Assembly: GCA_023251935.1 (NCBI GenBank)
Contig: JAHEXV010000017.1
Span: 4,024 to 38,016 of the forward strand
Length of the DNA stretch: 33,993 nucleotides
Origin: a bacterium
Lineage (GTDB): Bacteria > Actinomycetota > Thermoleophilia > Solirubrobacterales > 70-9
Direction: 5' to 3'
Shown: positions 1 through 33,993 of the stretch, piece by piece
Layout of the letters: each line of letters starts with the position of its first letter
Numbering within the stretch: the stretch's first letter is position 1
Notes under the pieces: model-generated
The model's database searches: none
What the model saw: the letters and a program-made list of their open reading frames with translations, nothing else
Told to the model about the DNA's origin: nothing
Position numbers and translations under genes: made by a program

Positions 1-131
1 TCAGCCCCGTGAGCGATCGCATCAGAAAGGACACTACCTACTGGGCGACCTCACGGGCTGTGCCCAGTGACGGAGGCGCCGAACCGAGGATCGAGGGGGG
101 GCGAGGTCGCGGGCGGGACGGCGCCGAAGAC

Positions 132-1115
132 TCAGGCGCTTGGAGCCGTGGCGCCCTCGCGAACCTCGTCGCGAAGGCGTTTCGCGATGTGCGATGCCGC
201 GCCGCGCATTCCGTCCAGTTCGGCGGCGCTCCTCTTGTGGCCCCAGACGTTGCAGCAGAGCACGCCGTCCTCGAGCTCGAAGGCGAACTTCTCAGGCGCC
301 TCGTCGGTCATCCAGACGATGAACGTCGGCGAAAACAGCTGGCGCAGGAAGTCCTGGTCCTGGTCCTTGTTCGTGAAGATCTCGTACTCGTCGTCGAGCT
401 TCTCGCTCTCCAGCTTCACCCGCTCCTTCGTCCGGAACACGTCCTCGAGGTTCTCGAACACCCGGAAGCCGAACTTGCGGTTGGCGTAGAGCCCCGGCAG
501 GCTCTGGCGACACTCGGGGACATCGCTCATGGCCACCGTGAAGTGGTAGTCCGTCTCGTGCCTACCGCTCGTGTCGTACCAGACGTCGGTATAGGTGTAG
601 AGCGCCAAACGGCCGCTGATGCCGTCGCCCAGCGGCCCCTCCATGATCTCGTCGCCCTTTCGCTGATCGCCCTTTCGAAGGAGCGGCGTCGACCCCGGGA
701 GCGAACCGTCCTTCGTGCGGGTCAGCCCCCGCTCCTCGGCATATGCGACGAAGAAGTCGTCCTCGGCCTGAGAGTCCGCCTTAGACCAGCAGACCGTGAT
801 GGTGATCAGGAATCCGAGGACGAGGGTGACGAGCATCAAGAGCAGGTTCGGGAAGAAGAGTCCGATCGCGATCACCACCGTGGGGATCCCGCCCCACGCG
901 AGGGTCGAGCGCTTGCGGATGAGGCGGTGGAAGCGAAAGCGACGAAGATCGTCGGTGTCGTCCGGAGCCGTCCCGGGCGTGCCCGGATCCCGCGATACGG
1001 CGGCATCGGCCGGCCCCGTGGGGGCCGATCGTCGCTCCGGCGAGGGCTGTTCCTCGGCTGCCGCGGCGCCAACTCTAATTCCTAGGAAACCCTGAAGGGT
1101 CCCCTTCGCACCCAC
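132..1115 (-). CDS. Hypothetical membrane-anchored protein (DUF3137-like layout)
   Basis: Encodes 327 residues that I do not recognise by family with certainty. A proline/alanine-rich N-terminus of about 60 residues is followed by a basic patch (RFRFHRLIRKR), two closely spaced hydrophobic helices near residues 75-110, and a soluble C-terminal domain of about 200 residues. That layout, with two helices then a domain ending in a cysteine pair (VLCCNVWGHK), resembles DUF3137-type proteins, but this is only a resemblance. The GTG start lies inside the end of the upstream gene (34-base overlap), so it is probably the last gene of the cupin operon. No strong ribosome-binding site is visible, so the N-terminus could be shorter. 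Function unknown. Confidence 0.75.
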   Translation of the reverse strand: MGAKGTLQGFLGIRVGAAAAEEQPSPERRSAPTGPADAAVSRDPGTPGTAPDDTDDLRRFRFHRLIRKRSTLAWGGIPTVVIAIGLFFPNLLLMLVTLVLGFLITITVCWSKADSQAEDDFFVAYAEERGLTRTKDGSLPGSTPLLRKGDQRKGDEIMEGPLGDGISGRLALYTYTDVWYDTSGRHETDYHFTVAMSDVPECRQSLPGLYANRKFGFRVFENLEDVFRTKERVKLESEKLDDEYEIFTNKDQDQDFLRQLFSPTFIVWMTDEAPEKFAFELEDGVLCCNVWGHKRSAAELDGMRGAASHIAKRLRDEVREGATAPSA

Positions 1116-1711
1116 AGCAGAGCCCCTAGCGCGATCAACACCGGTCCCACGATCAGGCCGGCTTCGTTACCTGCGCTCAAGAAGGCGACCAACGTCGCGA
1201 ACGGCCACGCGGCGATCCAGCGCCAGGGCGCGGGAACTCGCAGGAGCGCGACGCCCAGGAGCAGGAGTCCAAGCATCACGACGAGGACTGCGGGGAAGTA
1301 CGCGGCGTTCCCGAGCGCCGAGACTCCGAGGGCGTCCTCGCCGAAGTTGGCGAGCGCCGCGATCGACGCGCCAGCTGCGGCGCCGACGAGGGCGACTGCC
1401 CCCAATGCTCCCGAGCGGCGCCGGTCCCAGCTACGTACGACGAGCAGCGCCGGCACGAGGCCGAAGAGAGCAGCGCTGTAGACCACGACGCCGGCGTAGT
1501 CGAGCACCGACTGCGCGTCCGTGTGCTCGTCGCCGGTCCCCCCGATCGCCACGTTCACCAGCCAGAGGGCGCCGGCGAGGGAAAAGGCGACAAGGCCGAT
1601 GTGGCGCTCGCGGAGGCCGGCGGACGCTCGCGTCGGGGTGTCCTGCGCCTTGACTTCGGTCACGTTGTGGAAGTCAACCGTGCCATCAGTTCTCCGCGGC
1701 GTGCCCCGCAC
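1082..1711 (-). CDS. Hypothetical multi-pass membrane protein
   Basis: Encodes up to 209 residues with about six hydrophobic segments (starting at LVAFSLAGALWLVNVAIGG), separated by short loops and ending in a positively charged tail (WVRRGPFRVS). The layout resembles DUF998-like or small integral membrane proteins of Actinobacteria, but no diagnostic motif is visible. The GTG at 1711 overlaps the cupin gene by 26 bases. A second in-frame GTG at 1663 would remove that overlap and still precede the first helix, so it is an equally good start. Position between the cupin and the next membrane protein suggests one transcript controlled from the promoter near 2300. Role unknown. Confidence 0.75.
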   Translation of the reverse strand: MRGTPRRTDGTVDFHNVTEVKAQDTPTRASAGLRERHIGLVAFSLAGALWLVNVAIGGTGDEHTDAQSVLDYAGVVVYSAALFGLVPALLVVRSWDRRRSGALGAVALVGAAAGASIAALANFGEDALGVSALGNAAYFPAVLVVMLGLLLLGVALLRVPAPWRWIAAWPFATLVAFLSAGNEAGLIVGPVLIALGALLWVRRGPFRVS

Positions 1712-2249
1712 CGTAGCCGCGGCGTCTGCCAGCGCGTGCGAGCGCTGGGAAGATGAGTCGCTGCAGGAAGGGTGGGGGCATGGGCGGGAACCCCAGCACG
1801 ACCATGTCGCGGTGGCGTTCGGCCATCACTGCGGCCTCGAGCAGGACGCCGGGTCGCGTCGGGAGCCCGTGACGCGTGATCTTGCCGGCGCGGCTGAGAG
1901 CCGCGGCCTGCTCGAGGAACTCTTGCAGCGATGATGGGGGGCGGACCTCGCAGGCGACGTGGGCGACCTCTTCACCACGGTTGCGGTACGCGTGCCGCAC
2001 GCCGGCCGGGACCATCACGGTCTCGCCGGGGGAGGCGGTCTGCCACCTCCTGCCCGCCAGGAAGCTTGGCCGACCGGCAAGGACCTTGAAGCGCTCCTCG
2101 ATCGCGGGATGGATGTGCGGCGTCACGCCGCCGCCGGGGTCGACCCAGATCTCCACCAGGAGGACCTCCTCGCCGTCCTCACCGCTCGTGCGCTGGAAGC
2201 TGAACCGCTGCCTCAGGACCGGGTCCTCGACCACGCGCTGCTCGGACAT
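1686..2249 (-). CDS. Cupin-domain protein
   Basis: Encodes 187 residues with a single cupin barrel. Motif 1 is seen as PHIHPAIEERFKVLAG (about residues 42-57) and motif 2 as PGETVMVPAGVRHAYRN (about 74-90), so the likely metal ligands are two His and a Glu in the first motif and a His in the second. Small cupins of this type bind a metal or small ligand; the substrate cannot be read from sequence. A strong ribosome-binding site (AAAGGAG, 7 bases from the ATG) and a consensus-like promoter precede it. It is the first gene of a three-gene minus-strand operon and is divergent from a TetR regulator, so it is likely the main regulated product. Confidence 0.88.
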   Translation of the reverse strand: MSEQRVVEDPVLRQRFSFQRTSGEDGEEVLLVEIWVDPGGGVTPHIHPAIEERFKVLAGRPSFLAGRRWQTASPGETVMVPAGVRHAYRNRGEEVAHVACEVRPPSSLQEFLEQAAALSRAGKITRHGLPTRPGVLLEAAVMAERHRDMVVLGFPPMPPPFLQRLIFPALARAGRRRGYGAGHAAEN

Positions 2250-2283
2250 GTTCGACTCCTTTGGCTCGTAAGCTAGTGACGGG

Positions 2284-2298
2284 TAGGTATACTACCTA
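2284..2298. promoter_or_regulatory. Palindromic operator, probably for the TetR protein
   Basis: The sequence TAGGTA-TAC-TACCTA is a perfect inverted repeat with 6-base arms and a 3-base centre, between the divergent cupin and tetR genes. It covers the -10 element of the cupin promoter, so a bound repressor would block that promoter. Short palindromes in divergent intergenic regions are typical binding sites of TetR-family proteins; that this regulator binds here is an inference from position. Confidence 0.6.
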
Positions 2299-2317
2299 GG
2301 GATCGTTAGGTTGTCAA
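2289..2317 (-). promoter_or_regulatory. Sigma70-type promoter of the cupin operon
   Basis: Read on the minus strand there is a perfect -35 (TTGACA, 2317-2312), a 17-base spacer and a good -10 (TAGTAT, 2294-2289). The cupin ATG lies 40 bases further on, behind an AAAGGAG ribosome-binding site. The -10 lies within the TAGGTA/TACCTA palindrome. Such a consensus-like promoter is rare in this GC-rich window and would be strong unless repressed. Confidence 0.65.
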
Positions 2318-2352
2318 GAGAGCGGAAAACAGACGGCAGCCCACGCAGGCGA

Positions 2353-2982
2353 ATGACCGCCGACGCGCGCCGGGAAGTGATCGAGCAGGCGGCGCTCGAG
2401 GTCTTCGCCGAGCGCGGCTACCATGGAGCGTCGATCGACGAGATCGCGCGGCGCTCGGGCGTCACGCCGCCCGTCCTCTACGACCACTTCGCCTCCAAGC
2501 TCGAGCTCCACAAGCGCCTTCTCGAGCGCACCAGAGACGAGCTGCTCGAGATGTGGGGTGAGCAACTCGGCGGCGACGGGGCGGCTGAGGAGCGGGTCCC
2601 GCGCGCGCTCGACGCCTGGGCGAGATACGTCGAGAAACATCCCTACGCGCCCAGGATGTTCTTCAGCGAGACGACCGGCGATCCCGACATCGAGGCGATC
2701 CACGGGCAGGTGAGGGCGCAGTCGGTGGCGGTCCTGGGAGCCATACTCGGGCGCGAGGCGGGCGCCGAGAACATCGCGGGCTCCGCCGGCCAGGAGGCCC
2801 TCGAGATGGCCGCCGAGGTCATCCGGGCCGGACTGACCGGGCTCGCGATCTGGTGGAGCGATCATCCACATGTGCCACGCGAGCAGATCGTGGCCACGGC
2901 CGTCAACGCGATCTGGATCGGGTTCGAGCGCGTGCGCCGCGGGGAGGGCTGGGGCGCGACGGGCGGGTCCGGCCATCGGTGA
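2353..2982 (+). CDS. TetR/AcrR-family transcriptional regulator
   Basis: Encodes 209 residues from the ATG at 2353. The N-terminal TetR DNA-binding domain is clear: helix 1 (REVIEQAALEVFAERGYHG), the helix-turn-helix (SIDEIARRSGVTPPVLYDHF) and the following FASKLELHKRLLE helix. The remaining C-terminal part is the ligand-binding and dimerisation domain; its ligand is unknown. A TTG at 2311 would add 14 residues but coincides with the -35 box of the divergent promoter, and the TetR domain begins naturally at 2353, so the ATG is preferred. Divergent from the cupin operon with a palindromic operator between them, it probably represses that operon and perhaps itself. Confidence 0.88.
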   Translation: MTADARREVIEQAALEVFAERGYHGASIDEIARRSGVTPPVLYDHFASKLELHKRLLERTRDELLEMWGEQLGGDGAAEERVPRALDAWARYVEKHPYAPRMFFSETTGDPDIEAIHGQVRAQSVAVLGAILGREAGAENIAGSAGQEALEMAAEVIRAGLTGLAIWWSDHPHVPREQIVATAVNAIWIGFERVRRGEGWGATGGSGHR

Positions 2983-3064
2983 GGTCGTCTCTGACGACCT
3001 CGTCCGGCAAGCCCCATCCAGCTGCCAGGTGAGGGTTCGCCGGCCGGTTCTGGACCATCCAGGC

Positions 3065-3445
3065 ATGCCTCAGAACTTCCTCAGCTGCGACCGCGACCAA
3101 CCGATGCTTCTGCCGCCGGACCTCCGCGACTGGCTCTCAGGCGACCACCTCGCCTGATTCGCGATCGATGCGGTGGCGGAGCTAGACCTCGAGCCCTTCT
3201 ACGCCTCCTACCGCGCCGACGGCCACGGCGCCGCCGCCCACGATCCGAAAACGATGGTGACGCTGTTTGCCTACGCCTATGCGGTCGGCGAGCGCTCATC
3301 ACGGGGGATCGAGCGTCGCTGACGAGAGGACGTCGCCTTCCGCGTGATCTGCGCCAACCAGGCCCCCGATCACGCGACGATCGCCCGCTTTCGCGTTCGC
3401 CACGAAGAGGCCCTGGCGGGCCTCTTCTTCAGGCGTGCCCGCTGA
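3065..3445 (+). pseudogene. IS1182-type transposase, degraded N-terminal fragment
   Basis: Translation from the ATG at 3065 matches from memory the start of IS1182-family transposases (MPQNFLSCDRDQ, LLPPDLRDWL, DHLA, then AELDLEPFYASYRADGHG, AYAVGERSSRGIERR, and NQAPDHATIARFRVRHEEALAGLF). It is interrupted in frame by TGA at 3155, where the family has Trp, by TGA at 3320, where it has Cys, and by TGA at 3443. Only about 125 codons of a protein normally longer than 400 residues remain, and the catalytic C-terminal part is missing. No terminal inverted repeats are visible. It is an insertion-sequence relic that cannot encode a functional transposase. Confidence 0.82.
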
Positions 3446-3590
3446 TGGATCTACTTCTTGGAACCGAGCTGGCCCACTCGGCCATGGCTGAGCCCAGTGA
3501 TTTCGGCTACGACGATTGGCCAGCCCCTCGCGATGAGCTCTTCGAAGGGCGGCATCACGCTGTCACCGTCCCGTGGTGGCCGACCAACGC

Positions 3591-3617
3591 AAGAAAATCC
3601 GCCGGTGCCACGGCGGA
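3591..3617 (-). terminator. Intrinsic terminator of the NHL propeller gene
   Basis: On the minus strand a 7-bp stem (TCCGCCG / CGGCGGA, 6-base loop) is followed directly by TTTTCTT. It lies about 40 bases beyond the stop codon of the minus-strand gene ending at 3659. Hairpin plus U-tract in the correct orientation makes this the clearest intrinsic terminator in the window. Confidence 0.7.
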
Positions 3618-3658
3618 GGGCTGAAAAAATCTAGTCCGGCGGACTGACTCGACGCGAG

Positions 3659-5446
3659 CTAGTGCCGCGTCTCGAACTCGCAGCCCTTGACGATGGAGTT
3701 GGGGTCCTTGGGAAGCAGATCGAGTTCCGCCTTGTCACCTGGGCCAGGGTTCCTGGCTCCGTCACAGTCGATCAACTTGTCCGAGGTCAGATCGCGGGCG
3801 TAAAGCTGATCGTTTGCCCCCATTCCCTTCATCACGTCGGCGCCTGGGCCACCGATCAGGATGTCCCTGAGCGGCCCGCCGGTCAGGGTGTCGGCTCCCG
3901 GCCCGCCGTCAAGCGTGCTCGGGATAGGCCCGGTGTTGTTGTGGTTCGGGATCCCCGTGGCGTTGTTCACGAGGTCGTTCTGGTCGCCAGCATCCACTCG
4001 GATCCGAGTGACCCCGAAGCCGCAAAATGCCGTGTATTGGCCGCTTTGGGTGCAGCCAGCGCCCGCGTCAAGGCCGGAGCCATAGCCCGGGGAGCGAGGG
4101 AAGTCCGTGACCGTCAGCGGGAAATAGTCCAAGCGCCAACTGAACCGCAGGTTGTCCTTGGCTCCCGGCGCAGCGGTCACCACCAAAATCGATCCAGAGA
4201 TGCTGACCGAAGCCGTGCGAACCGTGAACGTGCGGGTGGCCGGCGTCGGGTCGGTCTTGCCAGTCGAGTCGGTGGCCCGGACGGAGAAGGTGTGAGGGCC
4301 GTCCGCGAGATGCGGACTCGTGTAACTCTTCGGCGGGGACGACGAGCCACAGGGCATATAGGGGCGCGAGTCGATCCTGCACGCAAACGTCGTATCCAAG
4401 TCGGGTGAGGAGAATCTGAAGGTAGGACTCGGTTGGTACGTCGTCCCCGACGGGCCGGCGGTAATCGTCGTCGGGGGTGGGGAAGCGCTGAACCGGAACT
4501 TCTGGACACGGTAGTTGCCCGCCTCAACGACGTACACACTGCTCGAGGCGTCGACAGCGATACCGATTGGGCCATCGAACTGCCCGTCACCGGAGCCCTG
4601 GCTTCCCCATTTGGCGAGGAACATGCCCGAGGAGTCAAACTTCTGGATTGTGTCGCCTGTGTAGTCGGCGACGTACACATTGCCCGCTGGGTCGGTGGCG
4701 ATGCCCAGCGGACTCTGAAACTGACCGTCGGCCGAGCCCTGGCTTCCCCATTGGCCGAGGAAGGTACCCGCGGTTGAGAACTTCTCGATCCGGCTGTTGA
4801 AGTAGTCCACGACGTAGAGATTGTCTGAGGCGTCGATGGCTATGCCCTCTGGCCCCTCGAGCTCGCCATCTCCAGAGCCCTCGGTACCCCACTTGGCGAT
4901 GAAGTTGCCGGAGGGGTCGAACTCCTGTATCCGGTTGTCCGAGACGTCAGAGACGAAGACGTTCCCCGAAGAGTCGGTTGCGATGCCGCCTATGTCGGTG
5001 AACTCGCCGTCCCCGGAGCCTGGGCGGCCCCACTGCGCGAGGAAGGCGCCAGAGGACGAAAACTTCTCGATCCGCGCGTTGCCTCTATCGGCGACGTAGA
5101 CGTTTCCCGAGGAGTCGGCGGCAATGGCTCCAGCGCCGTTGAACTGCCCGTCCCCGGAGCCCTGGCTTCCCCATTTGGTGAGGAACTTGCCCGAGGAGTT
5201 GAACCTCTTGATCGGGGTATCGGAGACGTAGACGTTGCCCGAGGAGTTCGTGGCGATTCCCTGCGGGACCTGAAACTGCCCGTCCCCGGAGCCCTGGCTT
5301 CCCCACACCTGGGCGAATCGAACCGAGGCGGAGGCGGAAGGGGTCACGGCCAAGAGGAGCAGCGCGATCGCGCCCATCGGAACGATGGCCATCAGGGCGA
5401 GCGCTCCGACTAGGCGTGGGACGCCGCCCGGATCAGTCTCGCCCAT
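3659..5446 (-). CDS. Secreted NHL-repeat beta-propeller with C-terminal calcium-binding repeats
   Basis: Encodes about 595 residues from the ATG at 5446. After an N-terminal hydrophobic signal segment (ALALMAIVPMGAIALLLLA, ending SASAS), six NHL repeats follow, each beginning WGSQGSGDGQF and containing GIA.DSSGNVYVADxxNxRIxKF, enough for one six-bladed propeller. Next is an Ig-like module (FRFSSPDLDTTFACRID to DPTPATRTFTV) also found in the secreted protein at 10173. The C-terminus has GGPGADTLTGG-type nonapeptides typical of RTX calcium-binding rolls. It is likely extracellular and binding rather than catalytic; ligand unknown. In-frame upstream GTGs (5482, 5590) make the start uncertain. 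It is monocistronic, with a terminator after the stop. Confidence 0.85.
   Translation of the reverse strand: MGETDPGGVPRLVGALALMAIVPMGAIALLLLAVTPSASASVRFAQVWGSQGSGDGQFQVPQGIATNSSGNVYVSDTPIKRFNSSGKFLTKWGSQGSGDGQFNGAGAIAADSSGNVYVADRGNARIEKFSSSGAFLAQWGRPGSGDGEFTDIGGIATDSSGNVFVSDVSDNRIQEFDPSGNFIAKWGTEGSGDGELEGPEGIAIDASDNLYVVDYFNSRIEKFSTAGTFLGQWGSQGSADGQFQSPLGIATDPAGNVYVADYTGDTIQKFDSSGMFLAKWGSQGSGDGQFDGPIGIAVDASSSVYVVEAGNYRVQKFRFSASPPPTTITAGPSGTTYQPSPTFRFSSPDLDTTFACRIDSRPYMPCGSSSPPKSYTSPHLADGPHTFSVRATDSTGKTDPTPATRTFTVRTASVSISGSILVVTAAPGAKDNLRFSWRLDYFPLTVTDFPRSPGYGSGLDAGAGCTQSGQYTAFCGFGVTRIRVDAGDQNDLVNNATGIPNHNNTGPIPSTLDGGPGADTLTGGPLRDILIGGPGADVMKGMGANDQLYARDLTSDKLIDCDGARNPGPGDKAELDLLPKDPNSIVKGCEFETRH
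4487..5305 (-). repeat. Six in-frame NHL repeats, 141-bp period
   Basis: Six repeats encode the propeller blades. The invariant Trp codons are spaced 44, 47, 47, 47 and 47 codons apart, so the repeat is 141 bp except for the first blade, which is 9 bp shorter (three residues missing before the KRF strand). Several copies share long near-identical DNA stretches around the WGSQGSGDGQF codons, implying recent duplication or gene conversion. Confidence 0.85.
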
Positions 5447-5529
5447 TCCCAACTGACCATCCGATCCTCCCCCAATGCTCACGGCCTCAAGACTAACCCC
5501 ACGGGTTCCGGGAGCGGAGGCGCCGGGAC

Positions 5530-5751
5530 TCACTGCCGAGCGGGAGGCCGAGCTTGTCGAGCGGGCCTTCGAGAGGGCACCAGGGGGCACAAAGTCGACT
5601 CAGCGCCGCCCAAGCCGGGACAAGCCAGACCAAGCGTGCCCGCGGCCTCGCTGAGGACCGGTATCGCCGCCTCCAGCGTCGCCTCGGCCTCCGCGCAGCA
5701 CTGGTCCTCCGGGTCGACGACCCGGTGAAGGCCGTGAGCGACCGCGGGCAC
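5530..5751 (-). other. Weak open reading frame in the 5591-5885 gap
   Basis: The roughly 300 bases between the NHL gene and the glycosyltransferase run hold no recognisable gene. The only reading frame with coding-like composition is a 73-codon minus-strand frame from a GTG at 5751. Its first half (HRVVDPEDQCCAEAEATLEA) has GC-rich third positions, but the second half decays into low-complexity Arg/Pro sequence and runs into the upstream part of the NHL gene. No ribosome-binding site or known domain is visible. It may be a gene remnant or chance. Confidence 0.15.
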
Positions 5752-5885
5752 GGGAGTACGGCGAGGATCTGCGGACCGTTCACGTGACGTGACTCACACG
5801 GGCTCCCCATCCAGCGCCGGCGCCGGGAACCTCCAGATCGCCGACCGGAGCCAAGAGACTCGCGTGAGCTCATGGGGCCGTTAGG

Positions 5886-6668
5886 GTGGGGCGTGCCGTG
5901 GAAGGACGCCCGACTGTTCTCGTCCTTACGCCCGTCAAGCAGGCTGCCGCCCATCTCCCGCGGTACTTCGAGGCGTTGTCGCGGCTGGATTACCCGCCCG
6001 ACCGCCTGAGCATCGGCATCCTCGAGGGCGACAGCACCGACGACAGCTATGAGCGGATCACGGAGCGCCTCCCCGGCCTGCGGGAGAGGCACTGTCGGGT
6101 GACGCTGACGCAGTGGAACTCCAACTTTCAGATCCCCGACGGCGTCCCGCGCTGGGCGCCCCCGTTCCAGCTGCCGCGTCGGGTGGTGCTGGCGAAGGCG
6201 CGAAACCGCCTGCTGAACGCCGCCCTTCACGACGAGGAGTGGGTGCTGTGGCTGGACATCGACGTGGTGGAGTACCCCGCCGACGTGCTCGAGCGCTTGC
6301 TAGCGACCGGCAAGGACATCGTCACCCCCCACTGCGTGGTCGAGTGGGGAGGGCCGACGTTCGACTGGAACGCCTGGCGCAACAAGGGCCGGGAGCGCAT
6401 GGACGCCCTGCGAGGAGGTCCGGACCTGGTTCGCCTCGACGGGGTGGGCGGGACCATGCTCCTGATCCGGGCCGACCTTCACCGCGAGGGTCTCGTCTTC
6501 CCCCCGTTCCCGTACGGTCGCCGCAACCGCTTCGCCCGCGAGACGAACCCGTTGTTGGGACATGGCATGGGCGAGGTCGAGACCGAGGGGCTTGGGCTGA
6601 TGGCCAAGGACATGGGCCACGAGTGCTGGGGAATGCCCAACCTCGAGATCGTCCACCCCAACCGGTGA
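5886..6668 (+). CDS. Glycosyltransferase, Anp1/GT62-like GT-A fold
   Basis: Encodes 260 residues. The N-terminus (VLVLTPVKQAAAHLPRYFEAL) and ILEGDSTDDSYE (about 45-56) form the nucleotide-sugar-binding start of a GT-A fold. The DxD metal/nucleotide motif is WLDIDVVEY (Asp124, Asp126). The later GGTMLLIRADL and the acidic GEVETEGLGLMAKDMGH segment fit the acceptor side. This pattern resembles the Anp1 (mannan polymerase subunit) family, so it probably transfers a sugar from an NDP-sugar in the cytoplasm; donor and acceptor cannot be read. The GTG at 5886 is the most upstream start before the fold; another GTG at 5898 is possible. Its stop overlaps the next GTG by four bases (GTGA), so it begins a coupled operon. 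Confidence 0.85.
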   Translation: MGRAVEGRPTVLVLTPVKQAAAHLPRYFEALSRLDYPPDRLSIGILEGDSTDDSYERITERLPGLRERHCRVTLTQWNSNFQIPDGVPRWAPPFQLPRRVVLAKARNRLLNAALHDEEWVLWLDIDVVEYPADVLERLLATGKDIVTPHCVVEWGGPTFDWNAWRNKGRERMDALRGGPDLVRLDGVGGTMLLIRADLHREGLVFPPFPYGRRNRFARETNPLLGHGMGEVETEGLGLMAKDMGHECWGMPNLEIVHPNR

Positions 6669-7855
6669 GCCGAGCTCAGATCCTGTTCCTGACGCCGGTA
6701 ATGCCGGCCGAGGGCGGCAACGGACTGGCCATGCGTGCGGGGCTCCTGCTCGAGGGGCTGGCCCGGGCCGGTCCGGTGCGGGTGCTCGTGGCGCCGACGT
6801 TCGGCCACCCGGGCCCGCCAACCGCTCTGGCCGCTCGCCTCGCCGCGTCGGTGGAGGTCCTGCCGCTCGACCCCAACCCGGACGCCGTCGCCGACCTGAC
6901 GGCTCGACTCGGCACTCCGGAGGGACGGGCTCGGGCCCGTGCCCTGCATCCTCTTCCGGCCCTGTGCCGAACCGCGACGCCTGCAGCGTCGAAGGCCGTC
7001 GCCGAGGCGGCGCAGGGTGTGGCTCTGGTCCTGGCGATGCGGCTCTACCTCGCGCCCCTTCTGGACGTCCTCGTCGACCGGCCGCGGCGCCCCGCGCTCG
7101 CCCTCGACGTCGACGATGTCGAGTCGCTGACGCAGCGGAATCTCGGCCACCTTGAGGAGGCGTCGCGATTCGAGCGGCTCGAGAGGACCTACCTGCCGCT
7201 ACTCGACCGCGTAATCGCCTGCTCCAGGGACGACGCCGACCGCCTCGCCGACCTCCACAAGCTGCGGGCGACCGTTGTGGTGCCCAACGCCATTCGCCCG
7301 CCCGCCTCCGTGGGCGGTCGCCTCCTCGCCCACCATGACCTCGTCTTCGTTGGCAATCTGAGTTACGGCCCGAACGCCGACGGCGCTCGCTGGCTCTGCC
7401 GGGAGGTACTGCCGCGCCTGGAGGGGCGGACCGCGGCGCTGGTGGGCAGCCGGCCGGGCCCGGATCTGCTGGAGCTGGCGGCCGACTGCGCCGTGACGGT
7501 CGCCGGAGACGTCGCCGACGTCGCTCCTTGGTACCGGTCGGCTTCGGTCGCGGTGGTCCCGATCCGGGCCGGCGGTGGCACCCGAATCAAGGTTCTCGAG
7601 GCCCTCGCCCACCGCCGACCCGTGGTGGCGACCACCGCGGGCGCGCGCGGCCTCGAGCTGGCGGGAAGCGACGGTCCGATACTGACGGCCGACACCGCGG
7701 ACGCCTTCGCTGCCGCATGCCGGCGGCTCCTCGATCAGCCGACTCTCGCCGCTCGCTTGGCCGAACGGGGCGCGGAGGTCGTCCTCACCATGAGCAGCGT
7801 GGACGCCGTCGCCCCGCTCGTTGAGGTGCTCGCCCTCGATACCTTCCGACGGTGA
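6665..7855 (+). CDS. Glycosyltransferase, GT4/GT1-like GT-B fold
   Basis: Encodes 396 residues from the GTG that overlaps the preceding stop (GTGA). The N-terminal domain begins QILFLTPVMPAEGGNGLAMRAG, a typical GT4 glycine loop after the first strand. An ALDVDDVESLTQRN segment near residue 145 is characteristic of GT4-like enzymes that act on surface glycans. The C-terminal Rossmann domain starts LVFVGNLSYGPNADGARWL and ends with GGGTRIKVLEALAHRRPVVAT (about residues 300-320), the usual NDP-sugar-binding motif; the conserved Glu is in KVLEALA. It is probably a retaining transferase. Four-base overlaps at both ends tie its translation to the GT-A enzyme before it and the PqqD-like protein after it. 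Confidence 0.9.
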   Translation: MSRAQILFLTPVMPAEGGNGLAMRAGLLLEGLARAGPVRVLVAPTFGHPGPPTALAARLAASVEVLPLDPNPDAVADLTARLGTPEGRARARALHPLPALCRTATPAASKAVAEAAQGVALVLAMRLYLAPLLDVLVDRPRRPALALDVDDVESLTQRNLGHLEEASRFERLERTYLPLLDRVIACSRDDADRLADLHKLRATVVVPNAIRPPASVGGRLLAHHDLVFVGNLSYGPNADGARWLCREVLPRLEGRTAALVGSRPGPDLLELAADCAVTVAGDVADVAPWYRSASVAVVPIRAGGGTRIKVLEALAHRRPVVATTAGARGLELAGSDGPILTADTADAFAAACRRLLDQPTLAARLAERGAEVVLTMSSVDAVAPLVEVLALDTFRR

Positions 7856-8124
7856 GCGGGCTCGAGGATCCGGAGCACCCGCTGGCCGTCGAGGGGGTCG
7901 AGGTGGTTCCGACCGCCGACGGATACGTCGTCTACGACGAGCAGCGCGACCGGGTTCATTACCTGAACCACACCGCTGCCCTCGTGCTCGAGTTCTGCAC
8001 CGGCGAAAACAGCGCAGAGGAGATCGTCCGAATGCTGCAGCTCGCCTACGATCTCCCGGAGCCGCCTCAGGCCGAGACGCGCGAGTGCCTGACCAGGCTC
8101 CGTGCCGAGGGGCTGGTGCACTGA
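7852..8124 (+). CDS. Stand-alone PqqD-like protein (RiPP recognition element fold)
   Basis: Encodes 90 residues with the PqqD layout: a short beta pair (VEVVPTADGYVVYDEQRDRVHYLNHTAALVLEFC) and a helical second half (SAEEIVRMLQLAYDLPEP...TRECLTRLRAEGLVH). In characterised systems this fold binds the leader of a substrate peptide and presents it to a modifying enzyme. No radical-SAM enzyme, cyclodehydratase or lasso-peptide protease occurs in the window. Its immediate neighbours are glycosyltransferases and the leader-bearing protein at 8162. The GTG start overlaps the previous stop by four bases, so it is made together with the GT-B enzyme. Partnership with those neighbours is inference from the coupling. 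Confidence 0.82.
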   Translation: MSGLEDPEHPLAVEGVEVVPTADGYVVYDEQRDRVHYLNHTAALVLEFCTGENSAEEIVRMLQLAYDLPEPPQAETRECLTRLRAEGLVH

Positions 8125-8161
8125 GCCCTCGCCCCTCACGAGTTGAGTTAGACTCGCCGAG

Positions 8162-8665
8162 ATGCCGCCGGACATCGAAGATGGGGTGCTCGAGCGCGTC
8201 GCGGTCAACCGGCGGAAGCTGGTCAGGGACGTCTTACTCGGCACCGCCTTTGCGGTCCCAGCGATCGCCTCGTTCGACATGCGCTCGCTGACCGCGTTCG
8301 CCGCCAACTGCCTGGCCCCCAACCAGACCCTCCTGGCGCAGGACCAGAGATTCAGGATCAAGTACCTACAGTTCGACCAGCGTTCCTCCAACGGCGTGCT
8401 CAGGGTCAGGCTCGAGGTCCACGACGTGAACACGAACAAGAACGTCAGTTCCAGGGACCTCAAGGTGAAGCTGCGGAAGATCAAGCCGGAGCCGTCGGCG
8501 AACGTCGATCTCCCCCAGAAGTTCAGGTTCAACCGCGACGGCGGCCGCCACTACAAGCTCAGGCTCGACACCAGCCAATGGGCGCCGGGCAACTACCAGC
8601 TGTTCTTCACGGTCGGAGCCGATAAGACTCGCTTCAAGGTCTTCGCCGCGGTCGGAAACTGCTGA
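8162..8665 (+). CDS. Exported leader-bearing protein of unknown function
   Basis: Encodes 167 residues not recognised as a known family. The N-terminus reads like an export or recognition leader: NRRKLVRDVLLGTAFAVPAI then ASFDMRSLTAFAANC, that is, an RR pair, a hydrophobic stretch and a first cysteine at about residue 43. It is not a canonical lipobox (Asn at -1), and the Tat motif is imperfect. The mature part is a beta-rich domain of about 120 residues (FRIKYLQFDQ, LRVRLEVHDVN, HYKLRLDTSQWAPGNYQLFFTVG, TRFKVFAAV) resembling an Ig-like fold, ending in a cysteine (VGNC). It sits 37 bases after the pqqD-like gene and may be the substrate of that unit. Confidence 0.75.
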   Translation: MPPDIEDGVLERVAVNRRKLVRDVLLGTAFAVPAIASFDMRSLTAFAANCLAPNQTLLAQDQRFRIKYLQFDQRSSNGVLRVRLEVHDVNTNKNVSSRDLKVKLRKIKPEPSANVDLPQKFRFNRDGGRHYKLRLDTSQWAPGNYQLFFTVGADKTRFKVFAAVGNC

Positions 8666-8694
8666 GCGGCGGCCTATCCGCAACCACTCGCCGC

Positions 8695-9807
8695 GTGAGC
8701 ACACCGCTGCTCAGCGCGACCCTGATCGTTCGCGACGAGGAGCGCAATCTGCGCGAGTGCCTGGGCTCGGTCGACGGCGTGGCCGATGAGGTGGTGATCG
8801 TCGACACCGGCTCCACCGACGGCTCGATCGAGATCGCAGGAGAACTTGGAGCCCGGGTCGTCTCGCATCCCTGGCGGGGCGACTTCTCCGAGGCACGCAA
8901 CGTCGCGCTCGAAGCGGCACGGGGCGAGTGGATCCTCTACCTCGATGCCGACGAACGCCTTCGTCCCGTCGATCGCGGTGGGGTCTCCGGGCAGCTTCGC
9001 GGCGCGCGCGAGACCGCGTTTCGCATCCTCCTGCACCCGTTCGCCGGCGCGACGCCGTTCTTCGAGTACCGGTTGTGGCGAGCCGATCCCGAGATCCGCT
9101 TCCGGGGCGCGATCCACGAGCAGGTCGTGGACGACATCCATCGTGTGGCGGCGCGCGACGGGCGGCCGGTCTCCGACTGGGGGGACCTCGAGCTCGACCA
9201 CCTCGGGTACGAGGGCGACCAGGCGTCCAAGCACCGTCGCAACCTGCCCTTGCTGCGGCGCCAGCTCGACGCCGACCCGAACAACATCTTCAACTGGAAC
9301 CACCTGGCTCGTGTGCTGATCGCCGTCGGCGACCCCGCGGGGGCGGAGCAGGCGCTGGAGGAGGCTGTGGCGCTTGCGCGGGTCGAGGGCTCGCCCGCCA
9401 GCCACAGCAGCCTCGCATGGGGCGACCTGGTTCGGCTGCGGCATGACCGCGGCGCCGACGTCACATCGCTGCTCGCCGAGGGCAAGGCTCGCTGGCCGGA
9501 GAACTGGCTGCTCGTCTGGATCGAGGGCAACATCCTGCTCGACACCGGGATGCTCGAGGAAGGCGCGGCGTGCTTCGAGCGCTTGCTCGCTGTCGACGTC
9601 GCCATTCTCCCCGAGCAGGGCGTCGCCTACGATGGCCGCCTTTTTGGGTCGTTCGCGTACTCCTCGCTGGGCCTTGCTCTTTTTCGCCTGGGGCGCTACG
9701 AGGAGGCGGCCGAGGCCTACGCCGCCGCCAGCCTCTTGGAGCCCGACTGCTCCGAGCATGCCGCCAAACAAGCCCTCGCCGAGGCCCGCGCGCGAGCCAC
9801 GCCGTGA
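8695..9807 (+). CDS. GT2-family glycosyltransferase with C-terminal TPR repeats
   Basis: Encodes 370 residues from a GTG. The N-terminal GT2 domain shows LSATLIVRDEERNLRECLGS, VDTGSTDGS (36-44) and the DxD motif LYLDADERL (Asp84, Asp86); HEQVVDDIHRVA is a later conserved part of this subfamily. From about residue 215 the protein is alpha-helical with TPR-like repeats (NHLARVLIAVGDPAGAEQALEEAV; SLGLALFRLGRYEEAAEAYAAAS). GT2-TPR fusions of the SunS/WaaE type are known, and SunS-like members glycosylate peptides; that this one does so is only an inference from the neighbouring PqqD-like and exported proteins. It is 29 bases after the exported-protein gene and is probably the last cistron of the unit. 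Confidence 0.88.
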   Translation: MSTPLLSATLIVRDEERNLRECLGSVDGVADEVVIVDTGSTDGSIEIAGELGARVVSHPWRGDFSEARNVALEAARGEWILYLDADERLRPVDRGGVSGQLRGARETAFRILLHPFAGATPFFEYRLWRADPEIRFRGAIHEQVVDDIHRVAARDGRPVSDWGDLELDHLGYEGDQASKHRRNLPLLRRQLDADPNNIFNWNHLARVLIAVGDPAGAEQALEEAVALARVEGSPASHSSLAWGDLVRLRHDRGADVTSLLAEGKARWPENWLLVWIEGNILLDTGMLEEGAACFERLLAVDVAILPEQGVAYDGRLFGSFAYSSLGLALFRLGRYEEAAEAYAAASLLEPDCSEHAAKQALAEARARATP

Positions 9808-10059
9808 TCCCCGAGAGCGGGGCGGTACTCAACCTGGAAACCTTGGCTCCGCGGACACACGAAAGACCGCAGCGCTTCACAGCGAGACGTGCTGGTTCGA
9901 AACCGGCCTTCCTCTGGTCATCGACCACCGGACGACCACCGCAGGTTGATTTCGTGGTACCAGCCGTGGTACCGAACTGAGCGAAGCTCAGCTGATCTGG
10001 GAGCAACTCGGCGCGCCTGAGCGAACACCAGAGGAGCTGGCAGAACGCGCTCGGGGCTT
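9808..10059. other. Gene-free stretch with tRNA-like debris
   Basis: No coding sequence is supported here. It contains one tRNA-like T-arm (GCTGG-TTCGAAA-CCGGC, 9891-9907) without matching acceptor or D-arm, two GGTACC palindromes near 9957 and 9968, and a small hairpin CTGAGC-GAA-GCTCAG (9977-9991). It leads into the tRNA fragment at 10060. The debris fits an old integration junction. Confidence 0.4.
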
Positions 10060-10101
10060 CTCATAACCCGGAGGTCGCAGGTTCAAACCCTGCCCCCGCT
10101 A
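10060..10101 (+). pseudogene. 3' half of an initiator-type tRNA (CAT anticodon)
   Basis: From the anticodon loop onward this is a good tRNA 3' half: loop CTCATAA (anticodon CAT), stem CCCGG, variable region AGGTC, T-arm GCAGG-TTCAAAC-CCTGC, acceptor strand CCCCGCT and discriminator A. The expected 5' parts (acceptor AGCGGGG, D-arm, perfect CCGGG stem) are absent upstream; only an offset CGGGG remains. It therefore resembles a tRNA-fMet truncated from its 5' side, the usual product of site-specific integration into a tRNA 3' end. A hairpin follows immediately, as behind a real tRNA gene. Confidence 0.6.
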
Positions 10102-10107
10102 CTCGCC

Positions 10108-10135
10108 AAGAAGCCCGCTATCCAAGCGGTTTCTT
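10108..10135 (+). terminator. Hairpin terminator behind the tRNA fragment
   Basis: The stem AAGAA..CCGCT pairs with AGCGG.TTCTT around a short loop, with a 2:1 internal bulge. The T-rich 3' arm resembles terminators that follow tRNA genes in Actinobacteria. It also lies 37 bases beyond the stop of the minus-strand propeller gene. Confidence 0.45.
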
Positions 10136-10172
10136 GCGCTCAGACCAGATCGCGCCCGATCTGAGGCGCACA

Positions 10173-11261
10173 CTAGCCCTTGATCTTGAACGTCTTCTTG
10201 GCCGGAGTCGGGTCGAGTGCGTTCTGCGGGCTCTTGGCCTGGACCTGGAAGGTGTGCCTGCCCCTCTTCAGGTGCTTGTAGGTCTTCGGCGAGCTGCACG
10301 CGCCGTAGACCTTGTCGTCCCGCCTGCAGCGGAAGGTCGAGCCGGCCTCCGATGAGGAGAACCTGAATGTCGCCTTGCGCCGCTTGGTCCGGATCCTCGC
10401 CGAATCGATCCTGGTCTCCGGCGCCTGGAGCGAGTCCACCGCCACGCCACAGATCTGATCGCCGCCCGTGTGGATGAAGCTCTCCTTCACGCCGGTGCTG
10501 TCCGTTCTCGCCCGTCCGATCGTGTTCGTGCCCGCATTCGCCCAGTACAGGTGGGAGGACTTCACCGCCACTCCGCATGGTGTGCTGGCATCCCCGATGG
10601 TGCTCGCGTCGGCGCCCATGCCGGTGCTCGTGTTCGCGCGCCCGATGTTGGTCCCTCCGCCGAAGAACCCGCTGTCGGCCCAGAAGATGTTGGCGGTGTT
10701 GATCGCGACGCCGCAGGGGAACGCGATCCCCGGAATGGTTACCCAGTTCTGCGTCACGTTGTCGCCACCGAAGCTCGCACGCCCAATCAACGATGGCGTG
10801 CCCGAGTCCTCCGCCCAATACACATGACCGCTGTCAACCGCCACGCCGCACGGCGTTGTGGTCGGGATCAGGTTCCGCTGGCGACTCGAGCCGTTGAGGT
10901 TGGCGCGGCCCACCGCGCTGTCGCTGATGCTCGACCAGAAGATGTAGGACCCGGTGACCGCGACCCCCGAGGGCTCGGGCACGCTGATGAAGTGGTTGTT
11001 CACCCCGCTGCCGTCGAGGTTGGCGCGGCCGATCGAGTTGCCGTTCTGGTTGGCCCAGTAGAGGTGGGCCGAGTTCACCGCGACCGCGAAGGGGAGACTG
11101 CCGGTGGCGATGAAGTGATTGTCGACACCGCTGCCGTCGTTGTTGGCGCGGCCGATCTTGGCGTCCTGCGAGCTGGCCCAGTAGATGAACGCGTGGGCGC
11201 TTGGGACGAGCAGCAGCACGAGCACGCTACTGAGGGTGATCAGGAGCCCGACGCGTTTCAT
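10173..11261 (-). CDS. Secreted YWTD-like beta-propeller with C-terminal Ig-like module
   Basis: Encodes 362 residues from the ATG at 11261, chosen because a clean signal peptide follows (MKRVGLLITLSSVLVLLLVP, then SAHA|F). Six repeats of about 41-46 residues follow, each with a YWA or FWA strand, an IGRANxDGSGV turn and a GVAV strand; this is the pattern of LDL-receptor YWTD-type propellers. The C-terminal 80 residues (TFRFSSSEAGSTFRCRRD to DPTPAKKTFKIKG) form the same two-cysteine module found at the corresponding place in the NHL protein at 3659. It is probably extracellular and structural or ligand-binding; no catalytic residues are evident. Confidence 0.85.
   Translation of the reverse strand: MKRVGLLITLSSVLVLLLVPSAHAFIYWASSQDAKIGRANNDGSGVDNHFIATGSLPFAVAVNSAHLYWANQNGNSIGRANLDGSGVNNHFISVPEPSGVAVTGSYIFWSSISDSAVGRANLNGSSRQRNLIPTTTPCGVAVDSGHVYWAEDSGTPSLIGRASFGGDNVTQNWVTIPGIAFPCGVAINTANIFWADSGFFGGGTNIGRANTSTGMGADASTIGDASTPCGVAVKSSHLYWANAGTNTIGRARTDSTGVKESFIHTGGDQICGVAVDSLQAPETRIDSARIRTKRRKATFRFSSSEAGSTFRCRRDDKVYGACSSPKTYKHLKRGRHTFQVQAKSPQNALDPTPAKKTFKIKG
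10431..11183 (-). repeat. Six in-frame propeller repeats
   Basis: Repeats of roughly 41-46 codons each encode YWA...IGRAN.DGSGV...GVAV. Spacing varies because of short loop insertions, notably a glycine run (GFFGGGTNIGRAN) in the fifth repeat, so the copies are older and more diverged than the NHL repeats at 4487-5305. Confidence 0.75.
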
Positions 11262-11627
11262 GGCTGTTAACGCCTCACGCGCCTCAGCCACGCGGTCTTG
11301 CGGTTGAGCTGACGGTGCTCGCGCTGTAAGTGGCTTCACGTCGACCTTCGCGTTGGCAGCTCGCCGCGGGTGGCCGTGGCGTCGACGGGACCCTTCATCC
11401 ATCCGACATCGATCTACGCCCCGATCCCCACACGCGCAATATCGACATTCGGCTCGCCGCCCTTGATCCCTGTAGGCGGTACCCGGCGACCTCGGTTCTC
11501 AGGCATAGGACGCTTGGGATCGCCACGGCCCTGCGCGCACCCAGGTTTCGTCCTGCGACTCGAGACGGCCTCGCCGGCGTGTTGCTCGAGCAGGGCGCGC
11601 ATCTAGCTCCAGGCGTAAGAGGGGCGA
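11262..11627. other. Non-coding stretch upstream of the DUF899 fragment
   Basis: About 365 bases hold no reading frame with a recognisable domain on either strand. The missing N-terminal half of DUF899 is not detectable here in any frame, so that half appears lost rather than frameshifted. I see no clear promoter for the minus-strand propeller gene. Confidence 0.4.
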
Positions 11628-11990
11628 ATGGGGTGGAGCTTCGACCGTGTCTCCACTCACGGCAGCGACTTCAACTTCGACTTTGGGTTCTCGCACACCG
11701 AGGAGGAGGAGGTGCGCTCGTTCCTGGAGGACGGAGCGCCTCCGGTGATCAGCAATGTCGCGGCTGCGAGCGGGACGGACCTGGCGGGATACATGGCGGA
11801 GGGCCCAGGTCTGAGCGCGTTCGCGCTCTCCGACGGCGTCGTCTACCACACCTACGCGCCCACCAATCGCGGGCTGGAGCCGACGATGGGCTACTACGGC
11901 CTGCTGGGGAGAAACGAGGGCGACCCGCCAGAGTTCTGGTTCCGACGCCACGACGAGTACGAGGACGCCGGCGCCGGACGGGGGGAATGA
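11628..11990 (+). pseudogene. DUF899 protein, C-terminal half only
   Basis: Encodes 120 residues that match from memory the C-terminal half of DUF899 (thioredoxin-like) proteins: GWSFDRVSTHGSDFNFDFGFS, LSAFALSDGVVYHTYAP, then GYYGLL and WFRRHDEYED. Family members are about 220-250 residues, with an N-terminal thioredoxin-like half carrying the FMFGPDW and CxxC-type region. Here that half is absent, and an in-frame TAA lies ten bases before the ATG. A purine-rich AGAGGGG does precede the ATG, so a short product could still be made. It is best treated as a truncated gene, consistent with the mosaic structure of the region. Confidence 0.65.
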
Positions 11991-12185
11991 GTCCCGAGAG
12001 AGTCGCTTGCTGTGCGCAACAGCGTTCCGTACCGCCGACGACACTGCCGTTTCCGCGTGAAGGAGGAGCTCTATTCGGCCTAATAGCCAGGGGCCGAGAA
12101 CTACTCGCCAGGGCGAGAAGGGGGTGCCTGAGAGTCACGCCGCCAGGCGTACTCGCTCGACAATCCGTGCGTCGTAGCGAGAAAC

Positions 12186-12204
12186 AAATCGGCCCCCGCT
12201 ACTC
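12186..12204 (+). repeat. Copy 2 of tRNA-3'-end-like repeat (GCCCCCGCTACTC)
   Basis: The 13-base string GCCCCCGCTACTC is identical to the acceptor end of the tRNA-fMet fragment at 10092-10104 and recurs at 15451. The preceding AAATCG also resembles the 3' side of a T-loop (compare CAAATCC in many tRNAs), so this is probably a shorter relic of the same tRNA end. A terminator hairpin lies 22 bases downstream. Confidence 0.45.
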
Positions 12205-12225
12205 CCAGAATCCGTATGACCAAAG

Positions 12226-12250
12226 CGCCCTCCCGGAGCGGAGGGCGTTT
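12226..12250 (+). terminator. Hairpin terminator
   Basis: CGCCCTCC (12226-12233) pairs perfectly with GGAGGGCG (12240-12247) and is followed by TTT; AAA lies just before the left arm. An 8-bp GC stem with a short U-run fits an intrinsic terminator, and it follows the tRNA-3'-like repeat just as the hairpin at 10108 follows the tRNA fragment. Confidence 0.5.
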
Positions 12251-12308
12251 GTCGTTCGGGGGCTCATGGATCACGGGGAATCGGCCGATGTGAAGCAACG
12301 AACCAAGC

Positions 12309-13979
12309 ATGGTCCGCGCACCTACCACCGCTTTGCGGCAGCCCGAGGCCCCCCGCAGCCTCCTCGCCAACGGACTAGCGGGCGGCAACGGCTCCGCCCT
12401 GGTCCAACCGCGGCCCTCGCTCGGCAGCCTGCAGCGTGTCAAGCACGGCCGAGTTACCTTGCTGCGGGCGACGATCGACTTCCTGGGCGCCTCGGCGGCA
12501 CTTGCGGCCGTCATGTTGCAGAGCGGCTTGCCGGCGTGGCCGGCGATCCCGCTCGCCCCGCTCCTCCTGGTCGGGCTCTCCCAGGTCCTGGGCCTCTACG
12601 GGTCGTCGGACCACCTCGTGAACCGAACGGCTGATCTCGACGGCCGGCCGCTTACAGGTCGGCTCCTGACGACCGCGCTATTCGCCTGGACGGCGTCCCT
12701 GCTGGTCGCCAGCCACGGTCCCGTGCTTGGGGTGATCGGGCAGCTGGCGCTCTGGATCTTGGCGTTCACGCTCGGCTCGCTGGGGAGCGCGGCAGTCGCT
12801 CCAGTCGCCCGTCGGATCGAACACGTCGAGCGGTGGTTGGTGGTGGGCGACACCGAGACCGTGGAGAGGCTCAAGGCGTATGAGCCCCTGCGTGCCCATG
12901 CCAGGATCGTGCACAGCGTTCCGCCGCCCGGCCCGACCTCCGTCCCGCCGGCCGATCGCGAGTCGGTCCTACGGATGGTGGATGACAACGGAGCAGATCG
13001 CGTCGTGATCGCCGCCCGAAGCCTGGACGACAACGGCCTGGTGGCAATGATCAAGACGTTCCGCTCGCTCGGGGTGCCGGTCAGCCTGCTGCCACGCCCG
13101 CTGGACCTTCTTGAGGCTCCTGCGGCGGTGCCCGTTCGGCTCGGCGGAGTCCCCCTGATCCAAGTCAAGTCTCTCGCCGCCCAGGGACGGCCCCCTTACC
13201 GAGGCCCCGATCGTCGCCGCGACCGGCGGACACGAGTCAGCGTGGTGATCCCCGCCCTCAACGAAGCCGACAACATCGCCCACGTCCTCGAGCGTTTTCC
13301 CGAGGACCTGCACGAGGTGATCCTGGTCGACGGCAACTCGCGCGATCGCACCGTCGAGGTCGCGAGGCAGGCACGCCCCGAGATCCGCGTTGTCACCCAG
13401 CCCGGAATCGGCAAGGGCGATGCGCTACGCGCCGGCTTCGCCGCGGTGACCGGAAATCTGATCGTGATGATCGATGCCGACGGCTCTGCAGATCCCGCCG
13501 AGATCCCGCGCTTTGTGGCGGCGCTTGAAGCGGGGGCCGACTTCGCCAAGGGGTCGCGCTTCCTCCCTGGCGCGGGCAGCGCCGACATAACGAAGGTTCG
13601 CCGACTGGGGAACTACTGCCTCAGTGGCGTCGTCAATCTGCTCTACCGCACCCACTTCTCCGACCTCTGCTACGGCTACAACGCCTTCTGGGCTCGGTGC
13701 CTGCCGTTCATCTCGCTCGACGTAGCCGGATTCGAGGTCGAGACTCTGATCAACCTGCGCGTGGCCAACGCGGGTATGAGGATCTCGGAGGTACCCAGCT
13801 ACGAGGCCGACCGCCTCTCCGGCGAGACCCACCTCAAGACCTTCCGCGACGGCTTCCGGGTGCTGTTCACGGTTTTCGGGGAGTGGGGACACCAGCACGC
13901 CCCGACCCACCGAGGAGACAGGAAGGCGCGAAATGCGGAGCATCCGGCCCGCCGGCAGGACCCCGTAACGGCCGGGTGA
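12309..13979 (+). CDS. Chimeric membrane protein: glycosylphosphotransferase-like N-terminus fused to GT2
   Basis: Encodes 556 residues in three parts. Residues 50-165 contain about four membrane helices. Residues 172-290 form a Rossmann-like domain (WLVVGDTETVERL, DRVVIAARSLDD, VPVSLLPRPLDLLE, RLGGVPLIQV) as in the N-terminal half of WbaP/CpsE-type polyprenyl glycosylphosphotransferases. After an Arg-rich linker (PPYRGPDRRRDRRTR), residues 308-530 are a GT2 domain (VSVVIPALNEADNI, LVDGNSRDRT, GKGDALRAG, and DxD at IDADGSADP, Asp389/Asp391), like DPM/GtrB-type enzymes. The usual phosphotransferase domain is absent and GT2 replaces it. It probably transfers a sugar to a lipid carrier at the inner membrane face; donor unknown. 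Confidence 0.85.
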   Translation: MVRAPTTALRQPEAPRSLLANGLAGGNGSALVQPRPSLGSLQRVKHGRVTLLRATIDFLGASAALAAVMLQSGLPAWPAIPLAPLLLVGLSQVLGLYGSSDHLVNRTADLDGRPLTGRLLTTALFAWTASLLVASHGPVLGVIGQLALWILAFTLGSLGSAAVAPVARRIEHVERWLVVGDTETVERLKAYEPLRAHARIVHSVPPPGPTSVPPADRESVLRMVDDNGADRVVIAARSLDDNGLVAMIKTFRSLGVPVSLLPRPLDLLEAPAAVPVRLGGVPLIQVKSLAAQGRPPYRGPDRRRDRRTRVSVVIPALNEADNIAHVLERFPEDLHEVILVDGNSRDRTVEVARQARPEIRVVTQPGIGKGDALRAGFAAVTGNLIVMIDADGSADPAEIPRFVAALEAGADFAKGSRFLPGAGSADITKVRRLGNYCLSGVVNLLYRTHFSDLCYGYNAFWARCLPFISLDVAGFEVETLINLRVANAGMRISEVPSYEADRLSGETHLKTFRDGFRVLFTVFGEWGHQHAPTHRGDRKARNAEHPARRQDPVTAG

Positions 13980-14082
13980 CTTGAGCCTCGGCGCCCGCGC
14001 CCCGCTCGGCTTTCTCAGGGGATCGGCGTGATGGTGGGCTCAGCATCGAAGAGCAGGGTTGCGTGGTCGGCGCGCTCCTCGC

Positions 14083-15345
14083 CTAGTGCGGCGGCAGCTT
14101 CGACTTGTAGAAGGCGAGCACCTCGGGCTCTGACGCGGCGACGATCCCTCCGTGGTTGACACCCGGGTAGACGCTGTAGGTGACGTTGTCTCCGGCGCCG
14201 TTCAGTTGATTCACGAGCAGATCGGTGAACTGCTTGAACACGGTCGTGTCGGCATCGCCCTGGGCGACGAGCACCGGGGCCGTCGTCGTCACCGCAGGGT
14301 TCTGCCTGGCCAGGACCTTGAACAGCGCCGTGGTGTCGGCTCCGGAGCGGACCATCGTGGAGGGGGCGATGCCCCCGAGCCTGCTCGGCGCGCTCAGGTC
14401 CGAGAGGCAGAGCTGGTTGACAAGGGGGTAGTAGGCGAGCACCTGGTCGGAGAGGAGCGCGCTGGCATAGATCGGCGCCGACGGTGCCGAGGCGATCGTC
14501 GCGCCCTTGACGATCAGGGTCGCGAGCGCGGTGAGGCTGCTGGGCGAGGTCAGCGCCGGCAGCAGCGACGCCTGTTCCTTCAGATGCGAGGCTGGGGCGT
14601 AGGAGACCGTTCCGCGCAACGCCAGGTCGGGCACGTAGCCGTTCGCTTCTCCGGCGGCGAACAGCGCCGCGTGGCCACCCTGCGAGTGGCCGGAGATCAG
14701 AAATCGCTTGCCGATGCTTGGGTCCAGCTCGCGTGCGGCGCGGACGATGTCGAGAACGCTGCGGCCCTCGGTTGCGCCGATCAGGTAGGCGTGCGGCGCC
14801 GGTGTCCCGAGGCCCTCGTAGTCGGTGCGGACGACCGCGTAGCCGGCGGCGAGCCAGGCGTTCAGCTGCGGATCCACGTAGGAGATGTATGCCTGGGCCG
14901 GATCGCCCTCGTGATTGCGAGACGGCGCGCAGACGTCGGCGATGCCGGTGGTCCCGTGGGCGTAGCTGATTACGGGCCAGCCGCCCTTCGGCGGCTTGCC
15001 CTTGGGGACGCTGACGGAGCCCGAGACGGCGGTCGGCTTGCCCCCCGGAGCGAGCGAGGTGTAGAGGACGAGCTTGGTCGAGGCGGCGTTCGCCAGCGGC
15101 ACCAGCCCGCCGGCATTGCGCGCCCAGATCAGGGTGCCGTGACCGTCCGGAAGGCTCCTCGGAGGGTGGTAGAAGGCGAGCCCGGAGGGGCCGGTGCGGA
15201 CCATCGCGGCGGCGGTGTTGGCGGCCAGAAGGGCGATCGCGGCGACGCCGGCCATGACGGCGGCGAGCACTCGTGTCCGAAGAAGGTGGGCGCGTCGGGC
15301 GGTCAAGCTCTCCCGTCCCACCTCGTGAGCATCGTCTGCGCCCAT
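14083..15345 (-). CDS. Secreted lipase/esterase, alpha/beta hydrolase (secretory-lipase type)
   Basis: Encodes 420 residues. The ATG at 15345 is preferred because GGAGGAG sits five bases upstream; longer starts would place that site inside the gene. An N-terminal membrane-spanning signal (LLRTRVLAAVMAGVAAIALL) suggests export. The catalytic triad can be read: nucleophile Ser221 in GHSQGGH, Asp364 or Asp366 in VAQGDADTTV, and His398 in GVNHGG. The YAHGTTG segment near 130 supplies the oxyanion region, and DYEGLGTP is typical of fungal/actinobacterial LIP-type secretory lipases. It likely hydrolyses esters outside the cell; the substrate is unknown. It is convergent with the chimeric glycosyltransferase. 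Confidence 0.88.
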   Translation of the reverse strand: MGADDAHEVGRESLTARRAHLLRTRVLAAVMAGVAAIALLAANTAAAMVRTGPSGLAFYHPPRSLPDGHGTLIWARNAGGLVPLANAASTKLVLYTSLAPGGKPTAVSGSVSVPKGKPPKGGWPVISYAHGTTGIADVCAPSRNHEGDPAQAYISYVDPQLNAWLAAGYAVVRTDYEGLGTPAPHAYLIGATEGRSVLDIVRAARELDPSIGKRFLISGHSQGGHAALFAAGEANGYVPDLALRGTVSYAPASHLKEQASLLPALTSPSSLTALATLIVKGATIASAPSAPIYASALLSDQVLAYYPLVNQLCLSDLSAPSRLGGIAPSTMVRSGADTTALFKVLARQNPAVTTTAPVLVAQGDADTTVFKQFTDLLVNQLNGAGDNVTYSVYPGVNHGGIVAASEPEVLAFYKSKLPPH

Positions 15346-15442
15346 CAACTCCTCCATGGTCCATCCAGCGTGTCGCGCCAACTCGCAGCCCGCTCCGCCT
15401 TGTCGGGGCCGCGCACGGGCAGTCTATAGACCGCCGGCAACC

Positions 15443-15463
15443 ACAATCGGGCCCCCGCTACTC
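15443..15463 (+). repeat. Copy 3 of tRNA-3'-end-like repeat, overlapping a stop codon
   Basis: CAATCGG followed by GCCCCCGCTACTC repeats the 12186-12204 element with one extra G, and shares its last 13 bases with the tRNA fragment at 10092. Its CTA provides, on the minus strand, the TAG stop of the cyclase gene ending at 15458. The overlap could be chance or could mean that an integration event created the present gene end. Confidence 0.4.
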
Positions 15464-16801
15464 ATCGGTGGCTGCCGCGAACAGCCGCCATTCGTCGGGG
15501 ACCCCCTTGAGCTGTTGTGCGCCGCGGTCCGAGAACCGGATCTCCGATCCCGCAACGAGATCCTTGACGGTGCTGGAGACGAGCACCTCGCCTGCGGCGG
15601 CGAGGGCTCCGACCCGCGCCGCGATGTGAACCGCGATGCCGCCGACGTCCTCTTCCATCACCTCGACCTCGCCGCAGTGCAAGCCGATCCGCACCTCGAC
15701 GTCATGGGAGCGGGCCGCCTCCACGATTGCGCACCCGCAGCGGATCGCCCGCGCCGGGCCGTCGAAGGTGGCGAGGCAGCCGTCGCCCAGCGTCTTCACC
15801 TCGCGTCCGCGGAACCGCTCCAGCTCGCGCCGCACCGCTGCCTGATGCGTTGCGAGCAGCTCGCGCCAGCGGGCGTCCCCGAACTCGGCCGCTCGCTCCG
15901 TCGAGCCGACGATATCCGTGAACATCACGGTTGCGAGCACACGGTCGGGCTCGGGCACCGTGCGGGCGCCGGTCAGGAACTCCTCGATCTCCCCGAGCAC
16001 CCCGTCCGCGTCGCCCGCCCATGGCAGATGGTCGATCCCGGGAAGCTCCACGTATCGGGCGTCCGGGATCTGTTCGGCGAGCTCCCTCCCAGCCCCTCGA
16101 TTGACGACCCGGTCGCCGCGCCGATGGAGGACGAGCGTCGGAACGTGGATCGTGGGCAGGATGGCTCGGACGTCGATGTCCAGGAACATCTCGAAGATCT
16201 GCTGGACCATCGCCGGACTCGCGGCGGAGCGCTCCATCCGGGCGGTGAACTCCACCGCCTGGGGATCGCCCGCGAAGCTCGGGGCGAAGAGCTCGACCAT
16301 CCCCTCTGCCTGTTGCCCCCAGTATGGGGCGATGAACTCGGCGGCGGACTCGCGAAGCGCTTCCGCGGGTGAGGCCCAGGGGTAGTCCGGCGCCTCCGTG
16401 GTGCGTCCCATAGCGCCGTGGAGCACCAGAGCCGTCACGCGATCGGGGTGAGTGGCGGCGAACAAGACGCTCATCGGGCCGCCCTCGGAGATCCCGAAAA
16501 GTGCCGCCCGCTCGGACCCGGCGGCGTCCATGACCGCTCGAACGTCGTCGATCCGCTGCTCGAGGGTCGGCACCTCGGTGACGGGGTCGGACAGTCCGGT
16601 GCCGCGCTTGTCGAAGACGATCAGGCGCGAGAACGAGCCGATCCGCTCGAAGAAGCGAGCGAACGGAGGCGACTCCCACTGGAGCTCGAGGTGGGTGGCG
16701 AAGCCGAGGACGAGCACCACGTCGATTGGCCCGTCGCCGACGACCTGGTAGGCGATCGAGGTGTCGCCGGACTTGGCGTACTGGGTCGGCGGAGTGCTCA
16801 T
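15458..16801 (-). CDS. Alpha/beta hydrolase fused to class III adenylate/guanylate cyclase
   Basis: Encodes 447 residues. Residues 1-280 are an alpha/beta hydrolase with GISEGG (Ser105) as nucleophile elbow and FDKRGTGLSD upstream. Residues 286-447 are a class III cyclase domain: FTDIVGST (metal ligand Asp296), VKTLGDG (purine-recognising Lys336 and metal ligand Asp340), Asp385 at the second substrate-specificity position, and Arg396. The residue that is normally the transition-state Asn (VNxxAR) is His392 (VHIAAR). The Lys/Asp pair predicts ATP as substrate; the His raises doubt about rate. The same fusion occurs in mycobacterial Rv1900c-like proteins. Its start overlaps the stop of the upstream epimerase gene by four bases. 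Confidence 0.9.
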   Translation of the reverse strand: MSTPPTQYAKSGDTSIAYQVVGDGPIDVVLVLGFATHLELQWESPPFARFFERIGSFSRLIVFDKRGTGLSDPVTEVPTLEQRIDDVRAVMDAAGSERAALFGISEGGPMSVLFAATHPDRVTALVLHGAMGRTTEAPDYPWASPAEALRESAAEFIAPYWGQQAEGMVELFAPSFAGDPQAVEFTARMERSAASPAMVQQIFEMFLDIDVRAILPTIHVPTLVLHRRGDRVVNRGAGRELAEQIPDARYVELPGIDHLPWAGDADGVLGEIEEFLTGARTVPEPDRVLATVMFTDIVGSTERAAEFGDARWRELLATHQAAVRRELERFRGREVKTLGDGCLATFDGPARAIRCGCAIVEAARSHDVEVRIGLHCGEVEVMEEDVGGIAVHIAARVGALAAAGEVLVSSTVKDLVAGSEIRFSDRGAQQLKGVPDEWRLFAAATDE

Positions 16802-17730
16802 CGGTCTCGTGCCGCAGGCCGAGCCCCCGGCAGAACGGACCCAATGCGAGCGATTGCGTCGGGCACGCCCTGCTCGGCGGTGGAGAAGCGAGGCACCCAG
16901 CCGAGCTCGGACTTGATGCGGGCGTTGGAGCTCTTCGCAGACCGCGTCACCGCGCGGACCGGGTCGGAGCCGGCGGCGAGGCGCGCCAGCCAGGCTGGGA
17001 TGCGGCGCGGAGAGCCCTTGCCCAGGGCCGTTGCGGCGAGGGCCACGAAGTCGTAGAACTGGATCGGCTCGTCATCGACGACGTGGTAAAGAGCCCCGGC
17101 GGGGGCGCGCTCGGTCGCGTCAGCGCAGGCACTCGCCACGTCCTCGACCCTGACGACGTCCCACCAGTTCTCGCCCGATCCGATCACCGCGAAACGGCCC
17201 GGCTTACCCAGGCGATCGACGAACTCTTCGACGAACCAGCCGCCGGGGCCGTAGACGTGGCTCGGCCGGATGATCACCTCGTCGAGCGAAGATTCGCGGA
17301 GCAGGCGCTCGCCCTCCTGCTTGGAGCGACCGTACTCGGTCTCGACCGGCAGCTCCGTCTCCTCATCGAGCACCGCACCTTTCGCATCCCCGGTGACGAC
17401 CGTCGACGAAAAGACGATCCGACGAACGCCGGCGGCTTCGCACGCGGCGATCAACTTCCTGGTGCCGCCGACGTTGACCTTGTCGATCTTCGCCGGGTCG
17501 CGTTGCGACGCGATCTCGGCCGCGAGGTGGACAACGCAGTCCGGTGCGGCCGAGTCAACTGCACGGAAGAGGGATCCGGAGTCGGTGAGGTCGCCGGCGA
17601 GCGCGGCCGTGCCCGACGGTTGAGAGCCTTCCCGACGGACCAGGGCGTGGACCTCGTGGTCGCGCTCGAGCAGCTCGTCGCAGACCACGCCGCCGAGAAA
17701 GCCACTGGCGCCGGTGACCAGGAGTCTCAC
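16798..17730 (-). CDS. NAD(P)-dependent epimerase/dehydratase (extended SDR)
   Basis: Encodes 310 residues of an extended short-chain dehydrogenase/reductase. The nucleotide-binding GxxGxxG is TGASGFLGG (6-14); DLTDSGSL near 47 fits the adenine pocket; HLAAEIAS near 68 and the catalytic Ser109/Thr110 and Tyr133-x3-Lys137 (YGRSK) complete the active site. RPSHVYGPGGW is the substrate-side motif usual in sugar-nucleotide epimerases and 3-beta-HSD-like enzymes. The substrate is not determined. It is the first gene of a pair: its stop overlaps the ATG of the hydrolase-cyclase, so both are made from one transcript. Confidence 0.9.
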   Translation of the reverse strand: MRLLVTGASGFLGGVVCDELLERDHEVHALVRREGSQPSGTAALAGDLTDSGSLFRAVDSAAPDCVVHLAAEIASQRDPAKIDKVNVGGTRKLIAACEAAGVRRIVFSSTVVTGDAKGAVLDEETELPVETEYGRSKQEGERLLRESSLDEVIIRPSHVYGPGGWFVEEFVDRLGKPGRFAVIGSGENWWDVVRVEDVASACADATERAPAGALYHVVDDEPIQFYDFVALAATALGKGSPRRIPAWLARLAAGSDPVRAVTRSAKSSNARIKSELGWVPRFSTAEQGVPDAIARIGSVLPGARPAARDR

Positions 17731-17800
17731 CGGGCGAGTCTATGCCCCGATGCCGCGACCTTCGGGCTGGAGGGGCACGCCGACACCCCGCGAGACATCG

Positions 17801-17923
17801 CTACCAGCGCACCCAAGCGCGCGGCAGGAGAAAGGCGAGGATCGAACGCCGCCCGCACCTGGGACAGCGATGCAGCGGCTCCACACGCGTGCCGCAATGC
17901 CGGCATTCCGGCTTCTGAGGCAC
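17801..17923 (-). CDS. Small double-CxxC zinc-ribbon protein
   Basis: A short minus-strand frame ends at TAG 17801 and encodes PECRHCGTRVEPLHRCPRCG, that is C-x2-C-x9-C-x2-C, the four-cysteine pattern of a zinc ribbon, followed by a short hydrophobic/basic tail (RRSILAFLLPRAWVRW). With the GTG at 17923 the product is 40 residues, and AAGGG lies four bases upstream of that start. In-frame alternatives are GTG 17935 (44 residues) and ATG 17974 (57 residues). Evidence is the cysteine pattern alone. Proteins of this size often act as nucleic-acid-binding or assembly factors, but the role here is unknown. It is divergent from the DUF1326 gene. Confidence 0.5.
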   Translation of the reverse strand: MPQKPECRHCGTRVEPLHRCPRCGRRSILAFLLPRAWVRW

Positions 17924-17999
17924 GATGCCCTTCACGCGGCTCAGTCTAGGGCGAGTGGTGCCGGGGCACGGCATCCTGAGGCGCGATACTGCGGCGACG

Positions 18000-18626
18000 A
18001 TGGCGGCGTATCTCCCCTGGCAGATCTCGGGCAGCTACCTGGAGGCCTGCAACTGCGAGGCGATCTGCCCCTGCCGGGCGATCGGTGGCAGAAAGGGGGG
18101 CCGATCGACCGAGGGAGTCTGCCTGGGCTCGCTCTCGTGGCAGATCGATGAGGGGACGGCGGGGCAGGTGGACCTCGCCGGCCAGCGCGCCGTGCTCGCC
18201 CTGCGCTATGACGACGATGAGCCCGGCTCACCCTGGGACTTCTTCCTCTACATCGACGAGCGATCCGACCGTCGCCAGCTAGAGGCGCTCGAAGGAATCT
18301 TCCTCGGCCGCCTCGGCGGCACTCCCGAGGTCCAGTTCCCCTGGGTCTGGAAGGGGAGCAGGCTGCGCGGGGTGCGCCAGGTGGCGATCGAGATCGACCA
18401 CACGCCGGGCCGTGGCTGGTTCCGCGCCGGCAGCCAGGTCACGGTTCGCGTCCGCGAGCCGGTGGCCGACCCGGAGACCGTGACCTGCGTCATCCCGGGG
18501 CACCATCAACAGGGCAGAGAGGTGATCGCCGATCAGCTGGCCGTGACCGACGGCGCGCTCCAGTTCGAGCTGACCGGCAAGTGCGGCTACGAGTCGAGCT
18601 TCGCCTACTCCTCCAACGACGCCTGA
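18000..18626 (+). CDS. DUF1326 family protein
   Basis: Encodes 208 residues from the ATG at 18000 (MAAYLPWQISGSYLEACNCE). The cysteine cluster CNCEAICPCR at about residues 17-26 is the hallmark of DUF1326 and suggests metal binding. Further typical segments are GVCLGSLSWQIDEG, PWDFFLYIDERSD, EALEGIFLGRLGG and a C-terminal CGYESSFAYSS. The biochemical role of the family is not known to me. No good ribosome-binding site is visible and the frame is open upstream to 17925, so the start is not certain, but the homologous region begins at about 18000. Confidence 0.85.
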   Translation: MAAYLPWQISGSYLEACNCEAICPCRAIGGRKGGRSTEGVCLGSLSWQIDEGTAGQVDLAGQRAVLALRYDDDEPGSPWDFFLYIDERSDRRQLEALEGIFLGRLGGTPEVQFPWVWKGSRLRGVRQVAIEIDHTPGRGWFRAGSQVTVRVREPVADPETVTCVIPGHHQQGREVIADQLAVTDGALQFELTGKCGYESSFAYSSNDA

Positions 18627-18640
18627 AGCCCGCTGGAGAA

Positions 18641-18880
18641 CTACGTCGTGGCCTCCTCGTCCTCGGCGTCCAGCAACGCCGCAAGGTCCGCCACGGCTTG
18701 CTCCCGGGTCGCCGCCTCAGCGCCGACCAGCATCACGCCCTCGGGGCCAATGCCAGCCGGAATACCCACTCGGCTCCAGAATCCAACATCCCACACGCCA
18801 TCGGGGCGTCGCTCGACGCGAAACTCCACCCCGTCGCGCTTCGCTCGGGCCGCGAGGCGAGCTTCAAGGTCCTCAGCCAC
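18641..18880 (-). CDS. Small hypothetical protein
   Basis: A frame of 79 residues starting at GTG 18880: acidic/basic helix (AEDLEARLAARAKRDGVEF), a strand-rich middle (RVERRPDGVWDVGFWSRVGI, GPEGVMLVGAEAA) and an acidic helical end (TREQAVADLAALLDAEDEEATT). The composition is soluble and well ordered, unlike the opposite strand, and it stops 14 bases from the convergent DUF1326 stop. The frame remains open upstream, antisense to the methyltransferase, but that extension looks like noise. Family not recognised. Confidence 0.5.
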   Translation of the reverse strand: MAEDLEARLAARAKRDGVEFRVERRPDGVWDVGFWSRVGIPAGIGPEGVMLVGAEAATREQAVADLAALLDAEDEEATT

Positions 18881-18994
18881 GGCCCCGAGCGTATCGCCGC
18901 TGCAAGTGGAAGCTTCTTTCGGGTGCAAGGGAAGACTTCTGGCCGCCCAAGCGTTAGCGTCGGCGTCGCGCAGGCGACGAACAAGGAGCGGACG

Positions 18995-19840
18995 ATGGTC
19001 AACCTGGACGAGTACCGCGAGCTGAGCCACGAAAGCTGGGAGGAGGTGGCCTCCGGCTGGGAGAAGCGGCGCGAGTGGCTGATGCGCGTCACCGCGCCCG
19101 CGAACGATTGGGTCGCGGAGAAGCTGGCTCCGCAGCCGGGACAGACCATCCTCGACCTGGCGGCGGGCACCGGCGACCTCGGCTTCATGATCGCGGAGCG
19201 CGTCGGCAATGAGGGTCACGTGATCTCGACGGACTTCGCGGAGCACATGGTCGAGGTCGCGAGGCGCAACGGGGAGGGGCGCGGCCTCAGCAACGTCGAG
19301 CATCGCGTGATGGACGCGGAGCGGATGGACCTCGAGGAGAACAGCGTGGACGGCGTCGCCTGCCGCTGGGGCTACATGCTGATGGCAGACCCGGCCGCCG
19401 CCCTCAAGGAGACGAGGCGCGTGCTGCGGGACGGCGGCCGGCTCGCCTTTGCGGTCTGGGCCGCCCCCGACCGCAACCCGTGGGCTGCCATCCCGGGAAT
19501 GACGCTCGTCCAGCGTGGTCACATGCCGCCGCCCGAGCCCGGAGCGCCTGGGATCTTCGCCCTGGCCGACCCCGACCGCACCCGCGAGCTCGTCACCGGC
19601 GCGGGCTTCGGCGAGCCGAACATCGAGGAGATCGCCTTCGAGTTCCGCTACGCCGACGACGACGACTTCTGGGACGCGCTCGTGCGGCTGGCCGGCCCGT
19701 TCGCGCGGGTGATCAACGCGCTGCCAAAAGACGAGCGGCAGGCAACGCGCGACGCCGTCCTCCAGAGCGTCAAGGACTACCGCAGCGAGGACGGCTCCTA
19801 CTCCTGCCCCGCCGTAACGTGGGGAGGGCTCGCCGGCTGA
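18995..19840 (+). CDS. SAM-dependent methyltransferase, UbiE/MenG-like
   Basis: Encodes 281 residues; AAGGAG lies seven bases before the ATG. The class I Rossmann methyltransferase motifs are clear: motif I ILDLAAGTGDLGF (52-64), HVISTDFAEHMVEVARR (post I, acidic Asp for the SAM ribose), VMDAERMDLEENSVDGVACRWGYMLM (motif II region) and ETRRVLRDGGRLAFAVWA (motif III). Similarity to UbiE/COQ5-type enzymes is in this core only; the substrate is unknown. It has no close co-directional neighbour, so it is likely monocistronic. Confidence 0.88.
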   Translation: MVNLDEYRELSHESWEEVASGWEKRREWLMRVTAPANDWVAEKLAPQPGQTILDLAAGTGDLGFMIAERVGNEGHVISTDFAEHMVEVARRNGEGRGLSNVEHRVMDAERMDLEENSVDGVACRWGYMLMADPAAALKETRRVLRDGGRLAFAVWAAPDRNPWAAIPGMTLVQRGHMPPPEPGAPGIFALADPDRTRELVTGAGFGEPNIEEIAFEFRYADDDDFWDALVRLAGPFARVINALPKDERQATRDAVLQSVKDYRSEDGSYSCPAVTWGGLAG

Positions 19841-19851
19841 GTTCAGCCGGC
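19832..19851. terminator. Hairpin between convergent genes
   Basis: GCCGGCTGA (19832-19840) and TCAGCCGGC (19843-19851) form a perfect 9-bp inverted repeat with a 2-base centre; the TGA of the left arm is the methyltransferase stop. It lies between convergent genes and may end transcription in both directions, although no U-tract follows. Confidence 0.45.
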
Positions 19852-19880
19852 TGGGGGCCGAAGGGTCAGGTCGACAGGCG

Positions 19881-20342
19881 TCAATGCGTCCCGAGCGCTC
19901 GCTCGCGCTGTTGAACACGTTGGCTGGCCTGCCGCTTGGCGCTGGACGGGATCCAGCGGGAGAGTTGCGAGCGGTGCTCGGCCGCCCACCGATAACCGCG
20001 GTCGCTGAGTCCGGGGAACCGGGCGAAACCGGCGGCCGGGAGGCGACCACCAGGCAACAGTGTCAGCAGCGGCGCCACTGCCGCGCCACCCGAGCGGCGC
20101 ACGCCGGTTGGGGAGATCAGATGCCACGAGGCCCTTCGCTCGACTGGCGTGAGCTCTGAGAGCAGGTCGTTGGCCTCAGGCCGCTGTAGGGCGATCGGCT
20201 GCAGACGGGCTGCGCGATCCCACCGCAGCAGGCCGGAGAGCAGCCACTTGCAGAAGCCGCAGTCGGCGTCGTAAAGGACCGCCCAGCGGAATTCGTCGGC
20301 CGGGCCAGAAGGGGGCTCAAGTGCGTGATCGTCGTAGCCCAC
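19881..20342 (-). CDS. DCC-family thiol-disulfide oxidoreductase-like protein (DUF393)
   Basis: Encodes 153 residues from GTG 20342. The family signature DADCGFC (residues 25-31, in AVLYDADCGFCKWLLSGLLRWD) is intact with both cysteines; it gives the DCC family its name and suggests a thioredoxin-like fold. Further conserved features are LQPIALQRPEA, SWHLISPTGVRRSGGAAVAPLL and GYRWAAEHRSQLSRW. Actual redox activity is unproven for most members. A GTG is the best visible start; the frame is open upstream but without recognisable homology. Confidence 0.85.
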   Translation of the reverse strand: MGYDDHALEPPSGPADEFRWAVLYDADCGFCKWLLSGLLRWDRAARLQPIALQRPEANDLLSELTPVERRASWHLISPTGVRRSGGAAVAPLLTLLPGGRLPAAGFARFPGLSDRGYRWAAEHRSQLSRWIPSSAKRQASQRVQQRERALGTH

Positions 20343-20483
20343 GCCTATATGAACCAAATCACGAGCCGGGCGCCGAGACGCCTTGCAAGGGCCATCGGGA
20401 CCTGACGCTTGGGGGCGGCCATCGCCAGCGTTGCATCGTAGGGGCACCGAGGGCTCGGGCGCGGACGCCGCCGACCGTTTCCT

Positions 20484-21098
20484 TCAAGCGCTTGATCCGG
20501 ACGAGGAGGCAGTCGGATCGCCGGGGCGCGCCCGCCACACCCGTCCGAACTCTCGGATCATCGGCGGGTACACGATCATGTGCCGAAACGGCCTGATCGC
20601 AGCCATGTAAGCGGTCCCGAACAGTCCGTTTGGCTTCACGTAGACGGCCATCTGGCCGCGGTAGCCGCCGGTCCCGTCAGGGACCCAGCCGATGTGCATG
20701 ACGCCGTGAACGGTCCGGTTGGCGATCTCCGCGGCCCACTCGTCGTCGATCAGGTAGACGGAGCTGAAGGGGAGCGCGTCGAAGGCCGGGCCGGATGGGG
20801 CGTCCCGGAGATCAGCCGGCAACCTGTCGCGGAGGGTCGGCCGCTCCGAGCCGAAACCGGCGTCCGGCCCGTCCCAGCCGAGCAGCTCCCCGACCCTCCA
20901 CCGGATCGCCCAGAGGGTGCGGGCGGCGCGGGAGGAGCCCTGCGAGGGGTCGCCCGATGCGAGCAGCTGCACCAGCCGAGGAAAGTCGTCCGCGCCGCCC
21001 GGCGTCGGCAGCCCCCACACATCCTCGAGCCGGAAATCGGAAGTGAGCTCGTGGATCCGCCAGGGTCGGGAGGTGTGCGCGGTGTTCGGGAGCCTCAT
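20484..21098 (-). CDS. DUF2867 family protein
   Basis: Encodes 204 residues from ATG 21098 (MRLPNTAHTSRPWRIHELTS). Recognised from memory as DUF2867: FRLEDVWGLPTPGG, LWAIRWRVGELLGWDG, YLIDDEWAAEIANRTVHGVMHIGWV, GGYRGQMAVYVKPNGLFG and YMAAIRPFRHMIVYPPMIREFGR. In some proteins this domain follows an NAD(P)-binding domain; here it stands alone. The fold resembles polyketide-cyclase/START-like proteins and the ligand is unknown. Other in-frame starts upstream give an Arg-rich extension without homology. Confidence 0.82.
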   Translation of the reverse strand: MRLPNTAHTSRPWRIHELTSDFRLEDVWGLPTPGGADDFPRLVQLLASGDPSQGSSRAARTLWAIRWRVGELLGWDGPDAGFGSERPTLRDRLPADLRDAPSGPAFDALPFSSVYLIDDEWAAEIANRTVHGVMHIGWVPDGTGGYRGQMAVYVKPNGLFGTAYMAAIRPFRHMIVYPPMIREFGRVWRARPGDPTASSSGSSA

Positions 21099-21203
21099 TC
21101 GTGGACGCCTGGAGTTGTAGCGCCAAAGCCGTCCATCGACGACATCTGCGGTCCGGAGCCCTGCGACAGCGGTCGTGTCGCCGGTCGGTCGGCGTGGCAC
21201 GCC

Positions 21204-22091
21204 TCAAGCGCGCACGATGCCTCCGACGAGCATTCCGGAGCCGAGGTGGGCGCCGAGCACCGGTCCCACCTGGGTGCAGAACAATGGCCCGCCGCCGAAG
21301 ATCGCAGCGCCCTGGGTTACCAGATGCTCGGCGTCCTCGGGGCATTGGGCGTGCTGGACGATCCAGTCCTTCGCGCCGCGGTCGTGCAGCTCATCGAGGT
21401 AGGCGCCCATCCGCTCTAATGCCCGGCGCCGCGTTCGGACGCGGCCGACCGGGGTGATCTCGGTGCCGAAGGTCAGGATCGGCTTGACCTTCAGCGCGGT
21501 CCCCAGCATCGCTTGTGCCGCGCCGATGCGCCCGCCTCGGCGCAGGTATTCCAGGGTGTCCAGGCAAAACCAGATCTCGAGCCGCCGGCGGGCGTCGCGC
21601 ACGGCATCGACCACGGCGCTCAGCTCTGCGCCTTGCTCGGCGACGCGCGCAGCAACTACGACGAGGCAGCCCAGACCGCCCGCGCCGGTCTGGCCGTCGA
21701 CCACCTCCACGCGCCCGCGATGCCCCTTGGCCGCCACAACCCGCGCCGCCTCAGCCGCGGTCTCACATGTCCCCGACAGGCCACCGGCCAAGTGGATGGA
21801 GATGACGTCGCGCCCGGCGCTGACGAGCGGCTCAAAGCAGGCCAGGAAGTCCCCCACCGAGGGCTGCGAGGTCGAAGGCAGCACCGGGGACTCGCGCAGC
21901 CGCGCGTAGAACTCACCGAGGTCCGCGTACTCATGCTCGGGCCGCAGGTCACCATTCCAGCCCACATACAAGCTGACCTGGCGAATGGCCCACCGGTCGA
22001 CCAGCGAGCGTGGCAGGTATGGCGTGCTGTCGGTCACCACGGCGACGCTGGCCCGCTCGCTGGGTGTTCTGACGTCTTGAGGGGCGCTCAC
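21204..22091 (-). CDS. DegV-family fatty-acid-binding protein
   Basis: Encodes 295 residues from GTG 22091. DegV features: SVAVVTDSTPYLP at the N-terminus, PSTSQPSVGDFLACFEPL (the Ser/Thr that hold the lipid head group), SIHLAGGLSGTCETA, VVDGQTGAGGLG, and FCLDTLEYLRRGGRIG followed by LKVKPIL. Family members bind long-chain fatty acids and, as FakB proteins, present them to the kinase FakA. No FakA is in the window. The gene is divergent from the ABC1 kinase gene with about 110 bases between. Confidence 0.9.
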   Translation of the reverse strand: MSAPQDVRTPSERASVAVVTDSTPYLPRSLVDRWAIRQVSLYVGWNGDLRPEHEYADLGEFYARLRESPVLPSTSQPSVGDFLACFEPLVSAGRDVISIHLAGGLSGTCETAAEAARVVAAKGHRGRVEVVDGQTGAGGLGCLVVVAARVAEQGAELSAVVDAVRDARRRLEIWFCLDTLEYLRRGGRIGAAQAMLGTALKVKPILTFGTEITPVGRVRTRRRALERMGAYLDELHDRGAKDWIVQHAQCPEDAEHLVTQGAAIFGGGPLFCTQVGPVLGAHLGSGMLVGGIVRA

Positions 22092-22204
22092 GCGAGCGCA
22101 AACCCTACGCCCCGGCCTCTTCGGTCGACGGCCGGGTTGACCCGTTCCAGATTCCGCGGTGCTCGTCTTCGGTGGGGTTCTCCGGCTGCTGCCAGACTTG
22201 CCTG

Positions 22205-23620
22205 GTGGCCGATCGGCAGCAGCGCAGCCCGACCCGCGGGCGGGGGGCCCGCACCTTGCGCCTCGGGCAGGTCGCCGCGGGAGGCGCGGTTCGCTGGGCA
22301 AGCGATCGCGTCGACGGGCGCGGAAGCGAGGAGGACCGGCGACGCCGTCGCGGCGACCGGCTGGTAGCGACGATCGACTCGCTGGTCGATCAGCTTCAGA
22401 CGATGCGCGGTGCCGCGATGAAGGCCGGTCAGGTCCTTTCCACGGTCGAATTCCCCGGGCTCGACGCCGACCAGTCCGCCCATCTGCAGGCGCGCCTCGC
22501 CTCGCTGCGGGACGACGTCCCCGCGGTCGGCTGGAAGCAGATGCGGAAGGTGATCGCCAGCGAGTGGGGGGAGGACCCCGAGAGGGTGCTCGCCTCGATC
22601 GATCCCGAGCCGGCCGCCGCGGCGAGCATCGGGCAGGTCTACCGCGGGCAAACCAGGGACGGGGTCGACGTTGCGGTCAAGGTCCAGTACCCCGGGATCG
22701 CCGAGGCCGTCGAGTCGGACATGCGAAACGTGCGGATGCTCGCGCCGGTATTGCGCCGGCTGATGCCGGGTCTCGAGGTCAAGCCTGTGCTCGCCGAGCT
22801 CAGCGAACGCATCTCCGCGGAATGTGACTACGAGCTCGAAGCGTCTAGCCACCGCCGCCTCGCCCGCTTCTGGCGCCGCCATCCGTTCATAACGGTCCCC
22901 GCGGTTGACATGCGCCTCAGCCGCCGCAGGGTGCTGGTCAGTGATTGGGTGGACGGCATCGACTTCGCCGAGGTCGGTCGGCGGCCGGATCCGGTCCGCG
23001 ACCGATACACCGAGATCATCTACCGCTTCTTCTACGGGGCCGCCCGCGAGCTCGACCTGGCGCTCGGCGACCCCCACCCGGGCAACTATCTGCTCTGCGA
23101 CGACGGGCGGGTCGCGTTCATCGACTTCGGCATGCTGCGCGACCTCCCGCGCGGCTATTTGAGCCGCGAGGCCGTCATCTTCGCGGCGATTCGCGATCGC
23201 GACCAGCGGGTGCTGATCGATGCTATGCGAGCGCTGGGCTACCTGCGCGACGACTCTGACTGGAACGGCCAGCTGCTGCTCGACCATATGCGCGCGGTGT
23301 CCTGGTGGCTCCAGGCCGATGGGCCCCTTCGTCTAGCGCCCGAGGACATCTGGCGCGGCAGTGAGGCTTTGCGTGAGCAGCGCGATGGGGACCTGACGCA
23401 GCAGATGCGCCGCATGACCCTGCCGCCCGAGGCCCTCCTCCTGCGGCGGATGGAGGGGCTTCTGTTCCAGGTCGCCTCGACGCTTCGTGCAGAGGCGAGC
23501 TGGGGCGCGCTGTTGCGCGAGCTGATTGAGGGCGGTGAGCCCGTCGGCCCGCTGGGTCGCGAGCACGCCGCCTGGCTCGCCAACCGGGGTCTGCGACCGA
23601 CGACGGCCCCGAGCGCGTAG
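22205..23620 (+). CDS. ABC1/UbiB-family atypical protein kinase
   Basis: Encodes 471 residues from GTG 22205; an upstream in-frame GTG at 22172 is possible and no clear ribosome-binding site discriminates. All family signatures are intact: KxGQ as MKAGQVLS (73-76), the Ala-rich nucleotide loop AAAASIGQVY (137-146) that replaces the usual Gly loop, Lys159 in VAVKVQYPG, the ExD-like SAECDYELEA, GDPHPGN (288-294) and IDFGM (Asp307). UbiB-type proteins support isoprenoid quinone synthesis through ATPase activity; no quinone gene is adjacent, so the pathway here is open. No membrane helix is evident at the C-terminus. Confidence 0.9.
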   Translation: MADRQQRSPTRGRGARTLRLGQVAAGGAVRWASDRVDGRGSEEDRRRRRGDRLVATIDSLVDQLQTMRGAAMKAGQVLSTVEFPGLDADQSAHLQARLASLRDDVPAVGWKQMRKVIASEWGEDPERVLASIDPEPAAAASIGQVYRGQTRDGVDVAVKVQYPGIAEAVESDMRNVRMLAPVLRRLMPGLEVKPVLAELSERISAECDYELEASSHRRLARFWRRHPFITVPAVDMRLSRRRVLVSDWVDGIDFAEVGRRPDPVRDRYTEIIYRFFYGAARELDLALGDPHPGNYLLCDDGRVAFIDFGMLRDLPRGYLSREAVIFAAIRDRDQRVLIDAMRALGYLRDDSDWNGQLLLDHMRAVSWWLQADGPLRLAPEDIWRGSEALREQRDGDLTQQMRRMTLPPEALLLRRMEGLLFQVASTLRAEASWGALLRELIEGGEPVGPLGREHAAWLANRGLRPTTAPSA

Positions 23621-23644
23621 GGACCGATCAGTCGCGACGGCGCC

Positions 23645-24079
23645 TTACGGCTCTCTCCGCGGTTCCGATTGAAGCTTGCGGGTCTCCCGCGCCGCCTTCT
23701 CGGCCCGGTCAATCACGGCGGACGCTTCGCCGGCCGGCAGGTGCGCCGCATAAACCTCGGCTCGGGCCGCCTGCTCCCTTTGGCCGTCGATCGCCAACTT
23801 CGTCTGGTCGCTGCCGACCTTGACGCCGAAGTAGGCGCCGACAATCGAGCCCACGATGCCTGCCGTAGACCCGGCGATCGTTGAGGCGGTCTCCGTGTTC
23901 TTGGTGATCGCGATGACAGCGATCACCGCTACGGCAGCAACGCCGACCGCAACCGCAACGAGGCCGCCGACGCTCTTGATCGCTTCGGACGGCGACCTTG
24001 GGGGCTGAGTGCCTGGTTCCGCAACCGATTGAGACTCAGCCCACTCGCCATGGTGGCCGGGAACGTCCGCTGTGGTCAT
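23645..24079 (-). CDS. Small membrane protein with glycine-zipper-like helices
   Basis: Encodes 144 residues. A polar N-terminus precedes two hydrophobic segments (VGGLVAVAVGVAAVAVIAVI, about 37-58, and STAGIVGSIVGAYFGVKVG, about 70-88), the second with small-residue spacing typical of glycine zippers. A charged helical C-terminus of about 50 residues follows. The ATG has AGGAGA six bases upstream. It lies 90 bases behind the protease gene on the same strand, so the two could share a transcript. Family and function not recognised. Confidence 0.7.
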   Translation of the reverse strand: MTTADVPGHHGEWAESQSVAEPGTQPPRSPSEAIKSVGGLVAVAVGVAAVAVIAVIAITKNTETASTIAGSTAGIVGSIVGAYFGVKVGSDQTKLAIDGQREQAARAEVYAAHLPAGEASAVIDRAEKAARETRKLQSEPRREP

Positions 24080-24169
24080 CGGATCTCTCCTGCTTCGTTG
24101 GACAAGCTTTGCGAGAGCCCTTGATCGCCGGCCCGAGCCCGAGTGGGAGACAACGCTCGGACACCACCG

Positions 24170-24934
24170 CTACTCCACGCGACGGATGGTCCAAAAGTCG
24201 CCCGAGAGGCTGCCCTGCAGCAGATAGGGGTAGGGCATCGTGAAATAACCGCCCATCCCCCACCCCTTGCCCCAGGAGTTACGGACGATGAACCACTGCT
24301 TGGCCTCGTCGTAGCCGACGGCCAGGACCGCGTGTCCCCCGAGGAGGGCTTCGTTCGTCTGCGGCATCGGCACGTGGCCGCTGCTAGCCACCTGCTGGCT
24401 CTCGAAGCTCTCATAGACGGCAAAGCCGAAGAAAAACGGAAAGCCCGAGGCTAGGCAACCCTTGAGCTGATTGAGCGCCTGGGTGAGGCGCAGATACCGA
24501 ATCGCTTGGTGCTTCTTCGCTTGATCGTAGGCGGCCTTGGGCGGCTTGTCGTCGAACTTGCCGATCTTGTACGGCCAAGTCGGGGTTTCCTTGCATGCCC
24601 CCTGCTTGGCCACGGCCTTCACGCCGTCACGGAGCATCGCGCCGCTGTCCGAGTGGACGGTCCCCTCGATCACCCGCTCGTTGTAGTAGATGAAGAGGCG
24701 CGAGGGCGTAAACGCCGTCTGCTTCTGCTTCGTCTGGTCGAACTCGAGCGCTCCGCCAATCGCATTGGCCGTGCAACTCCCGAGCTGGCCCTGGTTATAG
24801 ACCGCCGGACACTGCTTGCGCATGTCGACCTTGGCGGGAAGCTTCTCGAGCTCCTCGACCGGAGCGGCGTAGAGCAAATCGCGCCCATCGGGCAGGTCCG
24901 GCGTCCACCCGTAGCCCTTGATCTTCCGTGCCAT
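24170..24934 (-). CDS. Papain-like cysteine peptidase (C1 family)
   Basis: Encodes 254 residues behind a full anti-SD match (AAAGGAGGT, eight bases from the ATG). The catalytic set is intact: Gln48 and Cys54 in NQGQLGSCTANA, His201 in GGHAVLAVGYD, and Asn219 in VRNSWGKGWG. There is no signal peptide and no long inhibitory prodomain; only about 45 residues precede the active-site region (GYGWTPDLPDGRD, then VDMRKQCPAVYNQ). Bacterial C1 proteins with this short GYGWxPDLPDxRD start are known, but their substrates are not. It appears to be cytoplasmic unless exported by an unconventional route. Confidence 0.9.
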   Translation of the reverse strand: MARKIKGYGWTPDLPDGRDLLYAAPVEELEKLPAKVDMRKQCPAVYNQGQLGSCTANAIGGALEFDQTKQKQTAFTPSRLFIYYNERVIEGTVHSDSGAMLRDGVKAVAKQGACKETPTWPYKIGKFDDKPPKAAYDQAKKHQAIRYLRLTQALNQLKGCLASGFPFFFGFAVYESFESQQVASSGHVPMPQTNEALLGGHAVLAVGYDEAKQWFIVRNSWGKGWGMGGYFTMPYPYLLQGSLSGDFWTIRRVE

Positions 24935-25007
24935 GGTGGCCGACCTCCTTTACCGCATCGTCGGCGGTGCACCCCCGGGAACAGCAGACGGACGCGGAAT
25001 CGCTGTA

Positions 25008-25029
25008 TACCTGCTTTCAGGTACTACCT
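25008..25029. promoter_or_regulatory. Overlapping inverted repeats between protease and recQ
   Basis: TACCTG-CTTT-CAGGTA (25008-25023) is a perfect 6-bp inverted repeat, and it overlaps a second one, AGGTA-C-TACCT (25019-25029). GTATAC next to it could serve as a -10 element in either direction. The AGGTA/TACCT half-sites recall those of the operator at 2284, with different spacing. This is a candidate operator in the divergent region; no regulator is assigned. Confidence 0.4.
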
Positions 25030-25164
25030 TCTCACGGGCAAGGTCCGGCGTCAAGGCCCCGCTCCCCAGTCAAGAGCCGTGTCCGGGACTCAGCCCCGCA
25101 TTGGGTTCTTGCCGCTCAGTTCGCGCCGGCAATTTGGTGCCGGGGCGGGCCCTACGCTTGCCGG

Positions 25165-27015
25165 ATGGCCCAGCTCGAGCAAGCTCAGGCAACCCTTGCG
25201 CTGCAAGGGCTCGAGGGGTTCGATGGGCTGGACTCCGCGACGGTCGTCTATCGCGGGGGGCGGACGCCGGAGGCGCTGCTGGCACACCTCGGCCACGAGG
25301 CCTTCCGCCCCGGCCAGCGGGAGGCGGTCCAGGCGGCCCTCGACGGTCGCGACGCGCTGATCGTCATGCCGACGGGCGGGGGCAAGAGCCTCTGCTACCA
25401 GCTCCCCGGCCTGGCCTCGCCGCAGTTGAGCATCGTGGTCAGCCCGCTGATCGCCCTGATGGCCGACCAGTGCCTCCGGATGACCGCTGCCGGGCATCCC
25501 GTCGTCATGGTCGCCTCGGGCCTGGGCGCGGCGGCGAACCGGGAGGCGCTCGCCCGGGTTCGCGACGGTCGAGCGCGAATCGTCTACTGCTCCCCGGAGC
25601 GCTTCGGCTCCAGCGCCTTCCTCGAAGCCGTAACCAGCCGCGAGGTCGACCTGCTGGCCGTCGACGAGGCGCACTGCGTCTCGGAATGGGGCCACGACTT
25701 CCGCCCCGACTATCTGCGGCTGCCCACGGCGATCGAGCGGCTCGGCCGCCCGGCGGTGATGGCCTGCACCGCGACCGCCACGCCGGAGGTGGCGGGGGAG
25801 ATCGAACGCCGCCTGGGCTTGCGCGAGCCGCTGGTCGTGCGCTCGGGATTCGACCGCCCGAACCTCTCCTTCGACACCGTGACCTTCGAGGGCAAGGGCT
25901 CGAAGGCGCGCAAGCTCGCCCTGCTCGGGCACGGCCTGCTCGAAGCCGAGAATCGGCCGGCGATCGTCTACTGCGGGACGCGGCGCGACAGCGAGGAGGT
26001 GGCCGAGTCGCTTCGATCGGCAGGGGTCCTGGCCACCGCCTATCACGCCGGCATGGCTGCTGATGAGCGCGCCTCCGCGCAGCACCGCTTCATGACGGGG
26101 GACGCGGAGGTCGTCGTCGCCACGAACGCGTTCGGCATGGGAATCGACAAGGCCGACGTGCGCTCCGTCTGGCATTGGGCGATCCCGACCAGCGTCGAGG
26201 CCTACTACCAGGAGGCCGGGCGAGCGGGGCGCGACGGCAGGCCCGCGCGCGCCGTGCTGCTCGCCGGGCGCTCCGACCTGGGGCGCTTGGTGCGCTTCAT
26301 CCAGCGGCGCACCATCGACCCAGAGGCGGTCGCCGCGTATGTCGAGCAGCTGGAGCGCTTGGCCGATTCCGACGGCGCCCTGGTGATCGACAACCCCCGG
26401 CAGGACGAGGAGCGGATCCGCCTGGCGATCGCCGAGCGGGCCGGCGCCTGGGCGGTCGAGCCCGCTCCCGGCGGGCGGCTCACCGTCCGCCTGAACGGCG
26501 CGCTCGACAGCGGCCGCGCCGCCGCGGCCTGCCGGGTGGCAAGGGACCGCGGGTGGCGGGCGTACCGGGCGGTCGAGGCCTTCAGCTTCTCGGCGACCTG
26601 CCGCCGTCGCGGCCTGCTCGACCACTTCGGCGACCGCCAACCGGGCCGGCCCGAGGGGCGCTGCTGCGACGTCTGCGACCCGGAGGGCTGGCTGCCCTCC
26701 CCGGAAACGATCGAGATCCGGCCGGCGCGCCGCAGAGCCTCAGCTCCGGCCCCCGAGCTCTCCGCCGCAGACGCGGGCCTGGTGGCGGCACTGAGGTCAT
26801 GGCGCCTGGGGGCAGCGGCCGGCAAGCCCGCCTATACGGTGGCCCACAATCGCACCCTCGAGGCGATCGCCGCCGCGCGCCCGAGTGGGGTTGAGGCTCT
26901 CGCGGAGATCCGCGGCGTCGGGCCCGCATTCGTATCTCGACACGCCGACGACGTCCTGCGAATCGTCGCCAACCACCCGGCGGTCGCCGACCCAAGCTCG
27001 GCCGTCGGGCTCTAG
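25165..27015 (+). CDS. recQ: RecQ-type ATP-dependent DNA helicase
   Basis: Encodes 616 residues from ATG 25165. Superfamily 2 helicase motifs: Walker A MPTGGGKSLCYQLP (Lys74), SPLIALMADQ, DEAH box with RecQ aromatic loop DEAHCVSEWGHDFRPDY (167-183), TATATPEV, and motifs IV-VI including AYHAGM, TNAFGMGIDKADV and YYQEAGRAGRDG. A zinc-binding domain follows (Cys479 in FSATCRRRGLLDHFGD, then CCDVCD around 502-507). The C-terminus has an HRDC-like domain (VAHNRTLEAIAAARPSGVEALAEIRGVGPAFVSRHADDVL). Compared with E. coli RecQ the winged-helix region seems short. It unwinds DNA in repair and recombination. Confidence 0.93.
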   Translation: MAQLEQAQATLALQGLEGFDGLDSATVVYRGGRTPEALLAHLGHEAFRPGQREAVQAALDGRDALIVMPTGGGKSLCYQLPGLASPQLSIVVSPLIALMADQCLRMTAAGHPVVMVASGLGAAANREALARVRDGRARIVYCSPERFGSSAFLEAVTSREVDLLAVDEAHCVSEWGHDFRPDYLRLPTAIERLGRPAVMACTATATPEVAGEIERRLGLREPLVVRSGFDRPNLSFDTVTFEGKGSKARKLALLGHGLLEAENRPAIVYCGTRRDSEEVAESLRSAGVLATAYHAGMAADERASAQHRFMTGDAEVVVATNAFGMGIDKADVRSVWHWAIPTSVEAYYQEAGRAGRDGRPARAVLLAGRSDLGRLVRFIQRRTIDPEAVAAYVEQLERLADSDGALVIDNPRQDEERIRLAIAERAGAWAVEPAPGGRLTVRLNGALDSGRAAAACRVARDRGWRAYRAVEAFSFSATCRRRGLLDHFGDRQPGRPEGRCCDVCDPEGWLPSPETIEIRPARRRASAPAPELSAADAGLVAALRSWRLGAAAGKPAYTVAHNRTLEAIAAARPSGVEALAEIRGVGPAFVSRHADDVLRIVANHPAVADPSSAVGL

Positions 27016-27032
27016 CTCGGCCGTCGGGCCTT
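26995..27032 (+). repeat. 19-bp tandem duplication across the recQ stop
   Basis: AGCTCGGCCGTCGGGCTCT (26995-27013) is followed directly by AGCTCGGCCGTCGGGCCTT (27014-27032). The first 16 bases are identical and the recQ TAG straddles the junction (27013-27015). It is a simple local duplication at the gene end. Confidence 0.7.
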
Positions 27033-27033
27033 C

Positions 27034-27387
27034 TCACCGTGCCGACAGCTCTGGGATGTGGCGCTCCACGTGGACGGCGATCGTCTCGCGAACCCAGCGC
27101 TGCGTGTCGGCATCGGCCATCCGGTAGCGGGCCAGCAGCATCGCCTGGTCGGTCAGCGGCAGCCCGGCGATTTCCCAGCGGACGGCGAGCCTCTCGAAGA
27201 GCACCTCGGTCCGCCGCCGCCAGGCGTCGTCGAGAGAGGACGCCGCGCCAGCCGGCGCCTCGCCGACCTTCGCGATCGTGCCGGCGCTCAGCGACTGCCG
27301 CAGGCTGAGGACGTTGCCGTCGGCATCCGCGTAGTCGGAGGTTCGCGCGGGCTCCCTGCGGCGGCGCCGCTGCTGTCGCTTCGCCAT
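27034..27387 (-). CDS. Small basic hypothetical protein
   Basis: Encodes 117 residues, beginning with an Arg-rich tail (MAKRQQRRRRREPARTSDYA) and continuing as a mostly helical protein (LDDAWRRRTEVLFERLAVRWEIAGLPL, ADADTQRWVRETIAVHVERHIPEL). The basic N-terminus could bind nucleic acid or ribosomes, but nothing identifies a family. It is convergent with recQ (18 bases apart). Coding likelihood rests on the ATG, the length and GC-rich third positions. Confidence 0.6.
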   Translation of the reverse strand: MAKRQQRRRRREPARTSDYADADGNVLSLRQSLSAGTIAKVGEAPAGAASSLDDAWRRRTEVLFERLAVRWEIAGLPLTDQAMLLARYRMADADTQRWVRETIAVHVERHIPELSAR

Positions 27388-27421
27388 ACCGGCTCAAGTT
27401 TGGCAGCGACGGTGGGTCTGG

Positions 27422-27763
27422 CTACGGCGAGTCCTCGGGGGCCGCGGCCAGTGCGAATGGGTTGCCCTCGGAATCCCGGCAAACCGCCCACCGTTCGCCG
27501 GGGTGGATGACCGAGCCGCCCAGCTCCCCGACTCGCTCGAGCGCCGTTGCCATGTCGTCGACGGTGAAGTAGGGGAGGGATGCGGTGTCGCCGGGGCCCG
27601 GCCCACGCTCGTGGAGCCCGAGGCGAAGGCCTTCACTCTCGATCTCCCATCCAGAGCCGGCTGCGGTGGGTCTCGGCGCCAGCTCGACGCCCAGCACACC
27701 GCGCCAGAAGAGGCGAGCGCGATCGGGGTCGTCAGCGGGGAACTCGATCAGGGGTGCGGGCAT
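27422..27763 (-). CDS. VOC-superfamily (glyoxalase/bleomycin-resistance fold) protein
   Basis: Encodes 113 residues from ATG 27763, chosen because GGAGGAG lies four bases upstream. Paired beta-alpha-beta-beta-beta modules are visible: IEFPADDPDRARLFWRGVLGVEL then GLRLGLHERGPG, and PYFTVDDMATALERVGELGGSVI then WAVCRDSEGNPFALA. This is the vicinal-oxygen-chelate fold; usual metal-ligand positions are only partly filled (His57-like residue in GLHE), so enzyme activity is uncertain. Divergent from the SprT-like gene with about 50 bases between. Confidence 0.85.
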   Translation of the reverse strand: MPAPLIEFPADDPDRARLFWRGVLGVELAPRPTAAGSGWEIESEGLRLGLHERGPGPGDTASLPYFTVDDMATALERVGELGGSVIHPGERWAVCRDSEGNPFALAAAPEDSP

Positions 27764-27812
27764 CAACTCCTCCTCGAGGCTGCAGCCTAGAAGGTCCGCC
27801 GTGACGGGGATC

Positions 27813-28370
27813 ATGTTCGCCGCATTGAGGCGCACTGGATCCTCACGGAGCGGCGAGCGGAGGACGAGCCGCCGCCGGCCGACGAGCTACTACCGGGTCG
27901 CGGGCCTGGACCTCCAGGCCGAGATGGACCGGCTCTGCCGACTGCCGGCCTTCGGTGGATTGGCCGGACCGCTCGGGCGACGCCCTCCTGGCCTGACCGT
28001 TCGCCGGGCCTCGAAGCGCCCCCGCAGCCGGCTCGGATTCGCGATCCCCGAGGAGTGGCGGATCTCGGTGACCGCTTTCCCGGGGCAGCGGCGAGGCGAC
28101 GCCGAGGAGACACTCCTTCACGAGCTGGTCCATCTCTTCGTCGGAACGTCCCCCGGCACCCGGCGCTGGCACGGGCGCGAGTTCAAGGCCACGATGCGCC
28201 GAGCGATGCGGGAGGGCTACGACGTTGGTGGCGTCAAGGTGAACGGCGCCTACCACGGCGCCTACGCCGATGCCCTCGAGCGCCGCCGGTCTCAACAGCC
28301 CGCGAGGAGGTCGAAGGCGCTTCACCCGGATCAGCTTGCGCTGATCGGATCCATTGCCCGCCAGGGCTAG
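27813..28370 (+). CDS. SprT-like zinc metallopeptidase
   Basis: Encodes 185 residues from ATG 27813; GTG 27801, with GAAGG before it, is an alternative. The active-site helix is TLLHELVHLF (HExxH), and a further conserved His lies in TRRWHGREFKATMRRA, the usual third ligand of SprT-like domains. The N-terminal half is Arg-rich and precedes GLTVRRASKRPRSRLGFAIPEEWRISVT. The C-terminal zinc ribbon found in many SprT proteins is not evident. Relatives act on DNA-bound proteins (Spartan), but the bacterial role is not established; specificity here is unknown. Confidence 0.8.
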   Translation: MFAALRRTGSSRSGERRTSRRRPTSYYRVAGLDLQAEMDRLCRLPAFGGLAGPLGRRPPGLTVRRASKRPRSRLGFAIPEEWRISVTAFPGQRRGDAEETLLHELVHLFVGTSPGTRRWHGREFKATMRRAMREGYDVGGVKVNGAYHGAYADALERRRSQQPARRSKALHPDQLALIGSIARQG

Positions 28371-28449
28371 CGCACCTCGTCTCATGCCTGCGCACGGCGG
28401 AACCCGGACACTGCGACGATGAAGCTCAAGCGATCTCAGGAGGGATCAG

Positions 28450-28884
28450 ATGGCCGAATTTCCCGCACCCCGGGAGGGGATCCTGCTCACGCACTTCATC
28501 GTCTCCGATGACGTCGAACGCTCTCGCCGCTTCTACGCCGACGTGCTCGGGGGCGAGACGATCCGGTCGGGTGAGCCGTCGTTCGTCGCGCTCGCCAACA
28601 GCTGGATCATCATCAACGTCGGCGGCGGGCCCACGGACGACAAGCCGACGGTCACGCTCGAGACGCCGCCCGACCCGGACCGCACGAGCAGCTTCCTCAA
28701 CATCCGCGTTGCCGACATCGACGCGGTCTACAGGGATTGGAGCGCCCGAGGAGCCGAGTTCCTCACGCCTCCGCAGGACCGCGGAGCAGAGATTCGCTGC
28801 TACGTCCGCGACCCGGACGGACACCTGATCGAGGTCGGGCAGACCAGCCAGGCCCTGCTGGAGCAGGTCTCTGGGGCGGCTTGA
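28450..28884 (+). CDS. VOC-superfamily protein (glyoxalase-like)
   Basis: Encodes 144 residues with an excellent ribosome-binding site (AGGAGG) before the ATG. Typical VOC segments: LTHFIVSDDVERSRRFYADVLGGE, SWIIINVGGGPTDD, SFLNIRVADIDAVYRDWSARGAEFL and CYVRDPDGHLIEVGQ. His15 and Glu128 sit at the positions commonly used for metal binding. The substrate is unknown. Its last 122 bases lie antisense to the end of the GGDEF/HD-GYP gene. Confidence 0.9.
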   Translation: MAEFPAPREGILLTHFIVSDDVERSRRFYADVLGGETIRSGEPSFVALANSWIIINVGGGPTDDKPTVTLETPPDPDRTSSFLNIRVADIDAVYRDWSARGAEFLTPPQDRGAEIRCYVRDPDGHLIEVGQTSQALLEQVSGAA

Positions 28885-30862
28885 CCCGGTCGACGACGCG
28901 GCAGAAGACCTCGACCAGGTGCGGATCGAACTGGGTGCCGGCTCCCCGGCGAAGCTCGGCGAGGGCCTCGTTCTGATCGCGTCGGGCCGAGTAGGGACGT
29001 TCGCTGCGCATCGCGTCGAAGGCGTCGCAGACGCTGATGATCCGGGCGCCCAGTGCGGTCTCCTCGCCCGCGAGACCGTCCGGGTAGCCCTCGCCGTCCC
29101 AACGCTCGTGCGATGAACGGACGAGGCGCGCAATCGGACTCATCGAGGGGAAGGTGTCTAGAAGCCGTTCGCCGACCAGCGTGTGCTTTCGCATCAGCTC
29201 CCACTCGATCTCGTCCAGCGGTGCGGGCTTGCGGAGGATCTCCTCGGGGATCGCGATCTTGCCGATGTCGTGGAACTCGGCCGCGCGCCGCAGGACATCG
29301 ATTTCCTCCGCGTCGAACGCCAGCTCGCGGCCGACCGCAACCGCCAACCGCGAGACGCCTTCGTGATGATCTGCGAGCTCTGGCTCGCGTTCACGCAAAA
29401 GCGTGAGCAGCAACTGGTGGGTCTGGCCGACGCGCCCATTGCGAGAACTCTTCTCCGAGTACATGCGTCGGTCGGCGAGCCGCAGGGCCTCGCTCGCCAC
29501 CGTCGCCTCGGCTGGGAGCAGGACGGCGCCCGCCGAGGCGGTGACCCGAAACCCCTCCCCCTGTTCGCTGAGGGCGGCCCGCCCCGCTTCGACCAGCGGC
29601 CCGGTCGCCCCGCCGCGCGATGGGACGAGGATGCAGAACTCGTCACCGCCAAGGCGGTAGGCGCGGCCCTCGGGCTCCACGGCCGCGGCCAGCTTCACTC
29701 CCAGCCGGTGGAGGAGGCTGTCGCCCGCCGGGTGCCCGAAGCTGTCGTTGTACAGCTTGAAGCCGTCGAGGTCGTAGAGGGCAAAGACGCGGCCGGGCTG
29801 GGTATCCGGGGCCAACTGGAGCGCCGATTCGAGATCGTCGATCAGCTTGCGGCGGTTGCCAAGCTCGGTCAGCGAGTCGGTGGAGGCGTCGTCGTCGAGC
29901 GCCGCCATCAAGGCGTTGTTCTCGCGGAAGCTGATTCCCATCCGGAGGATCACCGCGGCGAGCGTCGCGGCCGCGAGCCACACCGAGACCTCGTGTTGGC
30001 GACTGAAGTGATCCCAGACGAGAACTCCGACCGCAATCGCCGCGAACAGGGCAGGGAAGATCATCGGAGAGCTGTAGACGCGCCGCCGCTGCGACCGATG
30101 GGTGAAGGTGAGCGCGGCGGCGCCCGCGATCAAGACAGCGCCGATCAGCCACGACTCATCCAGCCAGCCGCCGGCATACCCCGAGGTCGCCTCCTGGTAG
30201 AGGTAGAGCCCATCGGCGATTGTCCAGGTGACCAGTCCGGCGACGATCGCGAGGAACGCGGCTGCGCCGCGGAAGCCGCTGACGACGAGCGCGCCGAGGA
30301 TGAAGCTGATCAGGAGAATGTCGCTGAGCGGGTAGGCGAGATTGGTCAGCACCGCCGGCGCGTTTCCGTTCGTCAGCCCGACCAGCGCCGGTGCAAGCAG
30401 GGCGGCGCCGAGCGCCGCCGCGGCGAGTCCACCGATCGCCCCGTCGAGCCAGCTCGCCGCGGTGAAGTGCCCGATTCGCCGCTTGATCAGGAGCGCGATC
30501 CCCACGTAAAAGCAGGGCAGAGCGGCCAGGTAACCGGCGTCGGCCGCCGACGGATACGGAGTCCTCGCCAGGTCGGAGAGCGCGAGCGTCCAATAGAGGT
30601 CGCCGGCGGTCCAGAAGAGCAGCCCAAGGCCGAATGCGGCCCAGGCGGCGCGCTGGTCGCGGACGAATGCAGCGCCCGCGAAGCAGGTGAGGCTGGCGAG
30701 AACGAGCGTTCCGTGGTAGACCCAGATCCCGGCGGCATCGTCGAGCTGAGCCGGCTCCCCGGCGGCGATGAAGCCGGCATAGGCGAGCGCGCCCACGGCG
30801 GTCGCCGCCAGCAGCACCCGGACCAGGAGCCGCGATCCGCCCCATCCACTCTCAAGCGCCAT
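28763..30862 (-). CDS. Membrane GGDEF and HD-GYP domain protein (cyclic-di-GMP turnover)
   Basis: Encodes 699 residues. The N-terminal 300 contain about eight membrane helices forming an input domain. A GGDEF domain follows with an intact active site (RLGGDEFCIL, 405-409), so it may make cyclic di-GMP. The HD-GYP domain has HDIGKIAIPEEIL (His531, Asp532), RWDGEGYPDG and VCDAFDAM. The HHE motif reads SHE (Ser584-His585-Glu586), so the first of two metal-binding His residues is lost; two-metal rather than three-metal binding is then likely. The final 40 residues (after EVFCRVVD) are low-complexity Arg/Gly/Pro sequence antisense to the VOC gene. Both synthesis and hydrolysis are possible; the net direction cannot be told. 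Confidence 0.9.
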   Translation of the reverse strand: MALESGWGGSRLLVRVLLAATAVGALAYAGFIAAGEPAQLDDAAGIWVYHGTLVLASLTCFAGAAFVRDQRAAWAAFGLGLLFWTAGDLYWTLALSDLARTPYPSAADAGYLAALPCFYVGIALLIKRRIGHFTAASWLDGAIGGLAAAALGAALLAPALVGLTNGNAPAVLTNLAYPLSDILLISFILGALVVSGFRGAAAFLAIVAGLVTWTIADGLYLYQEATSGYAGGWLDESWLIGAVLIAGAAALTFTHRSQRRRVYSSPMIFPALFAAIAVGVLVWDHFSRQHEVSVWLAAATLAAVILRMGISFRENNALMAALDDDASTDSLTELGNRRKLIDDLESALQLAPDTQPGRVFALYDLDGFKLYNDSFGHPAGDSLLHRLGVKLAAAVEPEGRAYRLGGDEFCILVPSRGGATGPLVEAGRAALSEQGEGFRVTASAGAVLLPAEATVASEALRLADRRMYSEKSSRNGRVGQTHQLLLTLLREREPELADHHEGVSRLAVAVGRELAFDAEEIDVLRRAAEFHDIGKIAIPEEILRKPAPLDEIEWELMRKHTLVGERLLDTFPSMSPIARLVRSSHERWDGEGYPDGLAGEETALGARIISVCDAFDAMRSERPYSARRDQNEALAELRRGAGTQFDPHLVEVFCRVVDRVKPPQRPAPAGPGWSARPRSGVRPGRGRSSESLLRGPAEA

Positions 30863-31209
30863 GTTGCGTCTTCATCGGCAGGATCGGCGTCGTAGGTGAG
30901 TGGCTCATTCGGCCAGGGCCGTTCAGCTTTCGGTGATGCCCGCCGATGGAGACGGGCGAAACCAGGTCGGCGTGGCGATCGACCGCGCCCTCGACGGGAA
31001 AGGTTGGATCCGGATGCTCGGTGCGGCGTTTGTAGGCGGTTCAGTTCATCTCTGGGGGAGGAGGTCCCCCGGGGCATCCCCGCCTACCAGGCAAGCCCGC
31101 GGCGATTCCGTCGACGAACTCGAAAGCTCCGCGAAGACTCCTGGCTCGCGCGGGCAGGCGTGGCAGCGCCGCCCCGATCGAGCCAGAGTCGTCAAGGCAC
31201 CCGCGGGAC
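30863..31209. other. Gene-free region with stable hairpins
   Basis: No coding sequence is supported in the 5' region of the GGDEF/HD-GYP gene. Two adjacent GC hairpins stand out: GGGGGA-GGAGG-TCCCCC (31054-31070) and GGGG-CAT-CCCC (31071-31081), and a third possible stem lies around 30940 (GCCCG...CGGGC). On the minus strand these would fall in the leader of that gene, 190-220 bases before its ATG. I looked for the GEMM cyclic-di-GMP riboswitch consensus and did not find it. Confidence 0.4.
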
Positions 31210-31252
31210 TCTCCTAGCCCGGAAGGGCGCGGGTTCAAGTCCCGCCCCGCTG
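31210..31252 (+). pseudogene. 3' half of a tRNA (CCT-like anticodon), truncated
   Basis: A loop CTCCTAG is followed by CCCGG, a short variable region, T-arm GCGGG-TTCAAGT-CCCGC and an acceptor-like CCCGCT. The T-arm is perfect. No 5' acceptor or D-arm can be paired upstream and the anticodon stem is incomplete, so it cannot be a working tRNA. If the loop is read normally, the anticodon would be CCT (Arg). It ends ten bases before the peroxiredoxin stop codon, a position like that of the other tRNA-3' relic at 15443. Confidence 0.5.
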
Positions 31253-31262
31253 TAGTCGCGAC

Positions 31263-31919
31263 TCAGTGCGGCTGGGGGACGATTCGGATGTAGGGCTTGG
31301 GCGCCTGCCAATCGCCGAACAGCTCCTTCGCCTCCTCGTCAGAGACCGAGCCGGCGATGATCACGTCCTCGCCCTGCTGCCAATTGACCGGGGTCGAGAC
31401 CTTGTTCTTCGCCGTCAGCTGCAGCGAGTCGATCACCCGGAGCACCTCGTCGAAGTTGCGGCCCGTGGTCATCGGGTAGATCAGGATCAGCTTGACCTTC
31501 TTGTCGGGGCCGATCACGAAGACGTTGCGGACCGTCTGATTGTCGGCCGGCGTGCGCTCCTTGGCCTCGCCGGAGGTATCTGTCGGGAGCATCCCGTAGA
31601 GCTTCGAGACGCTGAAGTCGGCGTCGGCGATGATCGGGTAGTTGGGCGCGGCGCCCTGCGTCTCCTCGATGTCGCTGGCCCACCCCTCGTGGTCGCCGGT
31701 CGAGTCGACCGATAGGCCGATGATCTTGACGTTCCGGCGATCGAACTCGGGCTTGATCCTCGCCATGTAGCCGAGCTCGGTGGTGCAGACGGGGGTGAAG
31801 TCCTTGGGGTGCGAGAACAGCACCGCCCACGAATCGCCGATCCAGTCGTGGAAGCCGATCTTTCCCTCGGTCGTCTCGGCCTCGAAGTCGGGGGCCGTGT
31901 CGCCAATCTGGAGAGCCAT
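31263..31919 (-). CDS. 1-Cys peroxiredoxin (Prx6 type)
   Basis: Encodes 218 residues from ATG 31919, behind an AGGAGG. The peroxidatic site is HPKDFTPVCTTE: Pro38, Thr42 and Cys45. It is the only cysteine in the protein, so no resolving cysteine exists within the chain; an external thiol must reduce the sulfenic acid. The long C-terminal region (TTGRNFDEVLRVIDSLQLTAKNKVSTPVNWQQGEDVII) is typical of Prx6-type enzymes, which reduce H2O2 and organic peroxides in the cytosol. It is divergent from the DUF4331 gene. Confidence 0.93.
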   Translation of the reverse strand: MALQIGDTAPDFEAETTEGKIGFHDWIGDSWAVLFSHPKDFTPVCTTELGYMARIKPEFDRRNVKIIGLSVDSTGDHEGWASDIEETQGAAPNYPIIADADFSVSKLYGMLPTDTSGEAKERTPADNQTVRNVFVIGPDKKVKLILIYPMTTGRNFDEVLRVIDSLQLTAKNKVSTPVNWQQGEDVIIAGSVSDEEAKELFGDWQAPKPYIRIVPQPH

Positions 31920-32069
31920 CTCGTCGTCCTCCTCTTCGCTCAAGTCGCTCGTTTCCTGCTCGAGTGCAGCCTACTCGGCGGCGTCAAGTCGATCGAGTTG
32001 ATCCATTCCCGGTTCGGGCACGCAATGCGCGGCGAGACACGCCACCACCGAGAAAGGAGTGCCAGGAAG

Positions 32070-33527
32070 ATGCAGAAGTCGCCACACAAACGCCTCGCGG
32101 TCGTAATCGCCGCTATGGCGGCGGCGGCGATCGCGGTTCCGCTCGGGTTTGGCTCGAGCCACCGCGAGGCGCCGAACATCGCGCTGGATCCGGCCGCCGA
32201 CAACACCGACGTCTATGCGTACACGGCCAACGACGCGCCCCACGCGCTGACGATCGCGGCGGATTGGATCCCGGGTCAGGTTCCGGCCAACGGTCCGAAC
32301 TTCTTCCGGTTCGACGACCGGGCCAGGTACTACGTGAACGTCGACAACACCGGCGACGGCGTTGCCGACATCAGGTACCTGTTCAAGTTCAAGACCAAGG
32401 TCCGGAACCAGAATTCCTTCCTCTATGCGGGTCCGGGGACACAGGACTTCAACGACCCCGGCCTGAACGTGATCCAGCGTTACGACCTGGTTCGTGAGAC
32501 GCTCAAGCACGGGAAGGTCGAGCGCTCGAAGACGATCGCTCACAAGCTCCCCGTCTCACCGCCGAACATCGGGCCGAAGACGTTCCCCAACTACCAGAAC
32601 TTCGTCGACCAGTCGATCAAGACGCTGGGCGACGGAACGAAGGTGTTCGTGGGGGAGCGTGACGACCCGTTCTTCGTCGACCTCGGGGCCGCCTTCGACG
32701 CGATCAACGTGCGCGTCGGGACCGGCAACCAGGGCCAGGGGAAGGACGACCTCTCCGGCTATTCGACCTCGGCCACCGTCCTCCAGATCCCGGAGCGCCT
32801 GGTGACCAGGAACGGGACGTCCGTGTCCGGGCCGAACGCGGCCAACGCCGTGGTCGGCGTCTGGTCGAGCACCGACCGGCGCCGCCTCCAGGTGACGAAC
32901 GCGAGCGCCGTCGGAGGCGCCGCGGGCAAGTCCCGCAGGAGGCCGAACCGCTTCGTGCAGGTCTCGCGGCTCGGCAACCCGCTGGTCAACGAGGTGGTGA
33001 TCCCGCTGGGGCAGAAGGACCGGTTCAACCGGACGACTCCGAACAACGACGCGGCCAACTACGGCAAGTTCGTCACCAAGCCGGAGCTCGCCGCGGTCCT
33101 CAACGCCCTGTTCGGCATCAACGCCCCGGAGACCGACCGCACGGACATCGTCCAGGCGCTGCTCCAGGGCATCCCCAACCTCAACCAGCATTCCGGCCGC
33201 AACGCCGGCACGCCGGTTGACACCCTGAAGATCAACCTGGGCACCCCGCCGAGCATGACGCCGAGCCGCTTCGGCGTGATCGGCGGCGACAACGCCGGGT
33301 TCCCGAACGGCCGCCGGCTCGGCGACGACGTCGTCGACATCGAGCTCCAGGTCATCGCGGGATACCTGGTCGGGAACAAGGTGCCGCTGGGCGACGGGGT
33401 GGACAAGAACGACAAGAAGTTCCTGTCCAAGTTCCCCTACCTGGCCGCGCCCGATTCAGGGTTCGACTCGAACCCCTCGCAACGGTTCGAGCCCGCTCAC
33501 CCGCCGACGCCGCCGGGTGGCCCGTAA
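32070..33527 (+). CDS. DUF4331 family secreted protein
   Basis: Encodes 485 residues from ATG 32070 (AAAGGAG about 12 bases upstream plus a closer AGGA). A signal peptide (KRLAVVIAAMAAAAIAVPLG) is followed at residues 28-35 by GSSHREAP, the hallmark of DUF4331; DPAADNTDVYAY, ADWIPGQVP, FDDRARYYVNVDNTGDG, and HSGRNAGTPVDTLKINLGTPPS are further family segments. The family is exported and often encoded next to TPR proteins, as here; its function is not established. It is followed by a perfect 14-bp hairpin and the TPR gene. Confidence 0.9.
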   Translation: MQKSPHKRLAVVIAAMAAAAIAVPLGFGSSHREAPNIALDPAADNTDVYAYTANDAPHALTIAADWIPGQVPANGPNFFRFDDRARYYVNVDNTGDGVADIRYLFKFKTKVRNQNSFLYAGPGTQDFNDPGLNVIQRYDLVRETLKHGKVERSKTIAHKLPVSPPNIGPKTFPNYQNFVDQSIKTLGDGTKVFVGERDDPFFVDLGAAFDAINVRVGTGNQGQGKDDLSGYSTSATVLQIPERLVTRNGTSVSGPNAANAVVGVWSSTDRRRLQVTNASAVGGAAGKSRRRPNRFVQVSRLGNPLVNEVVIPLGQKDRFNRTTPNNDAANYGKFVTKPELAAVLNALFGINAPETDRTDIVQALLQGIPNLNQHSGRNAGTPVDTLKINLGTPPSMTPSRFGVIGGDNAGFPNGRRLGDDVVDIELQVIAGYLVGNKVPLGDGVDKNDKKFLSKFPYLAAPDSGFDSNPSQRFEPAHPPTPPGGP

Positions 33528-33557
33528 GGAGGGGGCGGTATCGGCATCGGTTGGAAG

Positions 33558-33588
33558 GGGCGGAGCGCCGCGCGGCGGCGCTCCGCCC
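33558..33588 (+). terminator. Perfect 14-bp hairpin after the DUF4331 gene
   Basis: GGGCGGAGCGCCGC and GCGGCGCTCCGCCC pair completely around a 3-base GCG loop. It lies 31 bases beyond the DUF4331 stop and 42 bases before the next start. There is no U-tract, so it may attenuate or stabilise the upstream transcript rather than terminate fully. Confidence 0.5.
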
Positions 33589-33629
33589 ACCGACCGGCCC
33601 ACCGAGCATCGGCCCGAAGGAGGAACCAG

Positions 33630-33671
33630 ATGAAGCTCCAGCGATCGACCGGCGAGGACTCCCATGCCTAA
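33630..33671 (+). CDS. 13-residue leader peptide overlapping the TPR gene
   Basis: An ATG at 33630, six bases after a strong AAGGAGG, opens a frame MKLQRSTGEDSHA with its TAA at 33669-33671. It overlaps the ATG of the next gene (33664) by eight bases in another frame. A ribosome finishing this short frame could restart on the TPR gene, which has its own weaker GAGGA. It could be a leader that couples or limits translation, or chance. Confidence 0.35.
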   Translation: MKLQRSTGEDSHA

Positions 33672-33993
33672 GGCGGTCGCGGCGCTGCACCCGGCGGCGC
33701 TGCTCAGGTGGGCGGCGCTCCCGCTCGCCGTCTTCGCGGCGCTCCTCGGCGTCCTCAGCGTCGTCAACCGGTCGTCGGGGCCGCCGTCCGGCGACGGGGC
33801 GGCTTCGAGCCTCGCCCGCCAGCCGACGAGCCTCGACACCGAGGGGCAGATCGAGCAGCTCCAGGCCGCCGTCAGCGCGGACCCGAGCAATGCCGGCAGC
33901 TACGCGCTCCTCGGCGACGCGTACTACCAGCGCGCTCGCGAGACCGGCGACCCGAGCTACTACACGCGAGCCGACGGCGCCTTCGCCGCATCC
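33664..33993 (+). CDS. TPR-repeat protein, 5' part (runs off the window)
   Basis: The first 110 codons are present without a stop. An N-terminal hydrophobic anchor (LLRWAALPLAVFAALLGVLSVV, about 13-34) precedes a linker and the first TPR (IEQLQAAVSADPSNAGSYALLGDAYYQRARETGDPSYY). It is probably anchored in the membrane with the TPR part outside, suited to a protein-protein role next to the secreted DUF4331 protein upstream. The full length and C-terminal domains lie beyond this window. Confidence 0.75.
   Translation, partial: MPKAVAALHPAALLRWAALPLAVFAALLGVLSVVNRSSGPPSGDGAASSLARQPTSLDTEGQIEQLQAAVSADPSNAGSYALLGDAYYQRARETGDPSYYTRADGAFAAS

Follow-up and report, generated by a model that had tools for sequence, protein, structure and literature searches.

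A putative leader-guided glycosylation cassette for exported proteins in actinobacteria

RiPP recognition elements (RREs) are known as guides for the making of small peptide natural products, and among the described groups the lasso peptide B1/RRE proteins with a YxxP leader (TfuB1, 6jx3; TbiB1, 5v1u) are the nearest to the protein studied here by sequence and, in a low-confidence model, by fold. In the PqqD, FusE and McjB groups the mapped recognition motif is W/Y/LxxP plus L/I (PMC12710340). RREs joined to glycosyltransferases (GTs) were noted by RRE-Finder (PMC7470986) and in its 2025 update (PMC12710340), where these fusions are reported as uncharacterised. RREs of the DUF2063 type are paired with DUF2282 precursors that carry a signal peptide, but these precursors are Sec-dependent and without a recognisable RRE motif (PMC12710340). 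In the HPr-rel-A system, a related PqqD domain (TIGR04353) occurs with an HprK-related kinase A. Here we describe a small gene cluster, rare but recurring across actinobacteria, in which a stand-alone PqqD-family protein and several glycosyltransferases are found together with a candidate substrate class sharing a Tat-like leader. We found no description of the exported substrates, the shared leader or the conserved cluster, and no paper that joins PqqD or RRE with Tat signals.

The stretch of DNA analysed (the window) is 33,993 nucleotides long and comes from a 2.49 Mb, 84% complete MAG (GCA_023251935.1, contig JAHEXV010000017.1, positions 4,024 to 38,016). An initial annotation, made from the sequence alone, had described five co-directional genes with two GTGA overlaps and inferred a PqqD-guided system that glycosylates or otherwise matures an exported protein. 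All five genes are present on the forward strand, and both overlaps are exact (6665-6668 and 7852-7855). The first gene (5886-6668) encodes an Anp1/GT2-like glycosyltransferase of the GT-A type (PF03452, 146 bits, E 1e-42; PF00535, 32 bits), with homologues in two related loci, L018 (53%) and L150 (43%) (L numbers denote loci found in other genomes). The second gene (6665-7855) encodes a GT4 glycosyltransferase of the GT-B type (Glyco_trans_1_4, PF13692, 91 bits), with homologues in the L017, L088, L089, L090, L091 and L150 clusters. The third gene (7852-8124) encodes the PqqD-family protein (PF05402, 41.0 bits against a cut-off of 23.4), the only PqqD match in the genome. The fourth gene (8162-8665) encodes the leader-bearing exported protein, which is the proposed substrate, and the fifth gene (8695-9807) encodes a GT2-TPR glycosyltransferase (PF00535, 62 bits; TPR_2, 54 bits), whose 34-55% identical homologues are usually found directly downstream of the leader gene. 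A scan of the cassette for sigma-70-type promoters gave nothing. The initial annotation had seen no protease in the window; a papain-family C1 peptidase does occur at 24173-24934, but it is 14 kb away and on the other strand.

The PqqD-family protein scored below the cut-off of three further models: 34.1 of 70 bits for the lasso chaperone model NF033530, 30.2 of 35 bits for TIGR04353 of the HPr-rel-A system, and 22.6 of 46 bits for TIGR03859 of PQQ biosynthesis. One relative, the L017 copy, passes the TIGR04353 cut-off with 38.4 bits, and related loci also have Tat-like neighbours, but there is no HprK-related gene in the window cassette, which has glycosyltransferases instead. The closest solved structures are lasso RREs with bound leader, although the predicted model used for the structural comparison was of low confidence (mean pLDDT 61.8, best E 7e-3). 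We therefore considered a RiPP natural product of the glycocin or lasso kind, in which the passenger or part of it would be a core peptide that is cut free and secreted as a small glycopeptide. In addition to the similarity to lasso B1 proteins, the GT2-TPR shows distant similarity to SunS, and some passengers are only 29-48 residues long. However, passengers reach 244 residues and include folded domains, no lasso B2 peptidase (PF13471) was found in the 84% complete genome, and the signal is of the Tat type instead of a double-glycine or lasso leader. The GT2-TPR reaches only 62.2 of the 350 bits needed for the SunS family (TIGR04195). The initial annotation had pointed to the SunS type and to cysteines at the leader end and at the C-terminus of the exported protein; the two cysteines are there (C50 and C167), but they are not conserved in relatives, 7 of 13 passengers having none, and neither detail is supported. 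A RiPP product of this kind is thus unlikely.

The leader of the exported protein (8162-8305, aa 1-48) is Tat-like, with an N-terminal RR motif (Arg pair at 8210-8215), a hydrophobic core and an AxA-like end, and the proposed RRE recognition segment FAVPAIASFDM lies at 8249-8281. R17, R18, P33 and F38 are invariant in nine leaders, and RRxF is found in most of them, whereas the window's leader has Leu where the Tat motif usually has Phe (NRRKLVRD). TatC is present in the genome (PF00902, 209.5 bits). The leader (RR-x-F...F-x-x-P-x-[IV]-x-S-F) is shared with proteins in 11 other loci, and the passengers are unrelated, being beta-sandwich, Ig-like, or repeats rich in N, S, T, G and P, the repeats being frequent. 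The passenger of the window (8306-8662) begins with NCLAPNQT and is a predicted seven-stranded beta-sandwich rather than a mucin-like stretch. This rests on a single-sequence model of low confidence (mean pLDDT 54.5, about 55-80 over residues 61-160), and its structural matches are generic beta-sandwiches (oligosaccharyltransferase subunit domains, CrdA, P19/FetP), no function being inferred.

The initial annotation had proposed asking whether homologues of the exported protein always neighbour the pqqD-like gene. When a leader profile was searched against 744 genomes of two actinobacterial classes, strong hits (E<=1e-8) were found in only 11 genomes, 10 of which carry the PqqD in the same cluster within about 5 kb, while in the 11th the hit sits on a contig that ends inside the cluster (hypergeometric 1e-12 and 1.6e-5). 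The inference of a PqqD-guided system is thus supported, with the reservation that the leaders in the profile were first found beside PqqD. The leader gene lies directly upstream of the GT2-TPR gene in 10 of 12 loci, but L003 has PqqD and leader without a GT2-TPR in 16 kb. A mirror-tree comparison of PqqD against GT2-TPR gave only a weak correlation (r = 0.45) and no conclusion. It could be argued that PqqD and leader are only fellow travellers, the leader being an ordinary Tat signal of one fast-evolving exported protein family and the PqqD acting on something else, since a Tat motif plus hydrophobic core gives part of the similarity for free and the clusters could move as blocks. This appears improbable, as the Arg pair, P and F are invariant at nearly fixed spacing while passengers have no similarity, gene order and orientation differ between loci (L003 divergent, L017 mixed) yet the pair stays together, and strong leader hits were absent from genomes without the PqqD, apart from the one with the truncated contig.

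In relatives the PqqD domain is fused to a GT4 (L150), a GT11 fucosyltransferase (L095) or an FkbM methyltransferase (L017), which supports recruitment of modifying enzymes. We propose, with moderate confidence and from sequence evidence only, that the PqqD-family protein is an RRE that binds the F-x-x-P-x-[IV] segment inside the Tat-type signal and, in trans or by fusion in relatives, brings the GT4, the GT2-TPR and, elsewhere, a fucosyltransferase or FkbM methyltransferase to the passenger, which would be glycosylated in the cytoplasm. While bound, the leader would be hidden from the export machinery, to be released afterwards so that the protein leaves through Tat. The leader might thus act as an address, and the passenger could be almost anything. 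Gene linkage, the shared leader and the domain fusions are observed, but leader binding, the glycosylation reaction and its acceptor residue, the order of events and Tat export are inferred, no binding, glycan or export data being at hand. More tentatively, the cassette might represent a general leader-addressed pathway of protein glycosylation and export, in which RiPP-type leader logic controls whole secreted glycoproteins. Such a case would join RiPP leader recognition, Tat export control and bacterial protein glycosylation, give the uncharacterised RRE-glycosyltransferase fusions a substrate class, and offer a portable tag for glycosylating chosen proteins.

Alternatively, the PqqD might be only an export chaperone for the Tat precursor, with the glycosyltransferases building a separate surface polysaccharide of which the exported protein is an anchor or partner without being glycosylated itself. 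GT4, GT2, fucosyltransferases, an epimerase and FkbM are also typical of polysaccharide loci, and no acceptor motif was established in the passengers, N-x-S/T sequons not being enriched over shuffles (32 against 27.1; 315 of 2000 shuffles reach it). We consider this reading unlikely, although less so than the two above, because an export chaperone would not need the fusions of PqqD domains to glycosyltransferases and a methyltransferase, the leader gene sits directly before GT2-TPR, and no polysaccharide flippase, polymerase or export gene was noticed in the cassette by reading, without a family search. A PNQ motif after the leader, present in the window, L017 and L091 and in 10 copies in L090, was noticed after the fact and is kept only as a lead.

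The region under study lies on contig C47 of a 2.49 Mb MAG (G000; 114 contigs, 84% complete) in which a single PqqD match was found in the whole genome. The five genes were confirmed at the positions assigned in the initial annotation, i.e. 5886-6668, 6665-7855, 7852-8124, 8162-8665 and 8695-9807, with two exact 4-base GTGA overlaps and gaps of 37 and 29 bases. Searches against Pfam and NCBIfam confirmed the products as an Anp1/GT2-like glycosyltransferase, a GT4, a PqqD, a gene-4 protein without a strong domain, and a GT2 plus TPR protein, respectively. The nearest genes on either side, encoding an NHL-repeat protein (3659-5590) and a protein with propeller-like repeats (10173-11402), are on the opposite strand, so the cassette is a self-contained unit. 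Contrary to the initial annotation, in which no protease was seen in the window, a papain-family C1 peptidase (PF00112, 62 bits) is encoded at 24173-24934 on the minus strand.

When the gene-4 protein was searched against the genome contigs, only one locus was returned, L003, from an Acidimicrobiia MAG. The match covers only residues 4-58, the leader, at 45% identity, with the segment A-F-A-V-P-A-I-A-S-F-D-M identical, while the rest of the protein is a different domain, Big_3_5. Directly next to it, on the other strand, is a PqqD protein that tblastn aligns to the window's PqqD at 55% identity over 82 residues. PqqD profiles built from these two and then six sequences were searched in 396 genomes of the phylum, 399 genomes of the window's class, and 395 genomes of the class of genome G150, which is Acidimicrobiia by inference (one member, G948, has a contig of the same length as the L003 record). 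Among the strongest hits, locus L017 (same class as the window) carries an FkbM methyltransferase fused to PqqD, a GT, a second PqqD, a homologue of the window's GT4, a leader protein, and GT2-TPR. Loci L018 plus L149 (G150, two contigs whose ends overlap) carry an Anp1-type GT, a sulfotransferase-like/GT protein (by reading), a GT, PqqD, GT2-TPR, and a leader protein. Loci L088, L089, L090, and L091 carry PqqD, GT4, leader, and GT2-TPR. In L150 (genome G171), a GT4 fused to PqqD is found with a second protein having a PqqD match next to an FkbM domain, a leader protein, and GT2-TPR; in L021 (genome G422), PqqD and leader are found with a GT4 having a weak C-terminal PqqD match (E 1e-5) and a GT2-TPR-like protein. 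L095 and L148, from one genus, carry a leader protein or proteins and a large GT2-TPR (in L095 joined with GT7C and GT10 domains), and L095 also carries a GT11 fucosyltransferase with a C-terminal PqqD match (E 5e-13, but not over Pfam's own threshold). L003 carries PqqD, leader, a GT10 fucosyltransferase, and an NAD-dependent epimerase, but no GT2-TPR.

The leader is the conserved part of these proteins. Nine leaders were aligned with R-R, P, and F invariant (RR-x-[FL]...[FI]-x-x-P-x-[IV]-x-[ST]-F), while the passengers have no similarity to one another except within one genus: they include a predicted beta-sandwich (window), an Ig-like domain (L003), a sequence that looks helical by eye (L017), and repeats such as PNQY, NGS, SNTTDGG, PSGN, GGGGNT, and T-rich stretches. 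When each leader was left out in turn, a profile built from the others still found it as the best reading frame of its locus (E 1.7e-17 to 1.7e-4 at a database size of 100,000; the two L095 paralogues were left out together and take the top two ranks).

The initial annotation had proposed testing whether homologues of the exported protein always neighbour the pqqD-like gene, and this was done by running the leader profile over 395 Acidimicrobiia genomes and 349 genomes of the window's class. In the window's class only G000 and G372 pass 1e-8, exactly the two genomes with strong PqqD orthologues (hypergeometric 1.6e-5). In Acidimicrobiia nine genomes pass 1e-8, and eight of them carry the PqqD in the same cluster, from about 55 bases to about 5 kb away (in G150 across its two overlapping contig ends). 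In the ninth, G998, the contig ends inside the GT2-TPR gene directly after the leader, so the place where PqqD lies in its genus-mate G1004 is missing. It should be noted that the profile was seeded with leaders found beside PqqD (although those of G422 and G150 were not included), that the genomes are samples and many are fragmented, that the thresholds were our own, and that the hypergeometric figures ignore relatedness. Against the eight genomes with PqqD at E<=1e-19 the overlap is seven (hypergeometric 1e-12); the eighth, G171, has a weaker leader hit (2.8e-4) in the same cluster.

In 10 of 12 loci the leader gene lies directly upstream of GT2-TPR on the same strand; in nine of these the gap was measured at -4 to 71 bases, and in L018/L149 the contig end falls inside the leader gene. 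The window's GT4 and PqqD genes overlap by four bases, and the same pair is one protein in L150. The fusion of PqqD domains to GT4, GT11, and FkbM argues that PqqD serves these enzymes, and the further enzymes (fucosyltransferases, an epimerase, an FkbM methyltransferase, and a sulfotransferase-like domain) look like a kit for decorated glycans.

The nearest solved structures by sequence and by predicted fold (a low-confidence model) are lasso B1 proteins with bound leader (TfuB1 6jx3 and TbiB1 5v1u), and W/Y/LxxP with L/I has been mapped as the recognition motif of the PqqD, FusE, and McjB groups (PMC12710340). The F-x-x-P-x-[IV] segment of the leader fits this motif and lies inside the hydrophobic stretch that Tat would need. 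We therefore propose, in the absence of direct evidence for binding, glycosylation, acceptor residue, or export, that PqqD binds the leader, presents the passenger to the glycosyltransferases in the cytoplasm, and delays export, as Tat proofreading chaperones probably do; TatC is present in the genome. No acceptor motif was established. RRE-glycosyltransferase fusions have been flagged previously (PMC7470986, PMC12710340), but no paper joining RREs or PqqD with Tat signals was found in a literature search in which subscription papers were mostly missing. We regard the cassette as a form of RRE-guided modification that differs from those already described, and there is a fair chance that it is more than that.

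Weaker PqqD hits often neighbour other Tat-like proteins with a W-x-x-P-x-[IV]-like segment, found beside PqqD genes of another branch (L022:7858-8295, L024:8554-9174, L025:3427-3924, and L151:8999-9577); HprK-related kinases are encoded in some of these loci. Others are fused in one chain to an RR signal and an exported passenger. In L094:1-579, L097:394-1362, L098:1787-2719, L106:1926-2822, and L107:8922-9890, the PqqD domain, RR signal, and a T/P-rich mucin-like passenger are in one polypeptide, and several end in a shared ...FTG. In one genus of the window's order (L044:4200-5096, L045:8184-9356, L047:4575-5381, L048:8125-9141, and L052:8756-9598), a PqqD domain is fused in one chain to an SRR Tat-like signal and a secreted domain, and in some loci a protein that looks HprK-like lies nearby. 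This suggests that PqqD-Tat coupling is wider than the glycosyltransferase branch. In addition, small proteins with a lasso-like leader (for example KKTYSKPRVESESVFETL in L043), possible RiPP precursors, were noticed near PqqD at L043:9444-9602 and L051:7822-7974.

The cassette is absent from the three genus-mates and the other family members searched. A 42-base copy of the 3' half of a tRNA-Met gene lies 250 bases downstream of the cassette (10060-10101), with 41 of 42 bases matching the intact tRNA-Met(CAT) gene on contig C102 (L163:582-655). That pattern is what site-specific integration leaves, so this copy is a possible integration-site remnant and the cassette may have been acquired horizontally. 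Also near the cassette, at 12309-13979 on the plus strand, is a gene for a protein with an exopolysaccharide sugar-transferase-like N-terminal part and an AglJ-like GT2 domain (142 bits to TIGR04182, below its cut-off).

What the first reader, a model, noticed from the sequence alone, without database searches (positions are those of the whole stretch)
12309..13979. GT2 replaces the phosphotransferase domain in a WbaP-like membrane protein
The membrane helices and the Rossmann-like domain that normally precede a polyprenyl glycosylphosphotransferase are joined here to a DPM/GtrB-like GT2 domain by an Arg-rich linker. This would tether a lipid-carrier glycosyltransferase to a domain whose role in the parent enzymes is unclear.
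Basis: partly seen in the sequence, partly recalled or inferred. Interest (0 to 1): 0.6.

Follow-up and report, generated by a model that had tools for sequence, protein, structure and literature searches.

The report
Sugar transferase on borrowed membrane module
An actinobacterium has joined an enzyme that probably loads sugars onto a membrane lipid to the membrane-and-sensor half of a different lipid-loading enzyme (the WbaP kind), and close relatives keep the same join, so it is real and gives a way to ask what that poorly understood half does.

Summary
ORF 12309-13979 (556 aa) is a four-helix membrane bundle plus the cytoplasmic DUF of large phosphoglycosyl transferases (WbaP kind), ending where their catalytic domain would begin. 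A short Arg-rich linker and a DPM/AglJ-like GT2 domain follow. The N-half matches PGT N-halves profile to profile (hhalign E 6e-17), and its model's best solved match is WbaP 8T53. It is not an assembly artefact: 10 full-length copies occur in 9 of 232 genomes of the order, 50-61% identical, all in one family. In trees the GT2s form one clade nested among widespread soluble GT2s, so a soluble GT2 captured a PGT membrane module rather than a PGT losing its domain. All nine genomes keep separate PGT genes. A GT-C-fold membrane protein occurs in all nine fusion genomes and in 10 of the other 223; 8 of 10 fusion genes lie within 8 kb of it. Best reading: a membrane-anchored, probably dimeric polyprenyl-phosphate sugar synthase feeding a GT-C enzyme in surface-glycan synthesis, with the DUF as dimer and nucleotide-sensing module. 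The activity is inferred. New variant of a known kind: the 4TM-DUF module was already known outside PGTs, in PglF-like dehydratases.

The parts
12309..13979 (+). whole fusion gene (556 aa, ATG to stop)
   Evidence: full-length relatives
12309..12446 (+). N-terminal extension, residues 1-46, no confident structure
   Evidence: AF2 model, (residues 1-46 under pLDDT 50)
12447..12818 (+). four-helix transmembrane bundle, residues 47-170 (helices 47-72, 79-93, 113-132, 138-170), homologous to that of large PGTs
12819..13184 (+). cytoplasmic alpha/beta DUF (Rossmann-like, PF13727-type in the parents), residues 171-292
   Evidence: Pfam itself gave no PF13727 match
13131..13160 (+). residues 275-284, end of the DUF, aligned with the PGT segment 'VGGLPLISL'; corresponds by position to the dimer hairpin of WbaP
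   Evidence: alignment, profile alignment; two strands in the model but at pLDDT about 30
13185..13232 (+). linker, residues 293-308, Arg-rich, GPDRR invariant
13233..13883 (+). GT2 domain, residues 309-525, DPM/AglJ-like; DAD at 389-391 and GSR at 415-417, invariant in the fusions
13884..13979 (+). C-terminal tail, residues 526-556, variable, no transmembrane helix, then the stop

Best explanation
It is a membrane-anchored, probably homodimeric polyprenyl-phosphate sugar synthase. The four-helix bundle and DUF taken from a large PGT sit in and under the membrane. The DUF pairs two chains and may sense uridine nucleotides. The linker hangs a DPM/AglJ-type GT2 domain at the cytoplasmic face, where it moves a sugar from a nucleotide sugar onto polyprenyl phosphate. 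The lipid-linked sugar is then used on the outer face by a GT-C enzyme, as a rule encoded in the same gene cluster, to build or decorate a surface polysaccharide. Shown here by computation: the architecture, homology of each half, a single origin, conservation, and the GT-C partner's fold and linkage. Inferred: the activity, the sugar, the dimer, the nucleotide sensing and the donor hand-over.
For: N-half is PGT-type: TIGR03025, hhalign E 6.2e-17, a fusion-only HMM finds the N-region in 15 of 30 distinct PGT ORFs of the same nine genomes at i-E < 1e-5, ending near the catalytic boundary; best VIA match of the model 8t53_A WbaP, Z 10.5, rmsd 6.0, 195 aligned, model 45-263. GT2 half: best NCBIfam match AglJ 2.2e-41; best PDB match dolichol-phosphate mannose synthase 5mlz, 4.2e-16, with the D..S.DRT, DAD and GSR blocks aligned. 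AglJ adds the first sugar to dolichol phosphate (PMC4335974, passages). Partner: a membrane protein in 9 of 9 fusion genomes and 10 of 223 others; 18 of its 19 genomes are among the 46 of 232 with this GT2 subfamily (Fisher p 1.6e-13, genomes taken as independent); 16 of its 20 genes lie within 15 kb of such a GT2 (coordinates). Its model (pLDDT 81.8) has a GT-C fold. GT-C enzymes use polyprenyl-phosphate sugars in mycobacteria (PMC3485146, passages). DUF under constraint: 41 of its 122 positions invariant in 8 fusions against 10 of 124 in the helices; dN/dS 0.14-0.40 in 5 close pairs.
Against: No activity evidence. The best structural matches of the GT-C partner are STT3/AglB oligosaccharyltransferases (Z 23), which use lipid-linked oligosaccharides, yet the partner lacks their WWD motif (0 of 20). 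The window's own copy has no GT-C on its 38-kb contig; in this genome the GT-C sits beside the 4TM-GT2 paralogue on another contig. Among the 80 named loci only 11 have this GT-C within the DNA held. The membrane helices evolve fast in wide pairs (dN/dS 0.84-0.87 in two of three). The dimer hairpin is assigned by alignment only; its model confidence is about 30. TIGR04182 scores 142 bits against a cut-off of 325.
Confidence: 0.6

Rival explanations
1. The GT2 is an ordinary second-step glycosyltransferase of a Wzx/Wzy-type pathway. It adds a sugar to the polyprenyl-diphosphate sugar made by a PGT, and the borrowed PGT module serves to dock it beside, or pair it with, the resident PGT.
For: All nine fusion genomes keep PGTs (31 hits); in three (G071, G035, G029) one PGT lies on the same contig, 18-31 kb away (coordinates). 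The soluble relatives sit in polysaccharide clusters with a second GT2 (48 of 80 loci), polysaccharide deacetylase (33 of 80) and flippase-like membrane proteins. The retained DUF is the dimer element of PGTs (PMC10942596).
Against: The GT2 is nearest to lipid-monophosphate enzymes (AglJ, DPM synthase), and the GT-C partner co-occurs strongly. No PGT is adjacent; beyond the four fusions themselves, the fusion-only N-part HMM finds nothing above 7.2 bits in the kept ORFs of the 80 named loci.
Confidence: 0.22
2. The N-module is only a spare membrane anchor; the GT2 acts on some other acceptor and the DUF has no function of its own.
For: The paralogue L002 in the same genome has a homologous four-helix bundle and GT2 but no DUF (N-part HMM 20.4 bits, 0 of 1000 window shuffles as high; i-E 7.9e-5). 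The 76 other named relatives show no anchor helices at all.
Against: 41 of the 122 DUF positions (171-292) are invariant across 8 fusions, including its last segment, and dN/dS of the DUF is 0.14-0.40 in five close pairs.
Confidence: 0.15
3. Assembly artefact: a PGT and a GT2 gene joined in the assembly near 13200.
For: The window is from a fragmented draft genome (114 contigs, completeness 84).
Against: Ten full-length copies in nine genomes, with the same junction in the eight aligned.
Confidence: 0.01

Closest known systems
Large monotopic phosphoglycosyl transferases (WbaP, TIGR03025 kind)
   Same: Four-helix membrane bundle and cytoplasmic DUF, homologous over 227 profile columns up to the end of the DUF; model matches WbaP 8T53.
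   Different: The catalytic domain (Bac_transf, PF02397) is absent and a GT2 domain takes its place.
Dolichol-phosphate mannose synthase / AglJ / ArnC / GtrB-type GT2
   Same: GT-A GT2 domain with DAD and GSR motifs; best PDB match 5mlz, best NCBIfam match AglJ.
   Different: No membrane helices after the GT2; anchored at the N-terminus by a PGT module. That GtrB-type and Pyrococcus enzymes have C-terminal helices is recalled.
Mycobacterial Ppm1 (D1-D2) and PpgS with Rv3632
   Same: A GT2 polyprenyl-phosphate sugar synthase joined to, or paired with, an integral membrane partner (PMC3485146, passages).
   Different: The membrane partners there are a six-helix domain or a small membrane protein, not a PGT bundle with DUF (from the paper; not compared by sequence here).
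PglF-like NDP-sugar dehydratases
   Same: Reported to share the 4TM-DUF module with WbaP (PMC10942596, passages); the earlier example of the module on a non-PGT enzyme.
   Different: Other catalytic domain; the fusion's N-part is much nearer to PGTs (best 0.7 bits on the 8 dehydratases of the same genomes against up to 55 bits on PGTs).
AepG, dolichol-phosphate glucuronosyltransferase of Haloarcula
   Same: DPM-like GT2 that makes a lipid-monophosphate sugar for an exopolysaccharide (PMC9943897, abstract and outline).
   Different: Archaeal, no PGT module mentioned in the abstract; not compared by sequence.

Membership tests
Large monotopic PGT (WbaP kind) | N-terminal four-helix bundle | tested here: met
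   hhalign, VIA 8t53_A, helices in model
Large monotopic PGT (WbaP kind) | cytoplasmic DUF between helices and catalytic domain | tested here: met
   TIGR03025 57-292, hhalign to the DUF end; PF13727 itself gave no match, but nor did it for the genome's own PGT
Large monotopic PGT (WbaP kind) | Bac_transf catalytic domain (PF02397) | tested here: not met
   no match at E<=1; the own-genome PGT matches at 1e-64
DPM-like GT2 polyprenyl-phosphate synthase | GT2 domain with acidic DxD and GSR blocks as in 5mlz | tested here: met
DPM-like GT2 polyprenyl-phosphate synthase | membrane helices C-terminal to the GT2 (one common layout, recalled) | tested here: not met
   hydropathy count 0 downstream in all listed ORFs
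DPM-like GT2 polyprenyl-phosphate synthase | forms polyprenyl-phosphate sugar | not testable with these tools
   needs an enzyme assay
AglJ (TIGR04182) | score above the curated cut-off of 325 bits | tested here: not met
   142.2 bits, E 2.2e-41
PglF-like dehydratase | N-module nearest to that of PglF-like dehydratases, with a dehydratase domain | tested here: not met
   N-part HMM at most 0.7 bits on 8 dehydratases; no dehydratase match in the protein
GT-C (the linked partner) | GT-C fold with an invariant acidic residue early in the chain | tested here: met
   top Foldseek and VIA matches are GT-C enzymes; D100 invariant in 20 of 20 and E101 in 19 of 20
STT3/AglB/PglB oligosaccharyltransferase (the linked partner) | WWD motif (recalled) | tested here: not met
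   0 of 20 sequences, although the fold match is best to this group

The most novel reading that the evidence does not exclude
The 4TM-DUF module is a general plug-in: it docks, pairs and nucleotide-regulates enzymes that draw on the polyprenyl-phosphate pool or its nucleotide sugars. It is now found on a third enzyme class (after PGTs and PglF-like dehydratases). In these cells the fusion's DUF could swap hairpins with the resident PGT's DUF, so that one mixed dimer couples the two reactions that compete for polyprenyl phosphate.
Probability: 0.15. Interest if true: 0.75.

Novelty: new variant of a known kind. Interest (0 to 1): 0.5.

Why it matters
The role of the DUF in large PGTs has been hard to separate from PGT chemistry. 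Dodge et al. propose that it senses UMP, a product of every PGT reaction (PMC10942596, passages). A DPM-type GT2 releases a nucleoside diphosphate, not UMP (recalled), so a natural PGT-module/GT2 chimera is a ready test: if the DUF here binds UDP, or binds nothing and only dimerises, the feedback idea must be widened or dropped. It also adds a membrane-anchoring solution to those known for DPM-type synthases, and points to an unnamed GT-C family as the likely user of the product.

Tried and rejected
Misassembly: rejected by ten conserved copies. N-module from a dehydratase rather than a PGT: rejected (8 dehydratases, at most 0.7 bits). Fusion as a replacement for the PGT of the cell: rejected, PGTs are in 9 of 9 genomes. 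Partner as a classical oligosaccharyltransferase: the fold match is best to that group but there is no WWD motif. Packing of GT2 on the DUF: not answered; the model of the fusion from 8 sequences has pLDDT 52.3 and a poor GT2 half, and my second structure job went to the GT-C partner. No RNA-family search was made; nothing pointed to one.

Limits of the survey: the genome search scored at most the best 6 candidates per genome and the best 3, so extra copies may be missed; searches are even draws (399 genomes of the class, 396 of the phylum) and showed no full-length match outside family f1. Independent fusions of a PGT module to other GT2 families would not have been found. In one search (50 genomes of the family) the strong N-part hits were the ten fusions alone; the 16 weaker hits (at most 59.6 bits) lie in frames of 457-1028 codons and were not all read. 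Rows dropped: in the GT2 tree L078-L081 were left out as duplicates of L052, L049, L050 and L055, and every third of the loci L084-L157 was used. In one search five of the six possible close pairs were computed. In the neighbour clusters Louvain grouping lumped flippase-like and other polytopic proteins, so those counts are rough. The linkage count of 16 of 20 and the count of 46 GT2-bearing genomes were made by eye from the tables.

Literature: no paper with such a fusion came up (polyprenyl glycosylphosphotransferase + glycosyltransferase family 2 + fusion: 0; monotopic PGT + fusion + glycosyltransferase + network: 1, the WbaP paper; one, the same paper) or (with Solirubrobacterales: 0). DUF6541: 0 papers. 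The library holds open-licence papers only.

Full report
Observation. The ORF at 12309-13979 is a single open frame of 556 codons. NCBIfam's PGT model TIGR03025 covers residues 57-292 with its first 251 of 445 positions and stops there (E 4.6e-8; 1.9e-8 with residues 1-300 alone). Pfam finds GT2 at 311-432 (E 8.6e-25) and nothing in residues 1-300. Pfam's silence says little: the same genome's real PGT (L005:841-2334, 497 aa) shows only its catalytic domain in Pfam.

Homology of the N-half. A profile of ten fusion N-parts (A4) against sixteen PGT N-parts of the same nine genomes (A5) aligns over 227 columns with probability 98.8 and E 6.2e-17. An HMM made from the fusions alone finds the N-region of 15 of 30 distinct PGT ORFs in those genomes at i-E below 1e-5; one more has i-E 0.32 and 14 have no match. 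The matches end near the start of the catalytic domain. In the alignment the last DUF segment 'LGGVPLIQV' stands over the PGT 'VGGLPLISL', and the linker begins where PGTs have the K/R-rich entry to their catalytic domain. The AF2 model, built from 8 sequences, is poor overall (pLDDT 52.3, pTM 0.35) but has four helices at 47-170 and an alpha/beta domain after them at moderate confidence. VIA-align ranks WbaP 8t53_A first: Z 10.5, rmsd 6.0, 195 aligned, model 45-263. Foldseek alone gave it E 1.3e-2, probability 0.97. The tool warns that helical bundles can reach such Z by chance, so I lean on the sequence evidence.

The GT2 half. The nearest NCBIfam model is AglJ (E 2.2e-41, 142 bits, under its cut-off of 325), and the nearest solved enzyme is dolichol-phosphate mannose synthase (5mlz, E 4.2e-16). 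D341, D346, D389, D391, R417 and their neighbours are invariant in eight fusions.

Spread and origin. Full-length matches: 10 copies in 9 of 232 genomes of the order (G000, G023, G027, G029 twice, G031, G033, G035, G071, G072), all in family f1: 1 of 4 genomes of the window's genus, 1 of 3 of g9, 7 of 12 of g12. Samples of 399 genomes of the class and 396 of the phylum added none. Four carry public names: SZAS-10, SZAS-11, b13_HoplandSoilSeptJan and MGR_bin420, all MAGs labelled Actinomycetota or Solirubrobacterales. Of the 80 best named loci, these 4 have the N-part; the other 76 GT2s (Streptomyces, Nonomuraea, Chloroflexi and others) show no transmembrane segment before or after the domain. 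In the GT2 tree the ten fusions are one clade (SH-aLRT 97), with the own-genome paralogue L002 as sister (96), inside the soluble family. L002 has a four-helix bundle related to the fusion's (20.4 bits; 0 of 1000 window shuffles as high) and no DUF. The simplest history is one capture of a PGT N-module by a soluble GT2, with later loss of the DUF in L002; capture of helices first cannot be excluded. In the N-part tree the fusions are also one clade (98), apart from dehydratases, with long-branch warnings.

Constraint. Of the DUF's 122 positions 41 are invariant in eight fusions, of the bundle's 124 only 10 (counted). In five close pairs dN/dS is 0.14-0.40 for the DUF, 0.28-0.41 for the helices and 0.15-0.25 for the GT2; in three wide pairs it is 0.38-0.51 for the DUF but 0.42, 0.87 and 0.84 for the helices (ratios from the values, NG86, short stretches). 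The DUF is kept; the helices drift.

Surroundings. Genes beside the fusions recur: a second GT2, further glycosyltransferases, a GNAT/FemAB-like protein, GH26 in two loci, and a polytopic protein of about 600 aa. The polytopic protein is in 9 of 9 fusion genomes and 10 of the 223 others. Of its 19 genomes 18 are among the 46 of 232 with this GT2 subfamily at E<=1e-70 (count from the table; Fisher p 1.6e-13, relatedness ignored). Sixteen of its 20 genes lie within 15 kb of such a GT2, one at 29 kb, three not. Eight of ten fusion genes have it within 8 kb, G033's at 29 kb; the window's has none on its contig. Its model (20 sequences, pLDDT 81.8, pTM 0.85) matches GT-C enzymes at the top: STT3 Z 23, DPY19 17, ArnT 16.6, AftA 16 (Foldseek). 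D100 is invariant, the WWD motif is absent in 20 of 20, and Pfam's DUF6541 hits 4 of 20. GT-C enzymes take polyprenyl-phosphate sugars in mycobacteria (PMC3485146, passages), which is the main support for a polyprenyl-phosphate product here.

Comparison with what is known. WbaP's DUF makes the dimer through a swapped hairpin and binds uridine nucleotides; UMP inhibits the enzyme; the same N-module occurs on PglF-like dehydratases (PMC10942596, abstract and passages). In Myxococcus EpsZ, models suggest the activator EpsW favours an active dimer with strand exchange between the DUFs (PMC12802240, passages). Mycobacterial Ppm1 and PpgS show that DPM-type GT2s can be fused to, or paired with, a separate membrane partner (PMC3485146). 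The present protein combines these known ideas in a new pairing, so I call it a new variant of a known kind. It is not a PGT (no catalytic domain) and is only 'like' AglJ or DPM synthase until assayed.

Noticed in passing
L002:1018-2262 (G000:C95, own genome): Paralogue of 414 aa: four-helix bundle directly joined to the same GT2, without the DUF; it lies in a cluster with a second GT2, a GT2-GT4 stretch and the GT-C-like protein.
   Followed up: partly
G000:C95:12231-14108 (L173) and 19 relatives in A3: GT-C-fold family with little or no Pfam signal (DUF6541 in 4 of 20), fold nearest to STT3/AglB but without WWD, tightly linked to this GT2 subfamily.
   Followed up: partly
L091:13744-16647: Polytopic protein of 968 aa with no Pfam match in a Nonomuraea polysaccharide cluster that holds the soluble GT2; it may be another GT-C-like enzyme.
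   Followed up: no
11628-11990 (+): Only the C-terminal half of a DUF899 protein (profile 127-224 of 224), upstream of the fusion; looks like a gene remnant.
   Followed up: no
15458-16801 (-): Alpha/beta hydrolase joined to an adenylate/guanylate cyclase domain; a mycobacterial protein of this kind is recalled.
   Followed up: no
8695-9807 (+): GT2 domain joined to TPR repeats, within a run of glycosyltransferase genes (5886-6668 Anp1-like, about 6650-7855 GT4) upstream of the fusion.
   Followed up: no
28763-30862 (-): By eye, a membrane protein with GGDEF-like and HD-GYP-like motifs; not searched.
   Followed up: no
L038:2233-3372 and L041:5127-6383: GH26-family hydrolases close to the fusion gene in two relatives.
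   Followed up: no
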